Shown: piece by piece, positions 1 through 64,000 of the stretch
Position numbering within the stretch: the stretch's first letter is position 1
Layout: every line of letters starts with the position of its first letter
Assembly: GCF_017310505.1 (NCBI RefSeq)
Contig: NZ_CP065957.1
Span: 310,001 to 374,000 of the forward strand
Origin: Methylacidiphilum caldifontis
Lineage (GTDB): Bacteria; Verrucomicrobiota; Verrucomicrobiia; Methylacidiphilales; Methylacidiphilaceae
Direction of reading: 5' to 3'
Length of the DNA: 64,000 nucleotides
Notes under the pieces: model-generated
Told to the model about the DNA's origin: nothing
The model's input: the letters and a program-made list of their open reading frames with translations, nothing else
Database searches by the model: none
Translations under genes and position numbers: made by a program

Positions 1-1
1 T

Positions 2-277
2 CTTACCGTCAGGACTGAAAAGGAAACCAGCTATTCAGAAATTTGCGCCCTCATGAAAAAAGCGAGCACTACTTATCTTGAGGGAATACTTGGATATACG
101 GATGAGCAAGTGGTCTCGAGAGATTTTCTTAAGGATTCCCATTCGAGCATTTTTGATGCAACTTCGGGCATTGGTTTAAATAGCCGCTTTTATAAATTGA
201 TCGCTTGGTATGATAACGAATGGGGATATTCTTGTAGGTGCGTCGATCTTGCAAGATATATTGCTTGCCGAATCTAA
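2..277 (+). CDS. gap: Glyceraldehyde-3-phosphate dehydrogenase, C-terminal part
   Basis: This is the 3' end of a gene whose start lies before the window; the frame is open from base 2. The visible 91 residues hold the usual GAPDH C-terminus: a TEKE..YSEIC.LMK stretch, [15 protein letters not shown], and the conserved WYDNEWGYS motif close to the end. The enzyme interconverts glyceraldehyde-3-phosphate and 1,3-bisphosphoglycerate in glycolysis and the Calvin cycle. It lies 69 bases before pgk on the same strand, followed by tpiA, a common triose-phosphate operon order. Cofactor preference cannot be judged because the nucleotide-binding domain is outside the window. Confidence 0.95.
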
Positions 278-346
278 ATAGCAACCGTTATTCTTTAACG
301 TACAAAACTGCGTTGTCTTTATACGTAACAAAAGAAAGGATATGTT

Positions 347-1561
347 GTGAAAATTTCCATCCGCGATATCCCTCTAAAAGGCAAGAGAGTCTTGGTCAGA
401 GTTGACTATAATGTCCCTCTTGAACTGGATAAAGCGACAAACAGCTATGTCGTGACCGATCAGACGCGAATTTTAGAAACTCTGGATACATTAAAATATC
501 TGATCGATCAGGATGCAAAAATTATCTTGATCAGCCATCTTGGTCGGCCAAAAGGGAAAAAAAACACGAAGGAAAGCCTAGCCCCTGTTGCTCCCCTCCT
601 CAGTGGTCTTTTGGGAACAAAGGTGAAATTTATTGGGGATTGTATTGGCCCGGAGGTTGACAAAGAAAAGGAAAGTCTTAAGGAAGGAGAAGTGCTCCTC
701 TTAGAAAACACAAGATTTTATGCAGGGGAAGAAAAAAACGATCCAGAGTTTGCAAAAGCCCTTGCTTCTCATATCGACGTTTATGTCAATGATGCTTTTG
801 GTTCAGCTCATAGAGCTCATGCCTCAACCGAAGGAGTTTGTCATTTTGTAAAACAAAAGGCTATTGGATTTCTGATGGAAAAAGAGCTCAAATATCTTGG
901 AGAAGAGCTAAAGGATCCTCAAAGGCCTTTTGTAGTCATACTTGGTGGAGCTAAAGTTTCAGATAAGATTGAGGTTATAAATAAGCTTCTTGAAAAAGCA
1001 GACTGCCTGCTTATTGGGGGGGCGATGGCTTACACCTTCCTATTGACTATGGGACATAAAGTGGGCAAATCTCTGGTCGAAACCGATAAGAAAGCTGTTG
1101 CCCAGGAAGCTTTGGAAAAAGCCAAAGAAAGAAAGGTTAAGTTCTTGCTGCCCATTGACCATCTTGTAGCTGAATCAATTGACTTTGAGCAGAAAATAGC
1201 TAAGACTCTTGAGTTTACTGCTGCAATAGACATCCCAGAACAGAGACTTGGTGTGGATATTGGTCCCCAAACCATGGAGGCATACAGAAAAGAAATTATA
1301 ACAGCCAAAACTCTTTTATGGAATGGACCGATGGGGATATTTGAGATTCCTGGCTGCGAGAAAGGCACTTTTTCAATTGCCAAGAGCATTGCTGAAAATC
1401 CTTCAGCTGTAAGCATAGTGGCTGGAGGAGACTCTATTAAAGCCTTGCACCGCAGTGGATTATCTGATAAGGTGAGTTTCATATCTACAGGTGGTGGTGC
1501 TACCCTAGATTTTCTAAAAGGAAAAGTACTGCCCGGTATAGAATCAATACCAGATAAATAA
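347..1561 (+). CDS. pgk: Phosphoglycerate kinase
   Basis: Full-length 404-residue PGK, the normal size. It transfers phosphate between 1,3-bisphosphoglycerate and ADP in glycolysis and the Calvin cycle. Family motifs seen are the N-terminal RVDYNVPL substrate loop, ISHLGRPKG, LLENTRFY, NDAFGSAHRAHAST, the VVILGGAKVSDKI hinge region, and the C-terminal nucleotide-binding GGGDS/STGGGA-type stretch. The start is GTG at 347, preceded by an AAAGGA ribosome-binding sequence at 335-340. The stop codon overlaps the first base of tpiA, so the two genes are probably translationally coupled. A 205-residue open frame on the opposite strand is only a shadow. Confidence 0.97.
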   Translation: MKISIRDIPLKGKRVLVRVDYNVPLELDKATNSYVVTDQTRILETLDTLKYLIDQDAKIILISHLGRPKGKKNTKESLAPVAPLLSGLLGTKVKFIGDCIGPEVDKEKESLKEGEVLLLENTRFYAGEEKNDPEFAKALASHIDVYVNDAFGSAHRAHASTEGVCHFVKQKAIGFLMEKELKYLGEELKDPQRPFVVILGGAKVSDKIEVINKLLEKADCLLIGGAMAYTFLLTMGHKVGKSLVETDKKAVAQEALEKAKERKVKFLLPIDHLVAESIDFEQKIAKTLEFTAAIDIPEQRLGVDIGPQTMEAYRKEIITAKTLLWNGPMGIFEIPGCEKGTFSIAKSIAENPSAVSIVAGGDSIKALHRSGLSDKVSFISTGGGATLDFLKGKVLPGIESIPDK

Positions 1562-2340
1562 TGCTTTTCATGAACGTTCGAAAAAAAATAATAGCCGGAA
1601 ACTGGAAGATGAACAAAACGGTTTCCGAGGCAAAAGCTTTTGTCCATGTCCTTCTGAAAGAGTTAGAGGAATACTCCGCAGCAGATGTCGTGATTTGTCC
1701 TCCTTTTACAGCTCTCCAAGCGATCTGTGACCTGCTTAGCCAATCTTCATCTCATGTTCGACTGGGAGCTCAAAATTTGTTTCCTGCTTCTCATGGACCC
1801 TATACAGGAGAAATTTCGCCTTGGATGCTTAGGGAATTTTTCTGCCACTACGTTATCGTGGGGCATTCGGAAAGAAGGATACATCTTGGAGAGACCGATC
1901 TTTTCATCAACAAAAAGGTCAAAGCCGCCCTATCGGCTTCACTTCATCCCATACTCTGTATTGGAGAAAATTTAGAAGAACGCCAGCAGGGACTTTGGAA
2001 AGAAAAGATAAGTCAACAGCTGCAGCTAGGATTGAAAGAGGTAGAAGAAAAACAGCTCGCTGATTGTGTCATTGCTTATGAACCAATCTGGGCTATCGGT
2101 ACAGGAAAAAATGCTACACCCGAACAAGCACAGGAAGTGCATCTTTTTATAAGAGAAGAAATCTCTAGACTTTTTTCCCTTCAATCCGCGCAGAAACTTC
2201 GCATTCAATATGGAGGGAGTGTTTCCCCAGAAAATGCCCAGGAACTTCTTCTTTGTCCAGATATTGATGGATTGCTTATTGGAGGAGCAAGCCTTGACGT
2301 ACGCACTTTTTGTTCGATAATATTAAACAGTACAGCTTAA
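1561..2340 (+). CDS. tpiA: Triose-phosphate isomerase
   Basis: A TIM barrel of 259 residues, normal for the family, interconverting dihydroxyacetone phosphate and glyceraldehyde-3-phosphate. Catalytic motifs are visible: AGNWKMNKT with the active-site Asn and Lys near the N-terminus, the VGHSERR histidine, YEPIWAIGTGKNAT with the catalytic Glu and flexible loop 6, and the phosphate-binding YGGSV near the C-terminus. The ATG at 1561 overlaps the pgk stop; an in-frame ATG at 1570 is an equally good start. It completes the gap-pgk-tpiA operon and runs directly into secG. Confidence 0.97.
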   Translation: MLFMNVRKKIIAGNWKMNKTVSEAKAFVHVLLKELEEYSAADVVICPPFTALQAICDLLSQSSSHVRLGAQNLFPASHGPYTGEISPWMLREFFCHYVIVGHSERRIHLGETDLFINKKVKAALSASLHPILCIGENLEERQQGLWKEKISQQLQLGLKEVEEKQLADCVIAYEPIWAIGTGKNATPEQAQEVHLFIREEISRLFSLQSAQKLRIQYGGSVSPENAQELLLCPDIDGLLIGGASLDVRTFCSIILNSTA

Positions 2341-2357
2341 CAGAAGCCTTTAATATT

Positions 2358-2678
2358 ATGTATAATTTTATAATTGGTTTTTTTCTTTTCTTATATGTTC
2401 TAGTCTGCGCCTTTCTTATATTTGTCATTCTCATGCAAAGGAGTAAGCAGGAAGGTTTGGGTGCAGCCTTTGGTAGTTCGGTAACCGATACCCTTTTTGG
2501 TGCCCATACTTCTTCCATATTAATCAAAATAACGGTGTGGCTAGCAGCATTTTTCTTTTTTCTTTCACTATTACTGGATTTCTTGAATGGCCACCGGATC
2601 AGCAAACAAACCCTCATCCAACAAAAACTGCATAAGGCTGATGTAGAACAAAAACAGCCCATTTCTCCTCATAAATAA
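2358..2678 (+). CDS. secG: Preprotein translocase subunit SecG
   Basis: Small inner-membrane protein of the SecYEG channel. It has two hydrophobic segments (about residues 3-22 and 45-68) separated by a polar loop carrying the family motif VILMQRSKQEGLGAAFGSS, followed by a charged cytoplasmic tail. The frame is open back to 2310 inside tpiA, but the ATG at 2358 fits the usual SecG start just before the first membrane segment. Its position after tpiA is common in bacteria. About 106 residues. Confidence 0.9.
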   Translation: MYNFIIGFFLFLYVLVCAFLIFVILMQRSKQEGLGAAFGSSVTDTLFGAHTSSILIKITVWLAAFFFFLSLLLDFLNGHRISKQTLIQQKLHKADVEQKQPISPHK

Positions 2679-2697
2679 GCTCCCTATTGATTTTTCC

Positions 2698-4305
2698 TTG
2701 AATGGCCAAAGATTGCTGTTTTTTTTTATTTCCTCCCTTTTGTTGGCAAGTTTCCTATTTTTTCTAGAAGGATGTAATTCTAACCCAGCGGTCAATCGTA
2801 TCGTCATTGTCAACGGTCCAGAACCTGAATCTCTTGATCCCCAGGTCATTACAGGGCAACTGGAAGGAAGAATCGTAAATGCTCTTTTTGAGGGACTCAC
2901 TACATGGAATGCTAAAGGTGAAATTGTTCCCGCCGTTGCCGAAAAGTGGGACTGTTTAGAGGAAGGAACGCTCTACCGGTTTTATTTACGGAAAGCCTAT
3001 TGGAACAATGGCAAGCCGGTTGTAGCCAATGACTTTGTTCTTTCATGGGAAAGAGCCCTTAACCCCAAGCAGGGATCTCGATATGCAGATCTCTTTTTTT
3101 GGATTAAGGGAGCTAAAGATTATAATGAAGGGAAAATCAAGGATTTTTCTTCTGTTGGCATAAAAGCCTACGGCGATACTGTCCTGGAAATAAAACTCGA
3201 CTATCCCATTCCTTTTTTTCTTCAATTGGTTGCTGAACCGGTTTTTTTTCCCCTACCCATGGATACAATAAAAATCTATGGAGAAGATTGGATAAAAGTT
3301 GGTAATATGGTTTGTAATGGTCCTTACGTTCTTAAAGAATGGAGAATTAATGATCGGATCGTACTTAAAAAAAATCCTTACTATTGGGGACAAACCACTA
3401 TCCAAACTCCAGAGCTAGTCTTATTGACGACATCTAAAGCCTCAACAGCTTTCAACCTTTTCTATTGTGGCATTGCTGACATCATCCTGGATAAAGGTCT
3501 TGTTCCTACCTTTTTTTTAGATAAAATTATCCATAAATCCTATTTTCACTGCTCTCCAATTTTTGCGACCTATTTTTATAGGATTAACACCCAACGCAAG
3601 GCGCTTAACGACAGCCGTATTCGTCGTGCCCTAGCCATGGCTATTGATAAATCCCGTATCGTAAAAATAATCACCCGTGGAGGAGAACTTCCCGCCGGAT
3701 CTATAACTCCTCCAGGAGTTCCGGGTTATGTTTCACCCACAGGACTACCTTATGATCCAAAAAGGGCACAACAGCTACTTGCCGAAGCGGGCTATCCGGG
3801 TGGCAAAGGATTTCCTCCCCTATCTATTCTTTATAATTCAGGGGAGTTAAATGAACAGATCGCCACAGAAATTCAAGCGATGTGGTATCAAAACTTAGGG
3901 ATACATGTGGGATTAAGAAACCAAGAATGGAAAGTTTACCTTAATTCTCTTTCTTCCCTGGACTTTGACATCGCTAGGTCAAGTTGGGTGGGAGACTATG
4001 CTGATCCCACAACTTTCCTTAATCTTTTTACAAAGTCTTCACCTAACAATGAGACAGGATGGTTCAACGAACACTATGAAGCTCTTATGCATAAAGCAGA
4101 AAAAACGGTCGATGAGAAACTCCGGTTCCAGATACTCCAGGAAGGAGAAAGAATTTTAGTTGAAGAAGAACTGCCTATTATTCCACTTTATTTCTATTCG
4201 GGTATTCTACTCTATGATCCTAACAAAATTGGGGGCATAGAACCTAACTTACTTGATGAACATCCTTTCTCAAAGCTCTACCTTAAAAAACCACCCAACC
4301 CATGA
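2698..4305 (+). CDS. ABC-type oligopeptide-binding lipoprotein (solute-binding family 5)
   Basis: A 535-residue extracytoplasmic solute-binding protein of the OppA/DppA type. The N-terminus is a lipoprotein signal: a hydrophobic run followed by the lipobox FLEGC, Cys at about residue 26. Diagnostic family-5 features follow: EPESLDPQ near the mature N-terminus, FEGLTTWN, a run like YRFYLRKAYWNNGKPVVANDFVLSWERALNP, and the RIRRALAMAIDKSRIV region. The only start that includes the signal peptide is TTG at 2698. No permease or ATPase genes are nearby, so the partner transporter must be encoded elsewhere or the protein has another role such as peptide sensing. Substrate not predictable. Confidence 0.88.
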   Translation: MNGQRLLFFFISSLLLASFLFFLEGCNSNPAVNRIVIVNGPEPESLDPQVITGQLEGRIVNALFEGLTTWNAKGEIVPAVAEKWDCLEEGTLYRFYLRKAYWNNGKPVVANDFVLSWERALNPKQGSRYADLFFWIKGAKDYNEGKIKDFSSVGIKAYGDTVLEIKLDYPIPFFLQLVAEPVFFPLPMDTIKIYGEDWIKVGNMVCNGPYVLKEWRINDRIVLKKNPYYWGQTTIQTPELVLLTTSKASTAFNLFYCGIADIILDKGLVPTFFLDKIIHKSYFHCSPIFATYFYRINTQRKALNDSRIRRALAMAIDKSRIVKIITRGGELPAGSITPPGVPGYVSPTGLPYDPKRAQQLLAEAGYPGGKGFPPLSILYNSGELNEQIATEIQAMWYQNLGIHVGLRNQEWKVYLNSLSSLDFDIARSSWVGDYADPTTFLNLFTKSSPNNETGWFNEHYEALMHKAEKTVDEKLRFQILQEGERILVEEELPIIPLYFYSGILLYDPNKIGGIEPNLLDEHPFSKLYLKKPPNP

Positions 4306-4841
4306 AAATTGGTTTTTATGGTCTTGGTCCTGCCTCTTTTCCCTACGTTAATTACAGTCTTGCCCGGTTAAATGAAATCCAACTGGCCACCGTTTTTCCT
4401 CCTCTATCCTCACTACGACTCTACTCTATTTGCTGTCTTATCGAAAAAAAGACTGAACCCCTTATTCTCTTTGGTTACAGCCGAGGAGCGATTACGGCAT
4501 TGAAGTTATGCAAGATCCTGTCGCACAGGCAAAAAACAATTCAATTCCTTTATCTCATCGATCCAATCTCCTATTATAGGCAAAGAATTTGGATTCCAGA
4601 GAACGTGGAACAAGGCTTTGCCTGTTTTCAAAGAAATGGAGCAAGAACACCGTTCCTTTTCGGTCAGTTTGGAAAAGGAGTTAGGGAGTACCTCTGTAAA
4701 AACCCCTTGAAAGTTCGTTTTGAGACTGAACAAGTTAGGGTGCTCAAAAATGCCCAACCCGCAATGCATGAAGACATGGTTCATTATTGTTTTTTTGAAG
4801 CAAAAATAACGCTTCTATCTATCCTTAGAACTGCTGTTTAA
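4302..4841 (+). CDS. Small alpha/beta-hydrolase-like protein, function unknown
   Basis: A 179-residue protein whose start overlaps the stop of the solute-binding lipoprotein gene (ATGA), suggesting translational coupling. It contains a nucleophile-elbow-like GYSRGA after a hydrophobic strand (PLILFGYSRGAITALKL), then LYLIDPIS, which could supply an acidic residue, and a late His (AMHEDMVHYCF). That order of Ser, Asp and His matches alpha/beta hydrolases, and the GxSRG elbow resembles lipase/phospholipase-like families. No signal peptide is evident. I do not recognise the specific family. Its 3' end overlaps the end of convergent acnA by 27 bases. Confidence 0.6.
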   Translation: MKIGFYGLGPASFPYVNYSLARLNEIQLATVFPPLSSLRLYSICCLIEKKTEPLILFGYSRGAITALKLCKILSHRQKTIQFLYLIDPISYYRQRIWIPENVEQGFACFQRNGARTPFLFGQFGKGVREYLCKNPLKVRFETEQVRVLKNAQPAMHEDMVHYCFFEAKITLLSILRTAV

Positions 4842-7568
4842 GAACCGATTCAATATATAAGCCAAAATGCCACCTTGAACGTAATAATTATATTCAGCTT
4901 CATTATCAATCCGGCATATCAATGGAATCTTTTCAAACGACCCATCTGTTCTTTCTATTTCAAGAAACACCCTTTGACCTGGTTTGATAAAATCCTTACT
5001 CTCAGGTATGGAAAAGAGTTCTGTTCCATCAATTTTCGCCGTTTTTACACTTTGTCCCTTTTCAAACTCAAGGGGCAATACACCCATCCCGATCAAATTA
5101 CTTCTATGAATTCTTTCAAAGCTTTCCGCAATGACTGCTCTGACTCCCAAAAGCCGCGTCCCTTTTGCTGCCCAATCCCTTGAGCTTCCTGAGCCATATT
5201 CTTTTCCAGCAAATACAATTAAAGGCACTTTCTCTTTTTCATAAAGCATAGCTGCATCATAAATAGACATCTCCACCCCATCGGGCATGTGCCTAGTATA
5301 GCCTCCCTCTTTGCCTTGAACCATTAAATTTTTCAATCGCACATTACCAAAGGTGCCTCTTACCATGACATGGTGGTTACCCCGTCTAGAACCATAACTA
5401 TTAAAATCCTTAAAAGAAACTCCTTGGTTACTAAGATAGCTGCCCGCAGGAGACTTTAAGGGAATTACCCCTGCCGGGGAGATGTGATCAGTGGTTATGG
5501 AATCTCCTAAAATACACAAAGCTCTGGCTTTTACTATGGGATAAGGTTTAAGGGAATTACCCTTTAAGCTCTCTTCAAAGAAAGGGGGATACTGAATATA
5601 GGTATTGTAGGGATCCCATGAATAGAGATCGCCTGTTTGGTAATCTATAGCTTCCCATGACCGATTTTCTTCTAGAAATTCAGTGTAAAGTCTTTTAAAG
5701 GCTTCGGGACTGATCGTTTTTGCCAAAACCTCCTGAATCTCTGATGATGAGGGCCAAAGATCTCTTAAAAAAACCTCTTTAGCTTGCCAATCTTTTCCTA
5801 TGGGCTCTACCCAAAGGTTTTTGAGCACAGATCCAGCCAATGCAAAGGCGACAACCAGAGGGGGAGACATAAGAAAGTTTGCTCTCACCAGGGGATGAAT
5901 CCTCGCCTCAAAATTTCTGTTACCCGAAAGAACACTGGCAACGATTAGATTGTTATCTTTGATGGTTTGCTCAATCTCCTCTGAAAGTGGCCCACTATTA
6001 CCAATGCAAGTTGTACATCCAAAACCAACGATTGCAAAACCAAGCTGATCGAGATACTTCTGAAGACCGCTTTTTTGAAGGTAATCTTCGACAACTCGTG
6101 AACCAGGAGCCAAAGAGGTTTTTACAAAACCCGGGACTTTTAATCCCTTAAGCACGGCCTTTTTGGCTAATAATCCTGCTCCAATCATAGCGAGCGGATT
6201 AGAGGTATTCGTACAACTGGTTATAGCCGCAATAACTACAGAGCCATCTCCAATTTCCTCAGTTTGTCTTTCTGTGACTTTCAAAAAAGGATAGGGAGCT
6301 ACTCTATATCTTTTTTTAATGATTTCTGGCTCTTTCCCATATCCCTGTACAGAAGAAGGTTGAGTCAATAAAGAAAGAAATTTTTGGGGAAGCTCAGGCA
6401 GCGATAGGCGGTCCTGGGGCCTTCGTGGGCCCGAAATGGAAGGTTCAACAGAATCTAAATCCAGTTCAACAACGTGAGAATAAAGGATATCCTCAGGATT
6501 TTGAGGAACACCAAAAAGATGTTGAGCTTTATAAAAATGTTCAACTAAAGAAACTAAATTTTGTTCCCTTCCTGTCTGCTTAAGGTATAAGAGCACCTTT
6601 TCATCAATGGGAAAGAAACCCATGGTTGCTCCATATTCTGGAGCCATGTTTGCAACAGTTGCTCTATCGGGAACGGATAAGAAAGGCACTCCAGGTCCAA
6701 AAAATTCCACAATCTTTCCCACTACCCCTTCTTTTCTTAACTTCTCGGTCAGAGTAAGAACCAGATCCGTAGCCATGACTCCTTCCCTAAGAGATCCAAG
6801 CAGCCGAACCCCAACTACCTCAGGTATAGACATGTAATAGGCTTCCCCAAGCATTGCCGCTTCGGCTTCTATCCCCCCTACTCCCCATCCCACTATGCCA
6901 AGCCCATTAATCATTGTCGTGTGCGAGTCAGTTCCTAGAAGAGAGTCGGGATAGATAAGAACTGAATTTTCTTTTTGTTGGCTCAAAACCCCTTGTGCCA
7001 AATATTCAAGATTGACTTGATGACATATCCCTAATCCTGGAGGAAAAATTCTCAATCGAGAAAAAGCAGATTGAGCCCATTTCAAAAAAGAATATCGCTG
7101 GCTGTTTCTTTCGAGTTCTTTCTCCAGGTTATATTCAAGTGCGTTCTTCACTCCAAAAGTATCTACCTGTATAGAATGATCAACCACAAGATCAACCGGG
7201 ATAAGCGGTTCTACCTCTTTGGGATTTTTTCCTGCTTTATATACCGCAGCCCTAAGAGCAGCAAGATCCACCAAAAGAGGTACTCCAGTAAAATCTTGAA
7301 GTAAAATTCGACCCACATAAAACGGAATTTCCTCTTTCGAAACATGGGGCCAAGATAAAAACTTTTCGACATCTTCTTTTTTTGCTTTTTTGTCTAGATG
7401 ATTCCGTAGAACCGACTCAAAAATAATCCTCAACGAAACGGGCAATTTTTTTAACTGAGGAAAAAAAAGGCTCTCAAAATCAGGCAGACTAACAAAGGAA
7501 TAAGAAGTTTTTGATCCAGGAATCAAAAAATTCTTAAGTAACGAAGAAAGAGGAAAAAAAGAACTCAT
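4815..7568 (-). CDS. acnA: Aconitate hydratase A
   Basis: A 917-residue aconitase of the AcnA/IRP1 type, full length, isomerising citrate and isocitrate in the TCA cycle. The [4Fe-4S] ligands are visible as TSCTNTSNP (Cys452) and GCTTCIGNSG (Cys518 and Cys521). Other family motifs include DSLLGTDSHTTMINGLG and GWGVGGIEAEAAMLG in the N-terminal half, and GDSITTDHISPAG and GKEYGSGSSRDWAAKG in the C-terminal swivel domain. The gene is monocistronic and divergent from mntR across 111 AT-rich bases. Its 3' end overlaps that of the small hydrolase gene on the other strand. Confidence 0.97.
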   Translation of the reverse strand: MSSFFPLSSLLKNFLIPGSKTSYSFVSLPDFESLFFPQLKKLPVSLRIIFESVLRNHLDKKAKKEDVEKFLSWPHVSKEEIPFYVGRILLQDFTGVPLLVDLAALRAAVYKAGKNPKEVEPLIPVDLVVDHSIQVDTFGVKNALEYNLEKELERNSQRYSFLKWAQSAFSRLRIFPPGLGICHQVNLEYLAQGVLSQQKENSVLIYPDSLLGTDSHTTMINGLGIVGWGVGGIEAEAAMLGEAYYMSIPEVVGVRLLGSLREGVMATDLVLTLTEKLRKEGVVGKIVEFFGPGVPFLSVPDRATVANMAPEYGATMGFFPIDEKVLLYLKQTGREQNLVSLVEHFYKAQHLFGVPQNPEDILYSHVVELDLDSVEPSISGPRRPQDRLSLPELPQKFLSLLTQPSSVQGYGKEPEIIKKRYRVAPYPFLKVTERQTEEIGDGSVVIAAITSCTNTSNPLAMIGAGLLAKKAVLKGLKVPGFVKTSLAPGSRVVEDYLQKSGLQKYLDQLGFAIVGFGCTTCIGNSGPLSEEIEQTIKDNNLIVASVLSGNRNFEARIHPLVRANFLMSPPLVVAFALAGSVLKNLWVEPIGKDWQAKEVFLRDLWPSSSEIQEVLAKTISPEAFKRLYTEFLEENRSWEAIDYQTGDLYSWDPYNTYIQYPPFFEESLKGNSLKPYPIVKARALCILGDSITTDHISPAGVIPLKSPAGSYLSNQGVSFKDFNSYGSRRGNHHVMVRGTFGNVRLKNLMVQGKEGGYTRHMPDGVEMSIYDAAMLYEKEKVPLIVFAGKEYGSGSSRDWAAKGTRLLGVRAVIAESFERIHRSNLIGMGVLPLEFEKGQSVKTAKIDGTELFSIPESKDFIKPGQRVFLEIERTDGSFEKIPLICRIDNEAEYNYYVQGGILAYILNRFLNSSSKDR

Positions 7569-7648
7569 AGTTTTATAAAATTTATCAATAGTTTTATTTT
7601 TTAGTTTATAACTTTTTCAAGAAAAATCATTTTTCTTTTTCATAATTA

Positions 7649-7679
7649 GGATAAGCTAAATTAAACGCCAAGCTTATCC
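7649..7679. promoter_or_regulatory. Inverted repeat abutting the mntR start, candidate MntR operator
   Basis: A perfect 9-base inverted repeat, GGATAAGCT at 7649-7657 and AGCTTATCC at 7671-7679, with a 13-base spacer, ends immediately before the mntR ATG. The left arm also lies in a DtxR-box-like element, TTAGGATAAGCTAA at 7647-7660 (TTAG-N6-CTAA). No Shine-Dalgarno sequence is visible between the repeat and the start codon. The position suits autoregulation by the DtxR/MntR-family product, possibly reaching the divergent acnA promoter. Function is inferred. Confidence 0.55.
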
Positions 7680-8402
7680 ATGAAGAAAACAAAGACATAT
7701 GAATCCATCGAACTGAGTTCTTCTCAAGAAGATTACATAAAGGAGATCTTTCATTTAGCTGAGCGGGGAGAACCTGTTACCACGCTGGCGCTTGCGCAAA
7801 AAATCGGAGTCAAAGCTGCTTCTGTAACTGAAATGGTAAAAAAACTGACCAAACTTGGGCTAGTCCAAAGAAAACCTTATTACGAGATTTCACTTACCGA
7901 GACAGGAATACGCATAGCTATGGAAATTTTAAGACATCATCGGCTTTTGGAAACGTTTTTAGTTGAAAAACTAGGCTACCAATGGGACGAAGTCCATGGA
8001 GAAGCTGAGAGACTTGAGCATGTCATCAGTGAGCAGTTTGAACAAGCTATTGCTAAACTTCTTAACCATCCCCTAAGGGATCCCCATGGAGATCCGATTC
8101 CTTCCCAGGAGCTGGTCATGCCTTTCGAAGAACAAGAGCAAGAGCTTGTTACGCTGGACAAAGGAGAAAAAGCTGAAGTAAAAAGAATTATTGCACAAGA
8201 TCCACAATCTCTAAGATTTTTTAATACCCTTGGATTGCTTCCTGGAACCATGGTTGAAGTGCTCGAAGTCTCGGCAGAAGAAATAACCTTGCAAATTTGG
8301 GGAAAAGCCCCTCATCAAGCCTCTATCCCTCTTTTTATAGGGAAGAAAATCAAGGTTATTCCTCGGCAACTACCTCATAGGGAATGCTCAAAAGAGTTAT
8401 AA
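7680..8402 (+). CDS. mntR: DtxR/MntR-family metal-dependent transcriptional regulator
   Basis: A 240-residue regulator with the three-part DtxR layout: a winged helix-turn-helix at about residues 12-75 (SSQEDYIKEIFHLAE... KIGVKAASVTEMVKKL), a metal-binding and dimerisation domain at about 75-150 (HHRLLETFLVEKLGY..., EAERLEHVISEQFE), and a FeoA-like SH3 domain at about 165-235 (RFFNTLGLLPGTMVEVLE). The gene lies 37 bases before an Nramp manganese transporter, so MntR is the likelier sense of the family than an iron regulator. It probably represses mntH and itself when metal is replete. The inverted repeat at its start is a plausible operator. Confidence 0.85.
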   Translation: MKKTKTYESIELSSSQEDYIKEIFHLAERGEPVTTLALAQKIGVKAASVTEMVKKLTKLGLVQRKPYYEISLTETGIRIAMEILRHHRLLETFLVEKLGYQWDEVHGEAERLEHVISEQFEQAIAKLLNHPLRDPHGDPIPSQELVMPFEEQEQELVTLDKGEKAEVKRIIAQDPQSLRFFNTLGLLPGTMVEVLEVSAEEITLQIWGKAPHQASIPLFIGKKIKVIPRQLPHRECSKEL

Positions 8403-8439
8403 TTAAAACTCTTCGGTGTCCCTTTCTTTTTAGAGATAA

Positions 8440-9753
8440 ATGAAGACTACCCAAAGAGATCTACCTGTTAAGCGCTCCACGGTCGATTCCTGGGTAATAC
8501 AAAGAGCAAAAGAAATTCTCGAAGGTAAAGAGCCAAAAATCATAAACAGGCTTTTCCCCTTTATAGGCCCTGCTTTTATCACGGCTATCGCCTACATTGA
8601 TCCGGGAAACTATGCCACAAATATCGAGAGTGGTTCGAAATTCGGATACAATCTGCTTTGGGTAGTTTTATTATCCAACTTGATGGCCATGTTCGTTCAA
8701 TGGCTCTCCGCCAAGTTAGGGATGATTACGGGGAAAAACCTTCCCGAATGGATAAGAGATTGGCTTAATTGCCCCTTGCTCTGTTACTTTTATTGGATTC
8801 AAGCCGAAGTCATGGCCATAGCCACAGATATGGCTGAATTTATAGGAGCAGCTATTGGCTTTAAAATCCTCTTTGGTCTTCCTTTAATATGGGGAGCCCT
8901 TCTTACAGCAACGATCACTTCCTTGATTCTTTATCTTCAAAAGCAAGGCTTCAGGCTGTTAGAAATAACCGTGGGTTCTTTCGTCGGCATCGTTGCCATC
9001 TGTTACCTATTAGAGATCTTTATAGCCCATCCTAATAGTACAGCCATTCTTCAAGGAATTCTCGTTCCAGAGCTCAAATCTGGAGACAGCCTTTATCTAG
9101 CAGCTGGCATTCTTGGGGCTACCGTTATGCCCCATGCTATATATCTGCACTCCGCTTTAACCCAAGACAGAATCGTTACAACCGATTCCTTAAGCAAAAA
9201 AAAATTGCTCCAATATTCCCTCGTTGACGTTTTTTTAGCCATGAGCATCGCAGGACTGATCAACATGGCTATGTTAATCGTTTCTGCAGCTACCTTTCAT
9301 CAAGAAAACGTCAGTCCAAATGGATTAGAAGCAGCTTACCGTACCCTTATCCCTATTTTGGGTCAATTTGCTTCTTTTGTTTTTGGACTGTCTTTGTTGG
9401 CTTCCGGGATTTCTTCATCAACTGTTGGAACACTGGCTGGACAGATCATTATGCAGGGATTCATCCATTTTAGTTTTCCGTTGTGGTTTCGAAGGCTTTT
9501 TACCATGATCCCAGCTATCTTTGCGATACTTCTAGGCATAGATCCCACCAAGCTGATGATCTTTTCCCAGGTGGTTTTAAGTTTTGGGATAGGCTTTGCC
9601 CTAGTCCCTCTTCTTCTCATTAGTCAGAACAAGAAAGTCATGGACAGTTTTGCTTTAGGTCCCTTAAGCTCTTTGATTGGATGGGCTATCGCCACCTGCA
9701 TCATTCTTCTAAACCTATTTCTTTTAGTAGATTCAATTTTGAAAATCTTCTAA
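8440..9753 (+). CDS. mntH: Nramp-family divalent metal transporter (manganese)
   Basis: A 437-residue inner-membrane protein with about eleven hydrophobic segments, importing Mn2+ (or Fe2+) with protons. The metal-site motifs are present: DPGNYATNIESGS in the first segment, supplying Asp and Asn ligands, and MPHAIYLHSAL in the sixth, corresponding to the bacterial MPHxIYLHS motif. It follows mntR by 37 bases on the same strand, a probable two-gene operon under metal control. In an acidophile, high proton and metal loads make tight control of such a proton-coupled importer likely; that point is inference. Confidence 0.93.
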   Translation: MKTTQRDLPVKRSTVDSWVIQRAKEILEGKEPKIINRLFPFIGPAFITAIAYIDPGNYATNIESGSKFGYNLLWVVLLSNLMAMFVQWLSAKLGMITGKNLPEWIRDWLNCPLLCYFYWIQAEVMAIATDMAEFIGAAIGFKILFGLPLIWGALLTATITSLILYLQKQGFRLLEITVGSFVGIVAICYLLEIFIAHPNSTAILQGILVPELKSGDSLYLAAGILGATVMPHAIYLHSALTQDRIVTTDSLSKKKLLQYSLVDVFLAMSIAGLINMAMLIVSAATFHQENVSPNGLEAAYRTLIPILGQFASFVFGLSLLASGISSSTVGTLAGQIIMQGFIHFSFPLWFRRLFTMIPAIFAILLGIDPTKLMIFSQVVLSFGIGFALVPLLLISQNKKVMDSFALGPLSSLIGWAIATCIILLNLFLLVDSILKIF

Positions 9754-9834
9754 AATGACCAAAAATGGAATTATCTATTCCCTAAAAGTACACAATGCTA
9801 ACCATCTTCAATTCCAGAGGGACATAGACCAAAT

Positions 9835-11805
9835 ATGAAAAAAATAACAAAGCCTCTTTTAGCTCCCTATAAACCCAAAGCCTTCAGCCTTTTTACTGAG
9901 TTGGATATTTATCTTTTTAAAAGAGGAAGTCACTATAACCTCTACGAAAAGTTAGGATCCCATCTTTTAAGTTATGAAGGGAAAAAAGGGGCCTATTTCG
10001 CTGTATGGGCCCCTAATGCTCAATGGGTTTCGGTCATTGGAAGCTTTAATGGATGGGATCCAAAAGCAAATCTGATGTCGTTTAGAGAAGATCAGAGTGG
10101 AATTTGGGAAACGTTTATCCCTGGTGTAACCAAAGGAGACCTCTATAAATATCACATCATTTCGAAAGCAGACGGCTCTGTCCACATTAAAGGAGATCCT
10201 TATGCCTTTTTATGGGAAATTCCTCCTAAAAGTGCCTCTGTTGTCTGGAACTTAGATTACACTTGGCTAGACAAAGATTGGATGGACAAAAAAGCTAAAC
10301 ACAACGGATTGAATTCTCCATGGAATATTTACGAAGTGCATTTGGGATCATGGAAAAGAAAAGCTGCCGAAAACAACCGTTTCCTCTCTTACCGGGAGTT
10401 AGCTCCCCTTTTAGCCAACTATGTAAAGGAAATGGGATATACACACGTTGAATTTCTCCCTGTCATGGAACATCCTTATTATGGTTCATGGGGTTACCAA
10501 TCCTTAGGCTACTTTGCTCCAACCAGTCGTTATGGTCTACCTCAGGATTTTATGTTTTTAATCGATTATTTGCACCGCAATGGTATTGGAGTAATCCTTG
10601 ATTGGGTACCTTCCCATTTTGCAACCGATGGACATGGTCTTGGAGTCTTTGATGGCACACACCTATACGAACATGCTGATCCTCGACAAGGCTACCACCC
10701 TGATTGGGGAAGCTATATTTTCAACTATGGTCGCTATGAAGTGAAGGAATTTTTGATCAGTAGTGCTCGGTTTTGGATTGAAAAATATCACATTGACGGA
10801 TTGAGGATAGATGCAGTAGCTTCAATGCTTTATCTCGATTACTCAAGGAAACCAGGAGAATGGATCCCTAATAAATATGGGGGAAATGAAAATCTAGAGG
10901 CTATCGCTTTTTTGCGCACACTGAGCGAAACGCTTTATAAGGAATTCCCCGGTATACAGCTTATTGCTGAAGAATCAACGGCTTATCCCATGGTTACTCG
11001 ACCTACCTATGCCGGAGGGCTCGGTTTTGGATTCAAATGGAACATGGGTTGGATGCATGACAGCTTATTTTACTTTTCCCTGGACCCCATTTTCAGGAAA
11101 TACCATCAAAACCGGCTTACTTTTAGTGCCTGGTATGCTTTTCAAGAAAACTTTATTTTATCACTTTCTCATGACGAAGTGGTTTATGGCAAAGGTTCAC
11201 TGTTGAGGAAAATGCCTGGCGATAACTGGCAAAAATTTGCAAACTTAAGAGCCCTTTTTTCGTACCAGTTCTTTTTCCCTGGACACAAACTCCTTTTCAT
11301 GGGATCGGAATTTGGACAATGGGACGAATGGTATCATGAAAAGAGTTTAGATTGGCATTTGGCTTCTGAAGGGTTACACAGTCAGCTTTGTTTCATGGTA
11401 AAATCTCTGAATTTTATTTACAAATCTGAAAGAGCTCTTTACGAAAGCAATTTTTCACCAAAAGGTTTTTACTGGATCGATTTTTCAGACTATGAAAAAA
11501 GTATCATCAGCTTTGTGCGTCGATCCCTTGATAACAAAGAACACATTCTTTGCATTTTTAATTTTACTCCCGTTCCTAGGGAAAATTATCTCATTGGCGC
11601 TCCTTATCCAGGGTATTGGAGAACAATTTTTAATAGCGATGCACCCGAATATGGAGGTAGCGGAATAGGAAATATTCAAGGCGAAGAAGCAGCAAAGCTT
11701 GTATGGCAAGGTCAACCCTATTCGCTTTCTTTAACCCTCCCTCCCTTAGCCTGTATAGCCTTCAAAAAGACAATACACAAAGATGAAGATCAGCTGGAGA
11801 ATTAA
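9835..11805 (+). CDS. glgB: 1,4-alpha-glucan branching enzyme
   Basis: A 656-residue GH13 branching enzyme that introduces alpha-1,6 branches into glycogen. An N-terminal CBM48 domain (about 45-140, with [18 protein letters not shown]) precedes the catalytic barrel. Visible motifs are [14 protein letters not shown], the nucleophile in [11 protein letters not shown] (Asp326), the acid/base in [10 protein letters not shown] (Glu379), and [13 protein letters not shown] with the third carboxylate. The C-terminal beta domain ends near residue 645. Length is typical of the shorter GlgB form lacking the extra N-terminal module. The last 23 bases overlap the start of the histidine kinase gene. Confidence 0.96.
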
Positions 11806-13231
11806 GGTCGCCACTTTGTTTTTATTTCTCATCGTGACCATTCTTGGTTTTGAGATGGTTTGGATCACTACTTTTTCGTTGAAAAACATCCAGCAGATAC
11901 GGCTGTATTCTGAAAAAATCCACATCTTAAACGATATTAAGCTACTGGGCTATAAATTACTTAAAGAAACAGCTGATTATGTCGATGGCCAACAGCCATA
12001 CGACAAAGCCGATTTTTTCCGATTCAGCCGCCAGATTGAACAAAAACTTACAGATTTGGCTCCTCTCTTTTCAGACAGAGAGGAAAAATCTACTTTTCTA
12101 ATCGTTAAAAACCAATGGACAGATCTCCAAAAATCGAGTTTGGCTTTAATAAAATGCCTCGATGAAGAAAAAAATAGGGAAATAGTGAAAGCCAAAAAAG
12201 AAGAGCTAGAAAAAATAGGTTATTCCCAATTTGATAAATCGATTGAAGATTTTCAAAACAAAGCCTATATAAAGGCCATAGAAACCATAGAAAACAAGGA
12301 AAAAGAGTTAGTTCAATTTATCCGGACCTTACTGCCTTTAAGTTTTTTTTTTAGTGCCATTACCTTATGGCTTGTATATAGGTGGCAAAACCGGGGCATA
12401 ACCCAGCCATTGCAAAGACTGATCGAAACGATTGAGAAAGCGATGGCGGATCCTCAAAAAATTCTTTTACCCTCTTTTCCTGGAGAAATAGGAAAGTTGT
12501 CAGAAGCCTTTGCTCACCTTTTTGAAAAGATTGACAGCTTTCAAGCTAAACTAATTGAATCCGAAAAAGCAGCTTCGATTGGTGCAACAGTTGCAGCGGT
12601 TGCACACGGAATTAAAAACCCACTTTCTAGTATAAGAGCTCTTGCAGAAGTCTCCCTCCTTCAAGAAAACCAGGATGAATCTTCAAAGGCAACCTTCAAA
12701 GAAATTATTAAAGAAACCGACACCCTCAATAAAAGAATAAACCATCTTCTTTCTTATACAAAACCTTCGGTGCCCAATCGATGTCTTACCCGGCTTAATG
12801 AGCTGTTAAATACTCTTCTTCCCAGTATTGCTCGAACATTACCCAAGGACATATCCCTCAACCTGAGTCTTGATCCTTCCCTTCCATTAATTATGATTGA
12901 TCCCGCACAAATCGAGCAGGTCATCATTGAACTGATATCCAATGCGATTAACGCTTCTACAAAGGGTGGAGCCATAACAATATCTACCTTTTATTATCCT
13001 ACTCCCGTTGAAAAAGTCGTTCTAGAAATCATCGATCAAGGTAAAGGTATTCCTCCTTATGCCCAGGACAAGCTATTCCAGCCCTTTTTTACGACTTCTG
13101 CTCAAGGTAGCGGTCTTGGACTGGCGATAGCCAAAAGATATACGGAACAAAATGATGGGATGCTCACCATAAAAAGTGTTGAGGCTAAAGGCACAACGGC
13201 AAGAATTGAATTTAGAGCAGCTAAGAGCTAA
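11783..13231 (+). CDS. Membrane sensor histidine kinase, NtrB/AtoS-like
   Basis: A 482-residue sensor kinase. It has a first membrane segment at about residues 7-29, a periplasmic sensing region of about 140 residues rich in charged helices, and a second membrane segment at about 175-195. A HAMP-like linker follows, then a HisKA domain with phosphoacceptor His275 ([20 protein letters not shown]) and a HATPase domain with the N box [10 protein letters not shown], a DQGKGIP box and [12 protein letters not shown]. It starts 23 bases inside glgB and is followed 18 bases later by its probable partner, a sigma-54 activator. The periplasmic region has no domain I recognise, so the signal is unknown. 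Confidence 0.92.
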
Positions 13232-13249
13232 AAATGAGTTAAAAAGCCT

Positions 13250-14641
13250 ATGAGTCTTTCGATCCTTCTTGTTGAAGATGAAAAAAATTTTGCCCTTTCC
13301 TTGAAACGTTTTCTGGAAGGTAAAGGTCAAGAAGTATATGTGTGTTTCGATGGAGAGAAAGGATTCAATCAGTTTTTAGAGCTAAATCCAGAGGTTCTCC
13401 TCGTTGACTGTCGTCTTCCTGGAATGGGAGGGATAGAGCTGCTTAAAAAAGCCAAAGAACTCAATCCCGATCTTTACTCTATCGTTTTTACCGCTTTTGG
13501 ATCTATTGAAGATGCAGTGGAGGTGATGAAATTAGGATCTTTTGATTACATTCAAAAACCTATTGATCTGCAGAGGCTTGGACAACTGATCTTAAAAATC
13601 GAAGAAAATGTAAGGTTAAAAAGAGAAATCGACTACTATAGGAAAAAAGAAGAAACTTCCCTTATAGGTTCTTCACAAGCCATCGCTCAAGTCAAAGAGT
13701 CGATCCATAAACTTGCTTCTTTATCCACCACCAAAACTCCACCAACAGTTCTGATCACCGGAGAAACGGGCACGGGAAAAGATGTTGTGGCCCGGCTGCT
13801 TCATAGGCATAGTTCACGCAGCAAGAAACCTTTCATCCATGTTAACTGTATTTCTTTACCTGAAAATCTTGTTGAAGATGAGCTCTTTGGACACGACCAA
13901 GGAGCTTTTACAGGAGCTAAAAACGCCAAGCCAGGCTTAATGGAAGCGGCTGATGGAGGCGCCCTATTCCTTGATGAAATAGGAGATCTTCCCTATAATT
14001 TGCAAGGTAAATTATTAACCGCACTCGAAACCAAGAAAATTCGTCGGCTTGGAAGTGTCAAAGACCGGAAAACAGATGTCTGGATTATTGCTGCAACAAA
14101 CAGAAATCTTTTCGAGAAAGTCAATCAAGGTAGTTTTCGACAAGATCTACTCTTTCGGCTCAACGTCGTTTCAATCTATTTGCCCCCTCTAAGAGACAGG
14201 AAAGAAGACATACCTGATCTTTGCCATCACTTTCTTAAAAAATTTTCCATCCACTACGGGAAAAATATTGAAGGGTTCAAAGAGGAAGTGATCGAAATTT
14301 TTCTCCGGTACAGTTGGCCTGGAAACGTACGGGAACTTTCTCATAAAATCGAACAAGCTGTTTTATGGTGCGAAGAAAATCTCATTAGCCTCAAACATAT
14401 AAGAGCTGGAATCAAAAATGATTTTAATGAAATTCCCTCCCCAAAGGGGGATCCTATAGAGAAAAGAACGATCGTCGAAGAACTCCTTCAAACAAAAATT
14501 TCTTTAAAAGAACTTGAGTCAGAACTCATAAAATTAGCTCTGGAAAAGACCGAAGGCAACCTATCCCAGACCGCCAAGCTTCTTGGGGTAACGCGAGATT
14601 GGTTACGATATAGAATGGAAAAGAAATTACTGGATGCTTAA
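13250..14641 (+). CDS. Sigma-54-dependent response regulator, NtrC family
   Basis: A 463-residue activator with three domains. The receiver (about 1-120) has phosphoacceptor Asp53 in LVDCRLPGMGG and the KPID lysine. The AAA+ domain (about 140-380) has Walker A GETGTGKD, the sigma-54 contact loop GAFTGA, Walker B ALFLDEIGD and an arginine-finger region. A Fis-type helix-turn-helix (about 420-460) contains GNLSQTAKLLGVTRDWLRYR. It is cotranscribed with the upstream histidine kinase. Targets cannot be read from the sequence; there is no obvious -24/-12 promoter in the neighbouring gaps. Confidence 0.94.
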   Translation: MSLSILLVEDEKNFALSLKRFLEGKGQEVYVCFDGEKGFNQFLELNPEVLLVDCRLPGMGGIELLKKAKELNPDLYSIVFTAFGSIEDAVEVMKLGSFDYIQKPIDLQRLGQLILKIEENVRLKREIDYYRKKEETSLIGSSQAIAQVKESIHKLASLSTTKTPPTVLITGETGTGKDVVARLLHRHSSRSKKPFIHVNCISLPENLVEDELFGHDQGAFTGAKNAKPGLMEAADGGALFLDEIGDLPYNLQGKLLTALETKKIRRLGSVKDRKTDVWIIAATNRNLFEKVNQGSFRQDLLFRLNVVSIYLPPLRDRKEDIPDLCHHFLKKFSIHYGKNIEGFKEEVIEIFLRYSWPGNVRELSHKIEQAVLWCEENLISLKHIRAGIKNDFNEIPSPKGDPIEKRTIVEELLQTKISLKELESELIKLALEKTEGNLSQTAKLLGVTRDWLRYRMEKKLLDA

Positions 14642-14784
14642 AAACAACCCGTTTTGCACTTGCTTTTAGCACTTTTTTAGGATAATAAAAACCGCTAGTA
14701 AAAGTAAAATGAGGGTTGGATTCTTCTTTTAACTTTTTTGAAAAAGTCTTTTTTTTAAGTCTATTTTTATTAAAAGAAAAAGGG

Positions 14785-14814
14785 TTGTACGAAAAACAAA
14801 GTTTTTTAGTACAA
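14785..14814 (+). promoter_or_regulatory. Hairpin and possible promoter before tRNA-Leu
   Basis: TTGTAC (14785-14790) and GTACAA (14809-14814) form an outer stem, with AAAAAC and GTTTTT forming an inner stem around an AAA loop. TTGTAC can also be read as a -35 and TACAAA (14810-14815) as a -10 with a 19-base spacer, 13 bases before the tRNA. The element could be promoter, terminator for the preceding regulator gene, or both. The gap 14642-14827 holds nothing else that I can identify. Confidence 0.3.
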
Positions 14815-14827
14815 AGACAAAACCGAT

Positions 14828-14909
14828 GCACTCGTGGCGGAATCGGCAGACGCGCAAGCTTGAGGTGCTTGTGGGGTTACCCGTGGGAGTTCGAGTCTCC
14901 CCGAGTGCA
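14828..14909 (+). tRNA. tRNA-Leu, anticodon GAG
   Basis: An 82-base class-II tRNA read directly from the sequence. The acceptor arms GCACTCG (14828-14834) and CGAGTGC (14902-14908) pair fully, with discriminator A at 14909. The D arm contains the usual GG, the anticodon stem CAAGC/GCTTG encloses loop TTGAGGT with anticodon GAG at 14862-14864, and the T arm has TTCGAGT. A long variable arm (GGGGTTACCC-type) fits leucine. The 3' CCA is not encoded: the next bases are CTT. A T-run follows. Confidence 0.95.
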
Positions 14910-14985
14910 CTTTTTATTTCTCATAACTTTGCTTTTTAATAAATAATTTTCCCTTTTGCTGAATTTTCCTCAATCTGCATCACCC

Positions 14986-17900
14986 ATGGAAAACCCTCGA
15001 TTAGATGAAGAAAAAAAGAAAAATTTGCCTTTGGAAAAATCAGTATATTCCCCACCCCCTTTATGGTGGAAAGAGGCGGTCATTTATGAGGTTCATGTTA
15101 AATCGTTTTTTGATGGGAATAACGACGGTATAGGGGATTTTTTAGGATTAACCCAAAAATTAGATTACATTCAATCTCTTGGAGTTAATGCAATCTGGTT
15201 ATTGCCTTTTTATCCTTCGCCTTTGAAGGATGACGGATACGATATTTCAGATTACTGTTCTATTCATCCGGATTATGGAGAGCTCAAAGATTTCAATACG
15301 TTTTTAAATGAAGCCCATAAAAGAGCTTTAAGAGTTATCATAGAACTTGTCATAAATCATACTTCAGATCAACATCCTTGGTTTCAAAGAGCAAGGGTAT
15401 CTCCTCCGGGAAGTCTGTACAGAAACTATTATGTATGGAGCGATAATCCTGAAAAATACAAGGAAGCTCGAATCATCTTTAAAGACTTCGAGTCTTCAAA
15501 CTGGGCTTGGGATCCTGTAGCTAAGGCCTACTATTGGCACCGGTTTTATTCTCATCAACCTGATTTAAATTTCGACAATCCTGAAGTGAAGAAAGAAATT
15601 TTTAAAATACTCGATTTTTGGCTTAGCATGGGAGTTGATGGCTTACGATTGGATGCCGTTCCCTATCTTTTTGAAAGAGAGGGAACAAGTTGCGAAAATC
15701 TTCCTGAAACTCATAATTTTCTCAAGGAACTGCGAAGCTACGTTGATAATCATTACGAAAATCGAATGTTGCTTGCCGAAGCCAACCAATGGCCTGAAGA
15801 AGCCGTTGCTTATTTTGGCAATGGAGATGAGTGTCACATGGCTTTCCATTTTCCATTAATGCCCAGAATATTCATGGCGATGCGGATGGAAGACAATTAT
15901 CCCATTGTTGATATTCTGGAGCTTACTCCCCCTATACCCGATAACTGCCAGTGGGCGACTTTTTTACGGAACCACGATGAGTTAACCCTTGAAATGGTGA
16001 CTGACGAAGAAAGAGATTATATGTATAGGGTTTATGCACTGGAATCCCGGGCACGCTTAAATCTTGGAATTCGAAGAAGGCTTGCCCCACTTCTTGATAA
16101 TAACAGGAAAAAAAGAGAGCTTATTTTTATGATCCTCTTTTCGCTCATGGGTTCCCCAATTATTTACTACGGTGATGAGATAGGGATGGGAGATAACATT
16201 TATCTAGGAGATCGGAATGGGGTAAGGACTCCCATGCAATGGTCAGGGGAAAAAAACGGGGGATTTTCAAAAGCTAACCCTCAACAGCTTTACCTTCCCC
16301 TTGTTATCGATCCAGAATATCATTACACAGCGGTAAATGTGGAACTGCAGCAAAACAATCTCTCTTCTTTTCTTTGGTGGATCAGGCGTGTGATAGCCAT
16401 GCGCAAAAAATATTCGGCTTTTAGCCGAGGAACCATTGAAATGCTCAATCAAAACAATCCTAAGGTGTTAGCCTTCATTAGAAAACACAACCAGGACAGT
16501 ATTCTTGTAGTGATCAACCTTTCTCGCTTTACTCAAGTGACAGAAATTACGCTGAGCAACTACCATGGATACATTCCCACTGAAATATTTGGCAAAGCTT
16601 CCCTGCCCAAAATATCTGAAAACCCTCTTCTCTTTGTGTTATCGCCCTATGCCTATTTCTGGTTTTCTCTCAATCCTGCCGATGAATCTTCCCCCAACCG
16701 CCTGCAGCGATTCTCCAGCATATCATTGGAAAATATTCCATCTCCGTCATTCTGGCTGAGCATGGGAGGCGAAAGATTTGCATCCCAAATCATACCTTTA
16801 TACCTATCGTTGTTTAAGTGGTTTAATTATCTGGGCAAAACACTTCTAAGGGTTGAAGTCAAGGAAGCAATAGAACTTAACACGTTGCGGTTCCTAGGCG
16901 GAGACATCCAATTCGTGCTCTTTTGGTTTTATTATGATACAGGTAATCCTGAGCCTTTCATCCTGTTTTTGAAATCTGTTTATAAAAAGGAGGCCGAAGC
17001 TATAGAAAAGATAAACCCGCAGTGGATCTTTTGTAAATTCAAGGAGAATGATCAGGAAGGTATCCTTATCGATGCCATGCACGAACCTACTTTTCGTTCA
17101 TGGATTCTTGATTGGATAGCATCAGCCAGGCAGATCAACTTGGCCGAAGGCAAACTCATATCCAAGCCTTCTCCAAAACTTGAAGAGCTTCTCAGTAAAG
17201 GAAAACTGCCTGTCCAATCCCAGATCCTTCCTGAAATCCAAAGAAACTTTTTGGTCAACTTCGAAAACAAAATAATATGCAAATTTTACAGGCCGCTCAA
17301 TGAAGGGATAAATCCTGAGATTGAAATTCTGGAATATCTGGAAAAGGAAAGTTCAGTTCCCTTTTTTCCCAGTTACCTGGGAAGAGCCGAATTTCTTTCT
17401 ACAGATAAAACAACTTATTCTTTCTGCCTTATTCAGGAGTATGTCCCCAATCAAGGAGATGGTTGGCAACTGACGGTTGATTCTCTTAGTCGATTTTTTG
17501 AAAGAGTGGTAGAGGCCAAAGCCCTATTTTTTTCTCCAAGCGATCTTCTTAAAGTTCCCTCCCTGAATTGGCCTGCTGAATGCAAAGAGATCTTAGAAGG
17601 AACGTACTTTGAAAAACTTAGGCTCATTGCAGAAAAGACGGCTTTAATGCACAACTGTCTTTCAAACCAACCCCATCATCCCGACTTTTCAGCTGAGCCC
17701 ATTAACCCTTGGTATCAACGCAGCCTGTTTCAATCAGCGATGGAATACCTCCTGCGCATTCAAAGAAGGCTATCAAAAAATGAAAAGGAAAAGAAGAGTG
17801 AGCCCCTATCAAAGTTTCTTGAAAAAATCAGTTCTATTGAAGATCAACTTCATCAGATCCTTATTCCTGGAAATTATGGGCAAAAAATCCGAATTCATGG

Positions 17901-18354
17901 AGATTTTCATCTACAACAACTCCTTTATACCGGAAAGGACTTTGTCATCATCGATTTTGAAGGAGAATCTGAACTGCCCTTTAGCCAAAGAAAACTTAAG
18001 AAAACGGCTTTCAAAGATGTAGCCAGCATGATTTTTTCTCTTTTTTTGGCTGCTTATTCAGCTCTCGACGCCTCCCTATTGATCTCTCAAGACAGGTTAT
18101 GGCTTGAAGAAATAGCTCTTTGCTGGCATCGATACGCGGCTTCGGTATTTGTTAATCGCTATCTTGAACTCATTCGTCCAGATCTTATCCCCGCTGAAAA
18201 GGAAGCAAAAGAAAGATTGCTTTATTTTTGCATGTTGGAAAGAGTTCTTTACGAGATAGAATACTCCTTGAAAAGATCTTTGCTAAAAGAAGTATCAACT
18301 TTGTGTAAAGCTGTGCTTTCTTTTATGAATTATCCTTTAAATCTTGTTGAATGA
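14986..18354 (+). CDS. treS: Trehalose synthase-maltokinase fusion protein
   Basis: A protein of about 1,122 residues combining two enzymes. The first half is a GH13 trehalose synthase (maltose/trehalose interconversion): WWKEAVIYEVHVKSF at the start, GDFLGLTQKLDYI, nucleophile Asp in DGLRLDAVPYLFE, Glu in LLAEANQWPE and Asp in FLRNHDELTLEM. The second half, from about residue 600, is a maltokinase-type phosphotransferase ending with the catalytic RIHGDFHLQQLLY and the metal-binding VIIDFEGE. The fusion links trehalose to maltose-1-phosphate, usually feeding GlgE, which is not in this window. An in-frame TTG at 14956 would add ten residues; neither start has a clear ribosome-binding site. Confidence 0.92.
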   Translation: MENPRLDEEKKKNLPLEKSVYSPPPLWWKEAVIYEVHVKSFFDGNNDGIGDFLGLTQKLDYIQSLGVNAIWLLPFYPSPLKDDGYDISDYCSIHPDYGELKDFNTFLNEAHKRALRVIIELVINHTSDQHPWFQRARVSPPGSLYRNYYVWSDNPEKYKEARIIFKDFESSNWAWDPVAKAYYWHRFYSHQPDLNFDNPEVKKEIFKILDFWLSMGVDGLRLDAVPYLFEREGTSCENLPETHNFLKELRSYVDNHYENRMLLAEANQWPEEAVAYFGNGDECHMAFHFPLMPRIFMAMRMEDNYPIVDILELTPPIPDNCQWATFLRNHDELTLEMVTDEERDYMYRVYALESRARLNLGIRRRLAPLLDNNRKKRELIFMILFSLMGSPIIYYGDEIGMGDNIYLGDRNGVRTPMQWSGEKNGGFSKANPQQLYLPLVIDPEYHYTAVNVELQQNNLSSFLWWIRRVIAMRKKYSAFSRGTIEMLNQNNPKVLAFIRKHNQDSILVVINLSRFTQVTEITLSNYHGYIPTEIFGKASLPKISENPLLFVLSPYAYFWFSLNPADESSPNRLQRFSSISLENIPSPSFWLSMGGERFASQIIPLYLSLFKWFNYLGKTLLRVEVKEAIELNTLRFLGGDIQFVLFWFYYDTGNPEPFILFLKSVYKKEAEAIEKINPQWIFCKFKENDQEGILIDAMHEPTFRSWILDWIASARQINLAEGKLISKPSPKLEELLSKGKLPVQSQILPEIQRNFLVNFENKIICKFYRPLNEGINPEIEILEYLEKESSVPFFPSYLGRAEFLSTDKTTYSFCLIQEYVPNQGDGWQLTVDSLSRFFERVVEAKALFFSPSDLLKVPSLNWPAECKEILEGTYFEKLRLIAEKTALMHNCLSNQPHHPDFSAEPINPWYQRSLFQSAMEYLLRIQRRLSKNEKEKKSEPLSKFLEKISSIEDQLHQILIPGNYGQKIRIHGDFHLQQLLYTGKDFVIIDFEGESELPFSQRKLKKTAFKDVASMIFSLFLAAYSALDASLLISQDRLWLEEIALCWHRYAASVFVNRYLELIRPDLIPAEKEAKERLLYFCMLERVLYEIEYSLKRSLLKEVSTLCKAVLSFMNYPLNLVE

Positions 18355-18465
18355 AGGGGTTGTGAAGAGCTAACCTGGTTGACAAGGCTAGCTGCCTTGT
18401 TAGAAAGGATTGTTTCCATGCTAGATTCCATTTGTAATAACTCTTTAAAATAACCCGCGCGAGAT

Positions 18466-18493
18466 TAAACCCTTAACTTTGGGTTTATTTTCT
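18466..18493 (+). terminator. Possible terminator between treS and treZ
   Basis: TAAACCC (18466-18472) pairs with GGGTTTA (18481-18487) around an 8-base loop and is followed by TTTTCTT. A second stem, TGACAAGGC/GCCTTGTTA at 18380-18402, lies upstream without a T-run. If real, the element would end treS transcripts just before treZ; it could also act as an attenuator because treZ starts only 12 bases further on. Confidence 0.35.
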
Positions 18494-18504
18494 TATGATT
18501 TCTT

Positions 18505-20370
18505 ATGAACAATCTTGTCGAAAACATCATTCCCGTGGGAGCGATTCCGAGTAGCGATGAAATTCATTTTACCGTCTGGGGACCTTTTCTCCATGACTGC
18601 AAGGTTCATCTTTATGAACCGCAAGAGACCGTAATTCCCATGGAAAAAAACAAGAGGGGTTACTGGAATAGCGTTTTTAAAATTACTGAACATCACCAAA
18701 AAATAACCTACAAATACCTGATTAATGAAAAGGAAGAATATCCTGATCCAGCTTCAAGATATCAACCCTTTGGAGTTCATGAACGTTCAGAGGTTATTCA
18801 GTTTGATAATACACAAAATCCGCAGGACTATTCCCTAAGACCCAAACTAGAGGATTACGTGATCTACGAACTCCATGTTGGGACGTTCACTCCACAAGGG
18901 ACTTTCGAAGCAATAATTCCTAGGATTGCCAAATTGAAAGACTTAGGAGTTAACAGCATTGAAATCATGCCTGTAGCCCAATTTCCAGGAAAAAGAAACT
19001 GGGGCTACGATGGGGTTTATCCTTTTGCTGTACAAAATAGTTATGGGGGGCCATGGGGGCTTAGAAAACTTGTAAACCATTGTCATCAAATGGGCATAGC
19101 GGTTATTTTAGATGTAGTTTACAATCATCTTGGTCCTGAAGGTAATTATCTGTCCAAATTCGGTCCTTATTTTACATCCAAATATAAAACTCCTTGGGGA
19201 GAGGCGATTAATTATGATGATGCTTTTTGTGATGAAGTCAGAAATTATTTCATATACAATGCACTCTACTGGTTTACTGAGTTCGATATTGATGCTTTGC
19301 GGCTAGATGCCATTCATGCCATTTACGATGAGAGTGCCTATCTTTTTCTTGAAGAGTTGGCAGATAAAGTCAAAGAATATGATCTGAAAACTAACCAAAC
19401 TCATTTTTTAATTGTTGAAAGCGATAGGAACGATCCCCGGTTCATCTATCCAAAAGCAGAGGGTGGATATTCATTGCATGCTCAATGGTGTGATGATTTT
19501 CATCATGCACTTCATGCCTACATCACCGGTGAAAAAAACGGTTATTATGCCGATTTCGGCTCCCTTGCTCAGTTGGCAAAAGCTTATCAGCAAGGTTACG
19601 TTATGGATGGTTGTTATTCTTCTTATCGTAAGCGCAAACATGGTAGAAAGCCGCAAAAGGCAAACAGAGGGCAGTTGATCGTTTTTTCTCAAAATCATGA
19701 TCAAGTGGGAAACCGTTTTAGGGGAGAAAGACTTTCCATCCTCGTCAGTTTTGAAGAACTCAAGATCATAGCCGCTTTAACCCTTTTCTCTGGTTTCATA
19801 CCTCTTCTGTTTATGGGTGAAGAATATGGAGAAAAAAATCCTTTCTGCTATTTTGTAGATCATGGAGATCCTGCTCTTCTCCAGGCGGTTCGAGAAGGAA
19901 GAAAAAGAGAATTCCAAGCTTTTTATGGAGATCAAGATGGATATGACCCTACGATAGAGGAAACATTTAAAAAGTCTATCATTCAATGGGAACTCCATCA
20001 AAAGGATAAACATGCACTCCTCTGGTCAGTGTATAAGGAATGTCTAACCCTGCGAAAAAAGCTTAAAATCCTTCAACCTCTCTCCAATATATCTCCAAAG
20101 GTTTATTTTAACGAAAAAGAAAAAATCTTTTCTTTTCTATTTGAAAACGAAGAAGAAAAAATCATTGGGCTGACCAATTTTGACTGCGTTGAAAGAACAT
20201 TTGTTGTTGATCAGAGGTTAGAGCCTCTAGAAAAAATGCTTGATCTAGCAGAAGAAAAATGGAGTGGCCTCGGCTCCCTCTCTCCCAGTCGATTAATCGG
20301 AGAAAACCTTTCTGTTGGGGTTAATCCTAAAAATTTTGTGCTTTATTACAACCACAAAGATCTAGCTTAA
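18505..20370 (+). CDS. treZ: Malto-oligosyltrehalose trehalohydrolase
   Basis: A 621-residue GH13 enzyme that releases trehalose from the maltooligosyl-trehalose made by TreY. An N-terminal beta domain (about 1-95, with HFTVWGPFLHDCKVHLYEP) precedes the catalytic barrel. Typical TreZ motifs are EIMPVAQFPGKRNWGYDGVYPFA, VILDVVYNHLGPEGNYL, nucleophile DALRLDAIHAIYD, acid/base in FLIVESDRNDPR and FSQNHDQVGNR. The presence of TreY on the opposite strand, convergent and ending nine bases away, supports the assignment over a branching enzyme. Confidence 0.95.
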   Translation: MNNLVENIIPVGAIPSSDEIHFTVWGPFLHDCKVHLYEPQETVIPMEKNKRGYWNSVFKITEHHQKITYKYLINEKEEYPDPASRYQPFGVHERSEVIQFDNTQNPQDYSLRPKLEDYVIYELHVGTFTPQGTFEAIIPRIAKLKDLGVNSIEIMPVAQFPGKRNWGYDGVYPFAVQNSYGGPWGLRKLVNHCHQMGIAVILDVVYNHLGPEGNYLSKFGPYFTSKYKTPWGEAINYDDAFCDEVRNYFIYNALYWFTEFDIDALRLDAIHAIYDESAYLFLEELADKVKEYDLKTNQTHFLIVESDRNDPRFIYPKAEGGYSLHAQWCDDFHHALHAYITGEKNGYYADFGSLAQLAKAYQQGYVMDGCYSSYRKRKHGRKPQKANRGQLIVFSQNHDQVGNRFRGERLSILVSFEELKIIAALTLFSGFIPLLFMGEEYGEKNPFCYFVDHGDPALLQAVREGRKREFQAFYGDQDGYDPTIEETFKKSIIQWELHQKDKHALLWSVYKECLTLRKKLKILQPLSNISPKVYFNEKEKIFSFLFENEEEKIIGLTNFDCVERTFVVDQRLEPLEKMLDLAEEKWSGLGSLSPSRLIGENLSVGVNPKNFVLYYNHKDLA

Positions 20371-20378
20371 ATTAAAAC

Positions 20379-23183
20379 TTACATTTTTTTTCCTTCTCCA
20401 TACCACATACCAACAGGCAAAATATTTAAGGCCTCTGCTATCCTTACTTTTTTTTCCCACTTTCTTACACCCTCCTCTGCAATTAAAGATACCCATTCCA
20501 CAGGAGCATCTTCAGGCAAAAAGACAGCGGTATCTTGCCAGATCTCTTGGCCCATAGGAAACTCTCCTTCCTGGCATAGCTCCGTACAAAACTTTGGGAC
20601 AACAACCAAAGCCCACTTATTTTCAAAACACCTTAAAAAGGCAAATCCATTTCGGGATTTTGATCCCTTGATGATCAAAGGAATATAAGACTTGGAGCAG
20701 AAAACCTCTGGAAATTTTTTCCTCGCCTGCAACCCCTTGTAGGTAATCCACAACTTTATTCGACCATCCGTATAATTTTTGAGCATTTCTTGCACGAAAA
20801 ACGCCTCATCTTTGATGGCCAAAAATTGGGCAAGGATTTTTTTTCTGGTATCAAAATCTATAGGACGACGGTTATCAGGATCGACAAAAGAAAAGTCCCA
20901 AAGTTCAGTACCCTGATAAAAATCGGGTATTCCAGGAGCAGAAAGCTTCAAAACAAGCTGTGAAAGGGAGTTTATGATACCAAAATGAGCGATCTTTTTT
21001 TGAAAAGGAATAAAAGCATCCCAAAATCGGGTATTGTTGGGATTTAATAATGATTCAATAAACTTACAACACTTTTCTTCATAGACAGTATTTGGATTTT
21101 GCCATCCAGAAAAGCTAGTTGCTTCTCTGCTTGCTTTTACAAAATACTGCTTAAAACGGTTTAAAAATTGATCGATTAGAGTTAAATCAAAAGGCAGATG
21201 GCCAACCAAACATTGATAGATAAAATATTCAGCATTAGCATCAGGTACTAAAATATTTCCAAGTCTTGATTTGTCTGCTTTATTAATTTCTCTCCATTGA
21301 TAGAGGACCTTTTCCCATTCTAAAGGAATTTCGGATAAGACATTTATTCTTGCTCGAGCATCTTCTCCCCTTTTGGTATCATGGGTAGAGGTCGCATTAA
21401 AAGTAAAAGGCCACCAAATAGCTCTTTCGGTTAAAAAAGAATGGAAAGTTTCCGAACAGATACCGAAAATTGAAGGATCATTACCCACCTCATTAAGGGA
21501 AAGTAGCCTGTTATAAACATAAAACAGGCAGTCTTCCAAACCTTTTGCCATAAGCGGACAGCTAAGTTGTTGAAAACGCTTGATAAAATTTTCACGATCC
21601 TTTTCTTCACTTTCAGAAAAAGAATGTTCAATCTGCCGTAAAAAAAATTTAAGGATAAAATCGAGTTCAATGGATAGTTCAGGCAGGGTCTGTTTAGCTA
21701 TGCCAACCGCTTCCTCCAAAAACATCTTGTCCTGCTTACTCATTTGACCATCGGAAATGTAGGTGCGATACACAGGAAAACAGGAAAGAACTTCAACGAG
21801 TGCTCTACGTATTCCATAAATGGTTACATCGGGGCCAAACCATAACCGAGAGCAAAGAGAATGTAGAATAAGTGCAATCCGATCAAGATCACCTGCAAGT
21901 CTTCGCCCTATAACAAACCTTTTCTTTTCCCGTAAAAGATCTTCATAATCTTGATCAATTCCCGTAAACTGACTATATATCCTATCTAAGATCGGACCGT
22001 TTTCGGGATTACAGAAAAGTTGGGTCAAAAGGGCTAAAAAATCATACCCTGTAGTTCCTTCAGCTTGCCATCTGATAGGAAGGGTTTCTTTTAAGGGACG
22101 CAGGATCTTTTCAACGATAGTATATGTAGCCGGAACCCGACGTCGAAGCATGACTAAATATTTTTCTGGATCAAGTAGTCCATCAATGTGATCGATACGC
22201 AAACCAGTGATTTTTCCCTCTTCGATCAACCTGAATATAAAGCTGTGGGCTTCTTCAAATACTTCTTCTTTTTCCATGCGTAGGGAAATAAGATCATTAA
22301 TAGTAAAAAACCTTCTATAGTTGATCTCTTCGGAAGCCACTCTCCAGTGAGAAAAGCGAAAATATTGTTCGGAAAGCAGCTTATCCATCAGCAGGAAATG
22401 TTCGGGCTCTGTCTTATCTTTCGAATTGAAAAGCTCTATCGTTCGATCCATGCAAACCCTAATAAGAGAATTTTTAGTATACAATTCATTAAGCTCATAC
22501 TTTATGAAAGAGACCTGTTCTAAACGTTCTTCAGTTGATCCCGAAGAACTGATATTTTTAATGGTATAGACAACACCCAAAAGTTTAAGATAATCTGGAT
22601 CTTTAGTCTCTACCCTTCTTCGGATATTATCGAGGACAGAAGTAAGAATAGTCGCATAACTTTCTATTTTAAGCGGAAACTGAATGTTATAATAGCGGAC
22701 GTAAAAAGAACCCGATTCAAATCCTAAGGTAATCTCACCCTTAAGTAGAGCTTCCCCATAATGTGGACCAAGAAAAGGAGCTAAGACCCTTCCTCTTAGA
22801 GATTCATAAGGATGATTCCATTCAATATCAAAAAATTCATAATAACGGGAATAGGGACCATGTTCGAAAATATCCATAAGCAAGCTGTTTTCCTTGCTAT
22901 AGGCCATGTGGTTAGGAACGAAGTCTTGAATCCATCCCATGCCTTTTTCTTTTATGGCATAGACAAGCTGTTCAAATGCAGAATCATCCCCTAATTCAGG
23001 GTTTATAACGCTGTGGTCAACGACATCATAACCATGGGTACTCCCCGGTTTGGCTTTAGTGATAGGAGAAGCATAGATATCCGTTATTCCCAACAAAGAG
23101 ATATATTCGATAATTGCCTGTAGTTTTTCGAAATTAAAGGAACTATTTAACTGTACCCTATAGGAAGAGAGTGGAATTCTCAT
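20379..23183 (-). CDS. treY: Maltooligosyl trehalose synthase
   Basis: A 934-residue GH13 isomerase converting the reducing-end linkage of malto-oligosaccharides to the alpha,alpha-1,1 bond. Family signatures are clear: PLSSYRVQLNSSF at the N-terminus, DIYASPITKAKPGSTHGYDVVDH, GWIQDFVPNHMAY, the nucleophile region ITGLRIDHIDGLLDP, RWQAEGTTGYDFL and TSTHDTKRGEDARARI. The size is normal to slightly long. It converges on treZ, so the two enzymes of one pathway are transcribed separately despite being adjacent. Confidence 0.96.
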   Translation of the reverse strand: MRIPLSSYRVQLNSSFNFEKLQAIIEYISLLGITDIYASPITKAKPGSTHGYDVVDHSVINPELGDDSAFEQLVYAIKEKGMGWIQDFVPNHMAYSKENSLLMDIFEHGPYSRYYEFFDIEWNHPYESLRGRVLAPFLGPHYGEALLKGEITLGFESGSFYVRYYNIQFPLKIESYATILTSVLDNIRRRVETKDPDYLKLLGVVYTIKNISSSGSTEERLEQVSFIKYELNELYTKNSLIRVCMDRTIELFNSKDKTEPEHFLLMDKLLSEQYFRFSHWRVASEEINYRRFFTINDLISLRMEKEEVFEEAHSFIFRLIEEGKITGLRIDHIDGLLDPEKYLVMLRRRVPATYTIVEKILRPLKETLPIRWQAEGTTGYDFLALLTQLFCNPENGPILDRIYSQFTGIDQDYEDLLREKKRFVIGRRLAGDLDRIALILHSLCSRLWFGPDVTIYGIRRALVEVLSCFPVYRTYISDGQMSKQDKMFLEEAVGIAKQTLPELSIELDFILKFFLRQIEHSFSESEEKDRENFIKRFQQLSCPLMAKGLEDCLFYVYNRLLSLNEVGNDPSIFGICSETFHSFLTERAIWWPFTFNATSTHDTKRGEDARARINVLSEIPLEWEKVLYQWREINKADKSRLGNILVPDANAEYFIYQCLVGHLPFDLTLIDQFLNRFKQYFVKASREATSFSGWQNPNTVYEEKCCKFIESLLNPNNTRFWDAFIPFQKKIAHFGIINSLSQLVLKLSAPGIPDFYQGTELWDFSFVDPDNRRPIDFDTRKKILAQFLAIKDEAFFVQEMLKNYTDGRIKLWITYKGLQARKKFPEVFCSKSYIPLIIKGSKSRNGFAFLRCFENKWALVVVPKFCTELCQEGEFPMGQEIWQDTAVFLPEDAPVEWVSLIAEEGVRKWEKKVRIAEALNILPVGMWYGEGKKM

Positions 23184-23556
23184 GGTCGCTTTTCCTTACT
23201 ATCCGCTATGGTCTTAACTATGGAACATTAGCGCTTATCTTCAATTTTACAAAAAGGAAAAGCAATACCGAATAAACGAAGACTAAAAAATATTTATTAA
23301 TAATTTAGCATTGCATTTTTTAGCCATCATCACTATTCGGTCTCATACATAGGGAAACCAATAAATCATGCCCTTCAGCTCATTAAAGAAACTTCTTCTT
23401 AGGCAGAGCGTTTTTGTATGTAGCACCAAAAAGATGAGATTGATAGGATAACCCCATATTAAAGGATTGGATATCCAAAACCCTAGCTATAATCTCCTCT
23501 TTCAATGCGAATGAAAATTTTTTAATTTTGAAATAGAAATCTGAAAAGGAATTTTT
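23184..23556. other. Intergenic region between treY and pgi
   Basis: An AT-rich gap of 373 bases between divergent genes. I see no open frame longer than about 27 codons, no tRNA and no strong hairpin with a T-run. It must hold the treY and pgi promoters, but no convincing -35/-10 pair stands out. An AAAAGGA sequence at 23546-23552 is the probable pgi ribosome-binding site. Confidence 0.6.
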
Positions 23557-25212
23557 ATGAACAGCCCATTTAATTCTCCATTATGGAACGCCTTGGAAGA
23601 ACATTACAAAAGTATTTCCCAACTTCATTTGCGTGATCTTTTTCATTCTGATCCCCAGAGATTCACAAAGTTTTCAATCTGTTGGAATGAGTTTCTCTTT
23701 GATTATTCGAAAAACAGACTGACCGAAAAAACCCTTTCTCTGCTCTTTCAACTAGCCAACGAAATCAATCTTTCTGAAAACATTGAAAAGATGTTCAGTG
23801 GACAAAAAATCAACTTCACTGAAAATAGGTCCGTTCTTCACATCGCTCTAAGAAATCGATCTGGTCAGCCAATTTATGTCGATGGCCGTAACGTCATGGA
23901 TGAAGTTAAAAAAGTACTTGAGAAAATGAAAAATTTTTCTCTGGACATTAGATCACAACAATGGAGAGGCTACAGCGGAAAACCCATAAAATATATCGTT
24001 AATATCGGTATAGGGGGATCAGATCTTGGGCCAAGAATGGTCTGCCGTGCCCTCACTCCCTATGGGCATAAAGAAATAAAAGTGCATTTTGTTTCAAACA
24101 TTGATGGCACGGATCTGGCTGAAGTTTTAAAAGCCGTTGAGCTTGATCAAACTCTTTTTATCGTTTCTTCCAAAACGTTTACAACCAAAGAGACTTTAAC
24201 CAATGCTCAAACCGCTAGAAAAAAATTGATCGAGTATTTTGGGGGTGAAACCAAGGCCGTTGAAAAACATTTCGTAGCTGTATCTACAAATGAAAAAGCG
24301 GTGAAAGATTTTGGGATAAATCCCATCAACATGTTTGAGTTCTGGGATTGGGTGGGCGGAAGATTTTCTCTGTGGTCCGCTATAGGCCTCTCTATTGTTC
24401 TTTACATCGGAATGGAAAACTTTGAAGAGCTTTTATACGGAGCTTATCTTGCTGATGAACATTTTCGAAATACTCCTTTTGAAAAAAATATTCCCGTGAT
24501 TATGGCTCTGCTTGGATTCTGGTATGGAAACTTTTTTGGAGCGGAAACTTATGGAATCTTTCCTTACGATCAATACTTAGAACTTTTGCCTAACTATCTG
24601 CAACAACTCTATATGGAAAGCAATGGGAAAAGAATCAATAAAGAGGGTAAGCTCATCCACTATCAGACTGGACCAATCTTGTGGGGTAATCCAGGAACTA
24701 ATGGCCAACATTCTTTTTTCCAGCTTCTTCACCAGGGCACTCATCTTGTTCCCTCAGATTTCATAGCTCCTATAGAAACACATAATCCACTGGATAATCA
24801 TCATCTTATTCTGCTTTCTAATTTTTTTGCCCAAACCGAAGCTCTCATGAAAGGGAAAACAGAAGAAGAAGTAAAAGAAGAAATGGAGAAAGCCAACTTA
24901 AGTGCTGATGAAATCAAAAGACTTCTGCCACACCGGTCATTTCCAGGTAATAGACCCTCAAATTCCATTCTCATTACGAAAATTACCCCAAAAACATTGG
25001 GCTCCCTGATTGCCTTTTACGAACATAGCATCTTCGTCCAGGGATTACTTTGGAACATAAACTCATTTGATCAATGGGGAGTTGAACTCGGTAAACAGCT
25101 AGCTACAAAAATAGAAAAAGAGCTTGCTAGCGGCTCTTTGGTTTCCGAACATGACTGCTCGACAAAAGGATTAATCGAACATTATTTGAGAGAATCTAGG
25201 GTAAAATTTTAA
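23557..25212 (+). CDS. pgi: Glucose-6-phosphate isomerase
   Basis: A 551-residue PGI, normal for the bacterial/eukaryotic-type family. Both family signatures are visible: the sugar-phosphate-binding region IGIGGSDLGPRMVCRAL with VSNIDGTD and FIVSSKTFTTKETL, and the C-terminal SFDQWGVELGK signature carrying the active-site lysine. The GTNGQHSFFQLLHQG segment provides the conserved catalytic His region. It isomerises glucose-6-phosphate and fructose-6-phosphate, linking the triose-phosphate genes with glycogen and trehalose synthesis. Preceded by an AAAAGGA ribosome-binding sequence. Confidence 0.97.
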   Translation: MNSPFNSPLWNALEEHYKSISQLHLRDLFHSDPQRFTKFSICWNEFLFDYSKNRLTEKTLSLLFQLANEINLSENIEKMFSGQKINFTENRSVLHIALRNRSGQPIYVDGRNVMDEVKKVLEKMKNFSLDIRSQQWRGYSGKPIKYIVNIGIGGSDLGPRMVCRALTPYGHKEIKVHFVSNIDGTDLAEVLKAVELDQTLFIVSSKTFTTKETLTNAQTARKKLIEYFGGETKAVEKHFVAVSTNEKAVKDFGINPINMFEFWDWVGGRFSLWSAIGLSIVLYIGMENFEELLYGAYLADEHFRNTPFEKNIPVIMALLGFWYGNFFGAETYGIFPYDQYLELLPNYLQQLYMESNGKRINKEGKLIHYQTGPILWGNPGTNGQHSFFQLLHQGTHLVPSDFIAPIETHNPLDNHHLILLSNFFAQTEALMKGKTEEEVKEEMEKANLSADEIKRLLPHRSFPGNRPSNSILITKITPKTLGSLIAFYEHSIFVQGLLWNINSFDQWGVELGKQLATKIEKELASGSLVSEHDCSTKGLIEHYLRESRVKF

Positions 25213-25317
25213 AAAAATTGATCTCATAGAAATAATTAGTAGTTGCCGAAGAAAAAAAAGAAAATAATCTTAATCTAAAAAAAACCTTATATTTGTAGTA
25301 CAATAAACTATAAGAAC

Positions 25318-25992
25318 ATGAGTATTAAAAAGAAAAAGACAAAAGGAACAGTCGAGAAGAAAGAAACAGAGGTAAAAAAGGAATCTGTTTTAAATACAAA
25401 TTCTACGACAAACTTAGACAAACCAAAAGAAAACGACAAGTCTATGAGTAATTCTCTAGAAAAGATTAACATGGCTGATCCGAATCTTACAATTATGGAT
25501 TTGTCTGAAGAAGAGAGACAAGAATTTCTAAGGTTGCAGAAGGAGAGACTTTTGGACTTACGTGAACAAATCATATATCAGATGGAAGGGGTTTCTTCTG
25601 ATGTCTTGAAGTCTAGACCTGAAGGAGGTGAATCTACAGGTTTTGGAGTCCACCAAGCGGATGCGGGAACTGACGTTTATGATAGAGATTTTGCCTTGAG
25701 TTTACTTTCCCAGGAAAATGACTCCCTTATTGAAATTGATGACAGTTTGAAAAGAATAGAAGACAACTCTTATGGTATCTGTCAAATGTGTGGCAAACCA
25801 ATCCCCATTATCCGACTTCAGGCCATTCCTTATGCTCGCTTCACTGTGGATTGTCAACGGCAATTAGAGAAAGAAAAGATGTACCAGCTGCGGAAAAGAT
25901 GGGAGTCGGTTCCACAATTTGCTGATAGTGAAGAACTCCTAGAAGAAGAACAGGGAGAAGAAGAGGAGGAAAAAAAGGAAAAAGGCGAATAA
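25318..25992 (+). CDS. TraR/DksA-type zinc-finger protein
   Basis: A 224-residue protein with a lysine-rich, low-complexity N-terminal tail (about 1-60), a helical coiled-coil part (about 60-140, with LQKERLLDLREQIIYQME), a DksA-like zinc-finger motif CQMCGKPIPIIRLQAIPYA, and a very acidic C-terminus. In the second half of the finger, RFTVDCQRQ, the usual first Cys of the CxxC pair is a Thr, so one canonical zinc ligand is missing. DksA-like proteins act in the RNA polymerase secondary channel with ppGpp. Position before rpsR-rpmB suggests a role in growth control, but the substitution leaves this open. Confidence 0.82.
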   Translation: MSIKKKKTKGTVEKKETEVKKESVLNTNSTTNLDKPKENDKSMSNSLEKINMADPNLTIMDLSEEERQEFLRLQKERLLDLREQIIYQMEGVSSDVLKSRPEGGESTGFGVHQADAGTDVYDRDFALSLLSQENDSLIEIDDSLKRIEDNSYGICQMCGKPIPIIRLQAIPYARFTVDCQRQLEKEKMYQLRKRWESVPQFADSEELLEEEQGEEEEEKKEKGE

Positions 25993-26014
25993 AGCAATGT
26001 AAAAAGGTGAGTTT

Positions 26015-26266
26015 ATGGGAAGAAACAGTAGTAATTTAAAAGAAAAAAAGAGGAAAAAAAGGCTTTTAACTCCACCTCGGACAGTTAAAAAAAGGGTGGA
26101 TATTGATGCAGAAGCTATCGATTTTCGCAACGTTGAACTTCTAAAAAGATTCGTTACAGAAAATGGAAGAATTCTACCCCGGAGAATAACGGGTTTGCCC
26201 GCAAAACTCCATCGGCGGTTGAGTAAAGAAATTAAAAAAGCCAGAAACGTGTTGCTAATGAAATAA
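26015..26266 (+). CDS. rpsR: 30S ribosomal protein S18
   Basis: An 83-residue basic protein with the S18 core: [44 protein letters not shown]18 binds 16S rRNA on the platform of the small subunit with S6. The N-terminal tail is unusually lysine-rich. It is followed nine bases later by rpmB, apparently as one operon. S18 is more often next to rpsF or rplI; neither is in this window. Confidence 0.95.
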
Positions 26267-26275
26267 GGAGAAGTT

Positions 26276-26539
26276 ATGTCTAAAATTTGTCCTATCCTCA
26301 ATGTACGACCTGCTCGAGGGAGAAAAATAATAAGAAAAGGTAAAGCCAAAAAAAAGGGAGGAATTGGTTTACATACAACGGGAAATACTCCCCGGCTGTT
26401 TCTTCCTAACATAAGGAATAAAAAGCTTTTCATTCCTGAATTAGCTAAAAAGGTTAATTTAAGACTTTCTGCAAGGGCTTTAAAAACCTTGATGAAAAAA
26501 GGGACTTATACTATTTTAAAAGAAAAAGGTCTGATTTAA
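26276..26539 (+). CDS. rpmB: 50S ribosomal protein L28
   Basis: An 87-residue L28. Recognisable features are the N-terminal MSKICPI..VRPARGRKI region, TTGNTPRLFLPNIRNKKLFIPEL and the C-terminal VNLRLSARALKTLMKKGTYTIL. The N-terminus has a single Cys and lacks a CxxC pair. A GGAG ribosome-binding sequence (26267-26270) precedes the ATG. It lies between rpsR and a small conserved gene. Confidence 0.93.
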   Translation: MSKICPILNVRPARGRKIIRKGKAKKKGGIGLHTTGNTPRLFLPNIRNKKLFIPELAKKVNLRLSARALKTLMKKGTYTILKEKGLI

Positions 26540-26572
26540 CCCCAAAACAGAACTCAAAGAAAAGGTGTTTTT

Positions 26573-26776
26573 ATGGCCTATCAAGTTGTTAGCAAAAAGT
26601 CAGGTAAAACCTATTATCTTCATTCCAGAGAACAGGTTCTTAGAAATGGACATAAGGTAACCCTTTACTATTTTTCTACTCAAATTGGAGATGGAGCTCT
26701 TGATGCCTTGCCTAATGGTTATATGGTTACCGAAAGCGAGCGTACGGGGCTACCCATTCTAAAGAAAAAAAGATAA
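26573..26776 (+). CDS. Small conserved protein of unknown function
   Basis: A 67-residue basic protein that I cannot assign to a named family. It starts with VVSKKSGKTYYLHSREQVLRNGHKVTLYYFS, which reads as alternating beta strands, then has GALDALPNGYMVTESERTGLPILKKK. The compact size, basic charge and beta pattern suggest a small SH3-like or nucleic-acid-associated fold (inference). It follows rpmB by 33 bases with an AAAAGG sequence before the ATG, so it is probably cotranscribed with S18 and L28. Confidence 0.75.
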   Translation: MAYQVVSKKSGKTYYLHSREQVLRNGHKVTLYYFSTQIGDGALDALPNGYMVTESERTGLPILKKKR

Positions 26777-26793
26777 TTTTTAGCTTTACATTT

Positions 26794-27702
26794 ATGGAAC
26801 CCTCGATGGAAGAGTCGCCTATCATTCAATTTGATACCGAAAATTGGGATTTAGAGTTTACAAAAGAGATACAGGAAAAAGCGATTGAAGGACTGGAAAA
26901 TGGGTCTGTCCTTTTTTTTCCCAAGCTCAACTTTCCTCTGCTTGATGAAGAAAAGAAGTTTCTCGACCCTGCATGGGTAAGTGGAGCAAAGAATATCAGC
27001 TTTGACCCAAGGAGCTCTACCCTTAAAGGTGTAGAAGGAAAACATGAAGATCTAAAATTACTCAGTGGCCTGTTGAAAAGGTATGCGGATAAAACAAGAA
27101 ATTTTCTCCATCTCCTTTTTCCCTTTTACGGCTCTTCTTTAAAGATTGCTCGAACAAGTTTTCGACCTGTAGAAATATCAGGCCGTGCGACATCTGCTCG
27201 AAAAGATGATACAAGGTTGCATGTCGATGCTTTCCCTTCAAGCCCCACTGGAGGTGAAAGAATTTTAAGGGTATTTTCCAATATAAATCCCCATGGTAAG
27301 CCAAGAAATTGGAGGATAGGTGAACCCTTCCAAAATTATCTTAAACACCTTCTTCCCCAGCTGTCGCCTCCTACTCCTGGAAAGCGTTTTTTCCTTTATC
27401 TTTTTGGAATTACCAAAGGATATAGAAGTTTATACGACCATTATATGCTTGAGTTGCATGATAAAGGGAAACTTGATCTGCAGTACCAAAAAAACTCTCC
27501 TCAAGTTGCTTTTGAATTCCCCGCAGGCAGTACATGGATAGTTTTTACTGATCAGGTCCTTCATGCGGTAGATAAAGGACAATTTCTTTTAGAGCAGACT
27601 TTTCATATCAAAGTCGATGCACTTAAGCATCCAGAGAAATCCCCTCTAAAGCTTCTCGAAACTGCCTTAAACAAAAAGCTTATAACCGCAGATACATTCT
27701 AG
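26794..27702 (+). CDS. kdoO: Kdo 3-hydroxylase-like Fe(II)/2-oxoglutarate oxygenase
   Basis: A 302-residue protein resembling the Kdo hydroxylase KdoO, which converts a Kdo residue of the lipopolysaccharide inner core to Ko. The iron-binding facial triad can be read as His143 and Asp145 in RLHVDAFPSSP and a distal His257 in FTDQVLHAVDKGQF, with a following basic region for 2-oxoglutarate. The segment GGERILRVFSNINPHGKPRNWRIGEPF is typical of this family. No signal peptide is present, as expected for a cytoplasmic-face enzyme. It lies 17 bases after the small gene downstream of rpmB. The assignment rests on remembered family motifs. Confidence 0.78.
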   Translation: MEPSMEESPIIQFDTENWDLEFTKEIQEKAIEGLENGSVLFFPKLNFPLLDEEKKFLDPAWVSGAKNISFDPRSSTLKGVEGKHEDLKLLSGLLKRYADKTRNFLHLLFPFYGSSLKIARTSFRPVEISGRATSARKDDTRLHVDAFPSSPTGGERILRVFSNINPHGKPRNWRIGEPFQNYLKHLLPQLSPPTPGKRFFLYLFGITKGYRSLYDHYMLELHDKGKLDLQYQKNSPQVAFEFPAGSTWIVFTDQVLHAVDKGQFLLEQTFHIKVDALKHPEKSPLKLLETALNKKLITADTF

Positions 27703-27774
27703 CTCGGTTTATTGAAATAACCCCACCCAGCTGAATTGTTTTAAATAAAAATTCTGAAATTCAAACAAAGACTT

Positions 27775-28344
27775 TTATGATTGAGCAATACATTCACATT
27801 TTCCAATAAGCATTGCTCCTTCTTCAACTTTAAGTTTTCTTGTCTTGACATCCCCTAAAACTTCCGATCCCGCTTTAAGTTCAGTTAAATGGGTAGCATT
27901 AATATTACCAGAAAAATGTCCAAAAACGAGTATATTTCCCACTTCAATGTTCGCTTTGACAATTGCTTTTTGTCCAATAATAAGCGTACCTTCCTTTGAA
28001 AAGATTTCTCCTTCAAAACACCCATTTAAAATTAATTGGTTTTGAAAAGCTAACGATCCAAAAAGTTTCGACTCTAAAGCAACAATGTTCTGTTGCCGAT
28101 CTTTCTCTTTAGTCTGTTCTTCATTAAAATCTTTTTTTTGTTCGGATATCAAAGCTGGTTTTTGAACTAAGGCTTCTTTGTCTTTCTCTTTCTGCCTATA
28201 TTCTTCTTTTTCTTTTATTTCTTTTACTGAAAGAGGATTTTCCAGTGATGGAGCAGCAGGAGGAGACCCTAAGGGTTCAGGCGGGATAACTTTTGCTGGC
28301 TGGGGTTTAGTCGAATCGCTTTTTCTAAGAAAATTTCCAATCAT
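27775..28344 (-). CDS. Bactofilin-type polymer-forming cytoskeletal protein
   Basis: A protein of about 189 residues with a C-terminal bactofilin domain (about 85-185): repeating beta-helix turns such as GSLAFQNQLILNGCFEGEIFSKEGTLIIGQKAIVKANIEVGNILVFGHFSGNI. The N-terminal half is a charged Pro/Lys/Glu-rich linker. Bactofilins polymerise without nucleotides and organise envelope or stalk-like structures. The frame is open 18 codons further, but the ATG at 28344 (MIGNFLRKSD) is the likely start. Neighbours are the Kdo hydroxylase (convergent) and a Dabb protein (divergent). Confidence 0.85.
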   Translation of the reverse strand: MIGNFLRKSDSTKPQPAKVIPPEPLGSPPAAPSLENPLSVKEIKEKEEYRQKEKDKEALVQKPALISEQKKDFNEEQTKEKDRQQNIVALESKLFGSLAFQNQLILNGCFEGEIFSKEGTLIIGQKAIVKANIEVGNILVFGHFSGNINATHLTELKAGSEVLGDVKTRKLKVEEGAMLIGKCECIAQS

Positions 28345-28468
28345 AAGCCATTTTCCTTTACACCTAATGAAGTTAAAGAAGTTAAAAGCCTTTGCCAACT
28401 TTTTTCTCTTTTTAAAAAGAGTTTTTTGACTTTATTCTCTATATCCTGAAAGATAAAGTATCTCCTCT

Positions 28469-28780
28469 ATGATCCATCATCTGTGTCTATTGACTTCTCA
28501 AAAAATTTCTTCTTCTGAACAAATAGATAATTTAATGATTGAAACCCGATTACGTCTTCTCAAGATACCTGAAGTCATGAATTTAAGAGTGGGCAAGAGC
28601 ATCCAGCCGAATAATAGTTATTTTTTCTTTTTTTCTTTCGATGTTGATTCCCTGGAAAAATTAGAACTGATCAAACAAAGTGCCTATTATTATCAATTTG
28701 AAAAACAGATTTTATCTCCTCTTTCGGCAACCAAGACTGAATATAATTTCGAGATGGAGCCCAAAAAAGAGACAGATTAA
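28469..28780 (+). CDS. Stress-responsive A/B barrel (Dabb) domain protein
   Basis: A 103-residue protein with the Dabb pattern: an opening strand MIHHLCLLTSQ, a helix with about 30 residues of amphipathic sequence, then MNLRVGKSIQPNNSYFFFFSFDVDSLEKLELIKQS, where the conserved v.s.f.s.e....y and later helix are recognisable. These ferredoxin-like dimers include plant stress proteins and various bacterial proteins, mostly without a defined role. It converges with the class-III aminotransferase gene, leaving eight bases between them. Confidence 0.7.
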   Translation: MIHHLCLLTSQKISSSEQIDNLMIETRLRLLKIPEVMNLRVGKSIQPNNSYFFFFSFDVDSLEKLELIKQSAYYYQFEKQILSPLSATKTEYNFEMEPKKETD

Positions 28781-28788
28781 ATCCAATT

Positions 28789-30147
28789 TCATGATTCTTC
28801 TTTTAATATCCCCTTTATCACCTTTTCCAGGGTTTTCCCAACCCAGGATAGTTGTTTAAAGTTAATCGTTAAAGGAGGCGTAAAGGATAAAACATTTCTA
28901 TCTGGACCTTCAGTCAGGATGAGGATTCCTTCATCGAGCATGCGAGTTGTTATCTTTAAGGCCAGATCAGTAGCGGGCCGACCCATCTGATCTACCACAT
29001 CAACTCCTAAAAACAACCCTTTGCCTCGAGGGTTTTTAAGGCAATCCCACTGTTTTGCTAGTTTTTTAAGAAGCTCCAAAAAATACTCTCCCTTTTCGTT
29101 GAGGTGGAGATCCTCGTTTCTTTCTTCCAACTCTTTTATCTGTTCAATCGCCATGCGACATCCTAAGGGATGCCCTAAAAAAGTGGACGTATGAATAGCT
29201 TCTCCTCCATTTTCTGGCCAGCTATCCATGATGTCCTCCTTCCCTATACAAGCAGATATAGGGAATCCGCCCGCCATAGACTTTCCTAGACAAATAATGT
29301 CTGGAACAACCCCAGACCAATCGCAGCCAAACCTTTTAGCTGTACGATAAAGTCCTGTAAAAATCTCATCAGCAATAAGCAAAACATTATTTTGCCTGCC
29401 GACTTTAGCTAAAAGGGGAAGAAACCAATCTGGCGGCTCGATAATTCCTCCTCTTCCTTGAATAGGTTCGAATAGAATAGCTGCACAACGATCTCCAATG
29501 GCACTTTTTAACTTTTCTTCAAAAAAGGGTTCACAGCCACAACCTTGATGATTTAATCCTTTGGGTTTATGGGGACAATGATAACAATCTGGATAAGGAA
29601 CAAAATTTGCGCAGCCATAATACAATCCATTATAGGGCTTGGAAAAATAGGGCAATCCGTTCACTCCTAAAGTTCCAAGGGAAAGTCCATGATAAGCCCC
29701 CTTGAAAGCAACAAACTTTTCCTTTTTCGTATAAAAAAAAGCGGTTTTTAAAGCCGCCTCTACAGCATCACTTCCTGTACAACCAAGGATGACTTTGCCC
29801 CTCTGATTTATCCATTTTTCATAAGTGATCTTAGAAAGCAACCGACAGAGCTCAATTTTATCTTTTGAGGGATAAACATCACCTAAAACATGCCAAAGTT
29901 CCTTCAACTGTTTTAAAACAGAACGATAAACTTTAGAAGGTCGATGCCCTAAAGCGGCAACCCCAAAGCCAGCAGTTAGATCTAAATATTTGTTGCCATC
30001 AACATCCCAAAAATAGATTCCCTTTGACTTACTCAAAAATATAGGGCTTTGAGCCGAAATAGAGGTAATGTTTCGACATTCGTACTGAGAAAGTTCAAAA
30101 GAAAGTGCTTGAGATTGTTTTCTTGATATATGTTTTTTTTCTTCCAT
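28789..30147 (-). CDS. Class-III PLP-dependent aminotransferase (GabT/ArgD-like)
   Basis: A 452-residue fold-type I aminotransferase. PLP-related features are GCTGSDAVEAALK, GAYHGLSLGTLG, ILFEPIQGRGGI, LIADEIFTGLYRTA and the Schiff-base Lys in CLGKSMAGGFP. It carries a Cys-rich insertion around residue 190, with C-x2-C followed by C-x-C (YPDCYHCPH...HQGCGCEP), known from GABA aminotransferase-like members. The substrate is probably an omega-amino donor such as 4-aminobutyrate, N-acetylornithine or a diamine, but it cannot be fixed. It is divergent from pdhA. Confidence 0.85.
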   Translation of the reverse strand: MEEKKHISRKQSQALSFELSQYECRNITSISAQSPIFLSKSKGIYFWDVDGNKYLDLTAGFGVAALGHRPSKVYRSVLKQLKELWHVLGDVYPSKDKIELCRLLSKITYEKWINQRGKVILGCTGSDAVEAALKTAFFYTKKEKFVAFKGAYHGLSLGTLGVNGLPYFSKPYNGLYYGCANFVPYPDCYHCPHKPKGLNHQGCGCEPFFEEKLKSAIGDRCAAILFEPIQGRGGIIEPPDWFLPLLAKVGRQNNVLLIADEIFTGLYRTAKRFGCDWSGVVPDIICLGKSMAGGFPISACIGKEDIMDSWPENGGEAIHTSTFLGHPLGCRMAIEQIKELEERNEDLHLNEKGEYFLELLKKLAKQWDCLKNPRGKGLFLGVDVVDQMGRPATDLALKITTRMLDEGILILTEGPDRNVLSFTPPLTINFKQLSWVGKTLEKVIKGILKEES

Positions 30148-30228
30148 TAATAAAAATTTATAAAAAAAAAGTGGAATGGATACTGCTTTTCGGCTTATAG
30201 AAACATTTATTATTTAAATTTTTTATAG

Positions 30229-30250
30229 TATAATAAAATTAAAAAGGAAT
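30229..30250 (+). promoter_or_regulatory. pdhA -10 box and ribosome-binding site
   Basis: A perfect TATAAT lies at 30229-30234, with no clear -35 in the AT-rich sequence before it. AAAAAGGA at 30241-30248 is the ribosome-binding site for the ATG at 30255. The mRNA leader would be short (about 15 bases). The 107-base gap 30148-30254 also has to serve the divergent aminotransferase gene. Confidence 0.55.
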
Positions 30251-30254
30251 TCCT

Positions 30255-31331
30255 ATGGTAGAAGTAAACAGATCCCCATCGGCGACATTACTTGATGAAG
30301 AAGTAACGAAGAGCGGATTGTTTGAATTATCTCCTGAAATCCGACTCGACCTTTATAAAAAAATGGTTTTGATTCGTCGGTTTGAAGAAAAATCTGCTCA
30401 ATCATTTATGCAAGCAAAGATCAAAGGGTTTTGTCATCTTTATATTGGTCAGGAGGCCTTGGCGGTAGGCGTCTGTTCTTCGCTTAAAGCTACAGATGTG
30501 GTTATCACCTCTTATAGAGATCATGGCATAGCTTTAGCTCGTGGGGTACCTCCTAAGAACTGCATGGCTGAACTTTATGGAAAAGCCACGGGAACATCTA
30601 AGGGAATGGGAGGGTCCATGCATCTTTTTGACAAAGAAAGAAGGTTCTATGGAGGACATGCGATCGTGGCTGCTCATTGTCCTCTTGCTGCGGGCATAGC
30701 TTTTGCTCAGAAATATCGCAAGGAAAAAAACATAACTCTTTGTTTGCTGGGTGATGGAGCTGTCAATCAAGGGGTATTTCATGAAACTCTTAATCTTGTT
30801 TCTTTATGGAAACTGCCGGTAGTTTTTATCATCGAAAACAACGAATATGCTATGGGTACCGAAATTCACAGATCAACGGCAGGCCTTCCCTTAGTCAAGA
30901 AATCAGCTGCCTACGATATGGCAGGGATGGTTACTGACGGGATGGATGTGGAAGAAGTGAGAGCTAAAGTCCTTGAAGCGGTCAACCTTGCTCGAAATGA
31001 AAATTGCCCTGTTTTAATTGAAGCCAGGACCTATAGATTTAGAGGCCATTCGATGTCAGATCCGGACACATATCGAACCAAAGAAGAGATTGCGGAAGCC
31101 AAAAAAAGAGATCCCCTATTCTTATACAGCCAGAAACTCCAGGAGCAGGGTATTCTGACTGCTGACCTCGTTACCCGCATAGATAAAGAAATAAAGAGAA
31201 TTATTCAAGAAGCCGTTCAATTTGCAGAATCTAGTCCTGAACCCGACCTTTCTTTGGCTAGGGAAATTTGCTTTGCAAATGAAGACCAGATTGAACCCGT
31301 AGAAAGACCCTTTTATGGATACTATAATTAA
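30255..31331 (+). CDS. pdhA: Pyruvate dehydrogenase E1 component, alpha subunit
   Basis: A 358-residue E1-alpha. The thiamine diphosphate motif GDGAVNQGVFHETLNL...VFIIENNEYAMGTE is complete, and the phosphorylation-loop-like region RFRGHSMSDPDTYRTKEEI is present. GGSMHLFDKERRFYGGHAIVAA is typical of pyruvate/acetoin dehydrogenases rather than the single-chain E. coli AceE type. It is followed 14 bases later by pdhB, together forming the heterotetrameric E1 of the complex. E2 and E3 are encoded 2-3 kb further on the same strand. Confidence 0.95.
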   Translation: MVEVNRSPSATLLDEEVTKSGLFELSPEIRLDLYKKMVLIRRFEEKSAQSFMQAKIKGFCHLYIGQEALAVGVCSSLKATDVVITSYRDHGIALARGVPPKNCMAELYGKATGTSKGMGGSMHLFDKERRFYGGHAIVAAHCPLAAGIAFAQKYRKEKNITLCLLGDGAVNQGVFHETLNLVSLWKLPVVFIIENNEYAMGTEIHRSTAGLPLVKKSAAYDMAGMVTDGMDVEEVRAKVLEAVNLARNENCPVLIEARTYRFRGHSMSDPDTYRTKEEIAEAKKRDPLFLYSQKLQEQGILTADLVTRIDKEIKRIIQEAVQFAESSPEPDLSLAREICFANEDQIEPVERPFYGYYN

Positions 31332-31345
31332 CTAGAAGGAGAAAA

Positions 31346-32323
31346 ATGGCTACCCTTACTTACAGACAGGCTCTTAACGAGGCATTAAACGAAGAACTTG
31401 AACGGGACAGCTCGGTGTTTCTCATTGGCGAAGAGGTAGGAGAATACGAAGGAGCGTTTAAAGTTTCCCAGGGACTTCTAAAAAAATATGGATCCGGACG
31501 TATCATTGACACACCTATATCTGAGGGGGGTTTTGTTGGTCTAGCTGTAGGAGCGGCTATGTATGGACTTAGACCTATAGTCGAATTCATGAACTGGAGC
31601 TTTGCATTGGTTGCTTTTGACCAGATCATAAACAATGCCGGAGCCATTCGGTTTATGTCCGGTGGACAATTTTCTTTACCCATTGTATTTAGAGGGCCTT
31701 CAGGCGGCGGAACTCAAATTGGAGCAACTCATTCCCATTCCTTGGAAAGCTGGATTGCCAATGTCCCCACTTTTACGGTCATCAATCCCGCATTTCCTGC
31801 TGATGCTAAAGGACTATTGAAGAGTGCCATTCGCTCCAACAATCCGGTCTGTTTTTTTGAAGGAGAAAGGCTTTATGGCATTAATGGAGAGGTCCCAGAA
31901 GAAAATGACTTTCTAGTTCCTATTGGCAAAGCCCATATTATCATGGAAGGTAAAGATGTAACGGTTGTCTCTAGCGGATATTCAACCCATGTCGTACTGA
32001 AAGCAACAGAAGAGCTTTCTAAGGAGAATATCTCTGTTGAACTTATCGATCTGCGCACTATAAAACCTTACGATTTCGATCTCTTAGCTGCTTCCTTAAA
32101 AAAGACAAATAGGTTGGTCATTGTTGAGGAAGGAAAGCCATTTGCTGGTTGGGGAGCTCAAATTGCTTATGACGTCCAAAGGCTTCTTTTTGATGAGCTC
32201 GATGCTCCTATTTATAGAGTATCGAATTTAGATATTCCTAATCCCTACAATGGACCATTGGAACAAGAGGTTCTCCCTAATCCTCGTCGGGTGATTAAAG
32301 CTGTCCATGAGGTATTGGGCTAA
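31346..32323 (+). CDS. pdhB: Pyruvate dehydrogenase E1 component, beta subunit
   Basis: A 325-residue E1-beta transketolase-like subunit. Family motifs include EALNEELERDSSVFLIGEEVG, GRIIDTPISEGGFVGLAVGAAMYGLRPIVEFM, FRGPSGGG, and the C-terminal VVEEGKPFAGWGAQIA region. A clear AGAAGGAGAAAA ribosome-binding site precedes the ATG. It closes the E1 gene pair; the next gene downstream is on the opposite strand and converges with it, leaving 15 bases between the stop codons. Confidence 0.95.
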   Translation: MATLTYRQALNEALNEELERDSSVFLIGEEVGEYEGAFKVSQGLLKKYGSGRIIDTPISEGGFVGLAVGAAMYGLRPIVEFMNWSFALVAFDQIINNAGAIRFMSGGQFSLPIVFRGPSGGGTQIGATHSHSLESWIANVPTFTVINPAFPADAKGLLKSAIRSNNPVCFFEGERLYGINGEVPEENDFLVPIGKAHIIMEGKDVTVVSSGYSTHVVLKATEELSKENISVELIDLRTIKPYDFDLLAASLKKTNRLVIVEEGKPFAGWGAQIAYDVQRLLFDELDAPIYRVSNLDIPNPYNGPLEQEVLPNPRRVIKAVHEVLG

Positions 32324-32338
32324 AATAGACATTTTAAA

Positions 32339-34054
32339 TTATTTCTGAGTATCAGAATAACCCATTTTTTGTTCTAGACGCTCATCTTTAGGTATACCCA
32401 GTGAAAGAGCATTTTTGTAGTGCTCTTTAGCTTGGGCCAACAAAGGGGGTTTACAAGACACATAAACCAAGGCTAGATCAAAATGCGCCATTCCATCATA
32501 AGGATTTAATTCTATAGCTTTTTTTAATTCTCTTGCAGCAAGCAGTTCTAATCCCCTCGCCTTGTAAATTTCCCCAAGCTCTTTTCTGAGTTTGGCATTT
32601 TGGGGATCTAATTTAACAGCTTTTTCTACGACCTCCGTTGCAGCGGCATAAGCTCCACTCTGGAAATAGATCTGACCTAAAAGAGCATAAGCCATGGGAT
32701 CATGGGGAAGATACTCAACAGCTCTTTTCAAATAAACTGAAGCTTCAGAATTTCTTTCTTTTGCCATCGCAACAAGTCCCAAATTGAGCCAACCAATACC
32801 ATTAGAAGGATCGAGTGCCAAAATTCTTTTGTAAATCTCATAAGCTTCTTCGTATCTTTTCTCACTGTAGAGCTTAGCCCCTTGATCAAACAACTCCTGA
32901 ATTTCTTGCAAAACCGAACCTTTTCGCATGGCCACTGTTTGCTGATGAGGAAAAATTTTCTCATGCTTAAAAGAAAAAGTGTCATGCATGCTGTCTCGGC
33001 TAAGGGTAGAAACTTTTTGAGACATTTTATCCAAGGCCCCATCCTCTTTTTCAGCTAAAAAAGCTAATAACCTGTTGGCTTTGGCCAATTCTTGACTTAA
33101 GGCTTCATTTTCCTGCTGAACCTTCTTTTGTTTTTCAGCAAGTTCAGAAACTGTTTTCTTAAGCAGCTCATTTTCTCGTGCTAGTATATCAAGCTGTCTG
33201 GATTCCAAACCCCTCGGAGAAGGAGCTTGGGGATTTTTGAATGTAGTATGCAGCTGTTGAAGCTCTTTTTTCAAATGGTCGTTTTCTTCCTTAAGTTGCT
33301 GAGCGGTTCTTTTTGCTTCAGCAAGGGCTTTCTGCAATTGATTAGTTAGATTTTGCCTGTTTTTTGCCTGGTCTTGTACCTTGGGCAGAAGGGAGATTTC
33401 TTTTGTCGTCATTCCTTGAAATTGGAAGTTTTTGCCCGCCTTGGGCTGTTCCATTTTGGATCTGGGTTGATTGTAAGGGAGATTCTCTAACAGGGCTTCT
33501 TTTTCTTTTTTCATGTTTTCCAACTGAGCTGTTAATTCTGCGATTTTGTTTTTGAGTGATTGTAACTCTTGTAGACTGACCTGTTGTTGAGGATTGATGA
33601 GGGGATTGCTTTCGGGGAGCTCTTCCTCTAGATACTTTTTTTTTACATCACTATTCTGAGCATTAATCCGCATTACAGAATCCAATTTTTCCTTAACGTA
33701 CTTGGTACGATAGCGAACAATAGCCGATTCCCATTCAGGATAATTACTCTTTATGGAACCAAGAAGGTTATAAGCGATTTTATATTTTTTCTCCGCTTCT
33801 AAATAATTTTTTGAAACAAAGAGGCTATCAGCTTCCCGGGTTATAACATAAGCTTCTAAAAACCAATCTTGGGGAGTAGGAACTCCTTCTGCTCTTTTTT
33901 GCAGATATTCCAGGGTTTTTTTCGTTCGGCTTAGGCCTTTATCCACGAACAGAAAAGAAAAGAAAAAAAAACAAACCCATAGATAGGAACTAAAATGAAA
34001 AAACGACTGAGTCGAAGACACTAAAGCTTTATACCTCTTATTATATCCTGACAT
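32339..34054 (-). CDS. Coiled-coil and TPR protein, membrane-anchored or exported
   Basis: A 571-residue protein with one hydrophobic segment near the N-terminus (about residues 22-38), predicted to anchor it or direct export. A Gln/Glu/Lys-rich region follows, with long heptad-like helices at about 155-335 (two coiled-coil blocks). The C-terminal 190 residues carry about five tetratricopeptide repeats, seen in units such as AYEIYKRILALDPSNGIGWLNLGLVAMAKE and AYALLGQIYFQSGAYAAATEVVEKAVKLDP. Such proteins are scaffolds; partners are unknown. It lies between the E1 and E2/E3 parts of the PDH gene set, in the opposite direction. Confidence 0.85.
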   Translation of the reverse strand: MSGYNKRYKALVSSTQSFFHFSSYLWVCFFFFSFLFVDKGLSRTKKTLEYLQKRAEGVPTPQDWFLEAYVITREADSLFVSKNYLEAEKKYKIAYNLLGSIKSNYPEWESAIVRYRTKYVKEKLDSVMRINAQNSDVKKKYLEEELPESNPLINPQQQVSLQELQSLKNKIAELTAQLENMKKEKEALLENLPYNQPRSKMEQPKAGKNFQFQGMTTKEISLLPKVQDQAKNRQNLTNQLQKALAEAKRTAQQLKEENDHLKKELQQLHTTFKNPQAPSPRGLESRQLDILARENELLKKTVSELAEKQKKVQQENEALSQELAKANRLLAFLAEKEDGALDKMSQKVSTLSRDSMHDTFSFKHEKIFPHQQTVAMRKGSVLQEIQELFDQGAKLYSEKRYEEAYEIYKRILALDPSNGIGWLNLGLVAMAKERNSEASVYLKRAVEYLPHDPMAYALLGQIYFQSGAYAAATEVVEKAVKLDPQNAKLRKELGEIYKARGLELLAARELKKAIELNPYDGMAHFDLALVYVSCKPPLLAQAKEHYKNALSLGIPKDERLEQKMGYSDTQK

Positions 34055-34326
34055 TTTTATTATACCCGAAAACTAGAAAGCAATAGAATATCTTTTGAAA
34101 AAAGAAAAGCTTCAAGCTTATTTCTTTTCTTATTCTTGCTCTATTGCTTACATTTGATCGCGCTTTATAATAGAACAACTTATGATTGACTTAGTTTTAT
34201 GTGAAGATACAAGATTTAATTACTTTGCCCATTTCTTTTGCTTTTAATGAGATTAATTTATTTTTATTTTTTATAAAAATAAATGATGATATTTTAAAAA
34301 AAATTTTATAAACTATCAGTCTTTCA
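34055..34326. other. AT-rich intergenic region before pdhC
   Basis: A gap of 272 bases between divergent genes, very AT-rich, with A- and T-runs near 34250-34310. It should contain the promoters of the TPR gene and of pdhC-lpd. I see no conserved RNA, hairpin with T-run or credible open frame in it, and there is no clear ribosome-binding site before pdhC. Confidence 0.5.
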
Positions 34327-35574
34327 ATGAAACAAATTACAATGCCTTTGTTAAGTCCATCCATGTCTGAGGGACAGATCGTGAGGTGGTTAAAAAAAGA
34401 GGGAGAAGCCATACATGAAGGAGAAGTGATTGCCGAAGTAGAAACGGACAAGGCGATTATGGATCTAGAGGCCTTCGAATCAGGTATTTTAAAACAGATC
34501 TTGCTTCCTGAAGGTGGTCGAGCTCCTGTGAATACCCCTATAGCTTTAATTGAAGCTGAATCCGAAGAGACAGAGCAAACTGCTGCTGCAGTCTCTGGAC
34601 AGATAAAGGAAGAAAAAGAAATACCCGAAACACAACCCTTTACAAAATCTTCAGCAGAGATCAAACAAAACTTGGGAGAAGAAAAACCCCAAAGAATCAG
34701 ATCTTCTCCCCTGGCTAGAAAAATCGCAAAGGAAGAACAGATTGAACTTTCTGAAATTCAAGGGACAGGTCCTGGAGGCCGGATTGTAAAAAGGGATGTT
34801 TTAGAAAGGCTGGAACAAAAGAAACAACTCTCTACCACCATCCCGAAACTCACCGGTCCATCTCTTCAACCTCTTACAGGGGCCATAAAACTGCCTCTAT
34901 CTTTGATGAGGGAAAAAATTGCAAAGCGGCTTTTAGAAAGTAAAACCACTATTCCTCATTTTTATTTGGAAACTGAAGTTTCAGTTACAGCTCTTTCTCA
35001 TTTTAGAAATGAACTCAATCAGTACTACTCTCAGCAAGAACCATCGTGGAAATTTACCTATAATGACTTTATTCTAAAAGCCACCATAGAAGCCCTAAAA
35101 AGAGTTCCTTCTGTGAATGCTTCATGGAATGGAGACTCCATATTGCGCTATAACTCTATTAATATCGCTTTTGCTGTGGCTATTGAAGATGGTCTTATTA
35201 CTCCGGTTATAAAGGACGGCCAAAATAAATCACTCATGATGCTTTCTAAAGAAGCTAAGGAACTGATTCAAAAAGCCCAGGAAAGAAAGTTGACTCCAGA
35301 AGAATATACGGGTGGGACCATTACTGTTTCTAATTTAGGAATGTATGGGATAGAAAATTTCTATGCCATTATTGATCCACCTCAAGTCATGATTCTGGCT
35401 ATTGGAGCAATTATTAAAAAACCCATTGTCGATGGACAAAATAATATTGTTATTGGTGAAGTCATGCGAGTGAGTGCCTCCTGTGACCATAGGGTAGTTG
35501 ATGGAGCAACTGGAGCAAAATTTTTAAAAGAATTTAAACAACTCATGGAAAATCCTCTTTCCATGTTAGTATAA
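34327..35574 (+). CDS. pdhC: Pyruvate dehydrogenase E2, dihydrolipoamide acetyltransferase
   Basis: A 415-residue E2. It has one lipoyl domain (about 1-80, with the lipoylated Lys in EVETDKAIMDLEAFESG), a Glu/Pro-rich linker, a peripheral subunit-binding domain at about 125-160 (SSPLARKIAKEEQIELSEIQGTGPGGRI), and a catalytic domain at about 185-415 ending in SCDHRVVDGATGAKFL with the active-site His and Asp. The single lipoyl domain resembles E2 of Gram-positive and mitochondrial-type complexes. It is followed 13 bases later by lpdA. Confidence 0.95.
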   Translation: MKQITMPLLSPSMSEGQIVRWLKKEGEAIHEGEVIAEVETDKAIMDLEAFESGILKQILLPEGGRAPVNTPIALIEAESEETEQTAAAVSGQIKEEKEIPETQPFTKSSAEIKQNLGEEKPQRIRSSPLARKIAKEEQIELSEIQGTGPGGRIVKRDVLERLEQKKQLSTTIPKLTGPSLQPLTGAIKLPLSLMREKIAKRLLESKTTIPHFYLETEVSVTALSHFRNELNQYYSQQEPSWKFTYNDFILKATIEALKRVPSVNASWNGDSILRYNSINIAFAVAIEDGLITPVIKDGQNKSLMMLSKEAKELIQKAQERKLTPEEYTGGTITVSNLGMYGIENFYAIIDPPQVMILAIGAIIKKPIVDGQNNIVIGEVMRVSASCDHRVVDGATGAKFLKEFKQLMENPLSMLV

Positions 35575-35587
35575 AAAAAACTGTTCT

Positions 35588-36976
35588 ATGAATAACGACT
35601 TGGACCTAATTGTCATTGGTGGGGGTCCCGCTGGATATGTTGCTGCTTTACGAGCCGCCCAAATAGGAAAAAAAGTGGCCGTGATTGAAGAAGATAAACT
35701 AGGGGGAGTATGTTCTAATTGGGGATGTATTCCGACCAAAGCATTGCTTAAGACAGCAGAACTTTTAGAATCATGTCGTAGAGCAGACTCTTTTGGACTA
35801 GAAATTTCGGGATTAAAATTTGATTATGCCAAAGTTATTGCAAGGAGCAGGCAATCAGCAACTCGCATGTCTTCAGGAGTGGAATATCTATTTAAGTCCA
35901 GGGGAATCAGATGGATCAAAGCTAGAGCAAAAATTAATAAAGAAAAAAAAATAAGGGTATTTTACCCTGCTGAAAAAACCGAAGAACTCCATAGCCCTTT
36001 TATACTGATCTGCACAGGTTGCAAGCCCAAAACTATTCCTTCAATCAAGGTTGACGGCAAAATAATTTTTACGAGCAGAGAAGCATTAGAATCTACAAGA
36101 CTACCCAAAAAAATCGTTATTGTTGGAGGAGGTGCTATAGGGATAGAATTTGCTTATTTTTATAGATGCTTGGGATCAGAAGTCGTTGTGGTCGAAATGA
36201 CTTCTCATATCCTTCCTGGAACAGATATTGAAATTTCTCAGGCCCTGCATAAGAGTTTAACAAAAAAAGGAATAACGATATTCAACTCTACCCTGGTGGA
36301 GAAGTGCTGGGTCATCAAAGATAAACTCCATGTAAGACTTAAGGGAGCTGTAAACGACTCGATCGAATCTGATGCCATGCTTTTAGCCATTGGAGTTGCT
36401 GCACAACCTTCTGAAATCCTAGAGCCTGGTTTAGAGCTTAAAACCGAAAATGGATTCATTTCTGTAGACAATAAATATCAGACATCTATTGAAGGCATCT
36501 ATGCAGCGGGAGATGTTATCGGGCCCCCCTTACTTGCACATGCAGCTTTCAGGGAAGGATGGGAAGCTGTTGATTGCATGTTTTTAGGCAAGCAATCGAC
36601 TAGACCTCATTTTGTCCCCAGTTGCGTTTATTGCCAGCCTCAAGTGGCTACTGTGGGTATGACCGAAGAAGAAGCAAAAAAAGAAAACATTCCATATAAG
36701 ACCGCTAAGTATCCTTATAATGCAAATGGAAAAGCCGTTGCTGCTGGAGAAACAGAAGGTTTCGTTAAACTGATCGTGAGCAGTCGCGATGAGGAAATCC
36801 TGGGAGCGCACATTCTTGGTCAGGATGCCAGTGAACTTATTGGAGAATTTGTACTTGCAAAAACACTGGAAAGCACAGCCCAAGAACTGCATCTGGCCAT
36901 TCATCCTCATCCTACTTTATCTGAGATGATTGGGGAAGTGGCTCTTCTCGTAGAAGGAATTGGCCTTCATCTATAA
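35588..36976 (+). CDS. lpdA: Dihydrolipoamide dehydrogenase (E3)
   Basis: A 462-residue flavoprotein disulfide reductase. It shows an FAD-binding GGGPAGYVAALRAAQ motif, the redox-active disulfide GGVCSNWGCIPTKALL, an NAD-binding VGGGAIGIEFAYFYRCLGSEV, the second FAD motif GIYAAGDVIG, and the C-terminal HPHPTLSEMIGEVA with the catalytic His. It reoxidises lipoamide of the pyruvate dehydrogenase complex and may also serve other complexes. It is the last gene of the pdhC-lpdA operon. Confidence 0.96.
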   Translation: MNNDLDLIVIGGGPAGYVAALRAAQIGKKVAVIEEDKLGGVCSNWGCIPTKALLKTAELLESCRRADSFGLEISGLKFDYAKVIARSRQSATRMSSGVEYLFKSRGIRWIKARAKINKEKKIRVFYPAEKTEELHSPFILICTGCKPKTIPSIKVDGKIIFTSREALESTRLPKKIVIVGGGAIGIEFAYFYRCLGSEVVVVEMTSHILPGTDIEISQALHKSLTKKGITIFNSTLVEKCWVIKDKLHVRLKGAVNDSIESDAMLLAIGVAAQPSEILEPGLELKTENGFISVDNKYQTSIEGIYAAGDVIGPPLLAHAAFREGWEAVDCMFLGKQSTRPHFVPSCVYCQPQVATVGMTEEEAKKENIPYKTAKYPYNANGKAVAAGETEGFVKLIVSSRDEEILGAHILGQDASELIGEFVLAKTLESTAQELHLAIHPHPTLSEMIGEVALLVEGIGLHL

Positions 36977-37017
36977 TCTTAAAGAAAATCAACTGTTCGT
37001 TAAAGGATAGGTCCTTT

Positions 37018-37152
37018 TTATATTCTCCCAAGATTACAAGTTGGAACAAGGTTAAGAGAATGGTCAAAAGTAAGATTGCGATCAGCTAAAGCTGCTACAA
37101 CAGTTGTTAAGGCTAAAGGATAGGAATACTCTTGACTTCTATTCGAAAAACT
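37018..37152 (-). pseudogene. Possible gene fragment in the lpdA downstream gap
   Basis: In the 258-base gap after lpdA the minus strand has a 45-codon open stretch with protein-like composition, reading ...YPLALTTVVAALADRNL and then ...SLNLVPTCNLGRI before a TAA at 37018-37020. It has no start codon and is closed upstream by a stop. It looks like the C-terminal end of a decayed gene, perhaps from a mobile element, but I cannot name the family. It may be chance. Confidence 0.3.
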
Positions 37153-37234
37153 TTTTTAACAGAGAAAAATAGTAATTCGTGGTACTAAAAGCTAATATTT
37201 ATTTTTAATAGGAATAAAAAAAAGGAGCAAAGAT

Positions 37235-38131
37235 ATGAGTAAGAGAATCGGATTTGTAGGTGTGGGAAGAATGGGTGCAAATATGGCACGTCGTCTTCAT
37301 GATTTAAAATATCCGGTAACTGTTGTTTATGACGTTTATGAAAAAGCTGCTGAAGAACTAGCTAAAGAAATAGGAGCTGAAGCCTCTAAAAAGCTTGCAA
37401 GAGTAACTGAGCTTGCGGATGTGATTTTCACCGTAGTTTCCGATGATGCAGCAATGCACAAAATATTTGCAAAAAATGGTGACAGTCTTTTGATCAACGC
37501 AAAGGGCAGGATATTCATCAATACAGCCACGATTTCGCCTCAAACCCACATTGAAGTGGGCAAACTATGTGAAGAAGTTGGAGCTGAAGCTATAGAAGCC
37601 TGTATGGCTTCAAGTATTCCACAAGCCAGAAATGGTACTCTTTATTTTATGCTAGGAGGCAAACAAGAGGTTATTAAAGAAGTTGAACCCATTCTCAAAG
37701 ATATGTCCTCTTCCATGAGATATTGCGGGCCGCTAGGATCAGCAGCCAGGGTCAAAGCTCTTGTCAATATGGTCATGAACATTAATACTGCAGCATTGGC
37801 AGAAGGACTCGGGCTAGCAAAGGCCCTGAACCTTGATTTAAATATGATAAGAGAGGTTTTCTCACAAACTGGAGCAAATTCAAGGGTATTGCAAACTGAC
37901 GGAGAAGATATGCAAAATAGGGAACATACATGCTTTTTCTCTGCTGAACATGCCTTGAAAGATAGTGGTATAGCCCTTAATTTGGCAAAAGATGTGGGAT
38001 TAAATCTTCCTCTTGCTCAAGCTACCTATAACCAATATCAAAGGCTTGTGAAAAAGGGTTTTGGCCAACTCGATAAGTCAGCGATTTCCGAATTAACTTT
38101 CCCCGACCGTCATGGGTTGGATAAAGACTAA
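37235..38131 (+). CDS. NAD(P)-dependent beta-hydroxyacid dehydrogenase
   Basis: A 298-residue enzyme of the 3-hydroxyisobutyrate dehydrogenase / tartronate semialdehyde reductase superfamily. The N-terminal Rossmann motif GFVGVGRMGANMARRL and a substrate-binding region with SSIPQARNGTLYFMLGG are clear. The helix SAARVKALVNMVMNINTAALAEGLGLAKALNLD contains the conserved catalytic Lys. Possible reactions are glyoxylate, succinic or tartronate semialdehyde reduction, or 3-hydroxyisobutyrate oxidation. A GGAGCAAAG sequence precedes the ATG. A strong bidirectional terminator follows. Confidence 0.88.
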   Translation: MSKRIGFVGVGRMGANMARRLHDLKYPVTVVYDVYEKAAEELAKEIGAEASKKLARVTELADVIFTVVSDDAAMHKIFAKNGDSLLINAKGRIFINTATISPQTHIEVGKLCEEVGAEAIEACMASSIPQARNGTLYFMLGGKQEVIKEVEPILKDMSSSMRYCGPLGSAARVKALVNMVMNINTAALAEGLGLAKALNLDLNMIREVFSQTGANSRVLQTDGEDMQNREHTCFFSAEHALKDSGIALNLAKDVGLNLPLAQATYNQYQRLVKKGFGQLDKSAISELTFPDRHGLDKD

Positions 38132-38145
38132 AACGCAAAACAAAT

Positions 38146-38178
38146 AAAAAAAGGGGAAGGAATCCTTCCCCTTTTTTT
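38146..38178. terminator. Bidirectional rho-independent terminator
   Basis: GGGGAAGG (38153-38160) and CCTTCCCC (38164-38171) form an 8-base stem with a 3-base loop. The stem is flanked by A7 on the left and T7 on the right, so it can act in both directions. It lies between convergent genes (the hydroxyacid dehydrogenase and the pterin dehydratase). Confidence 0.9.
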
Positions 38179-38211
38179 ATGATTGCATTGAATTCAAAAG
38201 ATCAAAAAATC

Positions 38212-38583
38212 TTAAGATTCAACGTAATCTTTTAAAATAGGTTGATACAAGCTATCTGTTTTTGCTGCCATTATAAAGTCATTGCGATGCAATCCATGAA
38301 TTTTGTGTGTCCACCACCAAACCGTAACTTTACCCCATTCTGTTAAAAGAGATGGATGATGCTTTTCTTGTTCCGCAAGTCTCCCTACTCTCTCTGTAAA
38401 GATTAAAGCTGAAGCAAAATCAGGAAATTCGTAAGCTCTCTCCAACATTTCCACTCCATTTTTTTCGACAATCCGCCACTGTGGGATCTGCTTAATTAAT
38501 TCCACTTTTTCTTGGGAACTTACTTTTGGGGCATCACCGCGGCAAGCAACACACTTTTCTTCTGAAAGATTGTTTTCTGTCAT
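38212..38583 (-). CDS. phhB: Pterin-4a-carbinolamine dehydratase
   Basis: About 123 residues with the PCD fold signature: IPQWRIVEKNGVEMLERAYEFPDFASALIFTERVGRLAEQEKHHPSL and then WGKVTVWWWTHKIHGLHRNDFIMAAKTD, giving the conserved EKHHP histidines and the H..GL...D..MA helix. The enzyme dehydrates 4a-hydroxytetrahydrobiopterin; in bacteria without phenylalanine hydroxylase it often serves molybdopterin or folate metabolism. A CxxC-like CVACRGD stretch precedes the domain. In-frame ATGs at 38601 and 38652 are alternative starts. It is downstream of xoxGJ on the same strand, 282 bases away. Confidence 0.88.
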   Translation of the reverse strand: MTENNLSEEKCVACRGDAPKVSSQEKVELIKQIPQWRIVEKNGVEMLERAYEFPDFASALIFTERVGRLAEQEKHHPSLLTEWGKVTVWWWTHKIHGLHRNDFIMAAKTDSLYQPILKDYVES

Positions 38584-38865
38584 ATTAAAAATAGTATTCA
38601 TCCTCTGTGACAAAGCAATAGTATCTAGGAAGATAAGCAATAAATAATACAAGCTCAGCCCAATCTGTTATCGGTGTACAATCGTTTCCTTTCAAGCTCA
38701 TTCCAAACACACAGATAAGGCTTCATTCAATCTTAACCAAAATCCTTATATTCCATCTCTTCGTTAAACATACTTCGATCCAAAGGACTAAACGCCAAAG
38801 CAAAAATATGGCCCAATAATCAAATAAGGAGCAGACAAGCTTCAGTTGCTCTTTGCATGCTTGCC

Positions 38866-39753
38866 TTATTGAGGCGCTACACCATAGACTTTGAGTACAT
38901 TAAGCAAAGCATCCGCACATTTAGTGACATATACCATAGAGCTCTGCTCTTGCCCTTCAAATCCCTTAGGCGAGGTATAAGATTTGCTAAAAGGAAGCAT
39001 TTTAAGCTTACGAGCTGAATCGAGTTCCATAGCATAAAACGCTGCAAGAGGAGTCCAAAGAATCGCCGCATCAACTTTTCCTGCTAAAAGATCTTCTAGG
39101 GGTTTACCTAATTCTCTTTCCTTATCAGGATAGGCTTTAGCTTTTGCTTTCAGAGAAGTAGCGATTTCTTTAGCTGCACTATTGTCAAGCACGGCTACGG
39201 TTAACCCTGACAGTTTGCTATCTTCGGCTGATGAGAAATTTTTCGAAGAACCATCGAAAACGAGAACATATTGTCTTTGATAACCACTCAGCCGAGGTAG
39301 AACAGCTTTTAACCAATGAGGATCAGCTTCAACTATGGCACAGGATTTTTTATCAATATTGAGCTGTCCGGCAGCACCCCCACCTTGCTCAGCCGCAGCA
39401 ACTTTACAGTACCTAACAAAAGTGATGACTTTCCATATTTCGTCATCCGTAAGCACACCCCCAAACATTCGAGGCATGGTCTGTTGGGGGATTTGACCTT
39501 TAATAAGTTTAAAAAGAGTCTGATCATCGCTTCCAAAAACCCATGTGTCATCAATAAATGAAGGACACATTCCCCCTCCTCCTCCAGCTCCATGACATCC
39601 ATTACAACCCATCTTAAAATAAAGCTCTTTACCTTGCGAAACCACCTGTTTATCGGAAGGGGAATAGGGATTCTTTTGTTGAGCAAATAGTACACCAACT
39701 GATAAAGACAAAATTAAACAGCTAACAGCTATTTTTTTCATGTTATTATACAA
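38866..39753 (-). CDS. xoxGJ: Cytochrome cGJ: XoxG-XoxJ fusion, electron acceptor of methanol dehydrogenase
   Basis: A 295-residue periplasmic protein. A signal peptide (about 1-24, ending LFAQ) precedes a class-I cytochrome c domain (about 30-130) with haem motif C50-N-G-C53-H54 and a Met ligand in TMPRMFGG. From about residue 140 there is a shortened XoxJ/MoxJ-like periplasmic binding domain containing AGKVDAAILWTPLAAFYA. The fused arrangement matches the cytochrome cGJ described in Methylacidiphilum fumariolicum as the electron acceptor of XoxF. It lies directly downstream of xoxJ and xoxF. Confidence 0.92.
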   Translation of the reverse strand: MYNNMKKIAVSCLILSLSVGVLFAQQKNPYSPSDKQVVSQGKELYFKMGCNGCHGAGGGGGMCPSFIDDTWVFGSDDQTLFKLIKGQIPQQTMPRMFGGVLTDDEIWKVITFVRYCKVAAAEQGGGAAGQLNIDKKSCAIVEADPHWLKAVLPRLSGYQRQYVLVFDGSSKNFSSAEDSKLSGLTVAVLDNSAAKEIATSLKAKAKAYPDKERELGKPLEDLLAGKVDAAILWTPLAAFYAMELDSARKLKMLPFSKSYTSPKGFEGQEQSSMVYVTKCADALLNVLKVYGVAPQ

Positions 39754-39764
39754 AGAGTTATAGG

Positions 39765-40643
39765 TTAATCATTCTTTAGAGGAAGAGAGCCATCACTTAC
39801 TTGAGTTGTTTTGATCTCTTTCCCAACAGAAACAGTCTTTTGCAATACTGGCACGCCATACTCTTCAAGAATATGTTGAATTTCAACATGTTTCAGATCG
39901 ATGACCTGATCAAGTTTCTTTTTAAGCTCTTGGTCTCCTTTCCTTACACCCATGGAGATATCAAAAGTCACGGGAAATCTTGGATTATCACTTGTTAAGG
40001 GGATCATAACCAATGGAAAGTTTCTTTTTTTAATATAAAAGCCCGCCACAGGTCCCCATACCAAACCGACGTCAATCTTAGCGTTCATGACATCCTCTAC
40101 AACTTTTCCCGGAGATTCTTCCGGATGAAATATGGGATCAAAGAAAGGTGAATAACCCACGACATTCTCAATAATACCTCTTTCTGCAAGGAGCTGGTGA
40201 GGAGGACTGTTGATGAGGACCCCAATTTTGAGGGTTTTTAAAACAGGATCATTAAGTGATTGAATGGATAACCCCCGGTCTTTTTTATAAACCATGACGT
40301 AAGAAGTCCTATAATAAGGTTTAGTCGTAAGAACCTGACCCCAATTGGAAGGTACTCCAATGATCACGTTACATTTACCCAATTTTAATGTGTTTCTTAC
40401 TAACCCTCTTTGATGAGCAAACCAATAGTAAGACAAAGGCAGCTTGAGAGTATCGGCCACAAGCTGGGCAATTTTATTTTCAAAACCTTCCAATTTTTGG
40501 TTTGAAAAAGGAAGGTTCCCTGGATCAGCACAAGAACAGATGTCTTCTGCACTTGCACGCTGCCCTATAAAAGCCATTAAAAAGAGACAAGATAAAATTG
40601 TTCTTAAGCTCTTTCTAAATGATATTTCACAAAATCTAATCAT
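39765..40643 (-). CDS. xoxJ: XoxJ/MoxJ-like periplasmic binding protein
   Basis: A 292-residue exported protein. A signal peptide (ending about QRASA, residue 32) is followed by a solute-binding-like fold starting CADPGNLPFSNQKLEGFENKIAQLVADTLKLPLSYYWF. This opening, and GKCNVIIGVPSNWGQVLTTKPYYRTSYVMVY, are typical of MoxJ/XoxJ. XoxJ is thought to help activate or assemble methanol dehydrogenase. Here a complete XoxJ coexists with the J domain fused in cytochrome cGJ. It sits between xoxF (254 bases away) and xoxGJ (11 bases away). Confidence 0.9.
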   Translation of the reverse strand: MIRFCEISFRKSLRTILSCLFLMAFIGQRASAEDICSCADPGNLPFSNQKLEGFENKIAQLVADTLKLPLSYYWFAHQRGLVRNTLKLGKCNVIIGVPSNWGQVLTTKPYYRTSYVMVYKKDRGLSIQSLNDPVLKTLKIGVLINSPPHQLLAERGIIENVVGYSPFFDPIFHPEESPGKVVEDVMNAKIDVGLVWGPVAGFYIKKRNFPLVMIPLTSDNPRFPVTFDISMGVRKGDQELKKKLDQVIDLKHVEIQHILEEYGVPVLQKTVSVGKEIKTTQVSDGSLPLKND

Positions 40644-40832
40644 CGTGTCTTTCTTTTGGAAAACGTTAGCCTCTATTTTTTAAAACCGTAGTTTTGCTAG
40701 AGAATAACAGAACCCTATAGATTTTTTTAAAAAGACCTTTAAGACCTTTTACCTCAAGATCTCTTTTTAATGTAACCCATTTTTAGAGATTCTCTCCCCC
40801 ATTTATATGTTGATGATTTTTTGAAAACCAAC

Positions 40833-40877
40833 CTTTTAGCCGCTACCCTATTATATTTTCAGAGTAGCGGCTAGAGG
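40833..40877 (-). promoter_or_regulatory. Hairpin between xoxF and xoxJ, possible attenuator
   Basis: TAGCCGCTAC (40837-40846) and GTAGCGGCTA (40864-40873) form a perfect 10-base stem that extends with wobble pairs to 40833 and 40877, around a 17-base AT-rich loop. It lies 21-65 bases past the xoxF stop in the direction of transcription. The minus-strand sequence after it is AAAAGGTTGG, with no U-run, so it is better read as an mRNA-stabilising or attenuating element than as a classic terminator. The rest of the 254-base gap shows nothing else. Confidence 0.6.
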
Positions 40878-40897
40878 TTCAATCAATAATCGTAGCT

Positions 40898-42733
40898 TTA
40901 TTCCAACGAAAAGACGTAGAGTTCGCCACCAATGGTCGTAGCCTTTGGAAGTCCAGCTTGATAAGCAACACCCACGGCTCCTAGACCGGCGTAGGGATCG
41001 TCAGGAGGTAAGTTCTGGGCTACAGCAATACCAAACCACCCACCGACTCCAGAGTAAACAGCTACGTACTGTTTCTTATCAGGTCCCAAGAATGTAATGG
41101 GGTTGCCAATAATTCCTGAACCAAGTTTTTGCTGCCAGAGCACTTTTCCTGTCTTTATATCCACTGCTTTAAACCATCCATCCATCGTTCCATAAAAGGC
41201 GAGTCCACCAGCCGTAACCACTGGACCACTCCAAACAGGAAAATGTTCATGGATTTCCCATACTCTCTTCCCCTTAAGAGCATCGTAGCAAATGAATGCA
41301 CCATAATAATCGTCTTTGCCTTCATGCCCTGAATACATAAGCACGTTGGCGCCAACGTAAGGGGCTCCTGCTGTGTAGGTCGCTTCTACCCCTTCATAGT
41401 TCATACACATATTGTTGGTCGGAACATAAAATAATCCTGTCTGTGGATTAAAAGCAGCAGGTTGTTGGTCTTTGCCACCCATGGAATTAGGACAAATACC
41501 TTTGGTATCAACACCCTGTTTCGTCCTTTTTTCAGGGATCTCAACGGGTCTATCATTTTCCTTGCTAATTTCTTTTGCCCAATTTTCATAGACAAAAGGC
41601 TGAGCTTCAATTAATTGACCCGTTCTTCTATCCAATACGTAACCAAAGCCGTTACGATCGAAATGAACAAGACAAGGGGTTTTCTTTCCCTTTACCGTTA
41701 AATCTGGAAGAATCATTTCGTTGATTCCATCATAATCCCAGGAATCCCATGGAGTCATCTGGTATGCCCAACGTGCTTTACCCGTATCGGGCCGTCTGGC
41801 TATAATAGAACAGGACCATTTATTGTCTCCCCCCTTTCTCTGCTCGGCATTCCAAGTACCTGGGTTACCTGTTCCATAATAGAAGAGATCAAGAGCAGGA
41901 TCATAGCTATACCATCCCCAAGTTGTTCCTCCTCCAAGCTTCCACTGCTCCCCAGGCCAAGTTTTCGTTCCATCGCCGGGTCCACCATGTTGGGGAAATT
42001 CCTTATTGAAATCGGAATCGATCAAAACTTCCTCATCTGGTCCCTGGCTATAAGCCAGCCAAACTCTATTGCCCGTATTGATATCATAGGCGCCCACTCT
42101 TCCTCTGACTCCAAATTCCCCACCAGATACTCCAACAAGTACCTTATCTTTGACAACCAAGGGTGCACCCGTAATCGTTTCCCCTTTAGTCACGTCCGCA
42201 TGCTTGGTTTTCCAAAGTTCTTTTCCTGTATTTGCATCAAGAGCAATTATCTGTCCATCAAGGGTAGCCAAAAAGAGCTTGCCATTGGCATAAGCCAGTC
42301 CCCTGTTGACTACGTCGCAACAAGCCACTGCTACTGCTTGGCTATTCTGAACAGGAGTATATTGCCACTTAATTGCATAGGGCTTTTGAGTCAAATCAAG
42401 GGCATAAACATGGTTGGGATAGGCTGAATGAACGTACATCGTCGATCCAACGACCAGCGGTCCACCTTCATGTCCACGCAAGGCCCCTGTTGAAAAGCTC
42501 CAAGCAAGACGCAATCGGGACACATTTTTCGTATTTATCTGGGTCAGCTCACTAAAACGGGTATTTGCATAATTTTTGTTTTGCATGACCCATTGAGCTG
42601 GATCTTTCTCAAGTTTAACGAGCTCATCATTCGCTTTTGTAACGGGTAAAGAACCTAATAAGCCAAAAGCCGCTAAAAAGGTGGCTTTCTTTGCCACGGA
42701 ATATCTTTTAGGCTTTTTTAATTTAACTGTCAT
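40898..42733 (-). CDS. xoxF: Lanthanide-dependent methanol dehydrogenase XoxF
   Basis: A 611-residue PQQ enzyme oxidising methanol in the periplasm. The signal peptide ends at about Ala34 (VTKA/NDEL). The vicinal disulfide is Cys138-Cys139 (VACCDVV). Metal ligands are Glu206 (GGEFG), Asn290 (YGTGN) and Asp333, with the diagnostic extra Asp335 of lanthanide-type enzymes in WDYDG; calcium-type MxaF has Ala there. These positions equal 172, 256, 299 and 301 in mature numbering, matching the Methylacidiphilum fumariolicum enzyme. PQQ-propeller tryptophan-docking motifs recur through the chain. A very strong ribosome-binding site precedes it, and an inverted repeat lies in its control region. Confidence 0.97.
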   Translation of the reverse strand: MTVKLKKPKRYSVAKKATFLAAFGLLGSLPVTKANDELVKLEKDPAQWVMQNKNYANTRFSELTQINTKNVSRLRLAWSFSTGALRGHEGGPLVVGSTMYVHSAYPNHVYALDLTQKPYAIKWQYTPVQNSQAVAVACCDVVNRGLAYANGKLFLATLDGQIIALDANTGKELWKTKHADVTKGETITGAPLVVKDKVLVGVSGGEFGVRGRVGAYDINTGNRVWLAYSQGPDEEVLIDSDFNKEFPQHGGPGDGTKTWPGEQWKLGGGTTWGWYSYDPALDLFYYGTGNPGTWNAEQRKGGDNKWSCSIIARRPDTGKARWAYQMTPWDSWDYDGINEMILPDLTVKGKKTPCLVHFDRNGFGYVLDRRTGQLIEAQPFVYENWAKEISKENDRPVEIPEKRTKQGVDTKGICPNSMGGKDQQPAAFNPQTGLFYVPTNNMCMNYEGVEATYTAGAPYVGANVLMYSGHEGKDDYYGAFICYDALKGKRVWEIHEHFPVWSGPVVTAGGLAFYGTMDGWFKAVDIKTGKVLWQQKLGSGIIGNPITFLGPDKKQYVAVYSGVGGWFGIAVAQNLPPDDPYAGLGAVGVAYQAGLPKATTIGGELYVFSLE

Positions 42734-42738
42734 CGCTT

Positions 42739-42746
42739 CCTCCTTT
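42739..42746 (-). promoter_or_regulatory. Strong xoxF ribosome-binding site
   Basis: The minus strand reads AAAGGAGG five bases before the xoxF ATG. This near-perfect Shine-Dalgarno stands out because most genes in the window have weak sites or none, and it fits a highly translated enzyme. Confidence 0.85.
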
Positions 42747-42817
42747 ATTTATTCTATGGTGCCTTCCATTTACCACTCTTGTGATCTAAGTCAATAACAA
42801 ATGTAATAATTTTTGTT

Positions 42818-42840
42818 GACAGATTAAAAAGTAATCTGTC
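42818..42840. promoter_or_regulatory. Perfect inverted repeat in the xoxF/MFS divergent region
   Basis: GACAGATTA at 42818-42826 and TAATCTGTC at 42832-42840 are perfect 9-base arms with a 5-base spacer. The centre is about 96 bases from the xoxF start and 85 bases from the exporter start. On the minus strand the downstream arm ends in CTGTCA, which can be read as a -35 with TGTTAT 17 bases further (weak). An operator for a dimeric regulator controlling xoxF and/or the exporter is the simplest reading; function is inferred. Confidence 0.6.
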
Positions 42841-42895
42841 TTGCCGTTATTATTCGCCTTATTCACTTGAGTGTTTTTATTAGCATTATCACTTA

Positions 42896-42901
42896 TATAA
42901 T
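42896..42901 (+). promoter_or_regulatory. -10 box of the MFS gene, nearly leaderless transcript
   Basis: A perfect TATAAT lies only 12 bases before the ATG at 42914, so transcription would begin about six bases before the start codon. There is no room for a Shine-Dalgarno sequence. No good -35 is visible. Confidence 0.5.
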
Positions 42902-42913
42902 TTTTAACATAAA

Positions 42914-44131
42914 ATGAAGCTTTTTTTTCGAACAGATTTATTTAATTGCCAATCTTTTAAAATCGCTTTTTGGGGACAATCTGTTTCTTTTATTGGAAGT
43001 TGGATACATTTAGTGGGTTTAAGTTGGCTCGCTTTCCAGCTTACTCGTTCACCCTTGGGCCTCGGTTTGGTTGGTTTTTCCTCCACTATTCCTTCTTTTT
43101 TATTTTCTTTTCTTTCAGGTATAACAGCCGACAAATTCTCCAGGCTTAAAATCCTGGTAATAAGCCAATTTGCTAATTTTCTTCTTTCCTTTTTACTGGG
43201 TTTATTGAGTACTTTAAAGGTAGTCAATTTCTATGAAGTCCTTATTCTCTCCTTTGGGATGGGTATTTTCAGCAATATGGAACTTCCCTCAAGGCAGGCT
43301 CTGTTTCTTTCTTTTTTACCCGATACAGAGTTAAAAAGAGCCATCGCCATAAATGGACTTCTTTTCAACTTGGCAAAATTGATTGGTCCAGCAGCCGCAG
43401 CCTTTCTTATTCCTCTTTATGGCTCCTCGATCTGTTTTTTTATAAACAGTCTCTCTTATGGAGTATCCATTCTTTCTTTCATCATCGCTTCGTCTAAAAA
43501 TCAAAAGAAGGAAAAAACCATTTCCAAATCAAACTTAAAAAAAAGTTTTTTCTCACTCATTGCAAATCCTCTTATTTCTTATCCAGCCCTACTTCTGGGC
43601 ATTGTTACTCTTTTTGGTTGGTCCTACTCTGTTCTTCTTCCCTATGTTTCTTCACACATCTACAATAAGGGCTCCCAAGGGTTGTCCTTATTCTACAGTG
43701 CAAGCGGCCTAGGAGCTATTATCGCCACATTGATTATAACTTTTTATCCCAACCTCTTTAGCTCCTTAAAACTTAGGCAAATCTCCATTATTATTTTCTG
43801 CCTTTGCCTTTTTCTTTTCTCCTTTTTCCCTCCCTTTTATATTTCTCTTTTTCTTATTACGTTATTAGGCTTTGGTCTTTCCCTTTTTATAGCGGCAACA
43901 ACCATGATTCTCCAGGAAAGAATTGCTGGGGAGTCAAGAGGAATGGTTTTTGGCCTAAGTTCTTTCTTTTTTCAGGGTTTTTTTGGCTTTGGCAATCTTC
44001 TAATGGGAACAGTTGCTCAATTTGCGGGTGTAAGATTAAGTCTTTTGCTCAGCTCAATCATCTGTTTTGTTGCCTTTTTATTTTTTGAACGTCCAATTCG
44101 AATCCAAAAACAAACTCTACCCATAAACTAA
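42914..44131 (+). CDS. MFS exporter, EntS-like
   Basis: A 405-residue protein with about twelve hydrophobic segments and a long basic central loop (about 195-210, SKNQKKEKTISKSNLKK). The N-terminal pattern FKIAFWGQSVSFIGSWIHLVGLSWLAFQLTRSPLGLGLVGF and FLSGITADKFSRLKILVISQ is typical of the EntS/MFS_3 group that includes enterobactin exporters and macrolide-type efflux pumps. It is divergent from xoxF across 180 bases containing a perfect inverted repeat. A role in exporting a metal-binding small molecule is possible but speculative; no biosynthesis genes are nearby. Confidence 0.82.
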   Translation: MKLFFRTDLFNCQSFKIAFWGQSVSFIGSWIHLVGLSWLAFQLTRSPLGLGLVGFSSTIPSFLFSFLSGITADKFSRLKILVISQFANFLLSFLLGLLSTLKVVNFYEVLILSFGMGIFSNMELPSRQALFLSFLPDTELKRAIAINGLLFNLAKLIGPAAAAFLIPLYGSSICFFINSLSYGVSILSFIIASSKNQKKEKTISKSNLKKSFFSLIANPLISYPALLLGIVTLFGWSYSVLLPYVSSHIYNKGSQGLSLFYSASGLGAIIATLIITFYPNLFSSLKLRQISIIIFCLCLFLFSFFPPFYISLFLITLLGFGLSLFIAATTMILQERIAGESRGMVFGLSSFFFQGFFGFGNLLMGTVAQFAGVRLSLLLSSIICFVAFLFFERPIRIQKQTLPIN

Positions 44132-44185
44132 ACCACAACCTTTATACTGGATTTTACCTTTAATAGGTCGAAGTTATATTTGGCT

Positions 44186-44803
44186 ATGTCTGATCCTCGA
44201 ATAAACACCCTTTTTTTGGATGTCGGAGGTGTTCTGCTTACCAATGGATGGGATACACAAGGAAGAAAAAAAGCGGCTGAACTGTTCGGATTGGATCCCA
44301 TAGAATTTGACGATAGGCATCACTTAACCTTTGATACCTATGAACAAGGAAAGCTTACTCTGCATGAATATTTAAGAAGAACGGTATTTTATCAAAGTCG
44401 GCCTTTTACTATGGATGACTTTAGGCAATTTATGTTCAGTCTTTCCCGCCCTTTCCCTGAAATGATAGAACTCATCAAAGCATTGAAAAAAAAATATAAC
44501 TTAAGGATTGCGGTATTAAGCAACGAAGGCAGGGAGCTGCAAATTCACAGGATTCAAACTTTCAATCTGAATAGCTTTATTGATTACTTTATCGTCTCCT
44601 CGTTCGTCCATTTAAGAAAACCAGATGTGGATATTTTTCAATTGGCTCTTGATGTCGCTCAATCTCCACCCAGTTCAGTCCTTTATATCGAAGATAGACC
44701 CATGTTCGTAGATGTAGCCAGAAGTCTTGGCATCGAAGCCATTAGGCATGAAAGTTACGAAAAAACAAAAGCAGCCCTCATTTCTTATGGGCTTATCCCC
44801 TAA
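44186..44803 (+). CDS. HAD-superfamily hydrolase
   Basis: A phosphatase-like HAD protein of about 205 residues. Motif I is LFLDVGGVLLTNGWDT, with the usual second Asp replaced by Gly as in the YihX/epoxide-hydrolase-like group. Motif II is AVLSNEGREL, motif III contains KPDVDIFQLALD, and motif IV is VLYIEDRPMFVDVARSLG. The loss of the second Asp of DxD, common in this subgroup, leaves its activity uncertain. The ATG at 44186 is preferred over a TTG at 44180. Confidence 0.83.
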   Translation: MSDPRINTLFLDVGGVLLTNGWDTQGRKKAAELFGLDPIEFDDRHHLTFDTYEQGKLTLHEYLRRTVFYQSRPFTMDDFRQFMFSLSRPFPEMIELIKALKKKYNLRIAVLSNEGRELQIHRIQTFNLNSFIDYFIVSSFVHLRKPDVDIFQLALDVAQSPPSSVLYIEDRPMFVDVARSLGIEAIRHESYEKTKAALISYGLIP

Positions 44804-45033
44804 TCGTTCTTTTCTAAACTTGCTATCTATCAGTTCGGTTTTCTCAACCATGCTCGCTTGAATCACAACCATAACACGGCTTGCTTCTTGTTCTCCAAGT
44901 TTAATGGCTATTTGAATGATTAGACCTGCAGGTAATCTTTTATGGAGAAAAGGGATACCATGTTTTAATAGACTAAGCACTGCTCAATGAATAGAGTTGA
45001 TAAAGCCCCGAAAATTTTGATCAAAGGGTTTCA

Positions 45034-45062
45034 TTTACAAAAATGGCAAAATAAAATATAAT
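45034..45062 (+). promoter_or_regulatory. Sigma-70-type promoter of the RNase P RNA gene
   Basis: TTTACA (45034-45039) and TATAAT (45057-45062) are separated by exactly 17 bases. Transcription would start near 45069-45071, matching the first base of the P1 helix of RNase P RNA. This is the clearest housekeeping promoter in the window. Confidence 0.85.
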
Positions 45063-45070
45063 AATATATC

Positions 45071-45477
45071 CCGAGGGGTATGCCGCCACTCGACTTTTAG
45101 GCTCTATAAGTCGAGAGGAAAGTCCGGACTCTATAAGGCAGCGATCCACTGGAAACAGTGGGCTTGGATGAGCAAAAGCCTTCCAAGACGGAGAGTGTCA
45201 CAGAAAACATACCGCTTAACAGTTATCGTTAAGCAAGGGTGAAAAGGCGGGGTAAGAGCCCACCGCATGAATGGTAACATTCATGGCAGGAAAAACCCAT
45301 CGCAGAGCAAGGCCAAGCAGGGACATGGGTTGCCTTACCCATCTCATCAAAGCATGATGAGAACTCCCAGGTAGGCCGCACCGCTTTGCCAAAAGCGGAT
45401 CCCTTTAAAGTACAGGGATAGACAGATGGCGGCAAGTCCAGTATCCTGGACTACAGAATCCGGCTTATTCCCCTCGG
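45071..45477 (+). ncRNA. rnpB: RNase P RNA, bacterial class A
   Basis: A 407-base RNA read from conserved elements. The P1 arms CCGAGGGG (45071-45078) and CCCCTCGG (45470-45477) pair perfectly. GAGGAAAGTCCGGACTC, starting near 45115, is the universal conserved region at the P3/P4 side, ACAGAAA lies near 45200, and ACAGAATCCGGCTTA near 45453 is the conserved 3' region. Purine-rich GGTAGGCCGCACC near 45371 also fits. A short T-run after the last arm suggests termination there. The RNA matures tRNA 5' ends with the RnpA protein. Confidence 0.96.
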
Positions 45478-45503
45478 TATTTTTATAGATTGACTTTAAA
45501 AAC

Positions 45504-46652
45504 TTAAAAATCCCTTTCAATCAAATGGATAGCTCCTGTTTTGACCAATGCAGAAACACTGTCTCCATCCCTAATTTTCATTTCGATGAGAGAGCTCTGG
45601 CTTATAAGGGCATTAAGCATAATCCCGCAGTCAATGGAAAGGTGAGCTAAGCCTTCTGTCATTTTTATTTTCTTCACCCTACCCGTATAACGATTTCTCA
45701 CACTGAAAGAACCTTTTGGGATATCGCGATCGGCAAGTCCATCATTTTTAAGTATAGAAACATCTTCAGCGCGAAAGAGACAAAATATCTTTCTTCCCCT
45801 AAAAAAAACATCTTTTCTCTCTTTTAATACCGCTTCTAGCTGACCGATTGGCGTTTCTACCACCACTTTGCCTTGCTCTAAATAAACAATTTCTCCAGGG
45901 ATGATATTTTCTATACCAATAATAGATGCTACTTCTATCGTTGCAGGTTCAGAAAAAACTTGTCTTGTTTCGCCAAATTGAAGCAGTTTACCCGAACTTA
46001 TTATACCCACATATCGAGCCATCTGAATGATTTCAGCCTTATCATGACTAATCATGATCGTCAAACACCCACTTTGATAAGCGATCTCTTCTATAAGTCC
46101 CCTTATTTGTTCTTTAGCCTTAAAATCCAGCCCATTTAAAGGTTCATCTAGCAAAAGCAAGCTCGGTTGCCTAGCTATAGCTCTAGCCAGAGCGACCCTC
46201 CTTTTTTCACCCCCTGAAAGCGATGATGGCCACCTTGAAGCCAGCTGTTCTATACCCGTTTTTTTAAGGGCTTGGCTAATTTTCAGTTTTATATCTGCCC
46301 GGCTCAATCCTTCTTTCTTTTTTAGACCATAACCGACATTTTTCTCTACCCTCAGATGAGGAAAGAGTGCGTCCTCCTGGACCACATACCCAATATTGCG
46401 TCGATAAGGGGGAAGGTTGAGTTTTTTTTTCGTATCTACCCATATTTCTTCGCCCATGGAGATTATCCCCTGATCAGGGAAATCTAGACCAGATATGCAA
46501 CGAAGGAGTGTGGTTTTTCCACTTCCTGAAGGGCCATAGAATGCCGTCAAAGAAGATGGGCAAAGAGGAATAGTTAACTGCGCCTGTAGCTGGAGGGAAG
46601 GAGAAATATTTTTTTCTATTTCTAAATAAAAGACTTTGTTTTGTTGGTCCAT
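45504..46652 (-). CDS. modC: Molybdate ABC transporter ATP-binding protein ModC
   Basis: A 382-residue ABC ATPase. Walker A is GPSGSGKTTLLR, the signature LSGGEKRRVALARAIA, Walker B SLLLLDEPLNGLD, with a switch His after it. After about residue 240 a TOBE/Mop-type domain (about 300-370) follows; this C-terminal domain is characteristic of ModC. The start overlaps the end of modB by 31 bases. The operon order modA-modB-modC supports molybdate over sulfate. Confidence 0.93.
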   Translation of the reverse strand: MDQQNKVFYLEIEKNISPSLQLQAQLTIPLCPSSLTAFYGPSGSGKTTLLRCISGLDFPDQGIISMGEEIWVDTKKKLNLPPYRRNIGYVVQEDALFPHLRVEKNVGYGLKKKEGLSRADIKLKISQALKKTGIEQLASRWPSSLSGGEKRRVALARAIARQPSLLLLDEPLNGLDFKAKEQIRGLIEEIAYQSGCLTIMISHDKAEIIQMARYVGIISSGKLLQFGETRQVFSEPATIEVASIIGIENIIPGEIVYLEQGKVVVETPIGQLEAVLKERKDVFFRGRKIFCLFRAEDVSILKNDGLADRDIPKGSFSVRNRYTGRVKKIKMTEGLAHLSIDCGIMLNALISQSSLIEMKIRDGDSVSALVKTGAIHLIERDF

Positions 46653-47305
46653 CTGCTGTCTGCAGTCGAATATACAATAAAAAGAACAAGAAAAGAAAAG
46701 AAGAGAAGCACAAGTGCCGTTTTGTTCGCACTTTCATAGTCAAGCCCTTCAACTTGGTCATAGAGGGCAATGGAAAGAGTCCTTGTTTTGCCTGGTAAAT
46801 CTCCTCCTACCATAAGGACAATGCCAAATTCTCCTAGAGTATGGGCAAAACTTAAGACTGTTCCTCTCAGAATACCTTGAACGGAAAGAGGCAAGATAAC
46901 TTTTAAAAACGTAGCCAACTTGTTTTCACCGCAACATAAAGAAGCTTCAATAAGTTTGCTATCCACAAGGCTAAAAGAACCGACTAAATTCTGTACCATA
47001 AAAGGCAAACTATAAATAATAGAAGCAACAAGCAACCCTTCGAAAGAAAAAACAAGAGATTTTCCAAAAACTTTTGTATAGATATTTCCGAGAGGACCAG
47101 AATTTCCAAGAAGAATAAGCAAATAGAAACCTAAAACAGTTGGCGGCAACACCAAGGGAAGACTTACCAGGGTATCCACAATCATTTGCCAATGGCTTTT
47201 TTTTCCAAAGGAAAGCCAATAGGCGATGGGAAAAGATATAAGATACAACAAAACGGTTGTCCAAAACGATAGTTTAAAGCTAAGAAAAAGGGCCGCCCAA
47301 TCCAT
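46622..47305 (-). CDS. modB: Molybdate ABC transporter permease ModB
   Basis: An inner-membrane permease of about 227 residues with five or six hydrophobic segments. It has the permease-specific loop motif seen in ModB, near EASLCCGENKLATFLKVILPLSVQGIL, and the typical SLPLVLPPTVLGFYLL and HTLGEFGIVLMVGGDLPGKT. The open frame reaches 47368, but the ATG at 47305 (MDWAALFLSFKLSFW) matches the family start and lies 13 bases after the modA stop. Confidence 0.93.
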   Translation of the reverse strand: MDWAALFLSFKLSFWTTVLLYLISFPIAYWLSFGKKSHWQMIVDTLVSLPLVLPPTVLGFYLLILLGNSGPLGNIYTKVFGKSLVFSFEGLLVASIIYSLPFMVQNLVGSFSLVDSKLIEASLCCGENKLATFLKVILPLSVQGILRGTVLSFAHTLGEFGIVLMVGGDLPGKTRTLSIALYDQVEGLDYESANKTALVLLFFSFLVLFIVYSTADSRWTNKTKSFI

Positions 47306-47318
47306 CTTTAATATCCTT

Positions 47319-48113
47319 TTATGGCAAAAGACCATATTCTTTAAGGATTCTCCGGCTATTTTCAGCAAAAAGGAAATCTTTAAATCTTTCTGCTATCGAA
47401 AAATCGGCAGTCCGCTTGATAATTAAACCATACTGTAAAATTCTTGGATAAAACTGATGGGGAACTTCTACAAATACTCCTTCAGTTTTAGCTTTTGGCG
47501 ACAAAGCCAATGAAAGAGGTACAAAAGCGATTTGAGCATTTTTTGCTTCAGCAAACTGAAAAGCTTGTATGACATTTTCTCCCATGACCATTTTTTCTTT
47601 TAATCTATCCCACAATCCCGCTTTAATAAGAGCAGCCTTAGCGGCTTTCCCATAAGGTGCTCTTTCAGGATTTGCAATAGCAATTTTCAAGACTTTGCGG
47701 TTTAATAATAAATCTTTCCAATTAGCTTGTTCCTCTTTTTTAAACTGATCTTTATGCATCCAAACAACCAATTTACCTTCAGCATATTCAAATGGTTCGC
47801 CAACAGAATATCCCTTTGAAGCAAGCAACGAAGGATATTCTCTGTCTGCAGAAAAGAAGAGATCAAAAGGAGCTCCTCGAATAACTTGCTCGTAAAACTT
47901 GCCTGAAGCCCCATAGATGATTTCGACCCGAATATCCGGATTTTTCTGCTGAAATATCTCGACAATTTTAGGCAAAACAAATCTTAAATCCGCTGCCGCA
48001 GCAACAGTTATGACCGCTGATCGATTAGCCGGCTTAACACCCTCCTCGCTCCGAAGGGGAGATACCAGAAACAAGCCTAAAAACGAAAGAACTGTAAAAT
48101 ATATTAAACGCAT
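47319..48113 (-). CDS. modA: Molybdate-binding periplasmic protein ModA
   Basis: A solute-binding protein of about 264 residues with an N-terminal signal peptide (MRLIYFTVLSFLGLFLVSPLRS). Family motifs are TVAAAADLRFVLPKI at the start of the mature protein, VEIIYGASGKFYEQVIRGAPFDLFFSADREYP, and IANPERAPYGKAAKAAL. An upstream ATG at 48134 adds seven residues. I prefer 48113 because a perfect palindrome lies exactly between the two ATGs. It delivers molybdate to ModBC for molybdenum-cofactor enzymes such as formate dehydrogenase. Confidence 0.9.
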   Translation of the reverse strand: MRLIYFTVLSFLGLFLVSPLRSEEGVKPANRSAVITVAAAADLRFVLPKIVEIFQQKNPDIRVEIIYGASGKFYEQVIRGAPFDLFFSADREYPSLLASKGYSVGEPFEYAEGKLVVWMHKDQFKKEEQANWKDLLLNRKVLKIAIANPERAPYGKAAKAALIKAGLWDRLKEKMVMGENVIQAFQFAEAKNAQIAFVPLSLALSPKAKTEGVFVEVPHQFYPRILQYGLIIKRTADFSIAERFKDFLFAENSRRILKEYGLLP

Positions 48114-48131
48114 AGTTACTTTTAAGTAACT
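48114..48131. promoter_or_regulatory. Palindrome at the modA start, candidate operator
   Basis: AGTTACTTTTAAGTAACT has perfect 8-base arms and a 2-base centre. It lies between two possible modA start codons (48134 and 48113). It could bind a ModE-like or other regulator, though it does not match the classic ModE box. The rest of the gap 48135-48340 has no other feature I can support apart from the fdhD ribosome-binding site AGGAAATAAAG at 48330-48340. Confidence 0.45.
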
Positions 48132-48340
48132 CATAAATCATTGTCAATTTTTCAATCCTCGCTTCTTTCTTCTTAAAACCCCTACATGATTGTTTTTCAT
48201 CTTCATAATCTTCTTCGACTTTATCTTTAAGTGGTTTTCTTTTTAAAAAAGCTAATGCTTAAGGGTTATTTGAATATTATCTTTTATCTCAAACAAAGAG
48301 TTTTGTACAAAAAAGCCATAGAGATAAGCAGGAAATAAAG

Positions 48341-49180
48341 ATGACGCAGAGACCAGGTTCTAAAGTTCCAATCCGCATCTGGGAGTTTACTGAAGAAACA
48401 AAAAAAAATAGGGCAGATTACCTAGCTACTGAAGAGCCATTAGAGATCCGTCTTAAGGCTGGAGAGGAAGAAAAAGTCCTAGCCGTTACGATGAGAACTC
48501 CGGGAGCTGACTTTGATTTAACCCTAGGCTTTCTGTTTTGTGAAGGAGTAATTTCTAGTTTGGATGAGGTGCACTCGATTTCCTATTGCCTGCGAAAAGA
48601 AGAAGAACAGAGATACAATAGTCTTTTGGTTATTCTTAATCAATCCCGGCTGCCAGCAATGGGATCATTTGAAAGGCACTTCATGACCTCGAGTGCCTGT
48701 GGAGTTTGTGGTCGAGCTACAGTGGATCTATTGGTTACAAAAAAAAAGGAAAACAGCCGTTTTCCTTTTAACTGGAAAATACCTTTGGAGGTCATCTACA
48801 AACTGCCCCAAGAGTTCCAAACAAAACAAAATCTCTTCAAAACCACTGGTGGATTACATGCTGCAGCCATATTCGATTTAAAAGGCAATCTAATCAATAT
48901 TAAAGAGGATGTTGGAAGACACAACGCTATGGATAAGATCGTTGGATGCGCTTTGCGCGAAGGGCTGATTCCATTGGATAAACACATCGTGATGGTTAGC
49001 GGCAGAGCCAGTTATGAGCTTCTTCAGAAAGCCTACATGGCAGGGCTCAGATTTTTTTGTTCCGTATCCGCTCCAAGCAGTCTTGCCCTTGTCGTTGCCC
49101 AAAAATTCTCTATTACCCTTGTTGGTTTTTTACGCAAAAAAAGATTTAACGTTTACAGTGGGATTGAAAGAATCGAATAG
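48341..49180 (+). CDS. fdhD: Formate dehydrogenase accessory sulfurtransferase FdhD
   Basis: A 279-residue FdhD, the protein that passes sulfur from a cysteine desulfurase to the molybdenum cofactor of formate dehydrogenase. The conserved Cys pair is in SSACGVCGRAT; other family features are TPGADFDLTLGFLFCEGVI, TGGLHAAAIF, VGRHNAMDKIVG and VMVSGRASYELLQKAYMAG. It is divergent from modA, which fits a shared need for molybdenum. The formate dehydrogenase genes themselves are not in the window. Confidence 0.95.
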   Translation: MTQRPGSKVPIRIWEFTEETKKNRADYLATEEPLEIRLKAGEEEKVLAVTMRTPGADFDLTLGFLFCEGVISSLDEVHSISYCLRKEEEQRYNSLLVILNQSRLPAMGSFERHFMTSSACGVCGRATVDLLVTKKKENSRFPFNWKIPLEVIYKLPQEFQTKQNLFKTTGGLHAAAIFDLKGNLINIKEDVGRHNAMDKIVGCALREGLIPLDKHIVMVSGRASYELLQKAYMAGLRFFCSVSAPSSLALVVAQKFSITLVGFLRKKRFNVYSGIERIE

Positions 49181-49200
49181 GTAACTTGCTTAACTCTTGA

Positions 49201-49231
49201 CCTCCTCCCCCGCCTGAAGGCGGAGGATTCC
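49201..49231 (-). repeat. IS200/IS605-type right-end hairpin
   Basis: On the minus strand, CCTCCGCC at 49219-49226 (reverse complement) pairs through a TTCA loop with GGCGGGGGAGG (49204-49214), leaving a small bulge. A GGAAGGAAT sequence precedes it and TCAAG follows. Such hairpins form the right ends of IS200/IS605 elements, directly downstream of tnpB, and in complete elements the region encodes the 3' part of the omega RNA scaffold. Confidence 0.65.
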
Positions 49232-49540
49232 TTCCTGCCACTAGGGGCCTAGTTGCACCCCTTGGATCAGTCGAACAACCAACTCCCCGGCGCTACACCG
49301 GAGAACAGGCGATCCGGGCCAGTCCAGCCCTTAATATGTTCATCGCTCCCACTGTGTCGGCATGGCCCTCATACCCGCACCTCTCGCACCGGAATGTCGT
49401 TTGCCTCGGCCGATTCGCTTGGCTTACATGTCCGCATTCCGGCACCGGACAAGTCTGGCTCGTGTACGGGGCCGGTACGGTCCTCAGCCAGCCCCCTAAC
49501 CCGTGGAGCTTGTAGCCCAAGAACGTATCAATGCCTTTTC
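49229..49540 (-). pseudogene. tnpB: TnpB C-terminal remnant (IS200/IS605 family)
   Basis: The minus strand reads the end of a TnpB protein: YKLHGLGGWLRTVPAPYTSQ, then the zinc ribbon with CPVPEC and CERC, then the RuvC-III segment HADTVGAMNIL with its catalytic Asp. The first zinc pair is C-x4-C rather than the usual C-x2-C. Only about 75 codons remain (stop at 49293), and an in-frame TGA near 49541 marks the break. The piece is far more GC-rich than its surroundings, so it came from a GC-rich donor. The transposase tnpA and the left end are absent. Confidence 0.8.
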
Positions 49541-49739
49541 ATTCTATAAGCTAACGATTTTCTCTAGAAATCGTGCTTTTCCAAATTGCATTTCCAAAAC
49601 TTCTGAAATGATTAAACGATCATATCTAACATATCCTTGATCGCTTTGATTTAGCGGGATCCTTAACAAGATGAAGTTAAATAGAATGAATGTTGAGTAC
49701 ATGAGTTTTGTATTCATGCCAATTATGAATATGTTTTAA

Positions 49740-51251
49740 ATGATGAAGTTTACATTTAAGAAAACTTTTTTCATTATTCCTTTTTTTCTTTTGTCTCTTT
49801 CCCTTTTTTGGGGCATGAGCCAATGGCCAGGAACAACGACCCGAAGCAAGGCTGAGATAACAAAATTTAGATCTGAATTAAGCAAAGAAATTGATGAATT
49901 AACTTCTCTGACCGATCGACTTGGAAATGAAAAAAGGCAATTTGAAAGTCTTTATGAAAAAACATTGATGTCTTCCCTTCCTGATCAGATACCACTTTCT
50001 TTAATGGAATCTTCTCTCTTTAATTATCAGTCAATGCTCGATGAACTGACGACAAAAATTTCAAAAATCCAATCTGACATTTCATCTCGAGTCGCTCAAT
50101 GGAACCTTTCATCCCAATCCGACCTTTTCGATCCTACACTGCTGAACCGGTGGACATCGATAAATTCTCAAGCGGATAATTTTTCCTCCGCCCTTCATAT
50201 TCTCCAAACCGATATCCAGCTATCTTATCAAAGACGCAACGAACTGCTTGCTGCTGAAAGTCGTCAAAAACAAGAGGAAAAAAAACAACAGGATTTAGCC
50301 GCTTCCAAGGCTGCGGCCTACTCGACGACCAATGCCTCTACTCTATCTAACGCTATTTCTCCATCCGCTCAACCTTTTGTCGGTAGCGAAGAAAACAATA
50401 CTCAGTTGACTTACTCTGGTAATCCATGGGGAGGATATGGCTATGGTTGGGGCTGGGGATGGCCATGGTGGTGGTGGGGATGGGGATTTGGTTTTGGTTT
50501 TGGATGGGGTTTATGGTGGCCTTTCTTATGGGGTCCATTCGGTTTTTTTCCTTTTGTCATTGAACGAAACGTTTTTATTACGAAAACAACCCCGACTCAA
50601 CAACATCAGGGTATGGCTCAGCATGGGGGTGCAGCCCCCCACTCTCTTTCTTCAGCCCATCCTTTTAATCATCCTGGCTCGTTCCATACCAACCAACACA
50701 ATATGACTCACACAGTCTCTGCTCACCCAGCTCATAACCTCGCCCATTCTACAACACAAGGTCCTCTTCATAACGATTTTCATAACCTTCTTCACCAAGA
50801 CCATCAAAACCTTGCCGCTCTGAATCAAAGAAACTTGGCCCATACGCAACCTACAGGTTCTCTTTCCCCCGTTCATCCTCAACACCTGACTAACCATGGC
50901 ATTCATGACATTGCTGGTCATCCTCTCCATTCTCCCTCAACAGGTCATCTTGCTTCTCATTTTGGTTCTCCATCCTCTTTTTCTGGACACATGGGAGGTG
51001 CTCCTCTCCACTCCTTCTCTGGTGGCGGCACCTTTCATGGCAGTAGTGGACTTTCCCACGGATTTATTTTCCATGGGGCAACAGGGTTAGGTCATGGAGG
51101 CTTTTACGGTCATCAGGGCTTTATTGGACATCCTGGAGGCTTCTATGGAGGAATGAGAGGATTCCATGGGGGAATGGGAGGCTTCCACGGGGGGATGGGA
51201 GGATTTCATGGGGGAATGGGAGGTTTTCATGGGGGAGGATTCCACCATTAA
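49740..51251 (+). CDS. Secreted Trp/Gly- and His-rich repeat protein, function unknown
   Basis: A 503-residue protein that I do not recognise. A signal peptide (about 1-27) leads into a helical, charged domain (about 36-190) with heptad-like spacing. Residues 229-272 are an extreme aromatic-glycine block (GYGWGWGWPWWWWGWGFG and onward), which could insert in a membrane or pack as a low-complexity sheet. Residues 281-503 hold 38 histidines (17 per cent), first Asn/Gln/His-rich and then near-perfect GGFHGGM heptad repeats. A metal-binding or matrix-forming envelope protein is the plausible reading. No ribosome-binding site is visible; the gene is 560 bases after fdhD, with the TnpB remnant between. 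Confidence 0.8.
   Translation: MMKFTFKKTFFIIPFFLLSLSLFWGMSQWPGTTTRSKAEITKFRSELSKEIDELTSLTDRLGNEKRQFESLYEKTLMSSLPDQIPLSLMESSLFNYQSMLDELTTKISKIQSDISSRVAQWNLSSQSDLFDPTLLNRWTSINSQADNFSSALHILQTDIQLSYQRRNELLAAESRQKQEEKKQQDLAASKAAAYSTTNASTLSNAISPSAQPFVGSEENNTQLTYSGNPWGGYGYGWGWGWPWWWWGWGFGFGFGWGLWWPFLWGPFGFFPFVIERNVFITKTTPTQQHQGMAQHGGAAPHSLSSAHPFNHPGSFHTNQHNMTHTVSAHPAHNLAHSTTQGPLHNDFHNLLHQDHQNLAALNQRNLAHTQPTGSLSPVHPQHLTNHGIHDIAGHPLHSPSTGHLASHFGSPSSFSGHMGGAPLHSFSGGGTFHGSSGLSHGFIFHGATGLGHGGFYGHQGFIGHPGGFYGGMRGFHGGMGGFHGGMGGFHGGMGGFHGGGFHH
51138..51236 (+). repeat. 21-base tandem repeats at the 3' end of the His-rich gene
   Basis: Four full 21-base units start at 51138, 51159, 51180 and 51201, with a partial fifth at 51222, each encoding GGFHGGM or a close variant (the first encodes GGFYGGM). 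Third-position differences between the units show that they are not brand new and that the peptide has been kept. Confidence 0.9.
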
Positions 51252-51272
51252 TCAACTCAGCGTGGATTAAGC

Positions 51273-51665
51273 TCAGTGTTGTGCCGCTTGGTCCATCTCT
51301 TTTTGGATTTTTCCCGCTTCGTTTCCGATTGACTTTTCAACTTTTCTTAGCCGATCTTGGAATTCTTTTTCCCACTTATCCCAGTTTTTTTGGAAGTCCT
51401 GCTGTTCCTTTATATACTCCTGATGAAGAGCTGAAGCCGTTTTTTGGTTTTGTTTAGCCACGGCCTGCTGCCAATCTTCAAATATTTTTACGATCCGATT
51501 ATGCTTTTTCTTTAGTTCGGAAACTTTTTGATCTTTAAAGCTATTTTTACTTTTAGCAGGGCCACTTTGAACAGAACCGGTTACAGTTTGATCTTTACCC
51601 CAAGTTTTAAAGGGAAAGACTACTAAGATAATGAGAGAAATTAGAGGAAAAACAACTTTCATCAT
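51273..51665 (-). CDS. Small exported coiled-coil protein
   Basis: A 130-residue protein with a signal peptide (about 1-23, ending KTWG). The mature part is highly charged and helical (VSELKKKHNRIVKIFEDWQQAVAKQNQKTAS..., EFQDRLRKVEKSIGNEAGKIQKEMDQAAQH), without Cys. I do not recognise the family. It converges with the Trp/His-rich gene, leaving 21 bases, and is divergent from the peroxiredoxin gene with only 13 bases between start codons. A periplasmic structural or chaperone-like role is possible (inference). Confidence 0.75.
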   Translation of the reverse strand: MMKVVFPLISLIILVVFPFKTWGKDQTVTGSVQSGPAKSKNSFKDQKVSELKKKHNRIVKIFEDWQQAVAKQNQKTASALHQEYIKEQQDFQKNWDKWEKEFQDRLRKVEKSIGNEAGKIQKEMDQAAQH

Positions 51666-51678
51666 AAAACAGTAATAA

Positions 51679-52260
51679 ATGATTTTGAATATTAATAAAA
51701 GAAAAACCCCATACAGTTTTTATTTATATGTTTTTTCTTTTTTCATTTTCTTTTTTATCATCTCTTTATATGGTAATGCTATGAATCAGCATTCACCCTT
51801 GGAAATCGGAGCAACCGTTCCTGATGTGGCGGGAGTAGACCAAGATGGTCACAGTATCCAACTTAAATCGGTTGCCCAAGAAGGAATCGTTTTATTTTAT
51901 TTTTATCCCAAGGCAGATACACCCGGTTGTACCCGGGAGGCCTGCAATTTTAGAGATAATTATAAGATGTTAATAAACAACGGAGTAAAAGTATTTGGCA
52001 TCAGCATGGATAGCCAAGAGGCTCAAAAAAAATTCAAGGATAAATATCATCTACCTTTTACTCTTTTAGCGGATCCCGAAGGTAAAATCGTAGATCAATT
52101 CGGAGTGACCAAAAGAAATGGCCATGCTTCCAGGCAATCTTTCCTTGCGAAAAATGGTAAGATCGTATGGCGCAATTTGAAAGTCAATCCCGATAATCAT
52201 GTTCAAGAAGTACTCGAAGAGGTCAAAAACCTTAAAGATAATTCCGCCCAAAATCGATAA
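51679..52260 (+). CDS. bcp: BCP-type peroxiredoxin, apparently exported
   Basis: A 193-residue thiol peroxidase of the bacterioferritin comigratory protein group. The peroxidatic Cys84 and resolving Cys89 are in FYPKADTPGCTREACNFRD, the five-residue spacing of atypical two-Cys BCP. FGISMDSQEAQKKFKDKYHLPFTLLADPEGK continues the family pattern. From this start the first 34 residues look like a signal peptide (KRK, then a long hydrophobic run to YGNA), implying periplasmic action. The ATG at 51781 would give a standard cytoplasmic BCP, so location is uncertain. Confidence 0.88.
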   Translation: MILNINKRKTPYSFYLYVFSFFIFFFIISLYGNAMNQHSPLEIGATVPDVAGVDQDGHSIQLKSVAQEGIVLFYFYPKADTPGCTREACNFRDNYKMLINNGVKVFGISMDSQEAQKKFKDKYHLPFTLLADPEGKIVDQFGVTKRNGHASRQSFLAKNGKIVWRNLKVNPDNHVQEVLEEVKNLKDNSAQNR

Positions 52261-52324
52261 CCCAAGATTAAAAAAAGTTCACAACCTTGTAGAGAAGCGT
52301 TCTTAAAAAAACATATTTCTAACG

Positions 52325-52750
52325 ATGGATAACAACCTGAGGCTAATCCTGCAGTCTGGCTTTTCATTGCTCTTTGGATTTATTCTTTTCCTCAAACCTC
52401 ATCTCCTCTATTTTCTCATCGCTGCTTATCTTCTTTTGTTTTCTATTCTTGGTTTTTTTTTCCATCTCCATTTTATATTCTGTCTTGTGACAGCGATAAG
52501 CGGAATTTTAATTCTTTTATTTCCTAATCTCATACCCTATCTCGTTGCTTTCCATTTTATTTTCTTTGCCGTCTTAAGTTTTATGGCCTTTGGCCCTTCA
52601 TTCTTCAGCATCTTTCCTATTATCATCGCTATTTTGCTTTTCATTTTTCCTAATTCCATCGCCTATCTGATTGCTTCATATCTGGTCATTAGCAGCATAG
52701 GCAATCTTTTAAATCTCTTTTTTCATCAGAAAGGAAGATTTATGATATGA
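52325..52750 (+). CDS. Three-repeat membrane protein (DUF3096/DUF308-like)
   Basis: A 141-residue, very hydrophobic protein. It is built from three tandem units of about 40 residues, each with a G-x-x-L...P...Y-L/I-(I/V)-A pattern (for example GFILFLKPHLLYFLIAAYLL, GILILLFPNLIPYLVAFHF and AILLFIFPNSIAYLIASYLV). Each unit probably forms a helical hairpin around the Pro. This resembles DUF3096/HdeD-like small membrane proteins, some linked to acid stress. Its stop overlaps the start of the next gene (ATGA), so the two are coupled. Confidence 0.72.
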   Translation: MDNNLRLILQSGFSLLFGFILFLKPHLLYFLIAAYLLLFSILGFFFHLHFIFCLVTAISGILILLFPNLIPYLVAFHFIFFAVLSFMAFGPSFFSIFPIIIAILLFIFPNSIAYLIASYLVISSIGNLLNLFFHQKGRFMI

Positions 52751-53391
52751 AAAGAAAGTGGGCGATAATCAAAATAAGATTTTTCCTTTTTTTTATCTTT
52801 TTATTCAGTTTCTTTCTTTCAGCTCATTCTCAGCAAGAACCCGTAACAAGTATAGCTTCTTTGGAAAAAAGCCAAGCCATTGAAAAAATTGCTTCTCCCA
52901 TCGCTCAAGAGTTCCAAGAATCCCTTAAAAATATCTTAACAACAAAAATCAAAGAGCTTGGTCCAACGGGAGCCCTAGAATATTGTAGTCTCAATGCGAT
53001 GCCTCTCACTGAAAAAATCAAACAAAAACATGGATCAACGATCAGCCTTCTTAAAAGAACTTCAGATAAAGTAAGAAATCCACTGAATAAACCTGATTAT
53101 GCAGAAAAAGAAGCTCTCGAAATTTTCTTAGAAGCTCAACGCAGGCATGAACCTATGCCGGCAAATTACGTGCAAAAAGTAGAACAAGATTGGACCATAA
53201 AATATAGGTATTACAAACCCATTTTTATCGGGAATATTTGTCTTAATTGTCATGGTTCAACAAGCCAAATGAGTCCCTCTCTTAAAGAAGAATTACATAA
53301 AAGATACCCAATGGACGAAGCTACTGGTTATAAGCTGGGTGATTTTAGAGGGCTAATCACCATAGAAGTCAGCATGTTCCAAGAAGAATAA
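52747..53391 (+). CDS. Exported Tll0287-like (DUF3365) haem protein
   Basis: A 214-residue protein with a signal peptide (about 1-28, ending AHSQ). The rest matches the Tll0287-like/DUF3365 sensor domain: IAQEFQESLKNILTTKIKELGPTGALEYCSLNAMPLTEKI, RTSDKVRNPLNKPDYAEKEAL and YYKPIFIGNICLNCHG. One c-type haem site is present, Cys165-x-x-Cys168-His169. These domains bind haem c in redox or signalling proteins; here no kinase domain is attached, so it may act as a soluble periplasmic redox or gas sensor. It is translationally coupled to the membrane protein upstream. Confidence 0.85.
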   Translation: MKRKWAIIKIRFFLFFIFLFSFFLSAHSQQEPVTSIASLEKSQAIEKIASPIAQEFQESLKNILTTKIKELGPTGALEYCSLNAMPLTEKIKQKHGSTISLLKRTSDKVRNPLNKPDYAEKEALEIFLEAQRRHEPMPANYVQKVEQDWTIKYRYYKPIFIGNICLNCHGSTSQMSPSLKEELHKRYPMDEATGYKLGDFRGLITIEVSMFQEE

Positions 53392-53927
53392 GCCTTGGAT
53401 AAGGCTACCAAAAAAGTAGCTCACCAACTTTCATGCACCTAAAAGTATTGGTAAGAGAATATTTCATAGCTTAATAACTTTTTAGAACAAAACCTCATCC
53501 CTGCTCCACTTAAGATGCGCTAGACACATCAAGTTAATATCCCCCCCATTACGGCTGCTTTAGTTACAAACAAAAGAGGCTAAACTGCCGATATAAAGCC
53601 TATGCATTGAGTAGATTCCGACGATGTCAGTGGGTTACCTTAAACAATGGGCCACTGGCTACATTCATCTGGTTAAAGTTGTCCTGCAAAAGGATAGAAT
53701 AAAAGCCCTAAAAGGGTTGGAGAGGCTTCAAAGAACATGCCCTGAAACTGAGCCAGTCGACAAGCAAGCTTAACTTCTTGCAAGATGGGAGCTGTCAGAA
53801 ACCCAACAAATAACTGGCGCTTATTAATGAAGTTTTAATCCTATTGCACGAAATCTCTACACCAAAAGAAAAAGACATTAAAATTAATTTTTTATAGCAA
53901 TGAATAACCCTTATATAAAATTATTTT
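53392..53927. other. Intergenic region without a supported gene
   Basis: This 536-base stretch lies between two same-strand genes. The only candidate is a 49-codon frame at 53624-53773 (starting MSVGYLKQWATGYIHLVKVV), without a ribosome-binding site or a recognised family. Some local sequence looks like decayed coding DNA in several frames, but I cannot name a source. No tRNA, strong terminator or repeat was seen. Confidence 0.5.
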
Positions 53928-54815
53928 ATGTCGTTTTTTTCCTTGCTCATCCTTCTTATTATTTTTCCAAGTTCCATTTTAGCTTTAGGATTGTTTTATT
54001 TTGGCAGGGTTTTAGCCAACCTTGCCGTTACAGTTCCTCCTTCTGCAAGCCCAAATCTCAACCCTGGACTAATAGGCCTCAATTACCGATCATTGAAGAT
54101 CCTGTCGCATGATAATGTAGAACTGGCTGGCTGGTTTGTTTCTTCTAAAACAGATGACGAAAAAGTCAAAACTCCACTTATAGTTATCCACGGACTGGGA
54201 GCAAATAAACAATTTATGATGAGTTATATTCAACTTGCACATGAGTTAGGATTTCCCGTCTTAGCCGTTGATCTAAGGGGACATGGCGAAAGTGGTCCTT
54301 CTATTGTCACTTTAGGCCTAAAAGAAAGTTTAGATTTAGAAAAATGGGTCGAAGAACTGAAAAAACAAGGATATTCTAAACCGATTCTTTGGGGAACATC
54401 ACTAGGAGCGGTAACGGCACTTCTTGCCGGATCCCGCCTTAAAGGCCAACTTCGTGCTATAATTGCTGACGCTCCCTTTGATAATCTTTACAATGCCTTA
54501 GTTACACATGCTCAATTTTTTTTCAAATTAAAACCTTTTCCGATGGTCCCTATCGTTTCCTGGCATCTCAAGAAAAACTTCGGAATCGATCCTCTAGCCA
54601 TTGACTGTGTACATGCCGCTCAGAATATTGATTGTCCTCTTTTTATCCTGGCTGCTGAAAAGGATGCAAGAATGCCACTTGCTATGGTAAGAAGAGTCTT
54701 TGATGCAGCAAAAAGTCCAAAATCTTGGTGGATCATTCCCAATGCAAATCACGAAATAAGAACCTTTGATAACCATTTCAAAAAGACAATCACCCAATTT
54801 CTATACGACATATAA
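53928..54815 (+). CDS. Membrane-anchored alpha/beta hydrolase
   Basis: A 295-residue hydrolase of the YqkD/abhydrolase group. One N-terminal membrane segment (about 3-30) is followed by the fold: TPLIVIHGLGANKQFMMSY (oxyanion region), VLAVDLRGHGESG, the nucleophile elbow WGTSLGAVTALL, an acid in FILAAEKDARMP, and the catalytic His in PNANHEIRTF. All three catalytic residues are present. The substrate is unknown; esterase or thioesterase activity is likely. Converges with moeA. Confidence 0.85.
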   Translation: MSFFSLLILLIIFPSSILALGLFYFGRVLANLAVTVPPSASPNLNPGLIGLNYRSLKILSHDNVELAGWFVSSKTDDEKVKTPLIVIHGLGANKQFMMSYIQLAHELGFPVLAVDLRGHGESGPSIVTLGLKESLDLEKWVEELKKQGYSKPILWGTSLGAVTALLAGSRLKGQLRAIIADAPFDNLYNALVTHAQFFFKLKPFPMVPIVSWHLKKNFGIDPLAIDCVHAAQNIDCPLFILAAEKDARMPLAMVRRVFDAAKSPKSWWIIPNANHEIRTFDNHFKKTITQFLYDI

Positions 54816-54843
54816 ACCAGGAAACGGGATTATTCTGTTTTTA

Positions 54844-56064
54844 TCATAACCGAATGCAATCCACCGGCATATCCTTGGGAATAAAGGTTGACTGAGAAGG
54901 CAAACTTAAAAGAACATCAGCTTTGAGTGCGGACAGAAAACCCACAGGATCTTTTAGAGATACTGGTTTAACGAAACGTTGATATTGATTATAGAGTTCC
55001 TTCCCAAAATAATACTCGACTCTACCTGCTTTCTTTCTCATTTCGATGGCAATAGGAGCCTTGAATTTGATAAAAGGATTTATAGACCATCCCATCCGCT
55101 TGGCTACAGCTTCCCTTAACAGGGCATAAAAGCTGACAAGAACCGCAGGAGGATTTCCAGGTAAAGAGAAAAAGGGAATACCTTCAAAAGAAGAAAAAGA
55201 GAAAGGTCGACCTGGTTTAATAGCGATTTTTTTGAAATAAATCCAACATTTCTTATCAATGAACTTAGCCACGTAATCTTTTTCTCCAACAGACAACCCT
55301 CCCGTCGAAATAATAAGGTTGGCTTGGCTTTTCTTGGCTTTGTTCATTTCGTTTTCAACTGCATCAAAATCATCTTGAACAATATTTCCCCCTTCCACAC
55401 AAACACCCAACTCCTTCAAAGCATTTTGTAAGAAAATCCGGTTGCTATCAAAGATCTGTCCATAACTGATGGTCGTCCCTACCGGTTTAATCTCCTCACC
55501 TGTGCTAAACAAATGGACACGGAGGGTAGGTTTGACTTTAAGCTGATGTATGCCTAATGATGCTAAAAGATTGATCAATCGAGAATCTATTTTTTGACCC
55601 TTACAACAAAGAAGTTGACCTCTCTGTATCTCTTCCCCCGCTTTTTTGATATTATCCCCTTTATTATATTTTCCTTTTATTTTAATACGACCATCCTTAA
55701 GGATAACCTCTTCTTGGATAACAACAAGGTCGAAAGGTTTAGGAACAGCTGCCCCTGTGGCGACTTTCACACACTGGTTTGGATCAAAAGTTTTGGATAC
55801 AGCCTTTCCTGCGTAGATTTCAGAGGCAATTGCAAATTCTTTTTCTCCTTCAGAAAAGAGAGCCTCAGCACAAAGAGCATATCCATCCATTAGAGAAACA
55901 TCAAAAGGTGGATAATCCGATGAGGAATAAACATCTTCGGCAAGAATTTTATTTAATGATTGTTCCAGGGAAACGGTCTCAAATCCATCAATTTCTTCAA
56001 TAGTTTTATTTATAATATCTAATGCTTGGTCAATAGAAACAAACTGAAGCGGGGAAGAGTTCAT
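54844..56064 (-). CDS. moeA: Molybdopterin molybdenumtransferase MoeA
   Basis: A 406-residue MoeA, which inserts molybdate into adenylylated molybdopterin. Family features are the N-terminal [64 protein letters not shown], the MoCF-binding [15 protein letters not shown], and [21 protein letters not shown] near the C-terminus. It heads with mobB and mobA a molybdenum-cofactor operon on the minus strand, consistent with modABC and fdhD 6-10 kb away. Confidence 0.95.
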
Positions 56065-56077
56065 ATGTATCCTTTTC

Positions 56078-56596
56078 TTATAGGGATGGGTTAATCCAAT
56101 GCAAAATAAAAGAACTTATAGCCGAAACGTCATCCCTAAAAAAGACCGGCTTATTTTCCCAAAAGTCTTTCGACTCTTTTGTCTGGGTTATCAGTCCCAC
56201 ACAACCGACTACTTCTTTCAAAGACAGCTCTGATTCTTCAACTCTTTCCACAAAACATAATTTAGGAAAATGACCTTCTTTTTTAAGTCCCTCAATGAAA
56301 AGAATGTCGCAGCCCAAAGTATTCAAAAACTTAACTAACTGCTGAAAAATCATTTCCTGGGGACAACCATAATCGAAAATCATCGCCGACTGATTGCCAG
56401 ATAGAAGACAGACAGCCGAAGCTCCTGCTTCTTTTAAGCTGTAACTGTCTTTCCCGGGATAATCTAACTGAAATCCTTTATGGGCATGTTTGAAGGCTCC
56501 TACCCTTAATCCATTGGAAGAAAAATATCTTATGAGTTTACATATCAGAGTAGTCTTTCCACATCCACTTCTGCCAACAAAACCAAAGACCGTCAC
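56078..56596 (-). CDS. mobB: Molybdopterin-guanine dinucleotide biosynthesis protein MobB
   Basis: A 172-residue P-loop protein. The nucleotide-binding motif [20 protein letters not shown] opens the chain, followed by [31 protein letters not shown] and [17 protein letters not shown], which are typical of MobB. It assists MobA in forming the guanine-dinucleotide form of molybdenum cofactor used by formate dehydrogenase. It lies 18 bases after mobA and 13 bases before moeA. Confidence 0.92.
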
Positions 56597-56614
56597 GAAA
56601 CTCCCTTTTATAAA

Positions 56615-57196
56615 CTACCGTTTTCTTACAGCTTCCTCTAGATCAACCAAGTAGTTGATATTGTAAAAGCTTTCCGAGTATTGACTCAAATCAACTTTGA
56701 GGGCTTGCACAAATTGATAAAAACGAGCGACTTTCCGCCCTCCCTCAACCAAGTATTTTTCAAGCTGGGCTAACACCGATTTTTTAAAAAGCGCAAAAAG
56801 ATATTGGTCCCTTGTTCCATCCCAAACATAAGCAACAGTTGAGGAGGAAGAAAAAAGCTTTTCCTTAAGGGCAACATCGAATCTTTCTTCAAAAAAAGGG
56901 CAATCACAAGGGACAGTTAACAGGAAGGATGCGTTCATCTGTTTGAGAACGGTATATATTCCACCTAAAGGACCACAGTTTTCCATGCTATCTTTAACAA
57001 CTGGCCAACCATAACAGCCATACTTTTCCAAGGAGCGATTAGCACTTATCCATAGTGTATTTACCCTTGGAGAAAGTTTTTCAGCACTATAAACAAAAAG
57101 GGGTTTTCCTTTAAAATCTAAAAGTCCCTTTTCGATGCCTCCCATACGAGTTGCCTTTCCCCCACATAGAACTACACCATCGATATTGGTCTGCAT
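56615..57196 (-). CDS. mobA: Molybdenum cofactor guanylyltransferase MobA
   Basis: A 193-residue nucleotidyltransferase joining GMP to molybdopterin. The GTP-binding signature VVLCGGKATRMGGIEKGLLDFKGKPL is at the N-terminus; GPLGGIYTVLKQMNASFLLTVPCDCPFF includes the metal-binding Asp region. Length fits the family. It is the first of three Moco genes (mobA-mobB-moeA) and follows a PHP-family phosphatase gene by seven bases, so the operon probably starts further upstream. Confidence 0.93.
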   Translation of the reverse strand: MQTNIDGVVLCGGKATRMGGIEKGLLDFKGKPLFVYSAEKLSPRVNTLWISANRSLEKYGCYGWPVVKDSMENCGPLGGIYTVLKQMNASFLLTVPCDCPFFEERFDVALKEKLFSSSSTVAYVWDGTRDQYLFALFKKSVLAQLEKYLVEGGRKVARFYQFVQALKVDLSQYSESFYNINYLVDLEEAVRKR

Positions 57197-57203
57197 CTAT
57201 ATT

Positions 57204-57995
57204 TTACAAAGGAAAAACAATTTTTTTTCTTGATTTAAACATCGTCAATTCCCTGTAACCCACCTCCCTGACAAGATCCAGGGCTAAATCAAAATCCTGC
57301 CCCACTTCATTCGGATCATGAGCATCTGAACTGATCAAAATAGGAATATTTTTTTTATAAGCTATTTCCAAAAATCGTTTTTCTGGATAAATCTCTTTAA
57401 CTGGTTTTCTCAATCCTGCGGTGTTGATTTCAAAAGCCAGATGATGGTCAGCCATAGCTGTAAGGGCTTCTTCATAAAAAGAAGCAAGATCTCGACTGGG
57501 TTTATGATTAAACTTTTTGATTAAATCGGGATGAGCCAAAAAGTCGAAAAGCCCTGAACAAGCCATTTTCGTATACAAAGAAAAATACTCAGTCCAGGTG
57601 GCTTCGATGTCGGTCTTCTTCCATCTGTCTAATTTAGAAGGATTATCAATATCCCAATCCCTAGAGATGTAATGAACAGCCCCAATAAGATAATCCCAAG
57701 GAGCTCGAGATGATAAATCGCGGATGTGTTCCTCAAACCCGAGAATGAAATCACATTCTAGACCAAGTCGTATAGGATATTGTGGAAATTTTTTTCGTGT
57801 TTCTTCAACAAGCCCAATATATTCGTCTAGCTGATCAAGACGCATTCTCCAATCATCAAAATGATAAGGCATCGGATTATGATCAGAAAAACCGATTTCG
57901 ATTAAGCCTTTTTCAATTGCTTTTTGAACATACAGATAGGGCTCCCCTACCGCATGCCCACAAAGTGGAGTATGAAGATGATAATCAAAAATCAT
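57204..57995 (-). CDS. hisJ: PHP-family phosphatase, histidinol-phosphatase-like
   Basis: A 263-residue PHP-domain protein of the HisJ/HisK type. The metal ligands appear as DYHLHTPLCGHAVG, IGFSDHNPMPYH, a central GLECDFI with the ligand Glu, AVHYI, FLAHPDLIKKF and SSDAHDPNEVG. It probably hydrolyses histidinol phosphate or another phosphomonoester. The surrounding genes are not histidine-biosynthetic, so the symbol is tentative. It is packed between the class-V aminotransferase (9 bases) and mobA (7 bases). Confidence 0.8.
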   Translation of the reverse strand: MIFDYHLHTPLCGHAVGEPYLYVQKAIEKGLIEIGFSDHNPMPYHFDDWRMRLDQLDEYIGLVEETRKKFPQYPIRLGLECDFILGFEEHIRDLSSRAPWDYLIGAVHYISRDWDIDNPSKLDRWKKTDIEATWTEYFSLYTKMACSGLFDFLAHPDLIKKFNHKPSRDLASFYEEALTAMADHHLAFEINTAGLRKPVKEIYPEKRFLEIAYKKNIPILISSDAHDPNEVGQDFDLALDLVREVGYRELTMFKSRKKIVFPL

Positions 57996-58004
57996 AGATC
58001 TGGC

Positions 58005-59180
58005 TTATTCCTTGTAAGCTAATATTTCAATTACCCTATCAATATCCTCTTCGGTATTATAAAAATGGGGGGCAAATCGAAGATACCAATTTTTATTTCT
58101 ATCCATTCGAAAAGAAACCACTACTCCCTGGGATTTTAATCTGGCAAGAATTCCCTGAGGATCAACTCCTGGAGCGAAGGCAGAAATTATACCTGAACGT
58201 CTCTCGAGTGGAAAACCTTCAGAGAGACATTTCCAACCTACTCGACAAAGATTTTCCCAAAGATATTGATGCAGAAAAAGAATTCTTTCCCTTATCTTGT
58301 TAATGCCGATAGCAAGAAGAAGTTCCATTGAAGTTTGCATTCCTACTATCCCTAAAGCATAGAGAGCTCCACTTTCATATCTGCGCGCACCTCTTTCCAT
58401 TTCTATCTTTTCCTGAGCAATAAAATCCGGAGATTTGATGTTCCAAGCTCCCAAAAGAGTTGGACTCAAGTAATCCTGTAGAGATTCCTTGCAATAAAAA
58501 ATTCCCGCTCCAAGGGGACCCAAAAGCCACTTATGTGAGTCTGCGCTAAGAAAATCAAAATACCTGGAATCCATCATAGAAGCCCCTAAAGATTGTATTC
58601 CATCCAGGCTAAATAATATACCCCTTTTATGGAGTGCTTCGCCCATTTCCTGGTAATCGAGGAGATAGCCTGAAAGATAATGACAACTTGCCAAAGCCAC
58701 AAGTTTGGTTTTGGAACTCAAGGCCTTAAGAACCAAAGGTAAAGTAATTTTCCCTGGTTCTTCGGGATACAGGGGAACAGTCTTAACACCAAACTTTTCA
58801 AGATTTTTCCATGGATAAACGTTAGTAGGATAATCATCCGGATAATAGACGACTTCATCACCTGGCTTCCAGGGTAACCCATTAGCGACTAAGTTTAGCC
58901 CAAGAGCAGTTGGACCTAAAAGGGCTATCTCCGAAGCTTTAGCCATAAGCAGCTTAGCTGCTGTTTCTCTTGCCTCAGTAATGGTTTGAAAAAATGATTC
59001 GGTTTCTTGACTCCAATCCGAAGCTTCAAAAGCCGCAGCGGAAATCTTTTCAGCTGTAGGAGCAGGCAAAGGGGAGACCGCAGCATGAGCCAGAAACACC
59101 CTATTTCGCGTAACCGGAAAAAGTGCATTTCTTATATTTTCTTTTGAAAGAATATCTTCAAGCGAACAGTTCATCATCAT
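58005..59180 (-). CDS. Class-V aminotransferase-fold PLP enzyme, not a typical cysteine desulfurase
   Basis: A 391-residue fold-type I PLP enzyme of the class-V group (SufS/isopenicillin-N-epimerase-like). The cofactor Lys is in FLSADSHKWLLGPLGAG, with SLDGIQSLGA before it and ALYALGIVGMQTSMELL after. In the C-terminal lobe the desulfurase Cys loop is not present: the region reads GVVVSFRMDRNKNWYLRFAPHFYNTEEDID. It is therefore unlikely to be a cysteine desulfurase; an aminotransferase, lyase or epimerase role fits better. It lies upstream of hisJ/mobA in the same direction. Confidence 0.82.
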   Translation of the reverse strand: MMMNCSLEDILSKENIRNALFPVTRNRVFLAHAAVSPLPAPTAEKISAAAFEASDWSQETESFFQTITEARETAAKLLMAKASEIALLGPTALGLNLVANGLPWKPGDEVVYYPDDYPTNVYPWKNLEKFGVKTVPLYPEEPGKITLPLVLKALSSKTKLVALASCHYLSGYLLDYQEMGEALHKRGILFSLDGIQSLGASMMDSRYFDFLSADSHKWLLGPLGAGIFYCKESLQDYLSPTLLGAWNIKSPDFIAQEKIEMERGARRYESGALYALGIVGMQTSMELLLAIGINKIRERILFLHQYLWENLCRVGWKCLSEGFPLERRSGIISAFAPGVDPQGILARLKSQGVVVSFRMDRNKNWYLRFAPHFYNTEEDIDRVIEILAYKE

Positions 59181-59296
59181 GGAGTTGTGTATAACTTACA
59201 TCATAATCCATCCATAATCCATTACCTTGAAGATCTTTTCTATTTTCCCTGGACTTCGTTATAGATGTAAAGCTAGGCAGCAATGAAGACCCACCA

Positions 59297-60445
59297 CTAG
59301 GATTTGGGCATCGTTTTTCTTATTTTTTCTACCGATTTAATAATTTCATCTACCGCAAACTGTATTTCTTCTTCTGTATTATGTCTTCCTAGAGAAAACC
59401 GAACGCTTGATTTTGCATCTAATGGACTTAATCCCATTGCCGTAAGCACTTTTGAAGGTTTTAATGAACCTGTTGTACAAGCCGATCCTCCCGAAGCGCA
59501 GATACCTTTCTGATCCAGGTCAAGAAGAAGGGTTTCTGCATCAATCCCCTTAAAACAGATGTTCGATGTATTGGGAATCCTATACTCTCTATCCCCATTG
59601 AGTTTTGTGAAGGGAATCTCACTTAAAATCCGCGTTTCTAAAAGATCGCGCAGCGCGCGTATTCTTTTATTTTCTTCATCCATTCTTTGAGAAAGAATTG
59701 CAATCGCTTTACCCATACCCACAATAGATGGAACATTTTCAGTCCCCGCTCTGCGACGCATTTCCTGGGATCCTCCGCGAATTAGGGGTTCAAAAGGACT
59801 GCCTTTACGGACAAACAAAACGCCGATGCCTTTAGGTGCATAGAATTTATGTCCGGTTAACGAGAGAAAATCGATTGGTACTTGAGAAAGATCGATAGGG
59901 ATTTTTCCTATAGCCTGTACCGCATCGGTATGAAAGAGGACCCCTCTTTCTTTACAAATTTTGGCAATCTGTTCTACAGGGAATATTACCCCTGTTTCAT
60001 TGTTAGCCCACATCACCGATACGATAGCTGTATGCTCATTAATCTTTTTTTCCAGCTCCTCAAGATCAATTAATCCTAGGGAATTTACAGCCATTTTGTC
60101 TATCTCCACTCCCCTTTTTTCCAGATCTAAACATAACTCCTGAATGGCTGAATGTTCGGTAGAGGTTGTGACAATTCTTTTTTTACCTGTGGTTCGAAGA
60201 GCCGAAAGAATGGCTGCATTGTTAGATTCTGTCCCACAACTGGTAAAAACAATCTCCTCCTCTTGGCAACACAAGAACCGAGCAATAGCATTTCTTGCTT
60301 TTTTCACGTATTGCTTAGCTTCTTGTCCAAGCCGATGAGGACTTGAGGGATTCCCGTAGTAAACGGAGAAAAAAGGAACCATCTCCTTAAGCACTTCAGG
60401 GTCAACAGGAGTAGTCGCATTATTATCTAAGTATATCAACCGCAT
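59297..60445 (-). CDS. iscS: Cysteine desulfurase, IscS/NifS type
   Basis: About 382 residues from the preferred ATG at 60445 (MRLIYLDNNATTPVD). Group-I desulfurase features are the opening YLDNNATTPVD, FTSCGTESNNAAI, TSTEHSAIQE, DAVQAIGKIPIDL, the PLP Lys in SLTGHKFYAPKGIG, RAGTENVPSIVGMG, and the catalytic Cys in GGSACTTGSLKPSKVL. It supplies persulfide sulfur for Fe-S clusters, tRNA thiolation and Moco; FdhD uses a desulfurase of this type. The start overlaps the glycosyltransferase gene by 23 bases. The 116-base gap after aminotransferase (59181-59296) shows nothing. Confidence 0.92.
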   Translation of the reverse strand: MRLIYLDNNATTPVDPEVLKEMVPFFSVYYGNPSSPHRLGQEAKQYVKKARNAIARFLCCQEEEIVFTSCGTESNNAAILSALRTTGKKRIVTTSTEHSAIQELCLDLEKRGVEIDKMAVNSLGLIDLEELEKKINEHTAIVSVMWANNETGVIFPVEQIAKICKERGVLFHTDAVQAIGKIPIDLSQVPIDFLSLTGHKFYAPKGIGVLFVRKGSPFEPLIRGGSQEMRRRAGTENVPSIVGMGKAIAILSQRMDEENKRIRALRDLLETRILSEIPFTKLNGDREYRIPNTSNICFKGIDAETLLLDLDQKGICASGGSACTTGSLKPSKVLTAMGLSPLDAKSSVRFSLGRHNTEEEIQFAVDEIIKSVEKIRKTMPKS

Positions 60446-61412
60446 AATCATGATTACATTCTTCCAACATTTCAAAAACACAATACAAAACTTCATCGAC
60501 TAAAAAAGAAACTTTCTCTCCTCTATTCCATAATACTCTGCACCTCTTTTTATCTATATTTCGATACATCCAAATATATGGATCGGTAGGGCCAAATAAA
60601 GCGATAGTAGGACAACCCACAGAGACAGCCAGATGCGTAAGCCCACTGTCATGCCCACAATAAAGAGCACTTTTTTTAAGGATGGCCGCTACTGTAGGCA
60701 GTTCTAGATTAATTACCTTGAGGTCGGCAGGAATACTCTTTAACTCTACACGATCCAATTCAGCAGGACCCAGAATTAAAACAACGTTATAGCCTCTTTT
60801 TTTTAATTCCTGACAAAAGGTTTTCCAACTCTTTGAAGGCCAATTTTTTTTGGGATTACCGCTACCTGGATGGAGAGCTACGATTTTTTGATTGCTTTTC
60901 AACCCACTTAAAACAGTTAATGCGTTTTTCTCATCTTCTGAACTAAGAAAAATGAGAGGAGGTGGAATGCTCTTATTAACAGAATCAATGATCCCCAATT
61001 CTACTACAGGCTGCAAAAGCCATTCCAGAACGTTTCCTTGGCCAGGGAAAGGGGGACAATAAATGATTTTTTTTACTCCACAACCCTCTATGTTTCTTCT
61101 CAACACCCCTTGATTATCAGGAGAGTAACAAAGGACTAGATCAATATGAGAAAAAAACTCCAAAAGCTTTGAGCCGAGTTTCCCTTCTTCAGAAAAAAGG
61201 GGAGTAAAAAAAGAACTCCCTATGTCATAAACCTTATCAAAATAGTATCTTTTTTCACCCAAAATCCCATAACGAGGAGTTCCAAGAAGGTCTATCCTTG
61301 CAAAGCTATAATGATTTCTTAAGACAAATAAAGCTGGCAAGGTATGGATGAAATCTCCCAATCCTCCTCCTCTAATCACTACAATATTGCGTGCTTCAAA
61401 CTGCTTAGCCAT
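60423..61412 (-). CDS. Glycosyltransferase family 9, heptosyltransferase-like
   Basis: About 329 residues from the ATG at 61412. The family pattern is an N-terminal VIRGGGLGDFIHTLPALFVLRNHY, a C-terminal ALHPGSGNPKKNWPSKSWKTFCQEL, and the nucleotide-sugar-binding GHDSGLTHLAVSVGCPTIALFGPTDP. ADP-heptose:LPS heptosyltransferases belong here, so a role in lipopolysaccharide core assembly is likely. An upstream ATG at 61445 in a poorly conserved stretch is less likely. It overlaps the preceding membrane-protein gene by 8 bases. Confidence 0.88.
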   Translation of the reverse strand: MAKQFEARNIVVIRGGGLGDFIHTLPALFVLRNHYSFARIDLLGTPRYGILGEKRYYFDKVYDIGSSFFTPLFSEEGKLGSKLLEFFSHIDLVLCYSPDNQGVLRRNIEGCGVKKIIYCPPFPGQGNVLEWLLQPVVELGIIDSVNKSIPPPLIFLSSEDEKNALTVLSGLKSNQKIVALHPGSGNPKKNWPSKSWKTFCQELKKRGYNVVLILGPAELDRVELKSIPADLKVINLELPTVAAILKKSALYCGHDSGLTHLAVSVGCPTIALFGPTDPYIWMYRNIDKKRCRVLWNRGEKVSFLVDEVLYCVFEMLEECNHDYAVDILR

Positions 61413-61956
61413 CCACCAATCCCAATAATAGTAAAATAAGACCAAGAATAATGGGGAAAAGAGCAGCCATTTTGATCTTTTTTTCTGAAGTACAAAACCA
61501 AGCTATTCCATCTCGAGCTACATAGGGAATACATACGAAAAGCATCCCCACAACAATCCATCCATAGGCAAGCAATACAAGCAAGATACGCCAATTACGA
61601 CTACTTAAAAAAGTACCGTCCAAAATAACATCCGCTCCTAATAAAAGGAGAAGTGCTAAAGCTCTGACTGCAATAAAATCCTCGATGGAGATAAGAGCTA
61701 AAATTCCAAAAACAAAAGCAAAAAGGATAAACCATATTCTCTGTGGTGTATATTCTCCTAAGTCTATCGTAGCCAATAAAATGATAATCCATAAAACGGC
61801 AAGCCCCATCATAATTTTTCCCAGAAAATCATTCCTGGAAAAATTTTTAAGAAATTTTACAAAAAAAGAGGGATAAACAAAAGCGACCATTCCCAGCAAT
61901 AAATGCAGTAAAGCGGTTCCAAAGGAAACCGCCTTTAAAGAAAGATGATAGATCAT
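61405..61956 (-). CDS. Integral membrane protein of unknown function
   Basis: A 183-residue protein with about six hydrophobic segments (GTALLHLLLGMVAFVYPSF, IMMGLAVLWIIILLATIDL, IWFILFAFVFGILALISIEDF, VRALALLLLLGADVIL, ILLVLLAYGWIVVGMLFV and LFPIILGLILLLLG). I do not recognise the family. It precedes the glycosyltransferase and overlaps it by 8 bases, which suggests joint transcription and perhaps a common envelope role. It lies 22 bases after aguA. Confidence 0.75.
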   Translation of the reverse strand: MIYHLSLKAVSFGTALLHLLLGMVAFVYPSFFVKFLKNFSRNDFLGKIMMGLAVLWIIILLATIDLGEYTPQRIWFILFAFVFGILALISIEDFIAVRALALLLLLGADVILDGTFLSSRNWRILLVLLAYGWIVVGMLFVCIPYVARDGIAWFCTSEKKIKMAALFPIILGLILLLLGLVDG

Positions 61957-61978
61957 GTTATTGTTTTTTCTACTGTTT

Positions 61979-63055
61979 TTATTCCCATCCGGGTTCCTGT
62001 TGCGTTATGCAATGAATAGCTCCTAAGCCCCAAACCAGATCACGAGCTGGAAAAGGATAAATTTTTCTTTCAGGGAAAAAACCCTGCAAGATTTCCAGAA
62101 CCTTTTCATCCTTAGAATCATTAAAGACAGGAACAAACAGCGAATGGTTTGTGAAATAAAAATTTAGATATGAAGCGGGCAATCTCATTCCTTCTCGGAT
62201 TATTGGCTTAGGCATGGGGATTTCAACAATTTCAAAGAATTTTCCATAACTATCCCTAGCTTGAGCTAACCGCTTAATATTTTCGCAAAGGCTTTTGTAG
62301 TTACTATCTGAACTATTCTCTTCGAAAGCGGCTGCAATGGTTTTCGTATTCAAAAACCTGCTGTACTGATCCACATGTCCGTCGGTATCATCTCCAACGA
62401 TCTCTGCTTCAAGCCATATGACTTTATCTGCTCCAAGAAATTGATGGAATATTTCTTCTATACTTTTCAAAGAGATTTCAGGGTTTCTATTCGGATTAAC
62501 TATGCTCCTAAGAGAAGCTAAAAGAACGCCCTGTCCATTAGAATCAATTGCCCCTCCTTCTACAATGAGGGCTGGAGAAAAAACGCGCATACCTAAATAA
62601 GCCCCGATCCGTTGAGGTACTTGATCGTCTAGATCATAGGGAGGATATTTTCCTCCCCAGGCATTGTAACCAAAATCGACTATGGCTATTTCTCTGTCAT
62701 TTTTAATGAAGATCGGCCCGTGATCTCTACACCAAGGTTCATAAGCAGGATTTTCGTATAAAAAAATCCTCCGGTTTATTTCTCCTCCACGTTCCTTGAT
62801 GAGCTCTTCAACCTCTTCATACTGTTTGCGATCAAATACATTTATCCTGACCTGTTCATCTCCAGAAATAACCCGAATAAGTTTTATCCAAAGTTCTTCA
62901 ATTTCTCTATGAATTCCAGGAAAACTTATACTCTGTTTTCTTGGCCATGTAAACCAGGTCGCTTTATGCTTTTCCCATTCAGCTGGAAGACGAAATCCAG
63001 GACCGGGGTACAAATAGCTATTTTGTGTTCTATCCTCGATGGGGAATTTTTTCAT
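61979..63055 (-). CDS. aguA: Agmatine deiminase
   Basis: A 358-residue guanidine-modifying enzyme that converts agmatine to N-carbamoylputrescine. The active-site elements are visible: RLPAEWEKHKATWFTWPRKQSI at the N-terminus, EPWCRDHGPIFI, DTDGHVDQYSRFL with catalytic His and Asp, and the nucleophile Cys in GLGAIHCITQQEP at the C-terminus. It is directly downstream of aguB (13 bases), so this is a complete agmatine-to-putrescine pair. Confidence 0.95.
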   Translation of the reverse strand: MKKFPIEDRTQNSYLYPGPGFRLPAEWEKHKATWFTWPRKQSISFPGIHREIEELWIKLIRVISGDEQVRINVFDRKQYEEVEELIKERGGEINRRIFLYENPAYEPWCRDHGPIFIKNDREIAIVDFGYNAWGGKYPPYDLDDQVPQRIGAYLGMRVFSPALIVEGGAIDSNGQGVLLASLRSIVNPNRNPEISLKSIEEIFHQFLGADKVIWLEAEIVGDDTDGHVDQYSRFLNTKTIAAAFEENSSDSNYKSLCENIKRLAQARDSYGKFFEIVEIPMPKPIIREGMRLPASYLNFYFTNHSLFVPVFNDSKDEKVLEILQGFFPERKIYPFPARDLVWGLGAIHCITQQEPGWE

Positions 63056-63068
63056 GGACCTAAGAAGG

Positions 63069-63938
63069 CTAAGAAAGAAATCTTTCAGTCATTTTCCCGT
63101 AAAGATCAATACGTCGGTCACGTAAAAAAGGCCAGTTTATTCTTGTTTTCTCAATCAGATCGAAATTGATTTCACCAATAAGAATTTCTTCTTTTTCTCC
63201 CGCCTCTTTTATCATTCTTCCAAAAGGATCAACCAAAAAACTCCTTCCCCAGAACTCGATACGCCGACTCTGTTCGTCGCCTTCAAGACCAACTCGGTTT
63301 ACGGAAGCAACAAATACTCCATTAGCTAAAGCATGAGCCCGTTGTATAATCTGCCAGCTGGATAATTGATCTTGACCAAAAGATTCTTTTTCTTCAATCA
63401 GCCATCCAATAGCCGTAGGGTAGAAAATAATCTGTGCTCCCTTTAATGCAAGAATTCTTGCTGGTTCGGGAAACCACTGGTCCCAGCAGATCAAAACTCC
63501 TATCTTTGCAAATTGGGTCTTGAAAATGGGAAATTCAATTTCTCCAGGAGAAAAATAATATTTTTCAAAATATCCTGGATCATCAGGAATGTGTGCCTTT
63601 CTGTAACAACCCAGATAGCTCCCATCTGCATCGACCACTATGGCCGTGTTATGATAGAGTCCTGGAGTTCTCTTTTCAAAAATCGAACCAATCAAAACCA
63701 CATTAAGTTTTTTGGCCACCTCCATAAAACTTTGCAGGGTAGGACCATTGATTTCTTCTGCCCAGGCAAAAAAACAGGGATCAATCTGATTGCAAAAATA
63801 GCGGGTCCTGAAGAGCTCGGGAGTACAGATAATCTGTGCACCCCATTCTTTTGCTTTATAAATTAGTTCTAACTGTCGATTTAATCCCTCTTCTGGGTCC
63901 CGCCCCCCATAACTTTGGATAAGAGCTATTTTTAACAT
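63069..63938 (-). CDS. aguB: N-carbamoylputrescine amidase
   Basis: A 289-residue nitrilase-superfamily enzyme that hydrolyses N-carbamoylputrescine to putrescine. The catalytic Glu (ICTPELFRTRYF), Lys (CYRKAHIPDDPGYFEKYYF) and Cys (GVLICWDQWFPEPARI) are all present, and GYFEKYYFSPG resembles AguB rather than other nitrilases. Adjacent aguA supports the assignment. Arginine decarboxylase, needed to make agmatine, is not in the window. No upstream gene is visible before the window ends. Confidence 0.95.
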   Translation of the reverse strand: MLKIALIQSYGGRDPEEGLNRQLELIYKAKEWGAQIICTPELFRTRYFCNQIDPCFFAWAEEINGPTLQSFMEVAKKLNVVLIGSIFEKRTPGLYHNTAIVVDADGSYLGCYRKAHIPDDPGYFEKYYFSPGEIEFPIFKTQFAKIGVLICWDQWFPEPARILALKGAQIIFYPTAIGWLIEEKESFGQDQLSSWQIIQRAHALANGVFVASVNRVGLEGDEQSRRIEFWGRSFLVDPFGRMIKEAGEKEEILIGEINFDLIEKTRINWPFLRDRRIDLYGKMTERFLS

Positions 63939-64000
63939 TTAATATTCTTTTTTTCTTTTTTAAAACAATTTGATAGGTTTTGTTCAAACAAAACAATCAA

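Follow-up and report, generated by a model that had tools for sequence, protein, structure and literature searches.

In Proteobacteria, lanthanide-responsive control of xoxF is exerted by the MxbDM/MxcQE, MxaYB and PedS2R2 systems. The region upstream of xoxF in Methylacidiphilum caldifontis is likewise the promoter of a lanthanide-dependent methanol dehydrogenase, but xoxF in this genome is the only gene of its type, with no second, mxaF-like copy, so there is no pair of Ca- and Ln-dependent methanol dehydrogenases to switch between. Nor is a regulator of the NarL/LuxR type (GerE profile) encoded in the window, by which we mean the whole 64,000-nt stretch of DNA that was analysed; the four GerE domains found in the genome lie elsewhere. 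An initial sequence-only reading had remarked that regulators of the known proteobacterial type are not visible here, which holds for the GerE profile, and had raised lanthanide-responsive control, for which nothing in the locus points to a switch.

The available portions of published accounts include a SolV gene annotated as mxaB of the NarL family (PMC3404531), strain Kam1 described as being without MxaF (PMC6688271), two xoxF copies in Methylacidimicrobium thermophilum AP8, one of them expressed 85-fold less (PMC7907005), and Verrucomicrobiota with only XoxF2, except for four Methylacidimicrobium genomes (PMC12482762); none of these accounts demonstrates that lanthanides control the present promoter. 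Control of methanol dehydrogenase in verrucomicrobial methanotrophs appears to be little studied; among the matches listed in a literature search, none bore a title indicating work on the xoxF promoter or on transcription starts in Methylacidiphilum, and the one paper in which Methylacidiphilum and transcription start sites both occur deals with Methylosinus.

The second type of system with which the locus can be compared is the bidirectional promoter region in which regulatory sites are shared. The likeness lies in the head-to-head genes, the short gap and the conserved blocks at both presumed promoters and between them, whereas the difference is that the xoxF-MFS order is common to five Methylacidiphilum genomes and seven genomes of a sister genus (G006-G012), which we take to be Methylacidimicrobium, but the motifs are not.

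The xoxF gene and a gene encoding an MFS transporter are divergent and separated by a gap of 180 bp (42734-42913; G+C 29 %), which contains a perfect inverted repeat:

40898-42733, minus strand: xoxF, a PQQ methanol/ethanol-type dehydrogenase (TIGR03075, 680 bits)
42914-44131, plus strand: MFS transporter gene (MFS_3/MFS_1)
42818-42840, no strand assigned: perfect inverted repeat GACAGATTA-N5-TAATCTGTC, of which only the outer GACA/TGTC is common to all five Methylacidiphilum genomes

The gene families originally named for this locus, xoxF and MFS, agree with the profile matches; all NCBIfam matches of the MFS product (e.g. TIGR00900, EntS) were below their cut-offs. The genes 3' of xoxF encode a binding protein of the MoxJ type and a protein that combines a cytochrome part with a second part weakly resembling MoxJ; an xoxFJG:J operon of this kind is reported for strains Kam1, SolV and V4 in the available portion of PMC6688271. 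Two other features of the window were noted in passing. An RNase P RNA (bacterial class A) is located at 45070-45482, with the HAD gene on one side and the molybdate transport genes on the other, and an inverted repeat at 38144-38180, with perfect 18-bp arms, a single spacer base and A/T runs at either end, is likely to be a bidirectional terminator between two convergent genes, which end at 38131 and 38212.

Conservation was assessed in five Methylacidiphilum genomes, G000 (the genome studied here) to G004; since G001, G003 and G004 are nearly identical in the gap, these represent effectively about three lineages. The order xoxF<>MFS-HAD was retained in all four congeners. In the sister genus, the MFS gene was divergent from a xoxF in seven of seven genomes and the HAD gene was seen in five, the remaining two contigs breaking off inside the MFS gene or shortly beyond it; no MFS match was found in the stretch taken from a further relative, G005. 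In the sister genus, the xoxF that neighbours the MFS gene (L033-L035) shows no adjoining xoxJ or xoxGJ match, and a second, more distant xoxF of G006 (L039) has an adjoining xoxJ and cytochrome match.

The gap itself was strongly conserved, with 143 of 183 alignment columns invariant in the five genomes, compared with 59/290 for the xoxF-xoxJ gap, 15/111 for the MFS-HAD gap (the ends of both being set by tblastn matches and approximate by a few codons) and 656/1218 for the MFS coding sequence. The modA-fdhD gap (28/668 columns) was left out as a baseline, G004 being a length outlier. The 180 nt upstream of four sets of pmoC genes, paired as orthologues by order alone and with a fifth copy in G004 and fragments in G001 excluded, contained 28-56 % invariant columns (81/207 and 55/197 with five genomes; 109/196 and 73/187 with four), whilst the xoxF gap aligned with four genomes contained 146/183. 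The runs of 8 or more invariant bases in the five-genome alignment, together with the elements recognized in or near them and the least conserved stretch, were as follows:

42734-42744, minus strand: AGGAGGAAGCG, invariant, presumed ribosome binding site of xoxF
42751-42779, minus strand: AGAGTGGTAAATGGAAGGCACCATAGAAT, invariant block, presumed promoter/leader of xoxF
42767-42772, minus strand: TAAATG, candidate weak -10 of xoxF, 16 nt after TTGACT and missed by the consensus scan
42772-42784, minus strand: copy of TCACNWGAGTGNT on the xoxF side, within what is presumed to be the -35/-10 spacer
42787-42802, minus strand: ATTTGTTATTGACTTA, invariant, with the -35-like TTGACT (42789-42794) for xoxF
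42816-42823, minus strand: TCTGTCAA, invariant, comprising the outer bases of the repeat's right arm (in the sense of xoxF) plus flank
42842-42857, no strand assigned: least conserved stretch of the gap, adjoining the MFS-side end of the repeat, with 4 invariant positions out of 16
42858-42878, plus strand: CTTATTCACTTGAGTGTTTTT, invariant, including the MFS-side copy of TCACNWGAGTGNT (42863-42875)
42881-42905, plus strand: invariant block; its TATAAT (42896-42901) is presumed to be the -10 of the MFS gene and stands 12 nt ahead of the ATG

The most strongly conserved blocks resemble two promoters, which TTGACT/TAAATG and TATAAT are presumed to mark; a sigma-70 consensus scan returned two sites against 1.3 in shuffles, which is not above chance. 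TTGACTTA also occurs upstream of xoxF in G005. No ribosome binding site is visible for the MFS gene, whose putative -10 lies so close to the ATG in a block invariant in five genomes, and its transcript is perhaps leaderless or nearly so.

Head-to-head genes with a short gap, kept in relatives, are what a bidirectional promoter region would present, and we regard the 180-bp gap as a bidirectional promoter region with predicted promoters and an upstream dyad, under strong purifying selection in Methylacidiphilum, with a probability of roughly 55 %. The strong conservation of the gap and the presence of the same divergent exporter in all four congeners support the original interpretation. Against it, the repeat to which it drew attention was less conserved than either whole flank: 15 of its 23 bases (65 %) were invariant, versus 87 % of the 84 bases towards xoxF and 75 % of the 73 towards the MFS gene. 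The repeat belongs to the poorly conserved centre of the gap.

The existence of the repeat was confirmed: GACAGATTA-AAAAG-TAATCTGTC has exact 9-base arms and a 5-base spacer. The gap was dinucleotide-shuffled 3000 times, and 22 of the shuffled sequences held a perfect inverted repeat of 9 bp or longer with a spacer of up to 5, 40 held one with up to 10 and 74 one with up to 20; in the whole window, 14 such repeats (spacer up to 20) were observed versus 7-13 in 10 shuffles. The repeat is therefore mildly unusual for an AT-rich gap and ordinary across the window. A search of the whole genome (2.25 Mb), as the sequence-only reading had proposed, returned the copy in the gap as its sole match when up to three mismatches were allowed.

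None of the four congeners possessed the perfect repeat in its gap, an absence from related xoxF upstream regions that had been named beforehand as evidence against it and that applies to the perfect form. A shorter core, AGACA...TCTGTCAA, was common to all five genomes with variable spacing, AGACA and TCTGTCAA both being invariant (5/5). Counted contiguously from the outside, the dyad had 9 pairs in G000 and 5, 4, 5 and 5 bp in G001 to G004, so that the outer four pairs were kept in all five genomes and the outer five in four, and its length was 23, 23, 25, 22 and 22 nt, respectively. The inner four pairs were broken in the congeners, save for one column pair. Better pairing in the congeners was obtained in a different register (AGACAGC/GTTGTCT or AGACAA/TTGTCT), in which G000 was the sole sequence to break two pairs. 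A dyad of some kind persists at the site, and the perfect form is seen only in G000 among the five genomes. Neither GACAG...CTGTC (spacers 5-20) nor TCAC..GAGTG was found in the seven sister-genus gaps or in the 400 bases upstream of xoxF in G005; among the seven gaps, that of G006 contained an unrelated 8-bp repeat.

A hairpin at the site was predicted preferentially on the xoxF strand, where the lowest-energy 36-nt window fell at the repeat site in 5/5 genomes (-8.7 to -10.5 kcal/mol), compared with 2/5 on the MFS strand. Shuffled gaps reached energies as low in 3, 10, 40, 11 and 8 of 200 cases for G000 to G004, G002 being weak. The 117 nt that reach from the repeat up to xoxF folded with z = -3.4. 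No pair changed on both sides in the register originally proposed, and covariation in the congeners' register was not significant (110 of 500 shuffles were as good). In the consensus fold, GTCAA of TCTGTCAA was paired with TTGAC of the -35-like element, and this pairing may be another reason, unrelated to the repeat, for the conservation of TCTGTCAA. A scan of 42600-43050 for intrinsic terminators, which have a G+C-rich stem with a T run behind it, found none at the repeat, the single site (42681-42697) lying inside xoxF, and the only Rfam matches at gathering scores in the whole window were RNase P and a tRNA.

Under the reading of the gap as a conserved bidirectional promoter, the repeat would have a presumed promoter on either side, with 23 bp separating it from the downstream -35-like element of xoxF, and selection would keep a short dyad core, AGACA...TCTGTCAA, with a variable spacer. 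This core would most likely be contacted, upstream of the promoter, by a DNA-binding protein or by RNA polymerase acting on xoxF; both the binding of protein by the core and the action on xoxF are what we infer from its position and conservation. The perfect 9-bp pairing would then be a form of the core seen only in G000, which chance has probably elaborated, rather than the operator itself. The conserved bidirectional promoter is a better object of study than the perfect repeat, and the footprint of conservation in the gap offers short testable targets, of which it suggests the perfect repeat is not the best.

The alternative that survives best, though we think it unlikely, is that the repeat is a functionless chance feature in the spacer between two promoters. 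Its membership of the least conserved part of the gap fits this explanation, as does the near-expected number of such repeats in the window, but chance would not account readily for TCTGTCAA and AGACA being kept in all five genomes, or for a hairpin-capable site at this position in each of them.

Somewhat more doubtful is the proposal of the sequence-only reading that a different, verrucomicrobial regulator has its operator in the perfect repeat, here taken as a dedicated dimeric regulator of xoxF and the MFS gene with a site diverging fast between species. The low frequency of a 9-bp dyad in shuffled gaps (22/3000) and the presence of some dyad at this position in each of the five genomes are consistent with it. 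A palindromic operator would be expected to keep its palindrome at orthologous promoters, yet the perfect 9-bp form was present in 1/5 genomes and a 5-bp core in 4/5, G002 retaining 4 bp; half-site spacing would be fixed, yet the dyads varied from 22 to 25 nt, a difference of up to 3 bp, and the congeners paired better in another register; and copies would be expected at other promoters, where none with up to three mismatches was found in G000, a result that a single-site regulator would fit too. In its perfect form the proposal fails the test named beforehand, the repeat being absent from the gaps of all four congeners; the variable spacing of the core and the lack of a regulon also go against it.

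The searches for a regulon can be summarized briefly. The relaxed core gave 17 matches in the five genomes versus 26 for a control pattern, so there was no excess. Thirteen relaxed GACAG...CTGTC matches lay away from xoxF, and of the 11 with loci, which were examined, nine were located in stop-free frames of at least 94 codons. A genome-wide regulon of the repeat was rejected, there being no further copies with up to three mismatches and relaxed matches not exceeding the control. A search with the half-site TTGTCTGTCAAYRAAAA (up to three mismatches) was uninformative, the control being about equal to the matches in each genome among the matches listed.

Least probable of all is a structured leader RNA. 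Transcription of xoxF would in this case begin ahead of the repeat, and a regulatory 5' leader would include the hairpin (9 bp in G000, AGACAGC/GTTGTCT or AGACAA/TTGTCT in the congeners). The strand bias of the hairpin and the fold of the 117-nt stretch accord with it, but neither register showed significant covariation, Rfam had no match at the site, and the -35-like TTGACT, which is also present in G005, is situated downstream of the repeat.

Returning to the bidirectional promoter, TCACNWGAGTGNT was present in both presumed promoters, each copy in the sense direction of its own gene. The pattern TCACNWGAGTG had 11 matches in the five genomes, 10 of them in the xoxF/MFS gap and one elsewhere, whilst the reversed control had four in all; the pattern was built from the two gap sites, so that both match by construction, and the informative part is the single match outside the gap. 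An inverted pair as good was found in 15-73 of 300 shuffled gaps (10-, 11- and 13-mers; three genomes). Given this origin of the pattern and the frequency of equally good pairs in shuffled gaps, the twin pair is only suggestive and is treated as a lead. One speculative and rather improbable extension is that a dedicated verrucomicrobial regulator binds the twin sites, and possibly the dyad between them, coupling the expression of xoxF to that of the MFS exporter, which would perhaps carry PQQ, a metal chelator or a by-product of methanol oxidation.

The comparison with pmoC upstream regions also brought to light a block, TTACGGTTGCCATAGAAGTTCGGTTGGC / TTACGGTTGCCATGAACATTCGAGTTAGC, shared by two of them (G000:C1:2152018 and 2155514; L154 and L157) and conserved in the aligned congeners. 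A GerE-type regulator domain is encoded at 2151305-2151472, just upstream of the first of these regions (2152018), and shared control of the two methane monooxygenase operons is possible.

Follow-up and report, generated by a model that had tools for sequence, protein, structure and literature searches.

A histidine-rich protein restricted to the Methylacidiphilaceae as a possible inner-membrane-anchored envelope scaffold

In the 64,000-nucleotide stretch of the Methylacidiphilum caldifontis genome analysed here (the window), the plus-strand gene at 49740..51251 encodes a 503-residue protein (P0001, family A) that may serve as a structural envelope scaffold, anchored in the inner membrane and special to the Methylacidiphilaceae. 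We put this forward tentatively, starting from observations on the gene, its orthology, its constraint, its predicted helical domain and a paralogue of the same build. The coding sequence, called as an open reading frame with an ATG start and present as a single copy in its own genome, is backed by orthologues and by selection. It begins with a hydrophobic signal peptide or signal anchor (residues 1-30; 49740..49829; Wimley-White, AlphaFold2), followed by a predicted three-helix coiled-coil domain (residues 31-200; 49830..50339; AlphaFold2), a Trp/Gly/Phe block that is the most constrained segment (residues 227-276; 50418..50567; pN, hydrophobicity) and a His/Gly-rich low-complexity tail (residues 277-503; 50568..51248; composition, pLDDT <50), all on the plus strand. 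A recount of the reading frame agrees with an earlier sequence-only reading, which had reported a 44-residue block of Trp, Gly, Tyr and Phe and 38 histidines in the last 223 residues: within the block (residues 229-272) we count 13 W, 14 G, 8 F, 2 Y, 5 P and 2 L, which gives W, G, Y and F 37 of the 44 positions. The tandem GGFHGGM repeats it had noted at the C-terminus were recovered by Tandem Repeats Finder as a plus-strand array of 21-bp units in 4.9 copies (51135..51236). Among the 52 open reading frames of the window, the next highest counts are 13 His per 223 residues, against the 38 of P0001, and 5 Trp per 44 residues, against 13; the binomial P values against the window-wide composition are ~8e-14 for Trp, ~2e-21 for W/G/Y/F and ~3e-23 for His. 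The feature is not a product of chance, since it is kept by orthologues in ten other genomes and is under purifying selection.

An AlphaFold2 model of P0001 built with 11 orthologues predicts helices at residues 6-77, 86-120, 126-129 and 132-195, mostly with pLDDT >90, and the longer three bear out the charged helical domain described earlier from the sequence. Structure prediction, which had been suggested as a check, yielded a confident helical bundle up to residue 195, but nothing reliable for residues 198-503, where block and tail lie (tail pLDDT <50). The signal peptide of the sequence-only reading stands as a hydrophobic N-terminal segment (Wimley-White octanol value of residues 9-27, -15.6 kcal/mol), but its cleavage is in doubt: since the first predicted helix takes in this segment, the protein may keep it as a signal anchor instead of losing it as a signal peptide. 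Per 19 residues, the Trp/Gly block scores -17.1 (octanol) and -18.2 kcal/mol (interface), and the aromatic blocks of the A, B and C proteins introduced below are all very hydrophobic and interface-seeking on the Wimley-White scales. As its hydrophobicity is similar to that of the N-terminal segment and it seeks interfaces, the block is unlikely to lie free in water, and it could form a second transmembrane segment that puts the tail in the cytoplasm. Foldseek searches with the A and B models returned generic helical bundles only, none at E <=0.001; the match to the helical bundle of MIC60, an inner-membrane-anchored coiled-coil scaffold that P0001 may resemble, was weak (9qwr, E 0.015, TM 0.65 by target) and unspecific, with syntaxin Habc and gp41 mimics scoring equally well or better.

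P0001 had also been singled out as an undescribed component of no known family, and the similarity searches support this. Pfam gave no match of any kind to P0001 up to E=10, with neither an EF-hand nor a FecR domain (PF04773) present, and a Pfam-A scan of its paralogue P0002 found no families; the DUF3300 domain was matched by neither protein. NCBIfam returned only sub-threshold coiled-coil noise for P0001 (highest score 11.6 bits, cut-off 300), and both a PDB sequence search with P0001 and an Rfam search were without match. DUF3300-type proteins are exported and have a helical N-terminal part, a Trp/Tyr/Pro stretch followed by a Gly-rich tail, and Gly/His/Arg-rich C-termini; the likeness serves as a lead only. 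No described family that combines the parts of P0001 was found, and A, B and C may together form a new orphan family of putative function. A literature search on Methylacidiphilum with histidine-rich or glycine-rich proteins turned up nothing relevant, and a term search of the papers on the SolV lipoprotein and porin gave no mention of P0001. Envelope proteins that join an anchored coiled coil to a Gly/aromatic low-complexity tail form a general class; what is unusual in P0001 is the constraint on its Trp/Gly block and, possibly, the use of histidine as an acid-permanent charge.

The distribution of the family was followed in 60 genomes of the order, 13 from the Methylacidiphilaceae and 47 from other families. 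Orthologues of family A are present in 5/5 Methylacidiphilum (67-78% identity) and in 6/7 Methylacidimicrobium genomes (34-37% identity), the one without a match being 83% complete; none was found in G008, presumably a Methylacidithermus-like organism, or in the 47 genomes of other families. Genus names derive from named loci (L013, Methylacidiphilum sp. Yel; L014, Verrucomicrobia bacterium LP2A, which we take to be a Methylacidimicrobium), and we assume that G014, G024 and G036 are the strains SolV, Kam1 and V4. Sequence-profile relatives of family A were found only within the Methylacidiphilaceae, and so were FHGG-repeat tails in a pattern search of 241 Verrucomicrobiota genomes. The FHGG matches outside the family that we inspected were rejected as antisense or chance frames, as was a profile match in G272, whose frame runs antisense to other genes. 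A phylogenetic profile against methanotrophy, also suggested earlier, proved uninformative: pmo (PF02461) and a close xoxF occur in 13/13 Methylacidiphilaceae and both are absent from the 47 other genomes, so that pMMO is confined, within the order, to a single family and the correlation is confounded by ancestry, and G008, with pMMO and XoxF and no family A gene, breaks it. We therefore gave it little weight and set it aside as evidence. One orthologue (G028, L007 1450-3000) shows seemingly compensating frameshifts just past the aromatic block, where a second, out-of-frame stretch also matches the family profile.

A single same-build paralogue exists in the M. caldifontis genome, the 441-residue P0002 (family B; G000:C1:1575023-1576345). 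Family B is present in 5/5 Methylacidiphilum, in each of which it is transcribed divergently from a gene for an L,D-transpeptidase (PF03734). Its AlphaFold2 helices (2-46/52-67, 74-111, 116-119 and 122-163) match the layout of A, and both models show a confidently predicted helical domain that runs on from the anchor without a break. Family C is represented by a 647-residue copy in G008 whose tail has GGFRGG/GGFHGG motifs, the majority of them with Arg. The helical domains of B and C align with confidence (hhalign 99.3%, 7e-21), whereas the profile score between A and B/C is weak (31.7%, E 5e-4). Like A, the B and C proteins have a signal anchor, a similar helix layout, an aromatic/Gly block and a GGFHGG-type C-terminus, with ~22% identity over the alignable part; unlike A, they have an Asn- and Arg-rich middle and fewer His, and they lie at other loci (B near nuo genes and the L,D-transpeptidase gene). 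FecR-domain proteins of Methylacidimicrobium also resemble A in an alternating Gly-hydrophobic block and a GGFRGGGGFHGGGG[HR]R tail but differ in their N-terminal domain (FecR, PF04773). Their Gly-Met/Phe/Trp blocks and GGF[R/H]GGGG tails indicate that such modules recur on exported proteins; in two of them (L038 592-2412 and L046 ~8539-10494), GMGMGFGFGWPM-like blocks recur and the tail is of the GGFRGGGGFHGGGG type. In G008, the contig-end fragments L045 1-833 (an N-terminal part ending in a Trp block) and L091 1-508 (a tail starting the contig) could stem from a single gene that the assembly broke inside the repetitive block. Beside the full 647-residue copy, G008 also has a 182-residue relative (L044 9111-9659) that consists of the anchored helical domain only, without aromatic block or tail.

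The family A gene lies in a conserved order of xoxG-xoxJ-xoxF, an MFS gene, a HAD gene, modCBA, fdhD, the family A gene and a gene for a Bcp-type peroxiredoxin. In the window, this region includes xoxF, xoxJ and xoxG of the lanthanide methanol dehydrogenase cluster (38866..42733, minus strand), modCBA for a putative molybdate ABC transporter (45504..48134, minus strand), which most relatives, though not every one, have at this locus, and the co-oriented upstream neighbour fdhD (48341..49180, plus strand; PF02634, 6e-65); MoeA, MobA and MobB genes are also nearby. Wherever the locus is readable, fdhD directly precedes the family A gene, and it still does so in G032 and G039, where modABC is missing from the locus. 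The two genes lie 0-27 bp apart in five Methylacidimicrobium and ~71 bp apart in three Methylacidiphilum; the distance is 559 bp in the M. caldifontis window and 2161 bp in G036, and both of these long gaps hold mobile-element DNA. The 559-bp gap is mostly accounted for by what is left of an IS605-type element, with a TnpB zinc ribbon (49194..49540, minus strand; PF07282, 4.8e-12; GC 61-63%), which has 4 copies in the genome, the others being 94-96% identical; the gap in G036 (L018 10684-12524) holds an IS607-like element with a MerR-HTH resolvase and a TnpB in two overlapping frames. Two different TnpB-bearing elements hence occupy one fdhD-downstream spot in two Methylacidiphilum species. 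Convergent to the family A gene and 21 bp past its stop codon lies a small secreted coiled-coil gene (51273..51665, minus strand), found at this place only in Methylacidiphilum and without a Pfam match above cut-off. In Methylacidimicrobium, where the locus is readable, the gene for a 320-residue secreted Trp-rich protein without Pfam match (L014 9563-10528 and its orthologues) overlaps or directly follows the family A stop codon; this protein is absent from Methylacidiphilum.

Within Methylacidiphilum, pN is 0.012-0.021 in the aromatic block and 0.02-0.07 in the final repeats, compared with 0.165-0.23 in the helical domain and 0.14-0.23 in the His region; pS is near saturation (~0.5-0.8), which makes omega rough and leaves pN clear. 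No other segment of family A evolves as slowly as the Trp/Gly block, whose low pN indicates that it is functional. This constraint is unusually strong, and any mechanism must account for it. In residues 277-460, His is kept in 86-90% of within-genus comparisons and Ser, Thr, Asn and Gln in 51-67%, which argues that His itself matters. From residue 266 to the end (238 residues), the tail contains 4 Asp and Glu, the whole protein is free of Cys, and the net charge of the tail shifts from ~+42 at pH 2.5 to ~0 at pH 7.5.

For P0001 as an envelope scaffold, we infer the topology, the membrane docking, the polyanion binding and the scaffold role itself. The N-terminal transmembrane helix, if it is not a signal peptide, would anchor the protein in the inner membrane, and the rigid three-helix bundle would stand in the periplasm. 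The Trp/Gly/Phe block would either partition into a membrane interface, be it the inner leaflet of the outer membrane or a neighbouring membrane, or self-associate, and the His/Gly tail, fully protonated at a periplasmic pH of 2-3, would bind anionic envelope polymers. In Gram-negative bacteria, the pH of the periplasm is assumed to track that of the surroundings; a literature search found no measurement of periplasmic pH in Methylacidiphilum. If the tail is periplasmic, all 38 His would be protonated at pH 2-3, so that it would carry ~+42 and be a poor metal ligand, which, together with its few carboxylates, favours a structural role. The relatives in G008 swap many tail His for Arg, an exchange that keeps the charge and not the metal affinity. 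As a role for the 38-His tail, a positively charged hold on the envelope in acid seems likelier than storage of metal. The L,D-transpeptidase gene beside paralogue B counts for an envelope role, as weak evidence because synteny among these close species is extensive. Against the scaffold, the His-to-Arg exchange is common in B and C and rarer within family A, and the helical homology of A and B rests on a weak profile score and matching predicted helix layouts. The matrix or cell-surface role entertained in the sequence-only reading is a plausible candidate.

The same reading had also proposed binding of copper, nickel or a lanthanide, which the evidence gathered here does not support. The His/Met tail would buffer or deliver Cu, Ni or lanthanide to the enzymes of methane and methanol oxidation, or bind metal in the cytoplasm, which in Methylacidiphilum is at pH 6.5 at an external pH of 1.5-3.0 (PMC8024496); such a role would be rescued above all if the aromatic block spanned the membrane and so placed the tail in the cytoplasm. 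The 38 His with the FHGGM repeat, the preferential conservation of tail His and the presence of xoxF in the same conserved region speak in its favour, as does the absence of lanmodulin from verrucomicrobial methanotrophs, which leaves lanthanide handling open (PMC7907005). Periplasmic His would nonetheless be protonated, and the Met of the repeat is poorly conserved across genera. Lanthanides prefer carboxylates, and lanmodulin-type proteins bind them at EF-hand or carboxylate-rich sites, in contrast to a tail with 4 acidic residues and no EF-hand in a protein without Cys. Moreover, no recognised metal genes adjoin those of the B and C relatives, which use Arg, mostly so at GGF[H/R]GG in the G008 tails, and G008 manages pMMO and XoxF without family A. 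We consider a metal-binding role improbable.

The tight linkage to fdhD is left without account by the scaffold and feeds a rival, in our judgement a distinctly doubtful one, in which P0001 is co-expressed with fdhD (and modABC) and either supports or tethers the maturation of formate dehydrogenase or concentrates molybdate on its cationic tail for ModA. The constancy of the neighbour, the short distance of 0-27 bp in five Methylacidimicrobium, suggestive of co-transcription, and the nearby modABC, MoeA, MobA and MobB genes are consistent with it. Yet fdhD and the family A gene stay together in G032 and G039 without modABC at the locus, mobile elements part the two genes in two Methylacidiphilum species without loss of either, FdhD is cytoplasmic, and the paralogue is not beside molybdenum genes.

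We regard as quite unlikely a pH-switched self-assembly of the kind seen in squid-beak histidine-rich proteins, with P0001 soluble in acid and condensing once the local pH exceeds 6. Beak peptides stay in solution at pH 3-4, with full protonation at pH 3.3-4, and condense once their His lose the proton at pH 6-7 (PMC6884462). P0001 shares with beak proteins and suckerins a modular build of Gly/His/aromatic repeats, for which homology is neither claimed nor found, and its tail is near zero net charge at neutral pH; but the beak proteins have no membrane anchor and depend on Tyr, which is nearly absent from the tail, and the periplasm of this organism should not reach pH 6. That the tail is functionless low-complexity sequence drifting by repeat slippage, as a 21-bp array with copy number differing between species might suggest, can be dismissed in view of the very low pN in block and repeats against near-saturated synonymous change, with orthologues in two genera keeping length, order and composition.

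A more specific form of the envelope scaffold, which we hold to be unlikely as it stands, is an acid-adapted tether that replaces the usual ones: an anchored coiled coil would insert its nearly invariant Trp/Gly block into a second membrane, and its polyHis tail, strongly polycationic solely by virtue of a periplasm at pH 2-3, would hold together the envelope of these extremely acidophilic methanotrophs. Should the scaffold reading in general prove right, histidine would act as a permanent positive charge and not as a metal ligand, a use of the residue that only proteins exported by acidophiles can make, and caution would be due before labelling His-rich exported proteins of acidophiles as metal binders. 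The description of structural proteins of Methylacidiphilum has only just begun (PMC10260701, PMC10542722). How bacteria growing at pH 2 build their envelope is poorly known, and P0001 and its paralogue offer testable targets.
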